Source of the DNA: Melampsora larici-populina 98AG31
Lineage: Eukaryota > Basidiomycota > Pucciniomycetes > Pucciniales > Melampsoraceae
Assembly: GCF_000204055.1 (NCBI RefSeq)
Contig: NW_006768802.1
Coordinates: forward strand, 155,318 to 219,317
Direction: 5' to 3'
Length of the DNA stretch: 64,000 nt
In this document: positions 1 through 64,000 of the stretch, piece by piece
Layout: every line of letters begins with the position of its first letter
Position numbering within the stretch: the stretch's first letter is position 1
Position numbers and translations under genes: made by a program
Notes under the pieces: generated by a model
Databases searched by the model: none
Told to the model about the DNA's origin: nothing
The model's input: only the letters and a program-made list of their open reading frames with translations

Positions 1-90
1 TACATATATTCAACCATCGGTCATCACACTCAATCTCGTTATCCCGGATTCGGACATTCAATCATTTGTTTATCCAAGAATCTTTCTGAA

Positions 91-2970
91 ATGTCAGAGG
101 CACATCGAGATGAACAGCCTTCTAAGCGAACCAATCATCGCGCCTGTGATGCTTGTCGGAAGATGAAGGTTACATATATCCTCTCAACCCATCTGCGCTG
201 TTTTACTCTGATAAGCTCATATGATTCACTTTGCGTCATACTCAACATAGATCAAATGTATCTTGTCTGGTTCTGCACCATGCGCCAGCTGCAAAAATTC
301 CTCTCGTCCTTGTACCTTTGACTACACCGGCGTGAAGCGCGAAAGGCCTCCTAGCAAGCAGTCGGTACCCTTTCAGCTTCCGAACTGAGCGGAACTTTGT
401 ACACAGCGAGTTGAGATCAAAGATTCTGATACCGGACAAACCCTATCAATTACAGTGATCTTGAACAACTCAATGCAAGGATCAGAGTATTGGAATACGC
501 TCTTCACAAACTAGCTCCTGATATCGATTTAAGTTCGCTACCACGTACCGCCGATCAAGCTCGTACCATGGTCAACTCAAGCCGGTTTAACAAACCCGAG
601 ATGAACGTGAAATGCAGCCCGAAGGAGCCTATCCAATCTCAATCTATACTCGACTGTTTAACCAGTATGGAAGAGATGGTACAATCCATGGCTCAACTCC
701 AATTACCTGCTGGGTCTTATCTTGATCAGATTGGGTCCAAAGGCAGCTCGTTGCCCGAGGGCTGGGAAGCCATCGACGATCCTGGTGAACCTAATCATGC
801 AAATCTCATTTCCAATCCGGAGCGCCCAATCAGCGAGCGCTGGGTGGAATGTTTGCACTTTCGTAACTTGGCAGATGAACAATACTACCCACCGCCTGAT
901 CTTGCTGAATCGCTCATTGAGCTTTATTTTCAAAAGATCCATCCTCATGAATACATCCTACACCGGGGAGAATTCATGCGGCACTATAAGAGTGGGCGAG
1001 CTCAGCTGGATTGCTCTTTTCGAGCGCTCTGTTATGCTATCTTCGCTTCTGCGTCGCGTTTTTCATCCGACTTCCGAGTAGCGCCTCCCAAGGAAGGAGC
1101 TCTTGTTGATCGACAAGCAGCTGGAGCACTTTATGGCGCGGCTGTCATTCCCCTCATAACTCCCTTGACTTTACCCTGTACCCTGTTCGATTTACAGACT
1201 ATGTCGGTGTTGTCATATTTTCTTGTTGGCGCCTGTAGCCCAATGACGGCTTGGTTCATTTTAGGAACGTTCCTGAGAAGAGGCATGTTGACTCCCTTCA
1301 ACTGTTCTTTCACGACACTAGTCTTTTAATATCTTGCTGGTTGACTGACTGGCTTTGGTATAGCTCTCGGTGAAGGCGTCCACACCGCAGGTACCCCGCG
1401 ATGGGAGACTGCATTTTTGAAAGATCAACTCCGCAAACGTGCTTTCTGGTGTCTTTTCTTCCGCGAGGCACAACTTTCTGTAGCGCTTGGTCGACTCTCT
1501 ACCATGAGAAACTCTAGCGTGACTATCAGTATGTCTTCGAGTCCTTTACGTTTGGGATGGCTTTCTTTTGATCAGTGATAACTGAGCAAGTCTTTCTGTA
1601 TCAAAATGTTTCGATCATTAGCTAATCCTCTCATAATCGACGACGAGCGCCTAACTCAGTTCTGCGAGGAACATAGTGGCAAAGAATTTGGCTTTATCCA
1701 GCAGGTTGCTTTAAAACAACAAACTCTCTATCTCACAACTCCTGCTTTGGAGGCCAACCATGCTCTCTATAATCTTAATACACTCTTCGGTCGTCAGTTT
1801 AAAAAACTTTGGTCCCTCAAAACCGTACCTGGAGATAAGTCAAGGGACTGGGACCGAACTCGTATAAACGAGATCGCCGAGTCTATCGACACATACATCC
1901 GGTGCGGGACACCGGATGGGGCTAGATGGAATCCAGAATTTCATGATGAAGTAGATCTTCTCAACGTTGCCAGATTTCAATGGTCAGTACTTGTATTGAT
2001 TTTGTCAATTAGATCATTGGAGTTCCTTTTCTGAGGTGTTGGTTTCCTTGTGGTGAATCAAATGATGCTAGCGCGCTGTCATACCAGCAAATCCTTATTC
2101 ACCGTCATCTGATACGTACGGACCCGAAGGAAATCAGAGTGTGTATCTCGGCATCCAGCCGCATCGTGGACATTCTGGATCACCTCATGAGCCGCGGATT
2201 ACTCGAGCTTACCGCCCATTACACGCCGTATCTAGTTAGCCGATTTGCAGTCTTCATCATCCTTAAATTATGTTTTGATTGATCCCTTTATCATTTTAAT
2301 CAGATCACGCCGGCCGCTCTCACATTCATTCACGCTTGCATGAACTCACGATCTTCCACTATGTCACCCAGTGAAAGAGCCAATGCTTGGGCGGACGTGC
2401 ATCGATGCATCAATATCTTGGATTCCTTGGCGGCTACGTGAGTCCTCATACTCTTGTGGACTGAGGTTTTTCTCTTGTCACAATCTCATGCGCTGACGTT
2501 TCCCCGATATTCGATCGAAACTTTGATCGGTGACTAGTACATTCCAAGCCGAGAAGCTCAAAACGTCGTTAAATCATATGGTCCAGACCTGCATGGACGA
2601 ACAACTTTTCCCGGGCTCGACGGACTTGCTGGAAAAAACCAAGCGTGACTCCAGTACCCTATCTCCTGACTCAACACTTGATCCCTTTAGCAGCAAAAGG
2701 GCCTTCTCGAGCCTTGAGATGGGACCACAAATCTTTAACCCATCACTTCCTAGGGCTGAATTGCATAATCTTCCTGAACTCTCTCTCTCGTTGCCGCCAA
2801 CCCTTCGGCAATTTGATCTTTCTACTCAGCTAGACTCGTGGTTGTTTCAATTCCCTGGAAGTTCGTGCGATTTTTGGACCCACGACTCGTCAAATCCATC
2901 GCCGGCGAGCTATGATCTGATAACCCCGATTTCCGATTCTTTACTTGCTCAAGTCCCTTTCTTGGGCTGA
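91..2970 (+). CDS. TF1: Zn(II)2Cys6 transcription factor, 8 exons
   Basis: Nuclear DNA-binding regulator of the fungal Zn2Cys6 / fungal_trans (PF04082) type. Exons that join in frame: 91-168, 251-360, 456-1282, 1364-1528, 1622-1982, 2072-2234, 2304-2437, 2538-2970, giving 756 aa. The zinc cluster is C19, C22, C29, C37, C40, C47 (C-X2-C-X6-C-X7-C-X2-C-X6-C), split by intron 1. A basic PPSK linker and a heptad-like segment (NARIRVLEYALHKL) for dimerisation follow. The middle-homology region includes LAESLIELYFQKIHPHEYI and FRALCYAIFASASRFSSD. Intron 3 begins with GC instead of GT (1283-1284, ag|GCATGT); the two paralogs have GT there. The ATG at 91 is the first in frame before the cluster. The target genes are unknown. 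XlnR-like naming would be a guess. Confidence 0.9.
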
Positions 2971-4933
2971 GCGTGCTATTGTATAAAGAAACAGATCCGA
3001 TTTGGTAACCTGGCTGCCCGACAAATCCAAATTTGCAATCAAATGAGACGGATCACTGGAAAACGTCCAACTACAATCTCATCTTATCCCATTGCCCTCT
3101 TCAAATGTCCCGCTACTTTCTGTCCATGACGCTTGTCTCATTCGTGTTTCCAGACAGTCTTACTGGACAGGAAGATCGAAGTACAACTCTCTCGAGTCGC
3201 CTTGTATATGAATTTGATACGTGATAAATCCAGGATCCTTACTTAACTTGGCAACTGATTTTCTTTGAAAGCTATTCGATGCATATATCATATCTCTTCT
3301 CACTGTTCACTTGCGTTTCTAGGTACATGTTCTCTTGGTTATGAATAGTCTCTACACGTCTTTTGGACTTGTGTATTTTTTGGGCTGGAATGTCAGCCTA
3401 TGTCTTCTCTAGAATGTTCTTCGCTTCATGGTGCGTTTTGAACTGGAAATGTGTTGGTATAGATTTCTTTACTTGCATATCTCCCCTGTACTTTTCACTT
3501 TTCATCGTTTTCTTTTGTCTTGATGAGGTTTCAGTATTTACCCAGCAATGCATATCATCGATACTATCAACACTGAATATTCAATCGTCTTTCTTGGAAG
3601 AGCAGGCTCCTATGTTGTTAAACTTCTACTCCGGATTGTGAGCTCTTTTTGTAAATAAAACGTAGATTGAAAGCTCACCTGGATCGAAATATATGACTTG
3701 CCTTGTTTTTAGCTGATGGGATGTATATTTGGCAGCTGATGTCAGTAGAGATAGACCTTAGAACAAAGCCCTCGGGGGACACATGGTGGTTTTCTGAACG
3801 CATCGATACAGATCGAGACCAGCTCTTGTACTTTGATACCTCCTTTTGTCATGTCTTCAAATATGTATGCAGTGCAAGCTCGATCAAAGAGGGCATATTG
3901 CAATGTCAACATAAAACTTGTTTTCTGATCAAACAGATATCATTTATTGCAAGTGCATATAACGTGGGGGTCCTGATCCATCTTGAATGCCCGTTGCCAG
4001 CTTTGCCGTTTTTTGAGAACTATGATGTCATTTGCTCATAAGCTTTGATGTCATCTTTCCTACCTTATCTACAGCTTTAACTTTCAACTATTTTACGGTT
4101 TCTATTCTCTTCTATTCTCTTCTTTCCCATTTGTTGAGTCTCCAATTCACCTTGTCATTTCTTTCAAGTTGTCTCAAGTGAAACGAAACCTAAACTACGG
4201 TCGCTAATCACCGACTGTACCAAGTTATACTCGGATTGGACTCTTAGCACGTCTAGCATATATGCCCAATCTATGGTGTTTTCACCTTTCATCTAAAACA
4301 TTTGAGATGATTCAAATTTCAATTTCCATAGGTGTACAATATAGCCTTCGAGTTTGTTTCAGTGCTCTACAGTTCCTTCAAGAATTCACCCACAATTTTC
4401 GAAATAGAAGAGCTCAAGAAATTAGAATTTGTTGGAGGATGAGATCTACAACAGAAGAGACCAGACAATGCGAGAATTAATACAGATAGAACACATGCAG
4501 TATGTAGATAAAAACGCTCAAGACATGATAAGAATTTGTATCACAATTTGACGTATCTCAGACACCAAGAACAAAAATGCTAGCTAAGATCCAAGATAGA
4601 AAGATAAAGATGATGGTAAAGAGGAAGTTAACGATGTGAATCATAGAGAGAGGCAAGTATCACTTTTACAAATTTTTAATCAATTCGAGACTTGATACCA
4701 GAGATCTTGAGGCCTAGAACTAAAAGGTAAATCTAGCATATTACATACGTGCAATAGACCTTCATTTTTCATATCAGAGTAAGGGACCCTTGCTTTGCTG
4801 TTTGTATCATGCCAGAAGGAAACTGCACAAAAATTTCAGCTAGCATCACGAGACCAAACCAGATGCAATACATATATGATTAAGCCGTGGATGTTTGCAA
4901 AAGGCGAAATTGATTGTCCTGTCCAAGGTCTTT
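2971..4933. other. Intergenic, convergent 3' ends of TF1 and TF2
   Basis: The stretch lies between the stop codons of the two convergent paralogs. It is AT-rich with only short open frames (the longest, 3703-4041, has no recognisable motif). It should hold the 3' UTRs and terminators of both genes. I see no transposon ends here. Confidence 0.5.
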
Positions 4934-7748
4934 TCAAGCATAGGTCGCATGCGTCAAGGAGTTGGCAGATGGTGCCAAAAAGTTATTTAATTCATGAGCC
5001 GAAGGTCGAGGTACTGACTCCAAAACTGCTAGCCATTCAGGGGTTGCAAATAATGCCGAAGATGATTGAAAGCCTTTTCCGGGGAACTGAAAAAACGATG
5101 CATCAAGCTTAGGGACCGGAGTATTGAAGAGGTCGGGTTGAGATGACATCACGCTTGACAAAACGTCCGGGTTGTTGATTGTCGTTGTAGAATCAGGCAG
5201 CTTGGGTGTGATTGGGTCGCCGATGGTGAGGGCAGGATTTATAGAAAGGATATCACGTTTTGATTCAGGTGAGGTCGGAGTTGCCATGCCAGGAAAAAGC
5301 TGTTCATCGATGCACATTTTCACCAAGCGACTCAAAGAGGCCTGTAACTTATCAGCTTGAAATGTGCTATGATTGACGGTAGATGTTAGATTAGACTGTC
5401 TGACTTGATGCAAATCACGAGCGGTCAGATCAGCATAGGTTGGTCAACATACGTTCGCGCCAAGGCTCCCAAGATATTACTGCATCGATGTAAATCCGCC
5501 CATGAAGCTTCTCTTTCAGTGATTGACAACAAGTTGCTTTCTGTGCATGCAGAGTATAGAAATGTAAGAGCAGCCGGGGTGATCTGGTAGGACGAGATAG
5601 GCAGGATGTATAAAAATGCATGAGTGCTGAGAAGAGTCCCCAAAGTGATTCGAAGGATGGGACAAACAAAGTATGGCGTGTAGGTGGCAGTGAGCTCAAG
5701 TAGACCACGACACCTGAGGTTATCCAAAACCGCGAGCAAAGTTCGGGATGCGGCTAGACACATTATTATTTCCGAAGGATCACTAGGAACCAAGTGACGA
5801 TGTGTGGTTATTTGAAAATATGATGCCAAGCTGGGCCACCGACAAATGAAAAGACATCATTCACCTATCAGAACATACGCATGTCGTTATACGCATTATT
5901 GAAATGTACTGACCATTGCAATCGAGAAGTGAGTACGAGGTCAGACTCATTAGTTGCGTGCGGATTCCATTTCGCGCCTAGAGGTATCTCGTGTTGAATG
6001 TGAGCATCAATGGCATGCGCCATCTGTTTCACTAGATTCTGATCCCAGTCCCATGCCTGACTCTCAGGGACAACCTTGATTGACCACAACATCTTGAGCT
6101 GAGCCCCAAACTTGGTTCGCAGTGTGTAGCAGGCTTTGTTTGCGATCCAACCAGGTGTCTGGCTACGTGCAAAATCTTTGAAGGCGTCGCTTGATACTTC
6201 ACCTATGTGCTCTTGGCAAAGGCGACTCAAAGTTTCATCATCGATCATGAGAGGATGATCTGAAAACGGTGATTATGTAAAAGAGTCAATGAGTGACGCA
6301 GAATAAGAAAATGAAAGTTATCTGACGGACCAATAGTAGCCGACTGCCGCACCCATGAGGCTCTCCCCAACGAAATGCATAGCTGGACGTCCCTCCCATA
6401 TAGGTACCAATATGCCCTTTTTCTCAATTGGTCCGTGAGAATGTTGGCTGACCAATGCAAACTGCTCTCGAGATGAGCTTCGACATCTTGCGCTGTGTGA
6501 GAATCATTGATACATCAATATAAATCCACAAGATCTGATCAAATGAGCTCGCATACCTCTCCTCAAGAACAGTTGGACCGAGAACCATGCGGTCATCGGG
6601 CTACAAGATCCAATAAGAAAGTACGATAACACGGCCATGGCTTGTAGATCAAATAGAGTACATGGTAGGGTCATTGGAGTGATGAAAAAGCCACTAGCAG
6701 CACCGTAGAGCGCCCCAGCGGTCTGTCTTTCGCCGCTGTTTCCTTCCTTTGGTGACGTGACTCGGTCATCGGACGAAAAGCGTGATGCAGCAGCAAAGAC
6801 AGCGTAACAGAGCGCTCGAAAGGAGTAGTCTTGTTGAGCTAGACCTTGGCTGTAATGCCGTATGAATTCACCTTTGTGAAGTATGCATTCATGAGGATGT
6901 ACACATTGAAAGTAAAGCTCAATAAGCGATTCTGCTAAACCATCAGGAGGATAGAGTTGATCATTGGCAGCATGACGAAGATGATGAAGTTGCGTGCAGC
7001 GTTCAAATACTGAGCAGGTAACATCGTCCTGTTTGCAATTTTTTGTACCCGAAGACGTATCAGCCTGACCCTTGGGAGTCAACAGGGTGTTGGTATTCGG
7101 TTGAGACAAGGGATCATAGGTTTGAATTGATTGAGATACGCTCGTCGCATCAGCGGAAGTAAGCCTTCTTGTCGAAGCCTCGGGAGGATGGCAATCTGGT
7201 TTCTTGAGACTGTCGATTATCGCCTGGGCTTGTTTGGTGGAACGAGGCAGTACGCTCAAGTCGATATCCGGCGCTAATACGCCCAAGACCTTTTCCAAGG
7301 ATTTGATTCTCATATTCAGCTGCGTGATATCACTGCCATTATCAAAAAACAGGCGACAAATCAGCATCACAACTTTTGCGCCACACTAGACCAATTCCCA
7401 GAACTCGGATATACATATCAAGAGATGGTCGCAGACCGTTTAGCTGGAGGTTTTTCTCGCTTTATGCCGCCAGATTCAAACGTACACGGCCGAGAAGCCT
7501 GTCTACAAGTCTCGCACGAGGTGGATTTATCATTCTGAGAGATGATACATTTGATCTTTAACAAAAAGCAACCCTCATGTCAGCTGGAGGAGATACCAAA
7601 AAGCATTACATATTTATAATCACATTACCTTCGTCTTCCGACAAGTGTCACAAGCACGAGGTGTGCGGTGGCGGATTTTCTTGGTCTCTGGCACATCGGG
7701 AGTTAAGCAGGAAAGGGCAGGCGACGATACCGCAGGTAGATTAAACAT
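4934..7748 (-). CDS. TF2: Zn(II)2Cys6 transcription factor, 8 exons
   Basis: Paralog of TF1 and TF3. Exons in transcript order: 7748-7629, 7555-7437, 7332-6557, 6492-6331, 6259-5914, 5830-5668, 5583-5453, 5366-4934. They sum to 2250 nt, an open 749-aa protein. The zinc cluster is C33, C36, C43, C54, C57, C64; the third-to-fourth cysteine spacing is 10 instead of 7 residues, a longer loop than in the paralogs. The dimerisation helix (LNMRIKSLEKVLGVLAPDID) and fungal_trans region (ESLIELYFQCVHPHECIL, FRALCYAVFAAASRFSSDD) are conserved. All intron positions and phases match TF1 and TF3, and exons 6 and 8 are identical in length to those of TF1 (163 and 433 nt). The gene faces TF1 tail to tail. 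No nonsense codon or frameshift is visible. Confidence 0.9.
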
Positions 7749-8240
7749 TTAAGAAGGGTGGTGAACGAGGGATATCGAAGGTTGGACCGGAAAGAGGTAA
7801 TCGTATGGCGAAAAAGTGATCGATGTTGATGAAACCTTCCTTCCTTGCTTGCTTGTCGGAACGAACTTGAAATAGTAGTCTGAGGAAAAGTTACGACCTT
7901 GTTGGGAATACAAATGTACTATCATAGATACAAAAGATATTATGGAATGCATCAGGTGGTAGGCATCATCTTGATATTCATCTTGATTCAAAAGTCGGGA
8001 ATTCTAACGCCGACAGCTTGCCAAACCGTCAATCTCCATCACATTTCACACAACACAGGGTGTGAGACTATTTTAAAGGCCATTTTAAAAGGAAAAGACT
8101 CAATTCATTCAAAAACTCTATTGGTGATCATCACAATCAGATCAGCTGACATACATAGGCTGACATCGCACAAATTATAAATTTGATGCACACCTTCTAT
8201 ATGTATACAGCTGTACACTGTCACAAGCATGTGACACGAC
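7749..8240. other. Upstream region of TF2
   Basis: About 490 bp between the TF2 start codon and the outer GC-rich MITE. It is AT-rich and holds no convincing coding sequence. It is presumably the TF2 promoter, so the MITE pair at 8241 forms its distal boundary. Confidence 0.4.
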
Positions 8241-9279
8241 TAGGGCTGTGACCCGGCCCTGAGTGTGACGGGGCGGACCCGGTGTCAAACCCGGACTTGG
8301 GTAGACCCGAGTACCTTCAAAATATGCGCAGGGCCAACCAGGGCGCACCAGAGTGGCAATGCAGGGCATTCTAGAAGTCCAATCACGGTTTAGGTCTGTC
8401 AGAATACGATCTTCCCACCCTGTATACTAGGGCTGCGACCCGGACCCGGCCCCGCCCGGCCGAGTCTGCCCGGCGACCCCTGGAGAGCTCGCGGTCCGCG
8501 CCCCGGGGCCGCAGAACGTCAGGTGTTTTACTTACAAAGGCGCCCTGAGAGCGCTCGGGCGGGTCGGGCACCGGGGCTGCCGATCTTCCCAAGCTGTACA
8601 ACTCATGATTTTTGTGCCCAAAACCTAAGCCTGACTCTGCCTGGCCTCACGCTCACACCCGGTGACTTTTTCGTGGCCCAGGGCATGGCCAGGGCCATGG
8701 CCTATGCCACACATGGCCTTAAAAACATGGCACAATTCAACAATTTATACACATTATAATGCCACCATCCTTCATGATATTGCCGCAAAGACGGAACAAA
8801 TCCAGCTCGCCTACAACGGGCTCAGAGAACACAAAATCACACAGAAGGGCCAGGGCATGGCCGAGGCCGAGGCCCCGGCCCTTGCCCTGAGCCCTGCCGT
8901 GGCGCCACGAGGCATCGGGGCATTGGGTGTGAGCGTGAGCCTGGCCCCTAGGCCTCAAGTTCAGGGCGCGCCCTGCCTGGCTCTGAACCATTTTTGAAGG
9001 CCCTTGGGTTTCCTCGCGGCCGGGCCGAGCCCCGGGGCCGGCCCTGAACTTCCAGGGCCGGGTCACAGCCCTACTGTATACGGATTTTGGTGAGATATAG
9101 CTGGGGGAAACATGGCCGGCGCCTCGGCCAGGTCGGGCGCCGGAGCTGCCCAATGCCTCTGCGGGGCCAAGTTTACCGTCTTTCAGCGAGGTTTGAAAGC
9201 CCCGGGAGCGTACTGTCAGCTCTGTGAGAACTGTCAGGCAGAGTCGGCCAGGCGGGTCCGGGTCCGGGTCACATCCCTA
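8241..9279. mobile_element. Outer hAT-like MITE, 8-bp TSD GACACGAC
   Basis: The element begins TAGGGCTGTGACCCGG and ends with the inverted copy CCGGGTCACATCCCTA. It is flanked by a perfect 8-bp duplication GACACGAC (8233-8240 and 9280-9287). Eight-base duplications with TAGGG-type ends suit the hAT superfamily. It has no transposase and is GC-rich with many GGGCC/CCCGG runs. A second copy of the same family sits inside (8428-9073). The long open frames in this segment are GC-rich shadows and are not called as genes. Confidence 0.85.
8428..9073. mobile_element. Inner hAT-like MITE nested in its own family, TSD CTGTATAC
   Basis: The termini TAGGGCTGCGACCCGG and CCGGGTCACAGCCCTA are the same family as the outer element. 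The perfect 8-bp duplication CTGTATAC lies at 8420-8427 and 9074-9081. The interior contains a palindromic motif GGCATGGCCAGGGCCATGGCC-like at about 8684-8705. A similar stretch occurs at 46480-46570, suggesting a further relic copy there. Confidence 0.85.
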
Positions 9280-9287
9280 GACACGAC

Positions 9288-9971
9288 TGCCATTCAGCGT
9301 GTCCAGACCTAACCCGGTTAGTTAAGTACATACTTAGCATATTTGCCAAAAAACCAATAAATCACTCAATATATAGTTAAATCTAGTTAAGCTCATACAT
9401 GTGTACCCCCATGTATCATGTTGTGGGCGCGGCGCAAAAAGCGCAAAAAAGTCGCGCCCAGGCACGCCCCAAAAGTTCCAAATTGGTACACCACTGAATG
9501 GTTGTCGCGTGAATTTCACGCGGAATCCGTTTGCAGGGCGTGCCCGTGTCAAATTCACGTGCGGAGTAAATACAGGGTCTTGACGTCCAGTTGGCATGTG
9601 ATGCCGACGTGAGCCCTTACCCGGTGAACTCGTAAATGTCACTGAGTTGCACCGTGTACACCTCGTGAGCGGCACGTGTCACCTATCACGCCTGCTCACC
9701 AGGTCAGGTGGACGGGTTGAACACGCCCGACCACCAGGGCAGGCACATATCCTCCTCCGCCCTCGCGCGCGCGAGATACACAACCACAAGCGCACAAACA
9801 CATCATAAACTCACTCCAGAGTCCACAATCACGGTTTGCAGAGAGCGGAGGTTATGCTTAGAGATTTTCTTTACATTGATACAAACAATGGTGTAGTCAA
9901 CACATCAATAATTTGCACTACAACATATTTTGGTTCTTTAAACTATCTATCTACCATTGAGAAGGGTTGTC
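9288..9971. other. GC-rich intergenic sequence
   Basis: No gene is recognised. 9430-9560 is rich in GCGCCC/GGGCG and contains short palindromes around GTGAATTTCACGCGG. From 9750 the sequence becomes AT-rich and leads into the 3' end of the gene ending at 9972. CACTACA at 9916 looks like a transposon end but has no partner (see the rejected list). Confidence 0.35.
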
Positions 9972-12967
9972 TTAATCTGCCTCAAAATCCTCCCCTGAAA
10001 CCTGATTACCAGAGGTACTGGCCCCAACCTCATCACCATTACCCGATTGGGCTGCAAGTGCGTTAATTTCTCGAGCAGCTTCTAGAACTTGATCCACAAA
10101 GGGGGCTGGAAGCGCCCCGGAGGCTTTAATACTCGCCCAAGTGCGCTTGCCTGTGAAAGCCTCTCGGTCATAACGCGCTACTTGCTTAAAGTACCTGCCA
10201 GGTATGCAAATCGGTAAGGTCAGAAGCGAATGGCCGCACAATCTCCTTGACAAACAAACTTACACCGAGGCATCGCCGGCTGGTCTCTCGCAAAGTTCGG
10301 CCAGGATCTCGACCATGAGGGTCCATTGGCAGCGCTTCTTGTTTTCGGTTTGGTTGACGTAGTAGTAAACTGTAACATATCGCTACAGCAGCAAAGGAAA
10401 CACTGTCATAAGTATGATTTCCAGCCTGTGAAATCCTATGGACGCTTACCATGAAGATTATCCTCTTCACCTTAGAAGGTCCCAACTTGGTCAAAGCGTC
10501 GCCGTCTTCCAAAGCTCGCACATCAGGGAGAAACGTTCTGGCCACCTGTCGCATTGATAGAATCGTCAGTCAGTTTGGTCCTCTAAACAAAGGTCAACGA
10601 TCAAGAGACCTACCTGCAGTACAATGTTTTTGCAAGCAGGGACCTTGACAGCACTCCCTTCGGCAACACCAAGGATGTTGGTCAGAAGCTTGATGGATAA
10701 GCAAGGAAATAATCAGCAGCCTGGTCAACTTGACAGTGGGTCTCAGGAATAACTCACCGCTGAGCGGACCCTACTGCGCTGGTTCTTCAAAGTTTCTTTG
10801 ATGAACAAGTACATCACAGTGCCAGGAATACACGCCTCCCCTGCAACATAATCACCAGGGCAATGCTCATCTACAAATTCCGGCTTAAGCCCTTTGAGAA
10901 AGTTCTTTGCAAGAATGATGTAATTAGCGACCGTAAAGGAACCTTGATAGGAAGATTTGGAGCGGGTTTTACACACAAATGTCAGCACTTCCAAGCTTTG
11001 AACCATCGTGGTGTGATCCTCTGCGACACTCTTGCTGTAGGCCTGCAGATCAGGGCGTAAGATGAATTCGGCCACCTGGTCCTTGAAAGTGTCCTGTTCA
11101 CATGACCACACAAAAAGAAAACGTCAATTAAAACAATAGAAAATGAAAACAGTCACAGGGGCCAAAATTGATGCTCACATGTATGTGAGTGTTGTAGACT
11201 TTCTTGAAGTCTCCAAAAAAGATTCATTTTCTTTCAGATTCATTCAATTCACAATTTTGGTTGTGTTCAGGTGATCAGCCTGTTTTGCTCACATTTTGCT
11301 TGACATTTCTTGAGAAGGCTCATTTCCATCTTGGATGAGCAATAACTGAGTCCAGATGAGTACTCAGGATCAGCTCATGAGTCACTGAATACTCAGCAAT
11401 TTGGTCAAAATTACAATGAGCACATGAACTACACCTTCCTCAGGCTTCATTTCTTAGTGAAGGCCTGCACAGGGGCCGTCCCATTTGATATGCTCAGGAA
11501 ATACTCAGTATCATCCCCTGGCTGGGTCATTGATGGGCCAGACTTCCTTGCTAAGGAATGAAACCTCATAAAAGAGCCATCCCCCTGCTCAGTTTATCTC
11601 AGCCGCTCAGCTAATCCTAAGTGATGTCCCCTGGATAAAGCTGCTCACACTGAGGGGCTGAGATCAACTGAGCAGCCCCTCAGCTAGTCCCTGTGACATC
11701 CTTTGGATCCTTCTGATCCCAGGAATGCCCCTGAGGGCTGAGCAGCTGAGCAGCCCCTCAGCCAATACTCAGTGACATCCTTTGGATCCTTCTCCCAGGA
11801 ATGCCCCTGAGGACTAGATGAGCAGCCCCTCAGCCAATGAGCAGTGAAATCCTTTGGATCCTTCTGATTGAGGAATGCCACTGAGGGATAGCTGAGCAGA
11901 TGGGCATCAGGCTTCATTCTGGAGCCATGAAGCCTGAGGAAAGGCTGGACCTATGTGATCCATCCAAGGGATGCTGCGGAGAATTAGTCAAGAGGATACT
12001 CAGGTCAGCTCAGCCCCTAAGCTAATCATAAGTGGTGTCCCTTGAAGCCTACTGAACCAGGGAATGCCACTCAGGATCAGCTGAGCAGCTGAGATAAACT
12101 GAGCAGATGGATCAGCCCTTCCTCAGACTTCTTTGCTCAGGAATAAGGCCTGAGGAAGGCTTAGTTTGTCTGCTCAGTCCCTGTTGATCACATAATCAGA
12201 TGACAAGCAGAAAGAAATTGGAAAGAAATTGGAAAGAAAACGGAAAGAAAAGGGAAAGAAAAGGAAAGCAAAATTGAACAAACATTGAAGAAAACACAAA
12301 AATTTCAACGCTCACACCTATGTGAGCATCTACTTTTGCCCCTGTGAGTGGTGAGCGGAGAGAGCCAACACTGACCCGAATCACACGCCTAGCTACCCAC
12401 TTTGTCCCAGGGAGACCTTTGGATTCTTGAAAAGCAAACACTAGGTAGGAAAGCGTCCCTAAATACTCTTCACCTGGCGACGTGATCTGCTCCACAGTCA
12501 ATATTCAACTTCTTTCAGTTGCATCCATAAAAGCTTAGAATGGCTGAGGCTCTTATCTTACATCGTACATCCTCTGCAATACCTCTTGATTATCCTTGGT
12601 GAGTTTTAATAGGTCGGCAAATTTTTTGACACTGGCGCGGCTGGCTGACTGGCGTGAAGGTGCTGAGGCAGGAGTGACACGTTGCTGGGGGGGACGGAAA
12701 AGGGTAGCAGGCGCGGGCTGGGGAGATTCAATCGACATCGCGCTTTGCGAGGCTGGTTGAAGGCCCGCAACAGTCCCGGCGAGAAACAATGTGGTGAGTA
12801 GATGGATGAGAACAGAATACACACGGAAAACAGAAACTAAAATTAAGACGCAAGACGCTGCTTTGCTCACGACGTAATGTAGAGGAGTTGAGCGTTTGGA
12901 CACGCAATTCCTCATCTTCCACATCCATCTCGTCTCCGCTTCCAAAAATCTCATCCCAATCGCTCAT
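9972..12967 (-). CDS. Unrecognised multi-exon gene A (transposon-associated family?)
   Basis: I do not recognise the product. Exons supported by frame and splice sites: 12967-12871, 12752-12562, 12489-12376, 11093-10758, 10688-10614, 10545-10450. Further 3' exons lie between about 10430 and the stop at 9972, and their frame I could not settle. The N-terminus is acidic (MSDWDEIFGSGDEMDVEDEE), then Pro/Ser-rich. A helical segment SVKKFADLLKLTKDNQEVLQ follows, then a region with AEFILRPDLQAYSKSVAE. The 1.28-kb intron 12375-11094 contains a CACTA-like element; the other introns are about 45-120 bp. It diverges from gene B at 13841. It could be a host gene or an accessory gene of a large transposon. 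Confidence 0.55.
11154..12346. mobile_element. CACTA-like non-autonomous element in an intron, 3-bp TSD AGT
   Basis: Inverted termini of about 40 bp start CACAGGGGC and continue with GATGCTCACAT. The 3-bp duplication AGT (11151-11153 and 12347-12349) and CAC ends fit the EnSpm/CACTA superfamily. The interior (about 11640-12080) is built from degenerate tandem units with CAGCTGAGCAGCCCCTCAG and TTTGGATCCTTCT cores. It lies wholly inside an intron of gene A, and the flanking exons join in phase 0. Confidence 0.75.
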
Positions 12968-13343
12968 GACAGACGCCTGATTTGTTTGACCGGTGCAGCT
13001 AAAAAAAAGAGCGGTTTGGTCGGTTATGAACACAGACCCGGAAAAAGGGAATCAGTTCAAAAAAATTGCCAACTGCAAGAGGACCTTGTGGAGTGAATTA
13101 ACACGGGAAATGGTCCTGAAATCACCTGAGATAGAGTAGAGGAAGGTTTTGGGTTTCTGATGCGTCACAAAGGCCTCGATCAAGTTGCATTGGTTTTATA
13201 GTTTGTTTTATAATAAGTCGACTGGACCTTACAAGGTATCCACGCACGCATTCACGATCTCGATGTCAAAGCTCGCAGCGAACACCAGATCGAATAAAGC
13301 TGAAGGGATGCAAAAATGTTGAGCAAGGAATGTAATTAGTCAG

Positions 13344-13373
13344 AACCGAAGACCTTGCATAAGGTCTTCGGTT
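13344..13373. repeat. Perfect hairpin, 13-bp arms, 4-nt loop
   Basis: AACCGAAGACCTT and its exact inverse are separated by GCAT. The hairpin lies in the divergent intergenic region between genes A and B. A second hairpin of the same build follows 16 bp later. Confidence 0.9.
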
Positions 13374-13389
13374 GTTGATCCCCCGAATT

Positions 13390-13419
13390 GCTCTAGATGT
13401 ACCTACGTACATCTAGAGC
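13390..13419. repeat. Perfect hairpin, 13-bp arms, 4-nt loop
   Basis: GCTCTAGATGTAC and its exact inverse flank CTAC. The arm and loop lengths equal those of the neighbouring hairpin but the sequence is unrelated. The region 12968-13840 otherwise holds the presumed promoters of genes A and B and no other feature I can support. Confidence 0.9.
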
Positions 13420-13840
13420 AGGCCTTGACCGTATCCCATTCCACGCAGGGTAAAGTAAGGATGTGGCGATTGGCGGTTTTCGACGGGTTTGTTGGGAATG
13501 AGGGTGACAGCGGCAAGCACGTTTGCGAGGGAGATTGGTGTGGGTGACTTGAAACAAAAGTTCAATTGCCACCCAAGAGACGTGCCCCAGGGGTGTTTCA
13601 CAGAAGGGACTTTCACCCCCTGTGAAGTGTGAAAGTCTCGTCTCGGTGTGTCCACTTGCACTTTGCATGAACGAGAAGGATCAAGGAGTGTGGAGGACCC
13701 AAGCCATTTGGGTTTCGGCAGGAACTCAAAAGGAATCAACCCCAAAAAAAATAAACAAGGGGGGATTGAGCGCGGAAGAGTGGAGACATCAGCGTCTCTC
13801 TGGCACTCATCATCCTCATTATAATCCCCCAAAGCAACAG

Positions 13841-15066
13841 ATGACAACACCAGCAACTGATCAATCTTCAATGGACAACCTTGTTGAGGACCCTCAGACG
13901 CCGCCGAGCATGCTCCGCATGGCTCGCAAGAATCTAGCACCTGGGTCATTTATCAGTGAGGACGCACATGAGCTCTCTAGGCCTTTCGTGAACATCAAGA
14001 TGAAGGTAAGTGTGAGCGGTTCCACCCCGGTTCCAAGTGCGGAAGCTCATGATTGGCAGTTACCTTCATAGGTTGTGATCAAGTGCCTGATCACACGATA
14101 CTTCTTGGATTCGAAAACTAAAACTTACACTCATTATCTTAAAGATAAAGGGCAAATCACGCCATGTGTTGAGTGGCTCTTGATGGTTAGTAATCAACTA
14201 TTTTGTTGGAAAATGAGGTGGAAATTGAACAACTGATGTTTTACTCTTGAAACATATGTTAGGGTCAGCTTTGGCATCTTGCCAAACTGCCTGAATTCAA
14301 ACGAACTTTTCCCAAAGGTTTTCAGGTAGCCAACCGAAGAAGATCTTTTCAGGTGCTCCATCTAGTGGAAGAATGCGCGGTCATGATGCGATTACGATTG
14401 CGTGATTTGGTGAGTCAGAGATGGTCCAAATGGCAAAGAACAAATGACTGACCATCCATTTTCCAGCTGCTTTTTAATGTGTCCGTCACCCACAACGGCG
14501 TGGTTCCAGACCTCACACACCTGATCCTCAAAGTCAGTATTATCTGCGTGTGGAATACCAACCAACAAATATTAAACGGTATGGTTTTTGGGAGGAGCAG
14601 ATTTGAATCTCTTTTACGGGCGCCAAATTCAGCAAACTGACGGAACAAGACATGGACCGCATTGCCCTGATGGTCAGTCTCATCTGGAGATGGTGGAAAA
14701 CGGGCGACCGCACTGAGACCCTCCATTTACAGTGTTTGATCGCTGTTGAAATGGTTTGTAGAAACCCGCAGGCCAATGCTTTGCCTCCAATTTGGCAAAG
14801 AGTTGATGCAAAGATCACGTACATTACGCAAACCATTCCGGAAACCCAACAAAAGAGGTCGGTTGTTTTTAATATTGTTAACAAGACCACAACATTTAAG
14901 AACACAACAATAATAATCAGCGCTTTATTGTTTGGTGGTTCACAGGTACCACAAAACACTCCGGGACCTCAATCGGCTTGTGTTTGATGGCGTCAAAACA
15001 TTTCCGCAGATTTTGAAACAAGATTTCGCGGCAATAGCCGCAGCTCTGAATGAGCGTCCGGTGTAG
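13841..15066 (+). CDS. Unrecognised multi-exon gene B
   Basis: Product not recognised. Exons 13841-14005, 14072-14185, 14263-14409 and 14467-about 14532 each join in phase 0. A later exon of about 14640-14855 is followed by the last exon 14946-15066, which ends at TAG. The N-terminus is MTTPATDQSSMDNLVEDPQT. Later segments are helical (LHLVEECAVMMRLRLRDL, DRIALMVSLIWRWW). The junction between the fourth and fifth exons is not settled. It is divergent from gene A and convergent with the 3' end of the Tnp2-like transposase, only 290 bp away. This arrangement would suit a multi-gene transposon, but no shared termini were found. Confidence 0.5.
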
Positions 15067-15198
15067 ATTCACAAGTTCACTGGCTCAGCAGTGAACTTTT
15101 CTGAGTGTGGCACGTGAGATGACATGTATTTGGATGCCTCTCCTATTTCTTTAAAAAACCCAATCGCATGCAGACTATTCATACCCTACATGATGGGG

Positions 15199-15335
15199 AT
15201 ATTGTTTGTTGAACTATATACGTCAAAAATTTAAGAAGATTGTGGTATTGTATGTTTAACTATATACGTAGAAATTTTAATAAGATGGGGTGATTGTATG
15301 TTTAACTATTTACGTAGAAATTTTACTTTGATGTG
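15199..15335. repeat. Three direct copies of a ~48-bp AT-rich unit
   Basis: The core TTTAACTATATACGTAGAAA recurs three times with drift, starting at about 15202, 15243 and 15291. It lies between the 3' ends of gene B and the Tnp2-like gene. Subterminal repeats of a transposon are one explanation. Confidence 0.6.
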
Positions 15336-15428
15336 ATGACTTTTGATGTTTCAGGCCTCAAGGAAGATCACCCAAAAGCTTGTCATGTTCTGGTTCATCT
15401 CCTTCATCTTCCGGATTCATATCCTGGT

Positions 15429-16009
15429 TCTCGTGGTGGGCGCGAGGTTTGGATTTAGGGCGCGCCCAGCGCGCCTTTTAAATCTTTTCAAAGGCGCGCC
15501 TATAGTGGGGGCGTCAAGGGCGCGCCTTTTGAGTACGTAAAATCGAAAAAAAATGGAAAAAAACTAAAAAAAATCAAAAAAAATCAAAAAGGAACAAAAA
15601 AACTGTCAAAAGTGTTGCAAGGGGAAGCCTGAGGATAAATTCTTGCAGATATTTATTACTTGGATGGAGAACAATGGAAATTTTCAAAATTGAATATTGT
15701 AACTTTACAATACTGGCATTGAGCAAGCCTGCGGTTTTTGGTGCCGTGTTGATTTTTTCGACATAAGGGAACCTTTCCATCAGTTTCCAAAGTTTACAGT
15801 TGGTGAGATCCACTCAGATGGTGTCTCGGTATTGTCCTTTGGCATGAATGGAGGTGGTGGGGTGTAAGAAAACAGCGAGAAAGCCCGAAAACGGCAGAAC
15901 AGGCTGAAAGGGCGCGCCCACCCCATATTTCAACTTTTGGGGCGCGCCCTCACGCCTACGCCCGGGCGCGCCTCAAAGGCGCGCTTTTCACGCCACGCCC
16001 ACCACGAGA
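15429..16009. mobile_element. hAT-type MITE rich in GGCGCGCC, TSD ATCCTGGT
   Basis: The ends are TCTCGTGGTGGGCGCG and, inverted, TCTCGTGGTGGGCGTG. The perfect 8-bp duplication ATCCTGGT lies at 15421-15428 and 16010-16017. GGCGCGCC occurs many times near both ends. No coding capacity. Excision with one duplication restores the acidic C-terminus of the Tnp2-like transposase. The ends resemble those proposed for the hAT relic at 32083-34862, which may be related to its autonomous source. Confidence 0.85.
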
Positions 16010-16433
16010 ATCCTGGTCCTTAGGCTGACATTTCTTGTGCCACACCGAAAGACCTTCAGTAATCGATTGTGACCATTCTGAAGGTGTCACGGGTTCCCAC
16101 TCAGCGGCGGTCACCTCCCGGTGAAATTCCGAAAAATAATGGGCACCTGCATTGATGATAAACGAGGTGGTGGCCGCGTGTGTGACCTCAGGGCGCTTCA
16201 TTGTAGTTTCGGTCCTCTCAAGCCGGTAACTCCTTGTGTTGGTGACAGCGCAGCGTGCGTCCTTGCAGTTGTGCTGCACATTGAGGACACAAGTGACCTT
16301 CTGTATGTAAAAGCGAAGAGGAATATTTTGAGGGCGAAATAAGGCAGTGCACGCGTTTGCCATAAGTAATTGACTCACGTCGGTGTGGATCCATATTTCG
16401 CTGGTGGTTTCTTTCAATTCCCTCATCCCATAA

Positions 16434-16811
16434 CACCTGTGGCGCCTTAAGCCTTCGGGACCTACCCGGAGTTAAATGTGCGACTACCTACGGATAGCTT
16501 CCGAAACGCATCATGGCAGATACGCCAGATAAGCCAGACAGATCCTGGTTGTACATTTTGTCTCAAGGTAGAAATTGTTTGGAATTTGCACCATCAAGAA
16601 ACACATTTTTGTGCATTTGAAACTACATTAGGCCTATGAGAAATTTAAAAAAAAATCCTTCCAAGACTTGAAATTTTCGAAAAAAAAAAAGCCAGACCTG
16701 TCTGACACACTTTGAGTGCGTCAGACAAGTCTGGTGGTCTTCCACAACAACACAAAAGTCCAGACATGTCTTGCATCCAGATCCGTCTGGGACATGTCTA
16801 TACAGCCAGAC
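16434..16811. repeat. Left terminal inverted repeat of the KDZ transposon
   Basis: Matches the inverse of 27317-27694 with few mismatches and small indels, such as in the poly-A run near 16680. Its inner part and the next ~150 bp carry many CCAGACNNGTCTGG-like palindromes (for example at 16692, 16725, 16758, 16870 and 16949). These are candidate transposase-binding sites. Confidence 0.9.
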
Positions 16812-17218
16812 AGCTCTGAGCAGACCTGTCCAAGGATGATGGACATACAGCAGACAGGTCTGGACCTTCAGACAGGTCTGGTGATACCCAAATTACCAGA
16901 CTTGTCTGATTGAAGAAAACCAGACCCAGGCTGTCCAATCAAGATATACAGACCTGTCTGACTGCTTCTCATTCTATCAAACTTTGAGCAATCCAATATC
17001 AAAAATGCGCTCAGCACAATAGTTGAAATCCCACACCGGATCAAGATACTTGTCACAGCCAACAAAAAACAACTCAATTTCAAAGTGAGCCAATTTCAAG
17101 AAAAAATCAAATTCAAAAAATCAATTCAATACATTTAAATAAATTTGTTCCAATTTCAATAATATCACTTTATAAAAAACAACTTCAACATAGAAGAACA
17201 TGGACACAAGAGAAATAA

Positions 17219-19163
17219 TCAAACATCTTGCCCCTCTTCCTCCATATTATGGTCTTCACTATCACTACCACCAGTTTTTTCTTTTTTGTTCATATTGTGA
17301 TCTTCATCCATTGATTTCTCAATCTCTGCCAAATCTTCGGCATTAAGAGCCACTCCCTCAGAGTCTGATTCTTCAACTCCTTCGATGTTTTTCAAACGAA
17401 AAAGGCCAGCCTTGATGTCTTCCACCCACTTTTCTCGATCCTCGGTCCGCATTTTCTTAAAACCTAAAATGAGGGCCTCCTCAGACAAAGTAACACCTTC
17501 TAAACAAACCATTTCAACAGGGACTTTTCGTTTTATCAAAGCACTCTTGGGGTCTTCAATCAGGGGGAAAGATTGAGTCGGTTTTCGGCCAAGAGCCTTG
17601 ACTGTGACAAAAATAAACGTCAATACGACAAAACTACATGTCAATACATATTCATGCCAACGAAACAGAGAGGTAAAGTGAAATCAAATCAGAATATACC
17701 GGTCAGTTGAACAAGCATTCTCCCAAGTCGGACCTTGACAATGTCACTGCGTTGAGGCTTCTCACTGCGTTTCCTCTTGAGTTTTTTTACCGGTCCTTGT
17801 GTAGCTTCTGCAATGGCATCAGCCATCGCAGAACCTTGCGCGTAAGTAGCGAAAACCCGAGCCAAACCGCTGGTCTTGTTGGCCCATCGTGCAACTTGTC
17901 GGTGGGTAGTAAACTCCTTTGTCCATCCCAATTCGTTCGATTTATCTGGAGTGAGGGTGCTTGATCCCACAAGATAATACGCAAAATTGAGGCGATTTGC
18001 TAGACATGCAAGCTAAGTAAAAAGAAACGTCACAAGCATATTAGACAAGTTGATGATCAGGCATTGGTAAGGACAAACAAATATGAAAAGATGTGTTTGA
18101 CAAACGATACTCACCTCATGTGCATGCTTTTGAAATGCTCGCAGTGACTTCCTTTGAAGGAGCCCATCCGAGGGGCCTGCCTTTGGCTTTGAGATGTTAG
18201 CTGAAACACGTTCATCGTCCACCATCTTCTCATATATAGGTCGATATTTTGCCTCTTCTTCCACAGTTAATCGTCTAACCTTTGGTAATGGTACAAAAAT
18301 ATCTCCAACATCCTCATCTTCATCATCAAGATCTTTGCTCTCACTCGGTGCAAACGGGTTGGGCGCTCCAGCTAAGGCATAGAATAGTGACGGGGAGAAA
18401 ATTGCTTTGTGATCGTCGTCTAGAGCTTTCCAGCGATCAGAGTTGATTCGGTTTCTTTCGCCTAACTGAACACCCCCATCTTCCTGGCCTTTTCCGGGCA
18501 CTTTTGCACATGTCAGAAACTCAAAACTAAAGCTAGAATCCAGAAAAACTTACTAGACAAGGATAGAGCGTCTTTTGCATACGCTAGGTACATGTCAAGG
18601 TTCCTAGAAGGCTTCTTGGGTGCGACTTCGTCACTGGATCAAATCGGAAACATCATCAATCAGCATGCCATGTGAATGAATTAATAAACAAAATAAATGA
18701 ATCACATTGCTTTCTTGATAATCCGTAGTTGCACTTTATCAACCAGTGCTAACATCAACAACTCATGCTCGTATTTTAAATGGGCAAGTTGTGCCTTAGC
18801 TTGAACTTCGCTGCTTGCTCGAGTCCCAGTGGAAGATTTGTACTTTTTGATAGCAGTGCGGATACGACCAGCAGGCCAGGCGTCCATATGTTGTGTGTAA
18901 TTGTCAACTGTGAGATTATCGGCTTCATCTAAATCTGAATCGTCTTGGTTGATTGTTGAATCGTGGTTTTGGTTGGTGTGTGTTTCATCTTCATTCTCCT
19001 CACGATGAGTTTCAGTTTGAGTGACACGTTTAGATTTTTTGCTTGACTTCTTTTTGCTTCCGGACTGAGCATTAGTGGTAGCTGTGGAACCTGTGTTAAG
19101 TTGTGAGGCAGTTTGTTCGGCAGGACCATTCGTGCGAGAAGAGGTACGAGTCAAACGAGGCAT
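17219..19163 (-). CDS. KDZ-transposon accessory protein, 539 aa, unknown function
   Basis: Five exons, all in frame: 19163-18706, 18633-18554, 18500-18115, 18012-17700, 17601-17219 (1620 nt). The N-terminus MPRLTRTSSRTNGPAEQ opens a Ser/Thr/Lys-rich low-complexity region with a basic patch (SKKKSSKKSKR, possible nuclear signal) and then an acidic stretch. The middle has RWKALDDDHKAIFSP and a helical repeat-like part (TTHRQVARWANKTSGLARVF), then a basic patch KKLKRKRSEKP. The C-terminus is strongly acidic (EEESDSEG-like, KKEKTGGSDSEDHN). I recognise no domain. It lies inside the KDZ element on the opposite strand to the transposase. A role in DNA binding or transposition control is only a guess. 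Confidence 0.85.
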
Positions 19164-19732
19164 TGAGATAGTCGGTGGTTTAGAGGGGCAAGATTCAAGT
19201 GAGGTGATAATTAATGGAGACAGAAGGGAAGACAGCACCAAGGATGAGTTCGTTGAGGAATAACAGAAGGGCAACGGATTTCACGTGCTGACGCAAGCAC
19301 TGTGTGTACATTGTCACTTGTATTTCACAAAGGATCCTGGATATCTTGCTTGATTTACCCCACACGAGTATCAGGTCACATGTTATTGCATGTCACAGAT
19401 ATGACACTGATTTAACTCGTTAAACCAGTCAAGACTCAAAGGTGTAAACATAAAAGCAATATCATTAATCAAAACCTATTGAAACCGGATCCGTTTGAGC
19501 GGCAGTCGGTACCGTTTACCCAAAGCTATGTCCAACTCAGAACCCTGCCAAACAACCGGTCCTTCAAGTATGAGCTCCCTGAGCCCTGAAACCAACACTT
19601 TAATCCCTTTCGAACTCCTTATCTCGTTCCCTTTTTTATCTTTCATTCGCTCGCTTTGTGTGGTGCAGGACTGACAGGTTCAGGCTGCTCAAGATCCACA
19701 GTTTTTCTCAGCAAGGATGGGGATTGACAGGT

Positions 19733-20158
19733 TCAAACCCATCCCTTGCTCGCTTCTTTCGTTTTCAATGTTGTTCGCTCTCTCCTTTGACACTTCTAGT
19801 CAAATTTTAAGATCATGAACGCTGATGCATTTGTTTTACTGTTTGTTTGTTTGTAGATACCAAAGTTAGATCAGTAGCTTGGTGATCGATTGCTTCAATC
19901 TCCAATTTTCTCTGATCCATCTCTATCTCAAAGTGATTCAATCATTCAAACCCATCCCTTGCTCGCTTCTTTCGTTTTCAATGTTGTTCGCTCTCTCCTT
20001 TGACACTTCTAGTCAAATTTTAAGATCATGAACGCTGATGCATTTGTTTTACTGTTTGTTTGTTTGTAGATACCAAAGTTAGATCAGTAGCTTGGTGATC
20101 GATTGCTTCAATCTCCAATTTTCTCTGATCCATCTCTATCTCAAAGTGATTCAATCAA
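19733..20158 (+). repeat. Tandem duplication of a 213-bp unit beside the gap
   Basis: The sequence from TCAAACCCATCCCTTGCTCG at 19733 recurs at 19946 and continues with near identity to about 20158, 13 bp before the N run. It may be a real tandem repeat or an assembly artefact of the gap. Confidence 0.9.
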
Positions 20159-20171
20159 TCGTTCACTTCAT

Positions 20172-20271
20172 NNNNNNNNNNNNNNNNNNNNNNNNNNNNN
20201 NNNNNNNNNNNNNNNNNNNNNNNNNNNNNNNNNNNNNNNNNNNNNNNNNNNNNNNNNNNNNNNNNNNNNNN
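20172..20271. other. Scaffold gap, exactly 100 N
   Basis: One hundred undetermined bases inside the KDZ transposon. The true length is unknown, so the element's 11,261-bp size is provisional. Predicted open frames running through the N run are not real. The remainder of 19164-22985 outside the duplication, gap and palindrome is AT-rich, and I can support no gene in it; 22740-22985 should contain the transposase promoter. Confidence 0.95.
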
Positions 20272-21349
20272 TCTGTAAGTTTATCTTGGATTTGTTTCGT
20301 CAATGGTTCACATCATATTTCTAATCACCTTTTTACCTTTAATTGTAGATCGAAGTGCCGAAACCAGAAGAATTTACAACTTTCAAAGAAAAATCCAAAG
20401 AAAAGAAAGCATAATCAACACTCAAAAAACAACTAACTGGTCCGAAATGATCGAAAGTGGTAGGATCCAAGGAATTGATTTTGTTTGAAAGTAAATCAAA
20501 TGTTAATAAAGACCCATATAAAATCAAATACACCGATTTCATCTTCTCTTCTCTATTCATCTTTCGTCTTTAATGACTTTGGACTAATTGTTTTTTTAAG
20601 TTTGCTAACATAGTTAAAAATTGATTTCTCAAGTTTTGTTTTTGTTTATGACCAATGACAAATTTAAATCTTCATGTTGTAGAATGTTATTTGTTTTCTT
20701 TCATATTAACATCAATTATAAACTATTGAAGAGGAATATCCATCAACAAGAACCAAATCAATACCCAAAAAAACCAAAAAGAACAAAAACCATCTCCTAT
20801 ATGTATATCCATGTTTATCATGTTACTTTTTACCATTAGTCTTACTTCATTTATGTTCTGATTATAGGTACCTGTGACCGACCAAAAAAATTGTTTTACA
20901 ACAACACTGTTGGTTTTCACATTACACCAATGTGAAAACATTTAAATAAAATTCGAGATGATTCTATGATGAAAGGATACTCTGTGCTTGCCTAATTACC
21001 TTACGGTTTGACACAAGATGATATGATGTTCAGAAGATGAACATTGACTTTGTATCCAAGGCCTTAAGTAAAAGAAACCCATCCTATGATGCTTGTTATG
21101 GTGGGATCTGTGCCCTCAGAGCTCACATTACATTCATTTTTTCATAAGGAATGTGACCTTATCAACAGAACTCAGGTCCATCAATTATGGACCCCACGAG
21201 CTTACTGTACACATTGTCTTCCCTACTTTGTAATAAACACCTAATATGCCCAAGTGTCTGGCCAAAATACTCGTGCTCTCTGAATAGCCAGACCTGTTAG
21301 TTAAACTTAGAAGGAAAAAATTAAATGAAATTCAAAATAGGATCATGTA

Positions 21350-22427
21350 GTTGAGCAGGAGGAATAAGTGCAATATATGGCAGGAAATCACTGATATGAT
21401 GATGAAGATGAGGAGTTGTCAGAATATGTTGATAATGGAACATGTGTACCTCAAAGAGCAACACATTTTTCATTAATGATACTGTTTGATAAATTCTCAC
21501 CTTCAATGTGTTTGTGTATGCTTTGTAGTTGAGGGGTAGGAATAAGTGCAATTTTGAGCAGTAAAGCGCTGATATGATGATGATGATGAGGGTTTATAAT
21601 AAAAAGTTAATAATGATTAATGTGCAACTTGAAGAGCAACACAATTTTTATTAATGATATTTTTGACCAACTCCTCATCTTCAATGTGTTTGTGCCAGCT
21701 TTGTGGTTGAGTTGGTGTGATCTTTCCAGTTTTGAGTACTAAAATCCTCATATGATGATGAAGATGAGGAGTTGTGTTGAGCTTGCATTATATGGAAGGT
21801 GCAAGATGCAGAGACACACCTTTTTCATTAATGGTTTTTTTTCATAACTCCTCATCTTCATAGCAAGTGAGTGGCTTTGGTGCTGGTTTTTGTGTGAAAA
21901 CCACTGGGATGCGTTGTGTGACCAATGTTGTGTCACCTGTGATTTCATGTATCTGACCCAAAATTCACCTCAAAACCCACACACACACATTGAAGGGGAG
22001 GAGTTTTAAAAAAACTTGCATAATAAAAAATATGCATCCATCTGAGCTGCACATTCTGCATTAATGATATTTTTTCATAACACCTCATCTTGATCATCAT
22101 ATTAGGATTTTAGTACTCAAAACTGGACAGATTCCACCAAATCCACTACTAAGCTGGCACAAACACATTGAAGATGAGGAGTTGGTCAAAAATATCATTG
22201 ATAAAAATTGTGTTGCTCTTCAAGTTGCACATCAATAATTATTAACTTTTTATTACAAACCCTCATCATCATCATCATATCAGCGCTTTACTGCTCAAAA
22301 TTGCACTTATTCCTACCCCTCAACTACAAAGCATACACAAACACATTGAAGGTGAGCATTTATCAAACAGTATCATTAATGAAAAATGTGTTGCTCTTTG
22401 AGGTACACATGTTCCACTATATAACCT
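21350..22427. repeat. Large palindrome of ~180-bp units inside the KDZ transposon
   Basis: Three degenerate direct units begin at about 21350, 21530 and 21708, each with TGATATGATGATGAAGATGA followed by GCAACACA...TTTCATTAATGATA. Two to three inverted units follow from about 22080 to 22427. For instance, 21443-21485 pairs with the inverse of 22374-22416. The spacer is centred near 21930-22070. It could be a nested foldback element or an internal regulatory repeat. Confidence 0.8.
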
Positions 22428-22985
22428 TGATCACCTTATCAATACTACCTCCAGTGTTCCCGTTATTGCTTTGGTTTGTCTTGTTGTTGTGGTAAATTCA
22501 CATTGCTTATCACTCAATTCCACTGTCTGATGTGGCCATTGCAACCATGGCCTTGAGGTCTTGATATTGTGGCCAGGCATTCCTAAAAGAATTCTGGGTA
22601 TCACAATATGAATATGGCCAAAGATCATATTTACATCATGACCATTTTGCTGAAGATGAAGGAGATCAGCCAGTGAGAGACTTATCTCTTTCCGGAGAAT
22701 GATCAAAAAGGTTTATGTAACCAAGACCTCATCTTGACACATGAGACATATTTGACAGCCCCTTGTTCATCCAGACAGAAAGGCAAGTGAAATGTCCCAA
22801 ATACCTTCAAAAAGGGGTGTATAGGACAGTAGCACCCCAATTAGTTTGATGGCTTGTCCCAATTGGTCAATTACGGAAATATTTGTTAGCTTAAAACTTA
22901 TATCAAGGTCAATGACCACATTTGGCATGGCACATCCCCCTCACCTCCATCGCATATAGTCTTAACTTCATACTTCAATATTTCA

Positions 22986-25900
22986 ATGGGCAATCACGGA
23001 AACTCGATCCCGTGCCCGCTAAGTCAGGCCATCAACAAGCGTTCACAAAAGACAAAAGGCAATGCTGAGATCGAGCTCGACGAGATCAATCGACTTGAAG
23101 ATGAATGGGCAGATAAACGATGTACGAAGCTCAGGAAAGTCATTTTGAATCCTCCGTTGAATACAAACGAAGCCAGTACATCAAATGAAACAAATAACCT
23201 TGAAGTTGAAGATGAAAACACCGGTCCTGCCTCACCTAATCATTTTAATCTTGATTACAACATGTTTCCTGATGAAGACGACCCGCCGCCAAGTCCCAGT
23301 GAAAATGAGTCCGACACTTCCGAAGAAAACGACGAGGTGGTTCGGCATATCACTAGTGTATCCTACCAACAAAGGCGAGTACGGGAGGAGTTGCAATGGC
23401 GTCAAAACCTCACTCCGATGTTTGTAGCTTTCATGGAAGCCAGCAAAATGACTTTGCAGTGGGGAACAGCGTCCTGGAACATTGACTGGAAACCAGAATG
23501 CGGCTGCTCTACTGCCAAGAAGAGAACTCGGCCTGTGGATGTTGTGGACATATTCAGTATGTATCAATTAGTCCTGATCCTTATGTACCACAACTAATGA
23601 ATGACCAAATAACATAACCCAGGTCGTACCAAAATGTTAATCACGTTCTGCTCTTGCCAGCCAGATGTGGTCCGATTGATTCAAATGGGATATATGGGTG
23701 GCTCACCTACTCATCCCAAAAACGCTTTTTCATTACGTTTGCTCCGATTCTTTCACATACTTTGGAAGTATGGGAGTATACGAATTCAGCCTTTTGTGCG
23801 AGCGGTAGATGAATTCCTTGACGCCAGTAATGCACTGATGCTTAGCAAAAGTACAAAAAAGGTCAGTAGTTTGAAAGTGTTTCGAAAATGGTCACCAAGG
23901 AGGAAACTGATAGAATGTTGATCAGCCACGACAATGGCGCCAACCTTTTTCATCTGCGATAGATGCATATCGACACATGTTACGCCTACAAAAAGAACTT
24001 ACCAATCGGGCCCTTTCGCTGACAAATCTTGAGCAGCTGGCCGCCAACTGCCCTCGCTGTTTTGGTCCTTCCAAACTTGATCAAGAAACCGACGAACCTG
24101 ATCATATAGTTTGCCTCGATGGAAACTTTCAACAGCGTAGACACCAAGCAGCCAGCGTCGAGAACTCCCAAATTCAATTAAGGTACCCAGCGTTATTTGT
24201 TCAACCAGCCCTGATTGAGAAGTGGCGTGTAAAGGGGGCCAGTGCACCACACTACAATGATGATCTTGTGTGTATCAACTCACAATCTTATATGTGATAT
24301 ATTGTCTTCAAAAAGTTCATCTCTGTATTTTCCTGTAGGATCCTTGTAGTCAAATGCATACCGCTGCGAATGATACAAGGACGGCTTCGACTTGGCGCGG
24401 ATGTGACAATACAGGACTACTGGGCATGGTGTGTCGACATGACCATGCCCTAGCTTTCATTAATATTGAGAAGAGCGGAGAAAAGTATGTCCATCTTTGA
24501 AATGGCACATACTTTGGTATCACTCACGTTTACATTACCTATCTAGGGCACACTTTGCTCATACAATGGTGGACTGGCTACTTGACAGAGCAAAAGAGCC
24601 AGATGACGAGCGACCGAGAAAGTGTGCGTTTCTCTACGACATTGGCTGTAACCTCGAGAAGGGTATCAAAAAGGTATCTCTTAGAATCATGACGATTCAT
24701 GATACAAGCTGATGTGTGCTATTCCCTACGTTCTTCCAGAGAGGACTCTTCCAGGGGGAAAGAAGAGCTAAACAGATTATGTTTGGTACATCTGTATTTC
24801 ACTCGTATGTACACGAATGGGGCTGCCAGTTGGGATACAGCCCACGGTTTAACTTGGGTTGGGGACTATCAGATGGAGAAGGATGTGAACGTACTTGGTT
24901 TGTACTCTGTTCCTTGGTGGCTGCACTTCGTTACAGTACCAAGCAGCATAGACTCAATGCGATCAATTGTAAAGCGAGTCACAACAATGACGTACTTCGT
25001 GCTAATGCAGGTAAGAGCTGATCACTTACTCACACCAATATTATGGTTTTCAGAAACTTAGTTGTCATATTTTCGTTTTGTCAGTACAATCAATCAAATC
25101 GAAAACAGCCCGTGCCGAGAAAACCCGAAAACAAAACTTGGACATAATAAAAAGGATTGAGCAGCAGCCTCAATATAATCGAGAATACTTCGGTGCCCAG
25201 TGGGAGCGGCAGAAGACTATACAGTCACAAGTCATTGGTTCCAATGACCTTTGGGCTCTCGAAAAACAATTGGCACAGCTTATGGACTTTGAGGAAGATT
25301 TGAGGGAGTCACAGTGAGTCCGTTTGGTTATGATAGTTTTGAAACGTCCTCATCAATGTTGCTGTTACAGGGCTAAATTGACTCAGATTCGGCAACGTCG
25401 GCGAGGAGAACGGACTGAAGCCGACCTAAACAATCTGGCCAGTCTACCTGGCTTGATTATTTATCTTGAAGAGGAGATCGAGGAGGTTGTGATTGACCTT
25501 GGTAGTGAAAGATTTCGAAATCTACCTGAAGCTTCGGGTAAGATCTGTTATTCTTTTTTGCTTGGTTTTAATGTCTTAATTTCTCACATTCTTGCCTTTA
25601 GATGATAAAGGCAAGTCTCTAATCCGAATTCGTGTTGCCAAACAAAACCTCTACGAAGCCAAAGTTGGAGTAATCGAGCACAAACGACGGTGGGATGAAC
25701 GTGGGCAGGGTGAGTATAATATCCAAGTATATTGATGGATGTAATGTTTTTGTTAATTTCATTTCTAGGTACTAAAATTCAGGATCGTATGAAGACTATT
25801 ATGACGAACAAACAGGCATTGTTAAAAAAGAAATGGCAAACTTACCACGACATGACAATCAAGTTTAACGAAACATATCCAAGTCCGAACCCCCTAGAAC

Positions 25901-26591
25901 TTAAATCCTTCGATGATGTCAAAGGTTTGGATATCAGTGATGATTTTTGGAACTTTGGCGAGCTGCAACATCCACAAGAGAGGTGGGCAGTCGATCAACC
26001 TACTCAAGTGGGAATCAGAGCGTTCCTTGCAATACGAAGCTGTGATGAGGAGCTGCGACGTATTGCAAAAGAAGTGCGTAGTCTGATGGAATGGTCCATC
26101 GTGATGGCTGGGAAACTGGAGAGGTTACATCTCTTGTCAGAAAAAGGTTGTAACTCTCTATAAATCCTTTGCTCTCCATTCTGATACTGAAATTTGAGTC
26201 GTGCTTAGCTTGGGACCCAACAGCAACGTCATTGCAATTGGATTTGGTGGTGCCGAGTGAGGCAACTCCACCTCGCATAACTAAAAAGAATTGGCTGAAG
26301 TACAGTCAGGTTCTGAAGTCATTGCACCATTCAATCAGTTTTAATCTTACTCGAACCTGGTTGGAATGGAATCATGATCTACCAGAGGTACTGCAAAAAA
26401 CTTCCATTTACTCGGATTTGGGCAACAAGTACGACGAGGGACTTGCTCTCAGCTGGAGGGGTCTAATTGCAAGTTGCCAGCTTGGTTGGGAAAATATAGT
26501 ACAGGCTCAAACAAGGATTGCTCAGCCAATTGATCCTTTAGAGGATGCTGAGCTAGATTTGTTTGATCTTCATATCCATGCCGATGGCTAA
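22986..26591 (+). CDS. KDZ transposase, 990 aa, 11 exons
   Basis: Kyakuja-Dileera-Zisupton transposase. Exons: 22986-23556, 23623-23861, 23914-24267, 24339-24484, 24547-24673, 24740-25010, 25085-25313, 25371-25537, 25602-25709, 25769-26146, 26209-26591 (2973 nt, no stop). Family hallmarks in order: CxC-like cysteines in the N-terminal third (DWKPECGC, LITFCSCQPD); WRQPFSSAIDAYRHML; CPRCFG (C316, C319); VCLDGNFQ with D339; a CxxxH cluster VCRHDHALAF; FLYDIGCNL with D468; and FHSYVHEWGCQ followed by GLSDGEGCER (E526 or E529). The two aspartates and the glutamate are the predicted RNase H-fold catalytic triad. The last ~450 residues are coiled-coil rich. The ATG at 22986 opens the first long exon. 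It should act on the 378-bp termini of its own element and is apparently intact. Confidence 0.93.
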
Positions 26592-27316
26592 TTTGTTTTT
26601 TGTGATTCATTCTTTGTTTTTATTTGTTATCTAAGCATTGCAATTCTTGGTCATAAATATTCGTTCTAAGTACAGTATTGTATTACAAACAATACTAATG
26701 CTACAAATCTTGCTGGATGAGATGCGATGAGAGCTTGAGAGGAGGTTAGGATTGCTTTCCTGATGATCGGTCTGAACTGTATGATCAATCCACACAATGG
26801 GAGATTTATGAGTTTGATTTATGAGTTTTGAGCAATCGGTTTCAAGTTTGATTACACATGATTGAGTGGAAGGGGACCTAGTAAAAGCAAGATGACGGGT
26901 TGAGTAAGCGTTGATTGGATCTAGAATCGAGAGATTTGGAAGATCAGGTATCGGGATGAGTACTTAGCTTTGCCTATGATTGATTTTTTCAAGTAATGAA
27001 TGTGATCAATTGTTGAGTTTGATACATTGTTGTTTTGTTGTTGTTTTCGATTTTGAGATGTTCAGCTGTTGTTATTTTGAGGAAGATGAAGGCCATCAGC
27101 CGGATGTTTTTAATTATACATATGTACCTTTGGTGAAAGTGCAATCTGTCAACACCACCAGATCTATCTGGTGTATGTCTGGTCAGTGGTGGGTATTTGT
27201 CCAACATCATCAGACATGTCTTACATCCAGATCCGTCTGGGGCGTGTCTTATATCCAGATCTGTCTGGGGCATATATTACATCCAGAACAGTCTGTGGCA
27301 TGTCTCACATCCAGAC
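26592..27316. other. 3' flank of the KDZ transposase and right subterminal repeats
   Basis: 26592-27130 is AT-rich without a gene. 27140-27316 carries repeated CCAGATC(C/T)GTCTGG-type palindromes in the same style as the left subterminal region. Confidence 0.6.
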
Positions 27317-27694
27317 GTGTCTGGCTGTATAGACATGTCCCAGACGGATCTGGATGCAAGACATGTCTGGACTTTTGTGTTGTTGTGGAAGACCACCAGA
27401 CTTGTCTGACGCACTCAAAGTGTGTCAGACAGGTCTGGCTTTTTTTTTCGAAAATTTCAAGTCTTGGAAGGGTTTTTTTTTAAATTTCTCATAGGCCTAA
27501 TGTAGTTTCAAATGCACAAAAATGTGTTTCTTGATGGTGCAAATTCAAAAAAATTTCTACCTTGAGACAAAATGTACAACCAGGATCTGTCTGGCTTATC
27601 TGGCGTATCTGCCATGATGCGTTTCGGAAGCTATCTGTAGGTAGTCGCACATTTAACTTCGGGTAGGTACCAAAGGCTTAAGGCGCCACAGGTG
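27317..27694. repeat. Right terminal inverted repeat of the KDZ transposon
   Basis: Inverse of 16434-16811. It ends GGCGCCACAGGTG, followed by the target duplication TCCCATAA. Homology with the left arm stops at about 27317, just inside CCAGACGTGTCTGG. Confidence 0.9.
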
Positions 27695-30600
27695 TCCCAT
27701 AATGTGGATGGAGCCCGGGGGCAAGCTGGCATTTTTTCACATGAAGTAAAACCCTTTGGCATCCAACTTGTTCCCAAATGCCGACGACATGTCCTACATG
27801 GATAGGTCGGTTTGGTTCGTTTTTGAAATCCACCTGCGTCCAAAGGCCATTTGGGCTTCAGGACATGAAACCAATGTAATTGAAGTTTGGGGAAACATAC
27901 CAAAATGAAAGACTTGTTAAGAACTTTCTGACCATTCTCGAGTGCTACCTGGAGTCCTCTTTTCCACTGGGCATTTGGCCATTGCCGGGCAAGTTCACGT
28001 GGTACATCGTCTCCGTCCTCATCGGACTGGCCTGTCCTTTTGGGGTCTGAGCTTGCTCTTTGATTAGAATGGGAAACTGATTTATGAAAAAATTGAAACA
28101 AGCGCTCACATGTAACTTTCAGAGGGTAAAGGAAGGTGAAGGCCGAGCCCATGTCGAATCACACGCTCTTTGAACAAACCACGGAGGTTTCTGGAGGCTT
28201 TTGCACGAGTACCAAGTTTGGAATCAAAGAAGGATCCACCCGAAAGAAGCATTCTTATCAACCTAGTGTCGTTGAACCGGTTCGCAATGTCATGACCAGG
28301 CGCATGGCGATTTGAATGAACGGAAGCTTGACGAGTGTCACCATTTTGAGACTCAAACTTTTCGGTTGCAAAGAGGCACGCTGGTCCAAATCTGTCAATT
28401 GAATATGGTAGGTGCGTGAGCATGTGAAATTTGGGTTTGTTAGTCCATTGCGCATTCAGCGCAATCAGTTGCTTCAAAAACCGAGCAATAACGATCTTGA
28501 GGTCCGAGATATAGACATCCTTGTTGAAAATTTTTGGCTGAAAAACATAAGATGCCAAATGAACTAATGTGATCCAACAGTGTTGGTAATCCTTTGGAAT
28601 AAAATCAAAAAAAAACAAATGGTGCAGCTTGCAAGACAACGCGAAAGTCTTTGCCAAGGAGGCTGTTGGCATAATGGACCATGTTACGCGCTTGTATCGG
28701 CGCAACATTCAACCCATCAACTTCGAATCCTTGCCAACGCCCGTGGATCGTTAACAGTTCAGCAGGCAATAATTTCGAAATGACATCGCGATATAGATAT
28801 TTTGTCACTCCTAGAAGTACCACATGTAGAGATTCCACAGGAGTGTCTAAGTGACCATCAAAAGCTACATGGAAACAGTTAGCCCCCAGGATATATGGGC
28901 CTGATGGGAATCAAGAGCGTACCTGCCAAACGTAAGAAAGGGTTGAACATATGCTCGCCATGTTTTGCTTCCAAATCAAGACAATGACATATAATGTTGT
29001 CCTGGGAGGTCTGCTCCCCTTTTGGTCGGTGCTTATTTTCCCGGTAGATCTGCTGGATTTTTTTAGCAAAAGGTAGATTCAGAGAGTCCCGAGTCCCGTA
29101 TTGTTTTGATAGGTCGTCAAATTGCTTGATGCTTTTAGGGTGCCGCGTGAGGCTCCATAGCTCCTTGGTATGCTCTCTGGTGCGGTCCCAGCTGCGGAAA
29201 GGCAGGGTGGCCTAAGAACATTTCACCTGAGTTAGTGAGGTCCATACTAACTCTGGTGAAAGTATACAAAAAAACCTCACCGGCAACCAATCATGATCAA
29301 TTCCAACAAACTTTTTAACATATGTTTCAGTTTGTTTTTCAGCCCGCGACTCCACCGTCAGATCACAAATGCGGCAAGGTGATAAAGTCCCCAAAGGATT
29401 CGTGGTGTTTGAAATTTTGGCATGCATCGGAGAGTCTCCCATGTGGCATAGGATAAAGGGCATGAGGAGGACGTCTGCCTCGATGCTACAATCATAAGAT
29501 TGAAATCCGTTGGAAGAGCCACAGCTATCATGGGTCGAAATCAGTTTTCCAAAATGACATGAACATAGACCGAGCAGGGCAGGCAAGAGCAAGACTGACT
29601 TCAATTCATCCACAATCTGATCTCCTTGCTCTAAAGCACTTGCAATATTTGAAGTACACAGCGGGTGAATATGGTACTCCTGGTTTGTGAGTTTCGGTCT
29701 CAATCCAGCCAGCGCGAAGTAAAACGACATATGCTTGTTCCATTTTTTAGAGACATTACCAGATGTATCATCTGAATACAACGCAACAGGTACACTTCGG
29801 ATGATCAAACCATTCGCTCTCACTCGCCAAGGATTGGGGAGTGAAATGCGCTTTGTACCTTGTGGGGTTTCCTCTAGATAGTTCCACAAACATGTGATCA
29901 GCATCTTCCTTGATTGTCAAAACAAACATTGAATAACTCACGGAATAATTGGGTGTTGGTGTCACACCACTTCAACCCATTCTGCAGTTCGATCCTGGTG
30001 AAAGAGCAGGCAAAAGATGAAACTTCCACATCCAAAAGCCGCCCGGAATCAAACTTTGGCTCGCCAGCAACGCAGAAGTCGTGAGAGCCTCGCGCCATGT
30101 TTAACACTGCCAAGCACTTCGCCTGTATGACCTGTTGGTCTTTATAATAGAACACCGGTACAACTACACGCAAGTCCGAGAGCTGTGCTGGCTCATATAT
30201 ATAGAAGTGCTCTCCCTCCACATCTACCATAGGCACTCGAAGATGTGAGGGTAGGTCTTCGCGCCACTTTTTTGATTGTGAATAACGATCGACGGTGACG
30301 CCTTTGTCATTTTCCGGAAGAAACTCAAGGTTTGGAGCTATTTCGGGGTTGCAGAGCTCCTAAAACGCTACATCAGGGATCTCATACCTACACGGGGAAT
30401 CTTTGGAATTCCTGAATTACTCACCTGTGATATGATATCACAGACTGAAAGAGTGAAACAGGGGTTTCTCAGCGGACTGATTTTTTCCGAGACCGTCAGC
30501 CCGAAACGGGCCTTCAGCTCTTTACGAATTTTTTTCAAATGTCCTGCAGTATATCATCCCAAGGTTTGGTCGTGGGTCAGTTCTACAGGGGTGCTCAAGG

Positions 30601-31500
30601 CAGTTACATCACAGGACGATCTTTGGACATACCAAGATCGGGCAGATCCACATGCAATATTTTATTCAAAATGCAGCGTATACGTGTGTACTCCGCGGTT
30701 GACATCAGATCACGGCCAGTTCCCAACATCAACAACAAGGCCGTGTGCTTGACAAGGCAAAGGTCCATTTCCGAGGAACATCAGCGAAAAACACAGTTGG
30801 GTTGTAAGAGATGCCAATTGTACGTACCTCTTTCTTGCGGAGAGGGTACCATGGAAGCCACGAGTCCGTCCCTGCGGTTGCGCTGGGTTTGTTTTCCGGT
30901 AGAGTGCCTGTGGCGTTATCTGATTTGGAACTGCCATCCAACATCCTGTCCAGGTCGAGACTGGCCTCTCTAGATTTGGGAAACTCCACATTTGGTCGAG
31001 GGGACGAGCCGTATAGTGACTCAAAATCTTCCGAGTTTGAGTCCATATCTGCACCCAATAGGTCATAGATCCCTTGAAGAGCTTCGGTGTCCATGGCTTC
31101 GGTGTCCATGGAGCCCTCGATGGGTCCGCCGCCATCTTCAGCGATCCTGCCAGACTGAGGCAGAGACGTTTCCTCTTGCGCCGAGGCCAGATGAGGCTTC
31201 GAGAGGCAAGGCCAGGAGGTGCCATTGTGGGAAGAGCCATCGAGCGCCTGTCCAGCTCCACGCGGACTCGGTCAATGTGAGTCTTTAACTTACAGTGCTT
31301 GCTCTTGTCCATGAAAGTACGACTGGTACAGAGCTTGCACGTCCAAGCGCCCGTGTTTGTCCCAGACGTGCTTTGCACAAAGACTAAACGACACGATCAA
31401 AAAGGGTTTGTAATGCATCCAATTGGGACTATGTGATCGCAAACAAAGGCTCACATTCATGGGAACTGGCCTGTGCCAATGTTATAAAACCGGCTGGCAT

Positions 31501-32082
31501 TGTGGTCCTCGGTGATTGTTCAAAGATAATTACGATGAAGTGCAACAAGGGTGGTGATGGATCCAACAAGTAGAAGAGACAGGATGTGCGATTGATGTGG
31601 TCGGTCACGGCAGTCACTGTCGACAACGATGTGCTTCAGCGGGGGCTAGGAGGCAGTTGTCTCTGGCATTCTAAATACCTTACTTTGTCCGAAAACTTGT
31701 GAAGCATCAGAGAATGCCCTTCAAGTGTTTGAAGGGGGATGCCCTTCAAGTGTTTGAAGAAGGGCATTGATGGTGATACCACGGTCAACCATCTCTGAAA
31801 CGTGGAATCATGGCACGTTTGATGTGTCTCTCACGCTAGTCTCAAACACAAAGGAGCTCGGTGTGCAATGAGCGGTGCAAGAGCGTGAGATTTCATCACA
31901 TGCAAGTCATCTCAGCTCGCTGTGATTGCGATGGATGAACTCCCTGTCACGTTGGGCCTCGGTGACGCTCGCGTTAATGTGATGATGTAGTGATTATATG
32001 TGACTAAAACGGCAACGTGTTCGTGCAGGGTTTGGGCCGCTAAAAATGCCCAATCTCACGTCTTTTTGCCCAAAAAGGCTTT
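31501..32082. other. Upstream region of the Tnp2-like gene
   Basis: No gene is supported. The region includes a direct repeat of CCCTTCAAGTGTTTGAAG (about 31708-31764) that can also fold on itself, and CT/GA-rich promoter-like sequence. Confidence 0.4.
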
Positions 32083-32168
32083 AGTGGTGTAGTGGCGCGC
32101 CTGTAAGTGTTGGAGTCTCTCAAGGTCAACAAACTCTTCTCAACAATCGTACTAAAACATCAACCTCA

Positions 32169-34759
32169 ATGCCCAAAGATGAATCAAAATCCGCCTTGTC
32201 TCAATCATCAAGCAACTCCAATGAATGGGTCTCACCTACTGACTCGTGTTCACTTCGTTGGACAGGATTCTTAATGTCTGGAACATGTGCTCTAACCAAA
32301 GGACGCAGACTTGCACAGTGTACTCACTGCAAGTTAGTCATGGACGGAAAGCCAAGTCACCTTCAAAAGCATATGACTCACAGCTGCCGATTGATAACAG
32401 GTGAAAAAAGATCTGAATACATTCAACTCATGGCCAAAGAACCATCTGATTCTATCAAAACACCTATCTCAAGCAATTCAGCAGTGCCTTCTTCCACCAT
32501 CTCTTTGACTAAAAAACCCGGCATTGTCCTCAATTATTGTCGCAATGAGACACTTCACCACTTCTCACAACGTAAGCAAGACAAGATGGATGAGCTTTAC
32601 CAGATACTATTGGAAGCAATGATCAGTGGAAGTATACCTGTCAATTTTCTCCACAACCCCGCCTTTTGACGTTACCAAGAGCACCTTTCCGTTGCAACTT
32701 ATCAAACTCCTTCATATTTCATAATGATGGATAGAATACTTCCCACTTTACATGCAAATTGCGTACTTGAAATGTGTAACGACCTCAAACAAAAAAAGGC
32801 CTGACCATCTCTTTGGATGGGTGGACCGATGTAGGGAGAAACAGTGTCTATGCTGTTCTGGTTCTCCGCGGAAACGAGATAAAACACTACATTGATCAGC
32901 TCAATCTTCATGAGAAGAGACATACATCTGAAAATATCCTCTTAGCTTTGGATGAAGCTCTCAAAGGTTTGGAGCTCCGGTGGGATAACATCAATGCTGT
33001 TGTCACAGACTCTCCTTCAACTAAGGTCAAGTTCTGTGGAAGTCTATCCCTTTTTGTTTTTTTGTTTTATATGTCATGAAACTTACTTTCATACTTATTT
33101 GATATAGAGGCTCGTGCAAGAGGAGCATAATCATGTTTTTGGATTATCATGTGTCTTACATGCATTCAATCTTATTGCTAAAAACTTTCTTGACCACCCA
33201 ACTATGAAGGATGTTACTTTTTGCAACAAAAAGCTCGTAAATTTCTTCACATCATCCGCATTCTGGGCCGAACACCTTGCATCTTGGAGAAAGAAAGAAG
33301 GTGTCACTCATGGTATCCAGACATTTTGTGAGAGTCGTTGGTTCAGCTTCACCAAAGTCTGTCTTTTGGTCAATCAGCATGAGATTAGATTCCTGAGATG
33401 CGTTGAAAAGGCCAAGGATCAATCAGTGGACACACCTACAATTCCACTTCCCATTTGCCAGCTAGTCCAAACTCAAGATCACTCTACTGCAAACAAGGCC
33501 CTTTTTGGGTTTCTCAAACCAGTTGTGGATGCACTTGCTCGTTTGGAAAGTGAAACCACCTCAATTGCCAATATCTGGAAAGAACTTTGTACAGTGTACT
33601 GTGCCTTAAAAACCATCAATATCTCAATATGGCCCCAATAAGTCAACTTTAAGAGCGATTGTCTTGAGCTTTTGGATAAACGCGCACAGATGTACCAGGG
33701 CAATATCTACATTGTTGGATTCTTCCTCGCTCCAAGTTATAGTCATCTTGCAGTCTCTCGGAGATACTCAATCATGGATATTCAAATAATGATGGTTAAC
33801 ATCGCTTTTGTCTGGGGTTACTCAAAGGCCGATGCAATCAACCTGAAAGATCAAGCTCGCATGTAACTTGAAGGTATTGAGCCCTTCAACTTATCCAAGA
33901 CCTGTAAGTAGAAGATACTGTAGAAAATCCAAATGAACAAGTCGCAGTTGAACTCCTTCAACTCCAAACTGATTGATCCTATTTCAAAATGTCTTATATG
34001 TAGTCTTACTCGCACTCGATTACTGGCGCAGCTTACCAGCAACACTAACTACAAACCAGATCTGGCTGCACTGCCAGCATAGATGCCTCGGGTTGAGAAA
34101 TCCGAGGCATCATTGGAGACAAATCCTCGGACAGACCTTGTCCAAGGTTTTTGCCCGAGGTATTTTTTTCCCTGAGAATTACCTTGGATCAAAACCTCGG
34201 GAAGCTTCTGTCCAAGGTTTTGCATCCGAGGATACCTTGGATTACAAAATCCAAGGCAAATATGTTGGTGGTGCTGTTTGCCATTAAGCTGCTTAATCTG
34301 GTAGCCCATGCAGGTGGTGTTGAAAGCCTTTTCACTCATATGGCAGCTACCAAAACCAAGTCTTGCAATCAGATGACTCCAACTCACTTGAAGATGATAT
34401 TGCAAGTTGAACTATCACTCGCGCATAACTCCAAAAAGATTGAAAGTGGACGGAAAAACGATCCCAAAATCAAAATCAAAATCGAAATCAAAAAGGACAG
34501 CGACTTTGAATCTCAGTCCACTTGCTTCTCAGGACTTGAAGAACTTGAGGAGTTTGAACGTGGAGTCTTCCCTCAACAGGAAGACATCAATCCGGTATTC
34601 ATGGGATTAGATCCAGGTCTCTTTGATGACATGATAGGGGATCTTTTTGATCTCACTACTTTTGTACCTGGTTTGTTACACAGTGTGAAGTCCATACATT
34701 CAGCTGGTACCTTTGTAGATACATCAGCTGCACAATGGAATCCTGCTGATCTTTTTTGA
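32169..34759 (+). pseudogene. hAT transposase, decayed
   Basis: hAT-superfamily transposase. It has a BED-type finger (CTHCKLVMDGKPSHLQKHM), ISLDGWTDVGRNSVYAVL (DUF659-like, with a catalytic-type Asp), VFGLSCVLHAFNLIAKNF, and a C-terminal hATC dimerisation motif (HAGGVESLFTHMAATKTKS). Lesions: TGA at about 32667 where the context suggests CGA; a one-base frameshift in the A run near 32793; further stops around 33640-33900; and a foldback MITE at 34067-34277 within the C-terminal part. The acidic tail to 34759 is still open. It is non-functional as read. I did not reconstruct its introns. Confidence 0.8.
34067..34277. mobile_element. Foldback MITE with CCTCGG/CCTTGG hairpins
   Basis: Imperfect inverted ends (GCACTGCCAGCATAGATGCC against GCACCACCAACATATTTGCC). 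Inside, each end forms its own hairpin (ATGCCTCGG...CCGAGGCAT and CCTTGGATT...AATCCAAGG). It interrupts the hAT pseudogene before the hATC motif. No clear target duplication. Confidence 0.6.
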
Positions 34760-34987
34760 TCATAAGAAAGGCAGAGAACCTTTATAAGGGTTTTTTTCCG
34801 TGATTTTTTTACAAAAGGCGCGCGCCTACCGCGCCCCAGTGGCGCCGCACCTACCACGAAGTCATTTTTTTGCGCCCAGGCGCACCCCTTGAAATGAGAG
34901 TGCACCCACAACATGATATGTACATGGAGCTTTGGCTGATCCTCGCCGATCTCAAAGTCAAAATCTAGTCTTGAACTGGAAAAGTTA

Positions 34988-35437
34988 CACCGCGGGAATT
35001 AATTAGTTTGAACCCCAATTGAACCGAATTTTGGTGTCTGGGTTCAAAATTTCCTCGAATCGTGAATTTTGTTCACAATTTGTTTGCAATAGGTTTGCCA
35101 ATTGCCCTTGAGCGGTACTCTGTTGGCCCCGCGTATGTATGTACAGCTACAACATACAACAACCACCCCATTTCCAACCATTGAGCCATCTTTCCTTTGT
35201 CATGCATCCCCAGTCTTGATGCTCTGCACATTGGTGAATCTGCGGTGACTTTTGTTGAAAGGCGTTGTTGTTGTATGATGTAGCTGTGTATACACGGGGC
35301 GAGCAGAGTACCGCTCGAGGGAAATTGGCAAACTTATTGCAAACAAGTTGTGAACAAAATTCACAATTCGAGGAAATTTCGAACCCGGACACCAAAATTC
35401 GGTTGAATTGGGTTCAAACTAATTAATTCCCGCGGTG
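34988..35437. mobile_element. Harbinger-like MITE, 450 bp, TSD TTA, upstream of TF3
   Basis: Long inverted repeats of about 165 bp begin CACCGCGGGAATTAATTAG. The 3-bp duplication TTA lies at 34985-34987 and 35438-35440, the kind used by PIF/Harbinger elements. The centre holds related copies of a GTATGTATGTACAGCTACA-type stretch. It ends 368 bp before the TF3 start codon. Confidence 0.85.
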
Positions 35438-35805
35438 TTAGCAACAACGCGCAGGTTTCCGGCCGAACTGCGCCTGGTCCTTAACGACTGTGGGATGCTG
35501 TGGTAGATTACTTAACTCCGGCTAAAGATCTTTAACTTTAGGTTAACTAACTCCAAATTTGACACAAACGATTGCGGATGCTCTTATCGCTTTCCTCGGG
35601 TGTGAATGATTTTGGGGGTATACTTGAAACAGCTGTATTCCTGTCTGTACCCAATACAGCTGCATGTACTGACTCTGTTTGAAACGGTATTGTAGGCTTA
35701 GCCCTGCATACAGGCACAGAATGCAAGCTGCACAAGTCAAGAGAGCCTTAAGCTTATCCTCCCCTCCTCGTGTGCCCTCTCAATGATATCACATTGACAA
35801 TCATC

Positions 35806-38800
35806 ATGGACAACAACGGACTTGGTCTTGCTTCCTCCAACCATTCCACTCTTGCCGACTGGACCCCCTTTTCTGACATGGACCCTGAGGGCCAAGAGAT
35901 CAAGCGCGTAAGACACCGTGTCCCTCGTGCCTGTGATGGCTGTAGGAAGATGAAGGTGACGTCCCGACTTATCTCTCCCTGGAAAATCTTTCATTACCTG
36001 ATGTTGGTCCCACTTCCTTGGACGATTGAACACAGACAAAGTGTATTGTGCTGCATTCTATCCCTTGCGAAACTTGCAAACATGCCTCTCGTCCATGCAC
36101 CTTCGACGCTATTGGCGTTAAGCGCGAAAGACCTCCCACCAAGCGGTTCGTATCTCTTTTTTCAGCTGGATGAGTAGATCATTCAGCCGAATATCATCCA
36201 GCCTAATCAAATAATGCGACCTCCCAACCAATCTACATGCGGATAGTGAGGTCCATCGAATGAATACCAGAATCCGTAGTCTTGAAAAAGTCCTCAAGGC
36301 TTTGGTACCGAACATCGATTTGAATTCACTTACGTTTTCGCATGAACATCTCCAGCCTACATTGGACTCCCCAAAACTTGCAAGGTCCAGTCAAACCACA
36401 GTCAAGAGGGTGCTAGACTCGAATACGCCTCAGACTGAATCTAACGCACTCTGCGATCTCGATGAAGTCTTTCGATCGATCGCTCATTTACGCATCACGC
36501 CGACAGACTACTTAGAACATTGCCAATCTGGGGATATCCCTGTCCGTAGTGCGCCCGGTCGATGGGAAAAACCTGATGGCTCTGGCGAGCCAGATCTGGC
36601 ATACTACATGGCGAATGAGAATCGTTCAATCGTTGAGCGTACCATCGAACTTCACCACTACCGCAGCGTACCAAACGAATACTATTATCCTCCTCCCGAC
36701 CTTGCCGAATCACTTATCGACCTTTACTTTGAAAAAGTTCATCCATATGAATACATCCTTCACAAGGGAGAATTCATGCGCGTTTACAACACTGGTCTTG
36801 TTCAAACTGATCACGCATTCCGTGCGCTTTGTTATGCGATCTTCGCTGCGGCGTCTCGGTTTTCGTCCGACTTCCGTGTCGCCCCACCACTTGATGACAT
36901 GAAAGTAGACAGGCAAGCCGCAGGGGCCGTCTATGCCGCCGCCAGTAATTCACTTCTCACACCTTACACCTTGCCACCCACCCTGTTTGATTTACAGGCG
37001 ATGGCTGTGCTATCGTACTTTTTGATTGGCACGAGTAGCCCGATGACGGCATGGTTTTCGACCGGAGGTTTCTTGAGAAGAGGTTTGTCCTTCAACATCT
37101 TGATGATCTCAGGAAGGTTCTGAATAGTCTTTTGACAATGTTTATCTTGATTCAAAGCGCAAGATGTGGGTACCCACCTCGCTGGCACCCCGCGATGGGA
37201 GACGTCGATAATGAAAGATCAACTCAGAAAACGAGCTTTTTGGTTCCTCCGCTTCCGGGAATTACAGCTTTCTACATCGCTTGGTCGAGCGTCTATCATG
37301 AGACACTCACCAATCACCATCAGTAGGTCATCAATCTGTTCACTTGTCAGATTAGGAAGTCTTACTGTCGTGTCACTCCCGTTTTATTAGCGAATCCTAT
37401 CATAGTCGATGATGAGCGTTTGAGTCAGTTTTGTGAAGAATATGCTGGACAGGAACCGCAATTTGTTCAAGAACTTTCTCAGAACAATCAAATCCTCTTT
37501 CTCACAACTCGCGCCAACAAGGCCAACCTGGCTTTTTATCATCTACATTATCAATTTTCTCGCTCGCTGAATACCCTCTCCGCACTCAAAATTATCCCGG
37601 GAAGCAAGGCGTGTGACTGGGACCGGTCTTTTGTGCAGGAGATTGCTCAGTCTATTGACATATATGTCCATCGCGAGATACCCAATGACGCTAGATGGGA
37701 CCCCGAAACATCCGACGAGGTAGACTTGGTGACCACATCCCGGTTTGAATGGTGGGTAGCCTCCATGAACCATTCTTTACTCGAGATGATCGTTGAGTTT
37801 TGATTTGTCTCATTTGCAAAACAGTCTTCTTGCATACCTGAAGATCTTTGTCCATCGACACTTGATTGCTACTCATCCTCAACGAGAGCTCGTAGCCTGT
37901 CTAGCTGCATCTAAAATGATGTTGAATGTAATAGACCACCTCAACAATCGAGGACTCCTCGAGCTAAGCGCTGCCTGGATGCCCTACCTGGTCAGTGTTT
38001 TGTATTCATACCCAAAAAGCTCGAAAGCACCTTCATACAACGCTTACACGCTCCATCCTAGATCACTTCGGCGGCCCTTACATTTACATTCGCTGTTTCT
38101 ACTCGTCACGAATTCTTGACCGCATCTGATCGAGCAGAATCATATGCAAATGCCTACCGATGCTTAAACATCTTGGCCGCATCGGCGCCTACGTCAGTGC
38201 TACTTAGTCTGGGTAGCGTGCCATAGTTGCTGACCTTTGATCTACCCGATCGCCACCTTGTCACTTGCGGAAGGAAATAACAGCACGTTCCAAGCTGAAA
38301 AATTACATGCCTCGTTTGAATACTTACTCAAGTGCTGTGATGAAGAAATACTCAACCCGGGTTCGACTCTCTTTGGTTCACTAACGGACAGAGGAGCGAG
38401 TGAAACTCTACCAACTTCATTTTGTTCGTCTTCAGATACTGGAATTGCGCAAACATCGTGTGCTCCGAACGAGCTCTTGCCAATCAGTGCTACTGCACCC
38501 GGGGCTCCTTCAGTCAGCGCTAATGGGAGTGCTGGTGCAGTGTTTCTCAATGGTTCAGATGTGTCTGTCTTACCACTTACACTTGAGTTATTGAATCTTG
38601 CGACACCTCAGCTCGATGCTTCTTTATTTCAATTCCCAGGCACGGCATTTGATGTACCAGCACCGTGGGAAGCACCACAATGGATCCCAGTATTTGAATC
38701 AAATCCATCACTGCCCGCTGGATACAATGGGTTCATTCCTTCAACTGGGACTGGTTTGAACTTTGGTGATGGAGATCACAAAGCTTGCAATGCATCACCT

Positions 38801-38830
38801 CTTCCTGATTGGCCTGGGAGACCACTCTGA
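35806..38830 (+). CDS. TF3: Zn(II)2Cys6 transcription factor, 8 exons
   Basis: Third paralog. Exons: 35806-35955, 36036-36145, 36247-37082, 37164-37322, 37391-37751, 37825-37990, 38062-38192, 38284-38830 (2460 nt, 819 aa, open). The zinc cluster is C43, C46, C53, C61, C64, C71. The linker (KRERPPTKR) leads into a dimerisation helix (NTRIRSLEKVLKALVPNID). The fungal_trans core contains LAESLIDLYFEKVHPYEYIL and FRALCYAIFAAASRFSSDF. The C-terminal exon is longer than in the paralogs (547 against 433 nt) and Ser/Pro/Ala-rich, as in activation domains. The ATG at 35806 is chosen because it precedes the cluster in frame; an upstream GTG frame extends to 35770. Intron positions and phases are identical to TF1 and TF2. 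Confidence 0.92.
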
Positions 38831-39653
38831 ATATGTTTGATTGTTCATCCGTTTATGTATGCGATTTCATCCGTTCATGTATGCAATTTGTTGACTTTGA
38901 GGTTGGGACTGCTTGCTGTAGAATTTATGTCACAAATGTTGCAATGTTGATTCTCATCATTCTTAACAAACCCAGTTCTTTTTTCACTGAACAGATTCTT
39001 TTCCTCTCTTGTCATCTAATTCATCTTGCTTTAGCATCCCCACTTATGACTTCTTTTCTCCATGGAAATTGTTGATGAAAATTACCATTCTGTTGTACAC
39101 AGTGAATATCAACTTTTTTGATAACACCCTCTGACAAAACTCCAATTTTGGAATCCCTTGAATCATGATGAAAAGATGTGGTAAAAATTATGGATTTAAG
39201 TGCAAATAGAAGACATTTCCTGGTTTGTTCAACAACTCTTGATATTGAGGCCAGTTGGGTTTAAGCTTGTCTGAACAGGACCCTGGTATGCTCCTACAAG
39301 AGATAGTCACACGGAATGATGACTTTTTGGCTCCTGCGGAATCCCGCCCCTGCCAAACTGCTAAGGCAGTCCCTGGCTTCCTCCATAGCTCTGGGTGAAG
39401 TTTAAACTTTCCTTGGAATTCCTTGCAACTGTTCACCACCTTTGATAACACCAAATTGGCACATAAACAATGAAACAGGATGAACCATTTCTCAACTTTT
39501 GACAGTCGGGTAACAAAGGAGGACAGGGGACAGTGGAAGGAAGATCAACAAAAAAGTGACTTTCATGTTTGCCATATTTTACAACTTGACCAAAGAATGC
39601 ATCATTTGCTTGTGGGGATTGCACTGCTTCTGAACAGCATTGCTTTGACCTGA
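38831..39653. other. Intergenic, 3' of TF3
   Basis: AT-rich and without a supportable gene. Small open frames on the minus strand (39188-39454, 39433-39708) show no motif. Confidence 0.4.
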
Positions 39654-39656
39654 TAT

Positions 39657-40416
39657 CACTACGCCAAATTGAAAATTTACCGCTGAGTTTAGAAAATTGA
39701 GCAGACATAGAAAATTATGGAAAAGCTGGGAGGGGTCAGAAAAATATGAAAAAATGTTGATCGGGCCCTTTGGTGCATTCCGATCATCTGGCATATTTTT
39801 TCATATTTTTACAACCACAATGCAAATAATGTCAGAAACCCAATTTTGGTCCAAAACTGGCAGGTAGAGACACAGTGACCTTGCAACACCAACAAAATCA
39901 TCAATTTTGCTCCAAAACATGTAGTGTCTTGACATTCTGAATGCCACTCTGGCTCTACAGCTTGGGTGCACAAAAAAGTTGTGTGTCTCCAAGAACAGGT
40001 GAGACATATCAAGAGTTGTACACAGCAGGAACCATACATAAGCATAGAAGTCATTACTAGAATGGCTTCAGCACCTTAATAAACCTTGTAGAGCCATCAT
40101 GCGGCTTCCATAAATTGCAAGTGTTCAGATGATTGAACAAAAATACTCATGTTTTTGTGCTTGGAGGTTTTTGCCCAAATATTGCTAGTTTTGGACCAAA
40201 ATTGAGTTTCTGACATAATATCCCCTGTTAGCATTTTGGTTTGGGAAGACTTCGAAAATCATGGCAAAAATATGCAAAAATATGCATGATGAGGGGACAG
40301 CACCCATGAATTGAATCCTTATTTTTTCAAATTTTTCTGACCTCTCCTGTATTGGTGAGATTTTTCTACAGTTTTGATTTTCTAAACTCAGGGTAAATTA
40401 GTGATCTGGCGTAGTG
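39657..40416. mobile_element. CACTA-type MITE, 760 bp, TSD TAT
   Basis: The ends are CACTACGCCAAATTGAAAAT and, inverted, CACTACGCCAGATCACTAAT, continuing as TTTACC-(G/C)-CTGAGTTTAG. The 3-bp duplication TAT lies at 39654-39656 and 40417-40419. Same family style as the elements at 42983 and 60533. Non-coding. Confidence 0.85.
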
Positions 40417-41074
40417 TATGAAATCTTTCTTGAGAGGGTGCATCTTTGGCCAATCATTGGCAATATGCTACCTCTGATTTTCTTCCCCAAGTTGTCATGA
40501 CAAGTCGGAGAAATATTATTGGTAATATCATTTTTGGGTCTTGTGGGTGCTGCAATGTTGTCCTTGAGTGCTTTAAAAGGTCACCTTTGTCCCTTCCTCA
40601 CCCTTGCTCATTGCATTCCACACATAGACTTGGTTTTCCCTAACAAACTGTTCATATCTGTTCATAATTGTCCATATCAATCCTTATTCCACATTGTATA
40701 TACATTGTATATACACATTATTACGCTTGCACTTGTTTCTTTTATAGTCCTTCACGTATTTCAATGTCATTGTCAAGTGGGACTGCCAAATCTAATGGCC
40801 AATGCCAATCAACTCCTAGAAGTTCACCTGAAGGTTAGTGATTAGAAATTGAACCTACAAGCCTGAAGATTTAATTAAGTCCTTTTTTATCAGTGACTTG
40901 GCTTGGGACCACCTCTGGACACAACTTTCACCAGAAGAATTTCTTCGCCACCGGGGGCTACCTGAAGCCGCGGAACACCTGGATCCCCAATTACTTACAC
41001 CTGATTGTGAAGGTGAGCATTAAAATGCAATCCCATCAGGCCAAGAAGACTAACTAAATGTGTCACCAAATTAG

Positions 41075-41262
41075 GCAGACAACACATTCCTTCCGTTGAG
41101 TTCATTGGAGCCAGACAACGCAGTCCCTCCGTCGAGTTTATTGGAGCCAGACAACGCAGTCCGTTGGTCGAGTTCATTGGAGCCAGACAACGCAGTCCCT
41201 CCGTTGAGTTCATTGGAGACAGACATCACAGTCCATCTATTGAAATCATTGACGGGGCACCA
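41075..41262 (+). repeat. 36-bp in-frame tandem repeat, about five copies
   Basis: The unit is about GCCAGACAACGCAGTCCCTC plus CGTTGAGTTCATTGGA, repeated with substitutions that mostly preserve the frame. Two frames stay open through the array. Confidence 0.9.
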
Positions 41263-41513
41263 GGTGATTTTGATTGTTTGGATTCAAACACCAACACATT
41301 GTCAATGTGGCTGATTTATTGAGTCAATGTGATTAGTATTAAACCCAAGCCCTCGTCAACAGCAAGAGATAGAAAGGCTTCAAGAGTATCAACGCAGGCA
41401 GCAGGTCAAGGAAAAATGGCGTCAGATCGTCCACTCAATCCAAAATAAGCGCCGAGAGGAGTTCTAAGAATATCTTCAGTGTTTTGGAATCAAGGATATT
41501 GATGTGGAGTAAG

Positions 41514-41950
41514 GACCTGTTTGTATGCACGACAGCACCTATGAGCCACAATGACCACACACAATCTAACAAAGATAACCTGACCTGTTTGTATGCACGA
41601 CAGCACCTATGAGCTACAATGACCACACACAATCTAACAAAGATAACCTGACCCAAATCATGGTACAGGAAATGTTAGTTAATAAGCTATCTTACTTTGA
41701 TAACTGATCTTAGGAAGTCTTGAGATAAGAGATTCTCTTTCCAAAGATTATATTTATTCACCTGTTTGTATGCACGACACCACCTATGAGCTACAATGAC
41801 CACACACAATCTAACAAAGATAACCTGACATAAAACGTTTAACAACACTATTAGAAATGAGTATAGATAAAACAATAAGAGAATATCACTAATACCTAAA
41901 TCGTGGTACAGGAAGTGTTAGTTAATAAGCTATCTTACTTTGATAACTGA
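41514..41950. repeat. Direct repeats (67-bp unit, three copies; second unit, two copies)
   Basis: CCTGTTTGTATGCACGACA... to AACAAAGATAACCTGA occurs at about 41516, 41583 and 41761. A second unit containing TTAATAAGCTATCTTACTTT occurs at about 41674 and 41919. It lies in the gap between two coding segments of the decayed gene. Confidence 0.85.
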
Positions 41951-42982
41951 TCTTAGGAAGTCTCGATATAAGAGACTAAAGAACTCATTCAAAAGAAAAC
42001 AAAAACAATGTTGTGAGATCATAGGAAATACAAGATTGATGAAAAGTTGAAATGTACATACTTCTCTTTCCAAAGATGAGGAAAGAGAATTACAAACAAA
42101 TTCACAGTAGTCTAGTATAAGTAAGGAAATTTGACACATCTAACTCATTGGGGTAAATGCATAATTAATTCGTCATTGGTTTATTAGAATTAATTTTCAT
42201 CCCATTTCACGTTTACTAACCAATTCAGATTTCTGCAATTTATTTAGTCAATTGGATATTTCAACAAGTTCCGAATCCTTTGCAAAGCCCTTGGTGAAGT
42301 GTACAATTACCACGGACCCTATTTGCAAAGACCAGGTGAAAAGAGATCCACTGCTGAGCTTATAAGAGAAGGAGGTTTAGGAGCAGAGTTTGTCAATCTC
42401 TTCGATAATGAAGTCAAATGGCAATGGCTTCAATTTTGGGTTGACAATCTTTAGGGAGTTGCGACATGGTTCATTCATAGGTTGTATATGATGACATAGT
42501 CATCGTTTTGTGTGTGTGTGCCCACTTATTGATCATTGTAAATACCATCTTCATGTGATTGGGTCAATATATTTTCTTGATCACTGTTAAGTAATGATTT
42601 CATAACAAAGAGCCAAACATACTACACCATATAAGCAAGACAAAGGAAGACAGAAATTGAGACAAATGAAGACAGAACTTAAACAAAAGGAAAGTAGTCT
42701 TATACAATAATTCAAGTCACTCTGCAGTTGTAAACAAACAAGCCACCGCGCACCTTATATAGTAGATAGTAAAGAGAGAAATAAAATCAAATGAAAAAAC
42801 TGTAGACTTTCAAGTTCTTTGTGCCATAACCATTCAATGGAAGTAAACAAAACAAAACAAAATGAAGCATCTATAAATCAACTTCTTTTCTGTGAAAATC
42901 CCATAAATCATTGATCAAGTCACTTTTAAGTTGTTCATGACGGTTTTGGTTACGGATGGTGTCTTGATTGTCCAAATAATCA

Positions 42983-43798
42983 CACTACACCAAATGTAAT
43001 CTTTACCGGGCGCTAAAGAAAACTACTGACATAGAAAAGTCCTGAGGCAACAGGAAGAGAGCTAAAAATCTGAAAAAATATGCACCTTGTCCCCAGATGT
43101 TGGGGCGTCATGATGAGTATTTTTTTGTATTTTACACGCAGATATTGGTTTATGTACTAACAATAAACGCTGAAAATCATCAAAAACTCACATGTAACAA
43201 TACCTGAAATTTGGGTCATGAGTATGAAGACAATATTTTGTGGTCTAAAAACTTCAATAACTTTTGCAATTCTCCTCCAAATAACTCAATTTTTGGTTCA
43301 TTCAAAAGCTGAACTATTCTCCTTCACACTTCATAATGTTAGTAAGGTGCTATCTAGTCATTTAAACACTCTACATATGTTCAAACAGTTCTGCATGAAT
43401 AGCTCTGTAGGATCTTTTTTAGACCAGCTACAGATGTGATGTCTCAATGAAAAATGTAGAGGAAAGGCTCACCTTTTTAATGCACTTCAAATTGGGTGAT
43501 TTGATTCAGAACTGCAAAAGTTATTGATGTTTGAAGATTCCAAAATCCTGTCTTCAAAGTCAAGGGCCAAATTTCAGGTATTGTTACAGGTGGGTTTTTG
43601 ATGATTCTCAGCCTTTATTGTTAGTACATTAACCAATATCTGTGTGTAAAATACAAAAAAATACTCATCATGACGCCCCAACATCTAGGAACAAGGTGCA
43701 TATTTTTTCAGATTTTTAGCTCTCTTCCTGTTGCCTCAGGACTTTTCTATGTCAGTAGTTTTCTTTACCGCCCGGTAAAGATGACATTTTGTGTAGTG
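42983..43798. mobile_element. CACTA-type MITE, 816 bp, TSD TCA
   Basis: The ends are CACTACACCAAATGTAATCT and, inverted, CACTACACAAAATGTCATCT, both followed by TTTACCGGGCG. The duplication TCA lies at 42980-42982 and 43799-43801. The interior is itself largely palindromic. It interrupts the last exon of the Harbinger transposase, and excision restores ...NFPD|YLDNQD.... Confidence 0.9.
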
Positions 43799-44377
43799 TC
43801 AGGGAAATTGGCAGGTTCACGCCAGAAAACCGGTGCCTCACGGATGGGCTTGGGCACAATCAGGCCGCCTGCTTGTTCATTTTTGACAATCATGTTGTGC
43901 ATGATCACACAAGCTGGCATGATAGCTTTCAAAGTGCAAGTATGCCACACTCTGGCTGGGCCGGCAACAATTGTAAATCATGCCTGCAAAACACCGAAAC
44001 ATCGCTCCACGTCCTTGCGATATGATTCCTGGAACTTTGCATAGTGCTATCATGGGAGGTTTTTTCTGCTATCAGTGGATGATATCATTGGCCACCTGTA
44101 AAATAAAAACAACCATAGAAATACCTTTTTCTTTTCTCCCAATGGTTGCGAAATAGTTTGAACGAGGGTAGCCCATTTGGGGTAGATACCATCAGCTATG
44201 TAGTAACCCATGTGATAATCCTTCCCATTAACTTTGTATTTGCAAGGTGGCGCCTGGCCTTTAACAAGGAAAGTGAAGAGTTGGGATTGGTCCAATACAT
44301 TGATGTCGTTGAGTGATCCTGGTAGGCCAAAAAAACAGTGCCATATCCATAGGTCTTGGGAGGCTACGGCTTTGAGG

Positions 44378-45125
44378 GCATGGTCGCATCCGCGCACAAC
44401 TAGGAACATTCCTTAAAAAAGGTTCCTTAAGACCCCTAAGGAACATTCCCTAACCTAGTTTTGCACACCATCAATGAGAACCTACGACCAAAGCGTTTTA
44501 TTGCAGCGACCTGCAGCGACCTGCAGCGACATACCAGACTCCCACAAGACAAAGGCGTTAAGCACCTTCACATGCACAAGGTCCCTCCTTCACTCAAGAA
44601 CCACTTCACTTCACTTTGAATTCAGCATTCTTCATGATGACTATACTCAACACATGTTTACCAATCAATCATCGAATACCATCAAAACTAACACATGATG
44701 AACTCATTCTCATGGCTTGGGTTCTGAGTTGTGATACTTCATGCACTTTTGGTTCGGGAATTCCATGTTTTTGTGACTTGCTTTCATTGTCTACATCAGC
44801 TTCCTCTGTTTCCTCTGTTTCTTCTGTTTCCTCCGTGCTTCTTTGTCTGGTACAAGAGTGACATTGTGAGGTGCGATGGGAGGCATCATGAATGAATGTT
44901 TTTGTGTAGAGGTGTTTGTAGGTGTTTGTCTATGTAGGCGCAACAGGGCACGTCGGTGTCTGAGTACGTGGGACCTTGTGGGACAGGCTGGGACAGGCAG
45001 CAAGACGTAAGGGGAGTGTATTTATTGATTTCAAATGATTCAAATAACCCTTTGGGCGTAGGAACTATGTTCCTTAAGTATATAGGGAACGTTCCCATTT
45101 ATGCGCAAGCGCGACCGTGTTCTGA
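44378..45125. mobile_element. MULE-like element, 748 bp, 11-bp TSD CGGCTTTGAGG
   Basis: Imperfect inverted ends (CATGGTCGCATCCGCGCACA and CACGGTCGCGCTTGCGCATA), continuing as GGAAC(A/G)TTCC. The 11-bp direct duplication CGGCTTTGAGG flanks it (44367-44377 and 45126-45136), in the 8-11 bp range of Mutator-like elements. Excision restores LILKAVASQDLWIW in the Harbinger transposase. Internal simple repeats: CTGCAGCGAC and TCTGTTTCC runs. Confidence 0.8.
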
Positions 45126-45755
45126 CGGCTTTGAGGATCAGTGTTGGGTCGCCTTTTTGTCCTTGGTATTGGGCTGAATAACCCTTTGTGAAATTCTTCC
45201 AGGTCCAGTGCATACAGTCGATGGATCCTAACATCCCTGGAAAGCCATGTGACTTCGCCTCCGCCAAGAGACGTGCAGTGTCTTCAGCGGTAGGTTCACG
45301 TAGGTACTCTTTGCCAAAGGCGGTATTGACAGCCACACAGAACCTCTCGAGTGATTTGAGAGTGGTGGACTTGGCTAATCTGAGGTTTTTGTCTTTGCGA
45401 TCAGCTGGACCACCATAAGCAAGCATTTGGATCAAAGCTGTGCATTTCTGGAGGGGGGTTAGACCTAGTTGTCCAACCGCATCACACTTTTGGACAAAAT
45501 AGTCATCCGCCTCTGTGACACCTTCAACAATGCAAAGGAATAGATTACGTCCCATGCAGAATCTATGACAAAAGAGATGCTCGTGGTAATTGGGCGGATC
45601 AGCAAAATAGTTGGCCCAAAGTTGTCCGTGACCTTTGATACGACCTCGATCAATGTTGGGTGCTTTGCCAGGCAGTGAAGCTCCACCTTTGCAAGCGCCA
45701 TGGTTGGGAGGTGGTTGATTCAAGATGTGTCTAACCAAATTTGCGGGGTTGGTGA

Positions 45756-46097
45756 GAGCATCCACAGTGGTAGGCTCCAAATTGGGGCTATCGCCAAATT
45801 TGGTGACTGAGCCCTGATTTTTTGGTGCAATGGCGGTCCCCATTGCCAAATATTTTTGTAGCCAGCTTCAAATTTTGAGCTTTGGGCTACAAATTTGGCA
45901 ACAAAAAGCCGGGCTCCAAATTCCCGCACTTGCTCAATCCCATACCTCACACATGTAAGCCCACGCGCACCAATCTCAAAGTGTGTGTAAACACATAGAA
46001 TCTACACTTTTGAAGTCCGAACGACTGCATCCGGATTGATTTGGGGCCCCACCAAATTTGAATTTGCTTGATTTGGAGCCCACCACTGTGGATGCTC
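45756..46097. mobile_element. Tourist/Harbinger-like MITE, 342 bp, TSD TGA
   Basis: Inverted ends GAGCATCCACAGTGGT followed by (A/G)GGCTCCAAAT. The 3-bp duplication TGA lies at 45753-45755 and 46098-46100. It lies in the N-terminal coding part of the Harbinger transposase, and its removal keeps the frame (SDHARMV|TNPANLV). Confidence 0.85.
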
Positions 46098-46182
46098 TGA
46101 CCATTCTAGCATGGTCAGAAGCGCCAGTGCTAATTGCAGATAAGGCTTTGAGGGGTAGTGGCAGCTTGGTAGGCGGAGACAT

Positions 46183-46681
46183 AACTTCGGCGGGATACGA
46201 GTCAAGTAATCAAAAGCGTCTTTTTTTGCAGGAGTCAGATTGGAATGGAACACTCACTGAATCAACAGAACAGTAAACTGCTTGAAGATCCTAAATCAAT
46301 CAAAGATTACAAGTGGGGGTTTTTTGTAGCTTGATTGGCAAGGGATGTGAGGTTTGAAGGTTTATGATTATGAATGATCGATCAGTGGCCCGGTTGGTTG
46401 TTGTGAGATACTGCGGCTCTGAAGAATCAATAGGAATTTGGTCATGTCATAACGCCGGAAGCGTCCTGAGATATTGCGTACCTCACGCTCACACCCGGCC
46501 CATTTTTCGAGCTCAGGGCATGGCCAGCGCCATGGCCTGCCATGGTCAGGCCTTGGCTAGACAGGGCTTTCCCATTGTGCCACACTGAAGCCCCAAGTGG
46601 ACAGTGAGGCCATAGAGTAATTGTACCATTAGTAGGCTTGACACGTCAGGACACAAACCACTATCAACTCACACTGAAAAC
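46183..46681. other. Intergenic with a GC-rich relic
   Basis: No gene. 46480-46570 resembles the interior of the MITE at 8428-9073 (CTCACGCTCACACCCGG, then GGCATGGCCAG(C/G)GCCATGGCC). Confidence 0.5.
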
Positions 46682-49045
46682 ATGTCACAATTATCTAGAG
46701 CTAGTAATCTGAGTGAATCAAGAAGACGCATCCGCCACTCTCCCTTATCACCTCAATCACAAGGGCTGAGTGCAAAATCTTCAAGTCACTCATTTCAAAG
46801 AACAAGGTCTCCAAACACAAATGCAGAACTTCAAAGACGTTTAGAAGAGACTTGAGAATTGATCAAGAAGCGCACTTCCTGGGTATGGGAATATTTTGAA
46901 CCTGATATCATTGGCAGAAAGATCAAGTTTGTCTGCCAGCTTCCCAGTGAAAAGTTTTCAAATGATTTATGTTGAAGTTCAATAGCTCAAGACGCAAACG
47001 GCGGCACTAGATCTCTCAGTTGTCATCTCAATCAAATCCATAGATTGTCATTAAAGGACAAGCTTGGCAAGGAGGATCCAGATGACATGGTAAGATATCA
47101 TCATTATAAATTTTCTGTGGTATTGTTTTAATCAGCTTACATGCTCAGTTATGATGAATCACATTAGGCCACTTTGTCACCTGAATCCTTTAAGAAAGCA
47201 CTTGTCAAGATGTGCGTTCAAGACGAGTTGCCCTTTCAGTTTGTCAACTCGAATGCGTTCAAAAATCTGTTGTCACTTCTCAACCCAAGATCCAAATCTC
47301 TTCTCATAAATCCCACTGCATTGAAAGATGCAATATTTGGATCATTTCAACTTTATCAAGCACGTCTCATCAATCACTTTCAATCTATCAATCACATCAG
47401 TCTCACTTGCGACTCCTGGACCTCACGTAATCACAAATCAATTTTGGGGGTGACAGCACATTGGATTGATTCAAAATTTGAGTTGAAGAACACTACCATT
47501 TCACTTATTGAAATCAAAGGTCCACACAGTGGTGACAATCTAGCCAAACATCTACTAGGTGTCCTTGATCAATTTTTGTTACACTCCAAACTTTACTGCA
47601 TCCTGCGGACAATGCTTCCAACAATAACACTTTGGCATCTTCCCTTGAAGGCACTATTCCGCAGTTCTCTCGCTCCAAACACCTCAATGGATGTATAGCT
47701 CACGTAATCAATCTGGGAGTGCAAGCATGTCTCAAGTACTTCACTAACAGTCTCAAGCCAATCATATGAATGTACCAGAGGAGTTTGCTGACGCTGTTGA
47801 CCACATCATTTTGACAAAGACTGCATGTCTCCTTCAAAAGATAAATGAACTCTCAAATAAGTACAAAAATTGTCATCAATTTGCATTGGACATTTGAGAA
47901 ATAGCATTAAAAACACCTGGAATTGAGAAAGAGCTTGGACTTCAAACTGAATGCCTGACTCGTTGGAACTCTCTCAGTCATGTCTGTGCCCGTGTCCTTT
48001 GATTGAAACATGTTATTAACTTCAAACTCAACAATGACCCTCAATATGTTGACCTCCAAATCAGTGACCTTGAATGGGATATACTCAAAAATCTGGTTAA
48101 ATTTCTTCAACCTTTTGAAAAAGTCGCATCCAAGCTTTCAGCTTCCAAATACCCTACATTATCCTTAGCAGTCTTAGCTTACAAAAATATGATTAGATGT
48201 CTTGAAATGGTGGGTACCGAGAACAGATCCCATCTACAGTCAAACCTGTGCAAATGCATACCTGCACAGATGCATAACCTGTGACAATGCATAGAAAAAT
48301 TCCTAGATCTTGATACTTTTTACCGCCAAACTAGACAATGGAATTGCATAACCCGTGAAAATGCATAGGAAAAGTCTTCCACCCAAATTATGCAATTGCA
48401 CAGGTTTGACTGTAATGTTGGTCTATTGTCACTTGCTCATATCTTCAATTATTGTTGCAGTCCATGAACACATCAGATTCAGACGTAATGCCTGGTATCC
48501 AATCAGCTTTGAAGCCCATGTACGATAAACTTACCCTTTACAGGAACAATGCCATCCGGAAGCCCACCTATCTCATAGCAGCAGGTCTCGATCCCAGGAA
48601 CAAACTTGAGGGAATCTGTCCCACCATTGTATTGTGTGATACTCTGGAGTATCACATCAACACCGAGTGTATTTGTCTTGGAATTACAGACACCATTGAG
48701 TCATTTGAAGCTAATCAACCAAATCTCAGCTCAGATGATCTGTTTGGCGAAGCCTCAACTTCTCGTCCTGTTTTTCACCTTTGAGACAAAATCACATCAT
48801 ATCACACTTAGTCACGCAAGCCTCAAACTCAAACCCCATTAGGTTACTGGCAACTCAACTTCCTTGAGTACCCTCACCTAAGCAAGCTTGCTCAAGCTAT
48901 ACTTGAAATTCCAGAAACCAGTGTTCCGTCCAAAAGCTGCTTTTCAGATGCAGGTCGTGTAATGGACAATTACAGATGCTCAATGAAGGCTGATACTCTC
49001 ATGGAGCAAGTGTGCTTGAAAAGTTGGATGAATATCCTCAACTAA
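46682..49045 (+). pseudogene. Second hAT transposase, heavily decayed
   Basis: hAT family: an N-terminal Ser/Arg-rich start (MSQLSRASNLSESRRRIRHS); SLTCDSWTSRNHKSILGVTA; IAHVINLGVQACLKYF; LTRWNSLSHV; DLEWDILKNLVKFLQPFEKV; KPTYLIAAGLDPRNKL; and the C-terminal hATC motif (VPSKSCFSDAGRVMDNYRCS) before a stop at 49043-49045. In-frame stops and frame changes occur throughout (for example near 46852, 47760, 47897 and 48001). A 176-bp pogo-like MITE is inserted at 48237. It differs in sequence from the hAT relic at 32169. Confidence 0.8.
48237..48412. mobile_element. pogo/mariner-type MITE, 176 bp, TA duplication
   Basis: Near-perfect ends CAGTCAAACCTGTGCAA(A/T)TGCAT flanked by TA (48235-48236, 48413-48414). 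The CAGTC start and TA target fit pogo/Fot-like elements. It sits in the second hAT relic. Confidence 0.9.
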
Positions 49046-50325
49046 CAGTTTTTATACATATCTCTTGTCTTTCTTCAAGTTTGAAGCAAATTGATCAGTG
49101 CCTCTGGAATACAAGCCAAATCTTCACTTACATACCTTTTCAATACGTCGTTTTTATATCCTCAATTAGCTCAAAAAGAGTCTTTTCAAATCCTTAAGAT
49201 ATTTTGTTCTGATTTCTCTGCAATGCAAACTATGTCCTCTGAAAAAACATTCAGCTCGCTTTTAAAGTTGAGCTTTCTATCGGTCCAGTACAAAAAAACT
49301 GTCACTCTTCAACTGAGAAGAAAATGAAAAGTTTGGAATCAGATTCCTTAGTTTGAGCTTACCAAGGATCTCCAGCTCACTGAGAACCAAATACAAACAT
49401 TTCATCTCATTTGTCTCATAAGCCTGTAATTTGAAATCAGTCAGGTTTGTTATGGTCACATCATCATTCAGATTCATGAGAGCTGAATTTTCTCAAGAAA
49501 GATGATACTATGGTTGGTGACAGCAAGAACCACATAATCGGGTACTTTTCCAAAAATTGTTCCACAAGTCGCAAAAATCATTTACAAAACAAATCAAGAT
49601 AGATCTGAGGTCGTCTTGTTGAGGGCTATCCAAAATTATCCTCAGCAGAAAACATTTCAAAAGTCTTGTTTTTTTTAACTTTTATAAGACTGATGAATTT
49701 GGGTTTTTGGTTGTTGTAATTACAAATTACCCGGTCCGTGATTTCATGCTTCTTGCTGTCACCAACCACAGATAGAAATGATATGAGACTTCTTCATTTC
49801 TGATTGTTACAGATGATGTTTTTTGGTCCAGTGATTGTTAAAAGAATGAAAAAATACGAGCTGTGATTAATTTAGGTAGAACAATTAGAGAACAATGGAT
49901 GATTTCATTAAAGGTCAAACAAAAGTTATTCTATCTTTTCATACTTTGGAATAGCAAAGGTTCAAGAATGATGTTCAGTCCTTGGAAGATGTGAAGCTGT
50001 TAAAGAAGTGTATGAGGGATGAGAAGCTCCCTATCAACCATTCCAGAATGAAAACAATCAATAGGTTCAACTTCGATCGATCGTCTTCATGAAAGTCTCT
50101 TCTTTGTTGATCAGACTTTTTATTGGATGTGGGGCACCCGGAGGGCGCCCTGCAAAGGCCACATGTGGCTCGGGGCCAGGGCCAGGGCGTTTCCTGCCCC
50201 CTCGCCCTCGCCATGCGCCCCTTTAGGGTGCCATGAGGCTTTGTGGCACCGGTGTGGTAATCAATCTATGAGACCAATCAAAAAATCAAAAAAAATCAAA
50301 TTTTGAGTTACATCAATTATATTAA
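49046..50325. other. Intergenic, AT-rich with a short GC-rich patch
   Basis: No gene is supported. 50130-50250 is GC-rich (GGGCCAGGGCCAGGGCG and similar) and resembles the GC-rich MITE interiors at 8.4-9.0 kb. Confidence 0.4.
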
Positions 50326-51063
50326 GGCCATTGCTATTTGCAGCCCACATGAAATCCATGTAGGTGCTGTCCAAATTAGGCCTACACGGTTGTTTTCCGC
50401 CAAAAAGCGCCTACATTTATGATGTAGGCGCTTTTTCCTTTTTCAAATGACGCCTACAGGCTGAAAAACCAATGTAGGCGTCATTTGTGTACGCCTACAT
50501 TTTAAAAATAAAATGTAGGCGCTATTTTCAAGCGCCTACATTGTTTTTTCCATGTAGGCGCTTAAGTTAGTTATAAGGGTCTTATACACGTGTGAATACA
50601 AATATATAAGGGTGCTGGTATTAATATATAAGGGTGTTGGTATTAAATTATAAGGGTGGTGAGATTAATTATAAGGGTGGTGAGATTAATTATAAGGGTG
50701 GTGAGATCAATTATAAGGGTCTTATAATTAATTATAAGGGTGTTGGAATTAAATTATAAGGGTGTTGGTATTAAAATATGTAGGCGCACCAAAATTATGC
50801 CTACAGTCAAAAAAAAAATGTAGGCGCATTTTCATGACGCCTACACAATGTAGGCGCTTCAAATTTACGCCTACATTTTATTTTTAGAATGTAGGCGTAC
50901 ACAAATGACGCCTACTTCGGTTTTTCAGCCTGTAGGCATCATTTGAAAAAGGAAAAAGCGCCCACATCATAAATGTAGGCGCTTTTTCGTGGGAAACCTT
51001 CATGTAGGCGTTGTTTTGGCAGCGCCTACATGGATTTTGTGTGGGCTGCAAATAGCAAGGGCC
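50326..51063. mobile_element. Hairpin-rich MITE, 738 bp, TSD TATATTAA
   Basis: The ends are GGCCATTGCTATTTGCAGCC and, inverted, GGCCCTTGCTATTTGCAGCC. The perfect 8-bp duplication TATATTAA lies at 50318-50325 and 51064-51071, consistent with hAT. The two halves carry about twenty TGTAGGCGC/GCGCCTACA motifs forming successive hairpins. The centre (about 50570-50775) is an AT-rich minisatellite with TTATAAGGGTG units. Confidence 0.88.
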
Positions 51064-51071
51064 TATATTAA

Positions 51072-52483
51072 ATATAGTTTAATATTTACATCATTTTATC
51101 CTTTTAAAAAACTTAATAAGATAAGTATAAACTATTACCAAACAGATTACAAAAAGAAAGAAAGAAAAAAACATAAGAAAAACTCGAAAATATAGGTATA
51201 CAGGTTGAGAAATGGTTTTTAGGGTATCAATATTAGGTTTGTGGGTTTAGTAGGGTTATAATACGAAAGAGGAGCATTGTTTTAGTCAGTAACAACTTTA
51301 ATCTTGGTGGTTGATAAGAGAAAATAGAAGTTATCAAGGAAATGGAAAAAAGTCGAAATTGGTGAACAAGGGTTTACAGGTAGTTTTACATATGTAACAG
51401 TGGTATTAGTAATAATTGAGGCTGCCAAGAGTGTTTTTAGGGATATCCACGGTTAGATATTGCTGTGTAATGTTACAGAAGACAAGAAAAGCTTAGTAAA
51501 AGGTGTGTAAAGTGAAGAAAATAGGTGAAAATCGTCGAAAATGAAGGTTTTCAGCTGATTACATGTGTCAAATGACGTCAGAACATGATGAGCAATAGTT
51601 CATTCGACGCAAAATCATTCATTTCATAATTTACAATCTTTAAATTATTAGTAACAGAGGTGTATGACAAAAGTTATAAGGGATCAAAGGATTTGATTAC
51701 ACATCAACAAGATCACAAATCATTAATAACAAGCAATTACATCATTGAAATGCTGAATCATCATAAGATCAAATCAATATTCATTCTACACCATGGGGTA
51801 ATTTGTACCATTGGATGGCGGTCATGGAATACCATCCGAAGGCGAGAAATGCTTGGTGGTGGAGAACCGCCGCCAGATGGTCAGTGGCGCGGCGAGAAGA
51901 AGGCAAGATTGCCAGACCTCCGTTAGATGGGCCATATGGCGGCCTAAAGACCGTCTACGAGTAAAGTTTGTACACCGCTGATCATGAGGGAGCCAATCAG
52001 CAAACCTGATTGTTCCTTCCCTCAGCCATGCCATCCACCCCATGTGGGTTGAGGGATTCAGATAGAACAACATGGCAAGGAACTCCTAGACCAAAGAATG
52101 GATTCTAGGAGCTCTTGTGTTGTCAAAATAAAAAAGGGGTGGCTAGAACCACGGCAATGGAGGCAAATGTGATTAAGGAACTTTAATTGCACAGCCTCCA
52201 GTTTGATGTTCCTGGAAGAGAGTTCCTCTTACCGTCTTCTGCTCGCCAAAAGGCTGGTTGATCTCTTGCCAGACCAACCAGCCGGCTTACCAGCTGATTT
52301 CTGGCCGAAATCCCAGCGTTTGACCAGAAATCAGCTGGTATAGCAGTACCAGCCAAAATCTGGTCAAACACTGGGATTGTGGCCGGCGTTTGGCCAGATC
52401 TCAACACGACCTCTTTCTTGCTCGTATTCCAACAAAAATTTACCCCCTGGTGTAGAACATTCAAAACACAGCATATACACAGC
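51072..52483. other. Intergenic with strong hairpins at 52.29-52.37 kb
   Basis: 51072-52080 holds no supported gene. ACCAGCTGATTTCTGG (52289-52304) pairs exactly with 52324-52339. CCCAGCGTTTGACCAG (52312-52327) pairs, with one mismatch, with 52359-52374. The two stems overlap and are mutually exclusive. The segment is probably a transposon remnant. Confidence 0.5.
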
Positions 52484-52510
52484 TAACCCTAACCCTAACC
52501 CTAACCCTAA
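52484..52510 (+). repeat. Interstitial telomeric repeat (CCCTAA)n
   Basis: 27 bp of uninterrupted CTAACC units, about 4.5 copies, identical to the complement of the TTAGGG telomere repeat common in fungi. It lies immediately 5' of a decayed gene, far from any scaffold end within this window. Confidence 0.97.
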
Positions 52511-54226
52511 GTGTCACCATCTGGTCACACTCTCAAACCGAAGCCCGATGACAACAATCGCAACCGCCATCACCCTGACTCGCCACGAACTCAAGTCGAA
52601 AACACCACGACCCACCATACGGCAACACGCGCTCCATGCTCTCAACCGGTGTTGAAGTGTCAACGTTCAGCTGAGGGGCCAGCCTCTCAAAGCCATAAGA
52701 GTGCCGCTAACAAAGCGTGTCTATCTCAGTATTGCCGTGGCGTAAGTCCCTTTCCACCTTGTTGTTTGCCAATTTCCACCCATTCATGTTTGGGTTACGT
52801 TACCAGTGCTGCCTAGCCTATGGGTCAGCTCTGTGTCGCCAGCACCCTTGCACTGCCACCACGGGAACCACTCACAATGCACGCAATGACTTGAGCCCCA
52901 CAAGTATCATTCGAGGTGAACCTACCACCAGCACCTCCTCCTCTGCCCGCATCATCGCAGCCCAGTCAAGAGCACCAGCCTCCCAATCCAACCCTCATCA
53001 GTGGGTGCAAGGGTACAACTCCATGGGCCAACACATTGACGCTGAAACCTTTGTGATGTGTCACCAAAACCGCGCTGCACGAGACCGAGAAGAAGAGTTG
53101 TCCGCAAATAGCCTAATTGACGAGAAGAGCATGGCAACAATCCATCTATGGGTTAATGTGAGTTGAATGTAGTCCTTTGTTTACTTCAAGAGCCAGCTCA
53201 TCACCCCCTTTTCCGACCGATGCAGCCTAATGAAAAGCAGGCGATCACTGCAAAGTTTCCTCAATGGCCACTTGCTTGCCTTGATCAAAGTCCACTGTTG
53301 TTACAGGCAGTCATCAAGGCTGTGGGCTCTCAATGGAACCAAGTGCTCACCTTTTGGGACGAGCAAATCTACGCCTGGGTCATTATTCTAATGGATCTTG
53401 CGCCTCATGACATCATCTGACATAATATCTCCCCTTTAGCACGACACCCTAGCGAGTTATCCCCATTGGTTCACTAGTCACACAATTGTAGCGCGACTAC
53501 CGACTGTCACCGTTCCTGAATCTGCAATTCCGCCCTCCATGTGGAACCCTAAGACGGTGACCCAACCACCCTGTGCTGAAGAATATTGATCCACTTCAGA
53601 CCTTCCACCAATTCACGACATGCCCTTGTTGTCACCACCAGCCAGAATCGAGACCAGTTCAAATTAAATAAAAGCTGCTTCCCATCTTGAAACTGCCACG
53701 CTGGCGCAGCTCGCAACGGCCCTCAAGCAACATCCAGACATTCAAGAACCAACTCCGAGTACATCAAGTACCCACATTGATTTGACTCAGCCTCTCAATG
53801 ATGACATTGAGAGCAAGCTTGAGCAAACAAACTTTGACGAGTGAGTACAGCATGCCTGCACAGTAGAACAATTGAACTTGTTCACCTGATTTCATTTGTT
53901 TAAATAGGCCATCCTCTTCAGTGACCGTCCAGAGCCTCAAGAAGCACTGGCCCCCATTGGACTCCCCAGTTTCCAGCCTCCTTGAATGGCATCAGGATAC
54001 TGAAAACGGGAATGTCAAGCTGAAGTGGAAGAGGCGTTGGGGCAGTGTATGGCTGTTCAATAAATCCACTGTCTATCAATACCAAAATTGGATTGAATTA
54101 GTCACCTACCCCCGATTTCTTGCCAAGTACGGTTCTCAACCACAAGCTACTGTGGCCGAGGCTCGCGACTGCTACCAGGACGAGTTTGACAAAGCCGCGT
54201 ATGTTAAGGGCAAAGTTGAGGAGTAG
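52511..54226 (+). pseudogene. Decayed gene with a Cys-rich cluster, 5' end at the telomeric repeat
   Basis: Coding blocks: 52511-52741, then 52807-53157, then about 53190-53420, about 53430-53590, about 53590-53840, and 53907-54226. The first two exons together form a possible zinc-binding cluster (ACLSQYC|RG|CCLAYGSALCRQHPC). Later parts have WPLACLDQSPLLLQAVIKAV and a C-terminal KLKWKRRWGSVWLFNKSTVY. In-frame stops occur at about 53588 (TGA) and 53667 (TAA). No start codon is available: the frame runs back into a TAA formed by the telomeric repeat. Product unknown; multicopy-family character is inferred only from style. Confidence 0.5.
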
Positions 54227-55583
54227 TCTTGTACGTAGTACTGTTTTTCATGTTGAACACCTTTGATTCCAGTCAAAGTGGAAAGACTGTTCACTAACCA
54301 ACCATTATTCGATTTCCCATCAATCCTTTTTTTCATGCACCTGCTATCCCATTCCAGAAAATGGTTATAACTCACACAATAAAATTAGAGTGTCTTTTCA
54401 TTTGTTTTCCGCACCTCATTTTTGAGTTCACTTTTTGAATTGGATTAAAATTAGAGTGTCTTTGCAAATGCTTTCATCACCTCCTCTTTCTCAAGGTTAT
54501 GTCACGCGTTAAGTTAAATTCAAATAGAATAAAATTTCAGTGAGTGTCTTTTCATATGTTTTCCGCACCTCTTTGTCGAGGTTCTTTCACGTGGTTTTCC
54601 CATTACAGAAATGGGAATATATATAAATATAAGTCATTTGAGTGAGCCCAAAGAGTAGTTAGGCCTCTTGAAAGGCTTAAAGGGAACAGTGAGGATGTAA
54701 CCATTGCAACCACAGTAAACAAGTGGGAGCAGCACAGCGAAAGGCAAATTGGTCTATACAAAGTAAAGAACTTGATCGTATTGTAAAGCGCTTCTTTCAA
54801 AGCTCTGAGCCAGCCACACAATCATTCCACCCATACTACATTCCCTTGAACGACACTATTTCCTTGGACCACGTCTTCCTCATCTTGATTCACAGCGATT
54901 TTGGCATGGTGCATAACCTAACGATCAATTGGGAATTGAGTCAGTAAACAAACAAACATTTCAGTGAAAATATCGAAAGAAATGCGTACTTGAACAATGA
55001 AATGTTTCGATGGTGGGTCTTGGGAAACGAGAAGACCTTGGAAAGAAACAGGCGAGCCTTTCTTGATGTACTTGGCCTCTTTCAATGCAGGAGTGAAATA
55101 TTCAAAGCAATATATGATCTCAAAACGAACGGACTTATTTGCCTGAGGAATCAAACCAATTAAGTGTGTCAGTCAATGAAGAAATTAACATCAAGACAGA
55201 GAAATTAAGATCAAGACAGATGCTTACTTTAGTATCAAAGAACTCATGTTCGGCTTCAACAGTCAGATGAAAATGTTCATCATCGTTGAAGTTGTCAAGA
55301 GAGACATTTACCACCTTGCCAATCCCAGCAATTGTTGCTTTGCCAGCAATCGCTTCGTGGGCAGGAGCCAAAGAGCCAATATCACTTTGTGTCATTTCGC
55401 TGTGCTTGATGAAACATTCGCGAGTCACAGGGTTTTGTCCAAGGTCTCCAGACAAATGATATGTGCGATCACGGCGGATGACGTTGGATTCCAACAAGTT
55501 CAAACCACGCGCTTCAAGCGCCACGGTGAAAGGCTTCCCTCGATCATCCCTCAGCACGAGCTCTGTTGGAGTGCTGTGATATC

Positions 55584-56749
55584 AACACACAAACCGAACC
55601 GCAGGGAAAAACGGCCTATGGTGCGGTGCGGTACGGTCTGGAGACCGTAGGCTGCAGTACGACCTGCTACGGTCAAACCGTACCGTAGTCTGGTATTCGC
55701 CAGGTAATTAGGGGGGGTTTCCGTACCGCTGTCTCCGTATTCCGGAGGTATCACCACCGTAGTTCGGAGTGCAGTACGGTCACTCCGGTATTTGTATACA
55801 CCCTCAAGTTTTGCTAAGTTTGATGGTAAAGTCCAAGGAGTAGTTGTCCAAGCCAATAAACAAGTATTTGGATCCTCCAATAATGGAAACAAAAATGTGA
55901 CTGCTGGATCATTCACATCATGATAATCACTTCCGGCTTCAAAATTTGAAAGTGGTGTAGTACAAGAAGTCGAATAAGGCATTACCCTACTTGCTCTATA
56001 AACTTGACCTTTTGTTCAAAGTTGTTTAAATACCCACCACATACTTTCCATAAAATCCACATTTAACATTTTATAATCATTATCAAAATCGATCCATCTC
56101 CCCATTCTTTCAATTGTTGATCTCCATTCTGATGAATATCTCATCACGATCGATCTACATTCTGCATTATAAGCTTTGATTCTGATCTTCATCACATCAT
56201 CTTTTGATTTGATTTGGAGTTTCTTGTCAATTTCATGTTCCACTGGTAATCCATGACAATCCCAAAGAAATCGACGTTCAACATAATGACCATCAAGAAG
56301 AGCAAATCTAGTCACAATATCCTATTATGAGAAAAAAATGTTTGAGTTTAGTTAAATGATCGATCAGAAAAGAGAATGAAAGATTTTAGAAAAACCAACT
56401 TTGACAGTACCCATCAAAAGATGACCATAATGAGGTAAACCAGTAGCAAAAGGAGGACCATCATAACGGTTCCATCAAGTACGATGTCCTTTTTTATTTT
56501 CTTTATGTCTTGTTTTCTCAAATCAATATTTTTTGTTTTTTCTCGTTTTTTTGAGCGTAGTCGTCCGTAGCCTACGGTGGCTACGGTGGCTACGGTTCGG
56601 TCCGCTACGGGCTGACCGTACCGTAGTGATGGGTTTGAGCTAGTAGTATTATTGACTACACTACGGTTACGGTGAGGTTTAGAAATTAAACCTCATCGTA
56701 CCGTCGCCGAGGCCGTAGTGCACTTCACTACGGGCCGGTTTGTGTGTTG
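55584..56749. mobile_element. Gene-capturing TIR element (Pack type) with IleRS fragment
   Basis: Inverted ends AACACACAAACCG and CAACACACAAACCG(G/A). The 7-8 bp duplication GTGATAT(C) lies at 55576-55583 and 56750-56757. Both subterminal regions (55600-55790 and 56555-56730) are crowded with CTACGGT/ACCGTAG motifs, about twenty copies. No transposase is present. Between the repeats lies a fragment of an isoleucyl-tRNA synthetase gene with its introns, so capture was from genomic DNA. The duplication length suits MULE or hAT. Confidence 0.82.
55803..56485 (-). pseudogene. ILS1: Captured fragment of cytosolic isoleucyl-tRNA synthetase
   Basis: Three exon pieces of the class I synthetase N-terminal catalytic region. 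The first has [17 protein letters not shown] with the HxGH signature (HYGH). The second has [20 protein letters not shown] and [20 protein letters not shown]. The third has [20 protein letters not shown] and [16 protein letters not shown] at the start of the editing region. A TGA follows WWVFKQL where the family has Trp. The KMSKS motif and anticodon-binding domains are absent. It cannot be a working synthetase; the parent gene must be elsewhere. Confidence 0.9.
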
Positions 56750-57256
56750 GTGATATCGTGATGGGCCTCGGATGACAAGCACCGGCTAGATGAAGTCGAG
56801 TTAGAAAGTGAAAACGGGAGCGTCAAGCCAGATAAAACCAGAAGGCAAGGCTACCTAAGCAGAGAAATAGGTCCAGTAGAAAAAGATGACTTACATCGGA
56901 TGTCGTACGTAGGATTGCACCAAGGACAGGAGTGTAAGAAACCGGCATGCTGAAGGTTTAACAACAATGACAATTGGTGTTTGTGAGGTTAATCCAAAAT
57001 GAGAGACCTGGATTTTTCATTCCGACAGGAATGATAAAAAAAACTTGAAACACGGAGGTGTTATCCCAATTGGGAAGCTGAGCGCCACAATGGTAATGTC
57101 CAATCCAGCGACCATTCAGGTTTGGAATATCATTGGGTGAATGATGTTCAAGTAGAACTTTTTTCACGCGTCTGTCACGATACGAATCAAATATTTCTTT
57201 TGCTTTGCAATTGAAAACCAAGGATACATGGTGATTGATAATAGATAACAAATACA

Positions 57257-59535
57257 TTAAATTGCCCTTTTAATCGCCCCCTCGCCAAGAAGATCCATTC
57301 CTTTTCTTCTATCCAGTTTTCTAGTTAACCACACATTTCTCAAATAAATCATCTCTTCTAAAAAAAGGTTGTAATGCAACGGATGCATGTTGCGGCACAT
57401 TGATGCGTATCCACCAAACCAAATGTTAGTCAGTTCTGCTGCCGAAGCGTTGAAAATCCATTGCCCTCCCTCTTGAATATCAGGGAAGAGATGAGGGTCA
57501 GTGAAAAGTTTACAGAATTCATCTGATTCTGCGTGCAATCGGTGGTGGAATGGATCAACCGGGATGACAGTGCCCATGAACTGGCTTCAGTCGTTATCCC
57601 CATGGTAGATGTGTTCTGTCAACCTGCACGCATTGTCGTAGAAGACAACCTCTGGCATTCCTCGAGGGAACGTCTCTTCAAGGAAGGCCTGTGTGGACAA
57701 AAGAGACATTTGAAAACCAATGAAAGTCAGATTTCGAGTCAAACTAGAACTTTGGAGGTCATGTGCTGCTTACTCTGACCACACTGACAGACTCCGCATT
57801 GTAAAAAGTCTTCCTTGCCAAAATTATCCCACAAGGCCCCACAATAAGCTGTTCATTGTGTGTTCGAGATCTCGATAACAAATATTTCCCGGATGCCTGT
57901 GATTGGCCTCCGTCGCGTGCCGCCTCGTGGGCCCTTTGTGACTTGTCAGCTTGGCGCAAGCTGTCCAGGTCCTGAAATTCGGCAGTCTCCGGGTTTAAAT
58001 GGACGGTTGGGTCGGTGGGGAGATTTGTTCCAGGTCAAGTCAGGATAGAGGTGAGGGAGAAATTCCCGGTTACCCGTTTGTTGAAATCTGCCCATGCTTT
58101 AATGTGGTCGTCGTCATTGCAGGTGTTGCTTCCAGGGTCGCAAACTTTTTGGCAAGGTTGTGCCCGGCATCAATTGCTGAGTAGAGCAAAATGCAGTGGG
58201 CAGTATCGATCATTGATGCGGTCCAACTGGCGAGTACAAGGACCTTCAGGCATTGGTTCCCCCGCACTGCGAGCTATTTCTTGCAATTGTTCCGTAGAAG
58301 CACTGCACCGCCAATGGCCCAACGTCACTCCGTCTGTGACAACTGCGCGTATGGCTGTGCAAGGCGACCATGTCAGTCGTGGACTAAGTGGCAATAAGGA
58401 TTGATGAAATGACTTACTTTTCCAAAAATTTTCACCAGTTTCAGGGTCAGCACCATCTGGTAACGGGCGGACACAACTTGAACAGAAGTGGTCGCGGTAC
58501 TTCGTCCCTTCAATCAGCAACATATTCAAGTGTGATTCAATCGCAGCCTCGAAACGGAGGTTATCGGTACCGCTGGAGCTGACCATTAGGCGGGTGCCTT
58601 GACGGTCGGCGTGCTTGATTAGTGAATGCAGTATGAGACCGTGACAGCACTCTTCCTCCAACATTGAAGGAGAGAACAACTGGCTGGCTTTGAAGGTAGG
58701 GGGAGGCGACTTATCTACAAATACCATGTTGAACCAATTCACAAGGTTGAAATGGCTAACGCTATGTGGGAAACAGTTAAAACAGTTAGTAACAATTGTT
58801 TGAGAGAGGCTACGTCCACCTGAAAATCAAACTTACTGGCCTACCATTTTTAAAACTCGGAACATGTAGGCTAGACGGGTGGTCATGTAATAATGACAAT
58901 GAATTTGAAGGTAATCTGTGTCGCGTCCCATGCCCTGTGTGTAGTAGTATCGTTCACCTTCTTGTGTGTAGAGGCTTGGCCTATACATAGTTTCACAATC
59001 GGGGTCTGGTACGAGAATGATACATCAGGTTGGAATAGTCTTTCTGGATAACCAGCAGGAAATTACTTACTTGAACAATTTAGTATGACAGTCTGAACCG
59101 CGTGCACACCATTGATGTTGTGTAGGTAGCCGTCGAGCGTGAATGGACGTGTAACGGGTAGGAATGGTCTGGTGTGCATAGGGTACAGTTTGAAAGCGGT
59201 GATTGTGAGAATCCTTTGGGCAATTTTGGTGTGAGGTGCTGTTGTAGGCCGGATTCACGGATTAATGCCTTCGAGTCGATTGTGCATGAGTGCAGAAAGG
59301 GGTAAGATAGACGCCACAGATCGGACAGAACGTTGCTCGGTGATTCAAAGGAAAGGGCGGATTCCAGAAAGGGTAGCACAGGATTGCGAGTCAGTGACAG
59401 ACGTAGGGATTCGGCGGCTACATGCTTTACTTCAGCCGCGAGGGAGACGAAGCGTATGAAGTCACCTACAGTGAGAGTCGCGGCGAGGTGAGGGGACTGG
59501 GTGATAAGTTGAACGGTAAAATCTCGTAGGAGCAT
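57257..59535 (-). pseudogene. CxC5/CxC6-type transposase (KDZ-associated class), decayed
   Basis: Start ATG at 59535 (MLLRDFTVQLITQSPHLAAT). The N-terminal helical part is followed by a damaged first cysteine cluster near 59100-59230, where the frame is broken. Next come YYYTQGMGRDTDYLQIHCHY and NLVNWFNMVFVDK, then a cysteine block (DHFCSSCVRPL). The likely first catalytic Asp is in VVTDGVTLGHWRCSAS, and the CxC6-like cluster is EGPCTRQLDRINDRYCPLHF. The second Asp is in FYDNACRL, PVDPFHHRLHAESDEFC follows, and a Glu in FNASAAELTNIWFGGY completes the triad. A TGA at 57596-57594 interrupts the C-terminal part; the stop is at 57257. Family assignment is by motif memory, and exon borders are approximate. 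Confidence 0.72.
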
Positions 59536-60532
59536 TTTGGCGGTGATGGATGGTGAGTGTTGAGGTGAAGGTGTTCGAGGCGATAGGGTATGGAGGTTTG
59601 TGTGTGGATGTCCACCGCGGGGCAGGTGGCACGTGACGCTCACGTGAGATTTGCCTCTGCCATTCATACACATGCTGTCTACATTGTCATACCCAATGTG
59701 AGTTACACCTGACAGCCAGCATGGGCTTCACCCAATCTGATCATGTTGCTAGAACGTGATGACTCACCCAACAAGCAGGTGAGTCATCTCACCTTGTTAA
59801 GGGTGTGAGGCAAGCTTTCTGACAACCAGGCGGGGAAGCTCACACACCTGTACTGTATAGAAGTTGTATTGAGATGGTGAGCTTTGGCTCATCCCAGTGC
59901 TTTTCCATCCTTGTAATGGCTGAATAACCACATCAGTTGAATCAGGCTGGGATGTTCTCAACTTTTGCTCACAGAGTGCACACTATAACTGATCTGATCT
60001 TTGCATTGACAGGAACTACGTGCAGTAATCACAGAAACACAAATAACATTGAGAACAGTTAGAAAACATAAAACTAAAACTTAAACTAAAAATGGTCTGC
60101 AAGTAAAGTTTTTGATTATTGATTGTAGTGCTTGATAATATGATTTGATCAATTGTTTCTATTGACAAGGATCATTAATCAATCAGCAAATGAATTGATC
60201 AGTGAGAGATAAAAAAAAGATTGAGACAAAGAAAGACCTACAATCTACGAGATCGATCCAGGTGTACGGGGCAATAAGACTATGAGAACAGAAAGGAAGG
60301 AGACCATTGATATCTGCTAGAGAGGAATGGTGATAAATATATGAACAAATTAACAGAAAAGTACCAAAAGATCAGTCTTCAGCTTCATTGATATATCAGA
60401 AAACCATTTGAGCAAGGGAAGAAGAGAACTTACAAACAAAACAAACGATGAAAGGGTTTGAAATTAAGACTTCAAACAGGAGCAAATCATGACATCAAGC
60501 TTCACAGTAACTTGAATGAGATAAATATGAAA
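59536..60532. other. Intergenic upstream of the CxC5/CxC6 gene
   Basis: No gene. It contains short GAGTCATCTCACC-type inverted stretches near 59760-59800 and then AT-rich sequence. Confidence 0.35.
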
Positions 60533-61943
60533 CACTACAAGAAAGATAATATTTTCTGGGCAGAAAATTAAATTATTGATACACAAAAATATTGAGAGGC
60601 CAGGAGGAGAGCAAAAAATGAATAAAAATATGCATCTTGTTCCCTGCATTGAGAACTTCACTCTGCATATTTTTCCGTATTTTTACAGTCCACATTGATA
60701 AGTGTACTAACAATAAACCTTCACAATCATCCAATTACAACCTGTAACCTAACTTAACTAAGTCCCTCTCGGACGAACGAGTAGTCGAGAGAGGGACTTA
60801 TACCTTATACCAAATCTTTGGCGGATGAGCCGGAAACATTTGGCCGGGGGATTTTTCAACGCGCCATATCTGTGGATCCTGCAAACAAATGTCCTTGGGA
60901 CCAAAGAAAAGAGCTATGCGCCTGCTTAATCTACACACATGTGTGTAGCCTACATCTAATTTGATTCAGAACTCACGGAGCAATCCAATTGTGAAGTTTG
61001 CAAAAATCACCAAAATCGGACACAAAGCTGTCCAGCCTGTCAAAAACTCACACCAAACGCGCTGAAATGTTACACAAAAACAATTTTTCAAGTCGGTTTT
61101 TAAGAGCTTCCCTGGCGGCAAAGAAGGGATTTGAAAAGATGTGCGTGTGTAGGATGATCAGGCGCAGAGGACTTTTCTTTGGTACAGAGGATATTTGTTT
61201 GTAGGCTATAGAGATATGGAAGATTGAAAAGGTGCCCAGCCAAACTTCTCCGGCTCATACGCCAAAGTTGTGGTATAAGGTATAAGTCCCTCTCTCGACT
61301 ACTCGTTCGTCCGAGAGGGACTTAGTTAAGTTAGACCTGTAACAAGCACTGAAATTTGGCTCATTAGTGTTTAGAGAAACTTTTGATTTCTGAAAATACT
61401 CATAACTTTTTCAATTCCGGTCCAAAACGCTCAATTTTGGGTGCATTAGTAAGCTGGAATTGTCCTCCAAATAGTTCATAATAGGACCACACAGTGTGCT
61501 GGTCTGCTAAAAAAGATATCATCTTTTTTATACGTTTGTACATACAGATCCATAGAATGATTGTCATACTAGCTACATAGTTCTTGATCTTATGAAAGTT
61601 TGAGAGGAAGAGTTCAGCTTTCTAATGCACTTAAAATCGAGTGTTTTGAGGCAGATTTGACAAAGTTATAGGTGTTTTCAGAAATCAAAAGTTTCTCTAA
61701 ACACTAATGAGCCAAATTTCAGTGCTTGTTACAGGTTGTAATTGGATGATTATGAAGGTTTATTGTTAGTACACTTATCAATACGGACTGTAAAAATATG
61801 GAAAAATATGGAGAGTGAAGCTCTCACCGCAGGGAACAAGATGCATATTTTAATTTATTTTTTGCCCTTCTCCTGGCCTCTCAATATTTCTGTGTATCAA
61901 TAATTTAATTTTCTGCCCAGAAAATATTATATTTTGTGTAGTG
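60533..61943. mobile_element. CACTA-type MITE, TSD AAA, with a nested element
   Basis: The ends are CACTACAAGAAAGATAATAT and, inverted, CACTACACAAAATATAATAT, both followed by TTTTCTGGGCAG. The duplication AAA lies at 60530-60532 and 61944-61946. Subtracting the nested 586-bp element and its 9-bp duplication leaves 816 bp, the same length as the relative at 42983-43798. The two long arms are inverse to each other. Confidence 0.88.
60749..61334. mobile_element. MULE-like MITE nested in the CACTA MITE, 9-bp TSD ACCTGTAAC
   Basis: Long inverted ends begin CTAACTTAACTAAGTCCCTC and include a GAGAGGGACTTATACCTTAT stretch. A perfect 9-bp duplication ACCTGTAAC lies at 60740-60748 and 61335-61343. The uninterrupted target is preserved in the opposite arm of the host MITE (inverse of about 61725-61745), which confirms the insertion point. 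Confidence 0.92.
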
Positions 61944-62515
61944 AAAGAAGGAAAGACTTACAAATGAAACAATTGATCAAAGGACTTCAATATGAATGGA
62001 ACAGAACCAGAGTCAGCAAATATGAATCTGAACCAATGGAATTTAAAAGAGTGGTTAGAAAACCTATCAGAATGATGATGCAAAAAAAGTTGAATGAATG
62101 AGCGCCTCCAACACAAAGGTGATCAATGTGATGTGAGTGATGAAGGACTCGAGCTGAGACTCGGCAGTGGACATTGGACAAAGTGTAACTGTGGAGTCTG
62201 TGACATGTGTATGTGGCGTCATACTTGACATCATGTGTACCAGGGTCCGAAAATGACACCAGGCTGTGACATTTACACAGCCTGCTTTTGGAAAGGCGGC
62301 CTTCAAATTTCAGGATCACTTTGGCCGATAGCTCTTCTTGGTTGTTCTTAGCTTATATTAAGCTACCCCCATCGTGTAAGTCTTTTCTTTTTCTTTGTCA
62401 TCCAATACTCTCAACTTGATACTAATAGACTTGTATCTCATTTGTCTTTTGATCGTCTTCTAGGGTTCCAAAGCTATCATTGCCAGTTTGTATCATGTAA
62501 GTAGTTCCTCTCATC

Positions 62516-62586
62516 AACGGTGGCTTGCTAAGCTAAGCCTAGGTCAAGGTTATGAAACCTGTAGCTTAGATTAGCAAGCCACCGTT
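62516..62586. repeat. Inverted repeat, ~22-bp arms
   Basis: AACGGTGGCTTGCTAAGCTA at 62516 pairs with TTAGCAAGCCACCGTT ending at 62586, with one or two mismatches and a ~27-nt loop. Confidence 0.85.
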
Positions 62587-63309
62587 GCTAAGTTCACTGA
62601 TTTTGCTATTTTCAGTATATAGATCTTGTTGACTTTGACAACCTTTTGCAATTTCCTCACAAGTCCCGTTGTTGAAAACCCTGTGGTTCCTTGCATCAAG
62701 ACCAATGTTGGTCAATGTTTCAGCTTGTAAGTTTTTTTGTCAACTTTTATCTTATACCTCTCATGTCTGTGTGTGATGCAAGCAACTTTTTTTTTGTGTC
62801 TTGTTCTTTTTTGATAGTGTCAACAAGGCTGACATATATTTTTATAACAAAAATGTTCTCACTGTATACCATAATTAGGCTAGTTTTGTACAATATTGAT
62901 GTAATTAGCATTTACGGATTCTGTTTTTGATAGACATCTAAAATGTTCATAATCAGTTCAAGTACAAACTCAAAAGAACCAATTGTGTGTAATGTGAGAT
63001 GCATCAGCAATGGATGGGCTTTTTCCTGTTTTGTGGAGTAGTTGTCGACTCATCTCAATTCACTTTGTGTTTACACACATTAAGAAGATATCCATCTGCT
63101 CAGCACCCAATAAATTTGGATGCTGTTTATCCAAGCTGAGTGTGTGGATGGCAGGTTGTACTGACACATCCCAGCTCATACTGGCATCCAAGCTCATTTG
63201 GGTGCTAAGCACCTGGCTTTCAGGCCACGCTCACATGCATCAGCTCACCCGCTGCTAGGATGGTACATCACATTAGCAGAACGTGAGCTCGCTGCTCACA
63301 GCGAGCCCA

Positions 63310-63382
63310 TGTGTAGAACAGGTGACAAGCTTGGGTGAGGGCGACGTAGCCGCGGTCACACTGCTGCCACCTGTTCTACACA
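63310..63382. repeat. Inverted repeat, perfect 15-bp arms
   Basis: TGTGTAGAACAGGTG (63310-63324) is the exact inverse of 63368-63382. The 43-nt loop is GC-rich. Confidence 0.9.
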
Positions 63383-64000
63383 ACCACTCAGCGTGGTCAT
63401 ACCCAACTTACATTTCACGTGGTCCCAGTTCAAAGTCGCCCCGCGGCGTCACGGTTCACCGGCGTGGACATATCCACATACCACCACTTAACATACGCCG
63501 GATATTACTGGCATTAATGGCCAAAAGGTTTTTGGTAGGCTAACAGTAAGTCAGGATTTACATACACGGGTCGTGCTATATTTGCATACCATCATGGTGT
63601 ATGAGAGGTCTGTCCCAGAGTCCCAGAGTCAGCCAGAGTCCCAGCCAAGTCCCAGGCTTCCCCCCGCTTCTCCGGTCTACCGCCGGGTGTGAGCGTGATG
63701 CGTACCCTAACTGGGGCGCGGGAATGCAGAATGCATGCCATGGGTGGCGGCCACGGTCTTTTTCTCCCACAGGTAAAGATTGACAGGCTGAGATACCCTC
63801 CCCAATCCACTTTATCTATGTAATTCCAACTAGTATGTACACTTTCAAGAAAGTATTATGGTTCTGAAGAAAAATTAAATACTTTCTTTAGATAGTCCCG
63901 ACTCTTACGTCCCGGGCTATCCGTGTTTGGGTTTTACTTAAAACCCCCGTATTCTAGGAACTTTGGTATTTCAAAGTTATAAGAATTTGGAACAACCAAT

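What the first reader, a model, noticed from the sequence alone, without database searches (positions are those of the whole stretch)
16434..27694. Structurally complete KDZ transposon with exact ends and both genes open
Seen: matching ~378-bp inverted termini, exact 8-bp duplication TCCCATAA, an 11-exon open transposase of 990 aa with D339, D468 and E526/E529, and a second open gene. Known: KDZ/Zisupton elements are usually described from transposase fragments in fungi. Inference: this copy is young and may still be active. It offers exact ends for the fungal class.
Basis: partly seen in the sequence, partly recalled or inferred. Interest (0 to 1): 0.88.

Follow-up and report, generated by a model that had tools for sequence, protein, structure and literature searches.

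The report
Two-gene KDZ transposon in poplar rust
This is a complete-looking jumping gene of a known type in a poplar rust fungus; the new part is that it, like dozens of relatives in the same genome, pairs its transposase with a second conserved gene that looks like a DNA-bending helper protein.

Summary
An 11,261-bp element (16434-27694) has 378/376-bp inverted ends (369 of 378 columns identical) and an exact 8-bp duplication. It carries an 11-exon transposase (986 aa in my model) with KDZ (E 3.9e-55) and CxC1 (E 4e-30) domains, and a divergent 5-exon, 539-aa second gene. The genome matches Melampsora larici-populina 98AG31. A 99% sister and ~70% relatives share the ends.

The class is known: Cryptococcus KDZ1-3 were caught jumping (PMC12810828), and complete fungal KDZ families are published (PMC12730594). 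Activity of this copy is not shown.

Added here: (1) the second gene is a conserved partner: of 64 loci, 43 lie within 12 kb of a KDZ/CxC1 locus, 40 of them head-to-head, 0.87 expected. (2) A family profile of one region finds HMG boxes in the PDB (26 of 27 hits, best E 9.8e-5), but the window protein is below Pfam's cut-off and fold searches list no HMG box. (3) Each end carries nine CAGACNNGTCTG-type palindromes, kept in a 70% relative.

Likely mechanism (inferred): cut-and-paste by the transposase, helped by its own HMG-like protein.

The parts
16426..16433 (.). target site duplication TCCCATAA, left
16434..16811 (+). left terminal inverted repeat (378 bp)
   Evidence: same end at C12 (99%) and ~70% at C4, C96, C224
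16693..16960 (.). left subterminal array: nine CAGACNNGTCTG-type palindromes (at most 1 mismatch), partly inside the TIR
   Evidence: also in relatives
17219..19163 (-). gene 2, 5 exons (19163-18706, 18633-18554, 18500-18115, 18012-17700, 17601-17219), 539 aa, HMG-box-like partner protein
   Evidence: partner of KDZ loci
18380..18633 (-). approximate extent of the HMG-box-like region of gene 2 (about residues 153-219, with an intron inside)
   Evidence: profile searches; position worked out by hand
19732..20157 (+). exact 213-bp tandem duplication next to the gap, probable assembly artefact
   Evidence: single in the sister copy
20172..20271 (.). 100-N assembly gap; the sister copy has no N here
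21432..22420 (.). intergenic inverted repeat, arms 21432-21776 and 22076-22420 (345 nt, 328 identical)
22986..26591 (+). transposase gene, 11 exons, 986 aa
23460..23825 (+). CxC1 domain (residues 159-258; coordinates worked out by hand, intron inside)
24100..24988 (+). KDZ catalytic domain (residues 329-558; coordinates worked out by hand, introns inside)
27211..27437 (.). right subterminal array: nine CAGACNNGTCTG-type palindromes (at most 1 mismatch)
27319..27694 (-). right terminal inverted repeat (376 bp)
27695..27702 (.). target site duplication TCCCATAA, right

Best explanation
This is a complete two-gene DNA transposon of the KDZ superfamily. Shown: exact ends, an 8-bp duplication, a CxC1-KDZ transposase with DDE-type motif residues, and a second gene that is conserved, divergently transcribed and associated with KDZ loci across the genome. 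Inferred: the transposase cuts at the TIR ends and inserts with an 8-bp stagger; the gene-2 product is an HMG-box-like DNA-binding and bending protein supplied by the element itself, which acts on the subterminal palindrome arrays (alone or with the transposase's CxC1 domain) to bring the two ends together. This is the role that host HMGB1 plays for Sleeping Beauty and RAG.
For: Ends and duplication. KDZ E 3.9e-55 and CxC1 E 4e-30. Both genes evolve as coding sequence against C4. Gene 2 head-to-head with a transposase locus at 40 of 64 loci, 0.87 expected. HMG profile hits, 25 of 25 and 26 of 27 PDB hits, against 0 and 5 non-HMG hits in two column-shuffled controls. Eighteen of the window's 20 palindromes (at most 1 mismatch) lie at the two ends, and the motif is kept in C4, C96 and C224. 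HMGB1 help is established for Sleeping Beauty (PMC7827188, passages) and RAG (PMC2324110, abstract).
Against: The window's gene-2 segment scores below Pfam's cut-off (13.5 of 22.4 bits). AlphaFold models are poor (mean pLDDT 53.6 and 47.1), and the HMG region is weak in the second. Fold searches list no HMG box. With the whole-family profile 14-3-3 ranks above HMGB1 (E 0.025 against 0.13), and another region hits 14-3-3 at E 0.0023, so E-values near 1e-3 can be spurious here. 177 of 223 transposase loci have no listed gene 2 nearby. No binding, bending or transposition was tested.
Confidence: 0.55

Rival explanations
1. Gene 2 is a regulator: it controls the divergent promoters or protects the element from silencing, and is not a transposition cofactor.
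For: It is transcribed away from the same intergenic region as the transposase. Rust transposons of several classes carry TET/JBP genes thought to counter silencing (PMC12730594, abstract and sections). HMG boxes also occur in transcription factors (general knowledge).
Against: No Pfam TET/JBP match in either gene. The palindrome arrays lie at the ends and not between the genes (interior count 0 at up to 1 mismatch).
Confidence: 0.25
2. Gene 2 binds the palindromes as a sequence-specific factor of another fold (as TnpA-type proteins do in CACTA elements, recalled), and the HMG resemblance is chance.
Against: All of these Z are below 8. Sequence profiles of those two regions gave no hit or unrelated hits, while the HMG region gave almost only HMG boxes.
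Confidence: 0.15
3. Gene 2 is passive cargo captured from the host.
For: 21 of 64 gene-2 loci have no listed transposase locus within 12 kb.
Against: 40 of the 43 paired loci are head-to-head, and gene 2 is under selection similar to the transposase. The transposase lists are capped, so some of the 21 may be misses.
Confidence: 0.05

Closest known systems
KDZ1, KDZ2 and KDZ3 of Cryptococcus neoformans (PMC12810828, passages)
   Same: CxC1+KDZ transposase, ~9.2-11 kb, TIRs of 139-241 bp, TSDs of 8 bp (KDZ1) or 4-8 bp (KDZ2, KDZ3)
   Different: Shown to jump. The passages I read do not mention a second gene; I did not see their sequences. TIRs here are longer (378 bp).
TET+ Dileera elements of rusts, including M. 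larici-populina (PMC12730594, sections)
   Same: KDZ group, rust host, 8-bp TSDs (given there for Zisupton-1_PGr)
   Different: They carry a TET/JBP gene. Here the two genes and the eight intergenic or subterminal ORFs tested gave no TET/JBP match.
HMGB1-assisted transposition: Sleeping Beauty (PMC7827188, passages) and RAG cleavage (PMC2324110, abstract)
   Same: Proposed working only: an HMG-box protein bends end DNA and helps assemble the paired complex
   Different: HMGB1 is a host protein; here the helper would be encoded by the transposon. Untested.

Membership tests
KDZ superfamily transposon | KDZ catalytic domain (PF18758) above the curated cut-off | tested here: met
   187.3 bits against 26.6, E 3.9e-55
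KDZ superfamily transposon | CxC-type cysteine cluster N-terminal to it | tested here: met
   CxC1 104.5 bits against 26.9
KDZ superfamily transposon | TIRs and 8-bp TSD (Zisupton, per PMC12730594) | tested here: met
KDZ superfamily transposon | further copies with the same ends | tested here: met
   C12 at 99%; C4, C96, C224 at ~70%
Kyakuja subgroup | 7-bp TSD and no TIRs (PMC12730594) | tested here: not met
   8-bp TSD and long TIRs
Dileera or Zisupton subgroup | position in the transposase tree with named references | not tested
   no named reference sequences were at hand; no tree was built
TET+ KDZ transposon | a TET/JBP dioxygenase gene in the element | tested here: not met
   no Pfam TET/JBP match in the two genes or in eight further ORFs; very distant forms are not excluded
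HMG-box protein (gene 2) | Pfam HMG model above the curated cut-off | tested here: not met
   window segment 13.5 bits against 22.4 for HMG_box_2; 10 of 13 members match HMG_box_2 (best E 0.0021) and 6 of 13 HMG_box (best E 0.031) at E <= 10, scores of the others not shown
HMG-box protein (gene 2) | profile similarity to HMG boxes of known structure | tested here: met
   26 of 27 hits, best E 9.8e-5; two shuffled controls without HMG hits
HMG-box protein (gene 2) | three-helix HMG fold | tested here: inconclusive
   helices over 171-230 with block pLDDT 62-91 in one model, weak in the other; no HMG box in fold searches

The most novel reading that the evidence does not exclude
Many KDZ transposons of Melampsora are two-gene systems that encode their own HMG-box-like DNA-bending cofactor head-to-head with the transposase and carry arrays of a palindromic binding site at both ends: a self-supplied version of the HMGB1 help that Sleeping Beauty and RAG take from the host.
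Probability: 0.45. Interest if true: 0.65.

Novelty: new variant of a known kind. Interest (0 to 1): 0.5.

Why it matters
As a KDZ element it is one more complete member. The conserved head-to-head partner with an HMG-like region and the palindromic end arrays make a concrete, testable proposal for how this large, little-studied transposase class assembles its ends, and link it to the HMGB1-assisted mechanisms of RAG and Sleeping Beauty.

Tried and rejected

In print: searches (listings; of the listed papers I read only parts of PMC12730594, PMC12810828 and PMC12477816) showed no HMG gene in a KDZ element. Iyer et al. 2014, the founding paper on fungal KDZ, is not held and may mention one.
Full report
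What is there. The window lies in contig C38 of a 98.3-Mb genome of 243 contigs. The protein record P0002, named MELLADRAFT_109639 of Melampsora larici-populina 98AG31, sits on a contig of 903,405 bases, the length of C38, so I take the organism to be the poplar leaf rust. The element runs from 16434 to 27694 (11,261 bp). Its ends are inverted repeats of 378 and 376 bp, 369 of 378 columns identical, flanked by TCCCATAA on both sides.

Genes. The plus-strand gene (22986-26591) reads through 11 exons as 986 aa. It holds CxC1 (residues 159-258, E 4e-30) and KDZ (329-558, E 3.9e-55) domains, and also a CxC2 match just over its cut-off. The minus-strand gene (19163-17219) reads through 5 exons as 539 aa and has no Pfam match of note. 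My first transposase model broke at intron 3 and was changed by two bases, so I tested both models against the ~71% relative on C4. Third codon positions differ two to three times as often as first and second (transposase 0.20/0.14/0.40; gene 2 0.22/0.17/0.43), and introns differ at 0.45 and 0.41. Both genes evolve as coding sequence. The C4 copy shows several exon indels that are not multiples of three in this alignment and may be decayed.

Copies. The left TIR finds nine matches: the element's own two arms and one short internal repeat, a 99% copy at C12, four ~70% ends (C96, C4 twice, C224), and one short match on C224. The C12 sister is 99.2% identical over 3.5 kb and 99.3% over another 0.9 kb. 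Its gene 2 differs at eight exon bases (one silent, seven replacing, one of these a stop) and has a 1-base deletion and a 12-base insertion. It breaks off at the equivalent of 21164, where sequence beginning CACTACAC follows and then N to the end of the stretch I fetched, 12,060 bases. The transposase gene finds only itself, the 71% C4 copy and shorter pieces. So the window copy is the only complete one of this ~99% family that I saw, and its activity is open. The 100-N gap in the window, next to an exact 213-bp duplication, is single and without N in the sister. The matching duplications at both ends argue against a chimera.

The second gene is a conserved partner. The gene-2 protein gives 118 matches in the genome (80 of 459 candidates scored), merged into 64 loci. 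KDZ (150 listed of 207 matches; 150 of 555 candidates scored) and CxC1 (150 matches; 150 of 307 candidates scored) merge into 223 transposase loci. Of the 64 gene-2 loci, the nearest transposase locus within 12 kb is head-to-head in 40 (median distance 4.2 kb), convergent in 2, tandem in 1, and absent in 21. Uniform placement predicts 0.87 head-to-head and 3.5 in any orientation. Transposons cluster, so the uniform figure is too low, but 40 of 43 head-to-head, where about a quarter is expected by orientation alone, is strong. With KDZ alone the figures are 22 head-to-head, 2 tandem, 1 convergent and 39 none. From the other side, 177 of 223 transposase loci have no listed gene 2 within 12 kb, so many KDZ loci lack it or it was missed.

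What gene 2 may be. A profile of seven family members over residues ~150-236 finds 25 PDB sequences up to E 10, all HMG-box proteins, best HMGB1 at E 3e-4. Thirteen members give 27 hits, 26 of them HMG-box proteins, best E 9.8e-5. Two column-shuffled controls of the seven-member profile give 0 and 5 hits, none an HMG box, best E 0.69. In Pfam, 10 of 13 members match HMG_box_2 (best E 0.0021) and 6 of 13 HMG_box (best E 0.031); the window's own segment is below the cut-off, 13.5 of 22.4 bits, and the other scores are not shown. Against this: the whole-family profile ranks 14-3-3 (E 0.025) above HMGB1 (E 0.13), another region hits 14-3-3 at E 0.0023, and hits to homologous HMG boxes are not independent. 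The AlphaFold models are poor (mean pLDDT 53.6 and 47.1). In the first, helices over 171-230 are among the better parts (block pLDDT 62-91); in the second that region is weak. Fold searches list no HMG box. I therefore call it HMG-box-like and do not file it as a member.

Subterminal arrays. CAGACNNGTCTG with at most one mismatch occurs 20 times in the window, 18 of them in two blocks, nine at each end (offsets 259-515 and 257-472 from the ends); 1.9 are expected in the window. The nine exact matches all lie in these blocks, six left and three right. In the C4 relative, where the TIR is ~70% identical, 18 of 19 matches lie near its ends; C96 has 12 of 13 near its left end, C224 six near its end, and the C12 sister all nine of its left end. 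This suggests a protein-binding site; which protein binds is unknown.

Mechanism. Reported for the class: Cryptococcus KDZ1-3 with CxC1 and KDZ domains insert with TSDs of 8 bp or 4-8 bp (PMC12810828, passages). Inferred here: the transposase cuts at the CACCTG...CAGGTG ends and inserts with an 8-bp stagger; the gene-2 protein binds or bends the arrays and helps pair the ends, as HMGB1 does for Sleeping Beauty (PMC7827188, passages) and RAG (PMC2324110, abstract). None of these steps was tested.

Compared with what is known. KDZ1 of Cryptococcus has the same size, TSD and domains, with shorter TIRs. Rust KDZ elements with a TET/JBP gene, some from M. larici-populina, are described (PMC12730594, section). 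In nine paper searches I found no HMG-like partner gene described; Iyer et al. 2014 could not be read. The transposase's 67 listed homologues are nearly all from Melampsora and Puccinia where named.

Verdict. A real, structurally complete KDZ transposon with a conserved two-gene layout: ordinary as a KDZ element, moderately interesting for its HMG-like partner and palindromic ends. Interest 0.5; new variant of a known kind.

Noticed in passing
L020/L021 (C4:1737964 and 1749056) and L022 (C96:210202): The two 8-bp flanks of the complete ~70% relative on C4 do not match (GATCCTTT, ATGGTCCT), but its left flank is the reverse complement of the flank of the C96 end (AAAGGATC). The C4 and C96 ends may belong to one insertion: a scaffolding chimera or recombination between copies.
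   Followed up: partly
21432-22420: A 345-nt inverted repeat (328 identical) lies between the two divergent genes; weak relatives (65-69%) lie at C66, C11 and C6 near gene-2 or KDZ loci. Could form a long hairpin if transcribed.
   Followed up: partly
L018 (C12:1524646-1524940): The sister copy is cut by sequence beginning CACTACAC, perhaps a CACTA-type end, which by eye resembles the sequence left of the same copy.
   Followed up: no
genome G000: KDZ (207 matches) and CxC1 (150 matches) domains are very abundant in this genome, as lower bounds.
   Followed up: no
[not shown]
   Followed up: partly
16034-16303: The left flank has eight other places in the genome at 68-77% identity, a repeated gene or element family; the right flank is unique.
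   Followed up: no
15192-15329: Three tandem copies of a 46-bp unit just outside the element.
   Followed up: no
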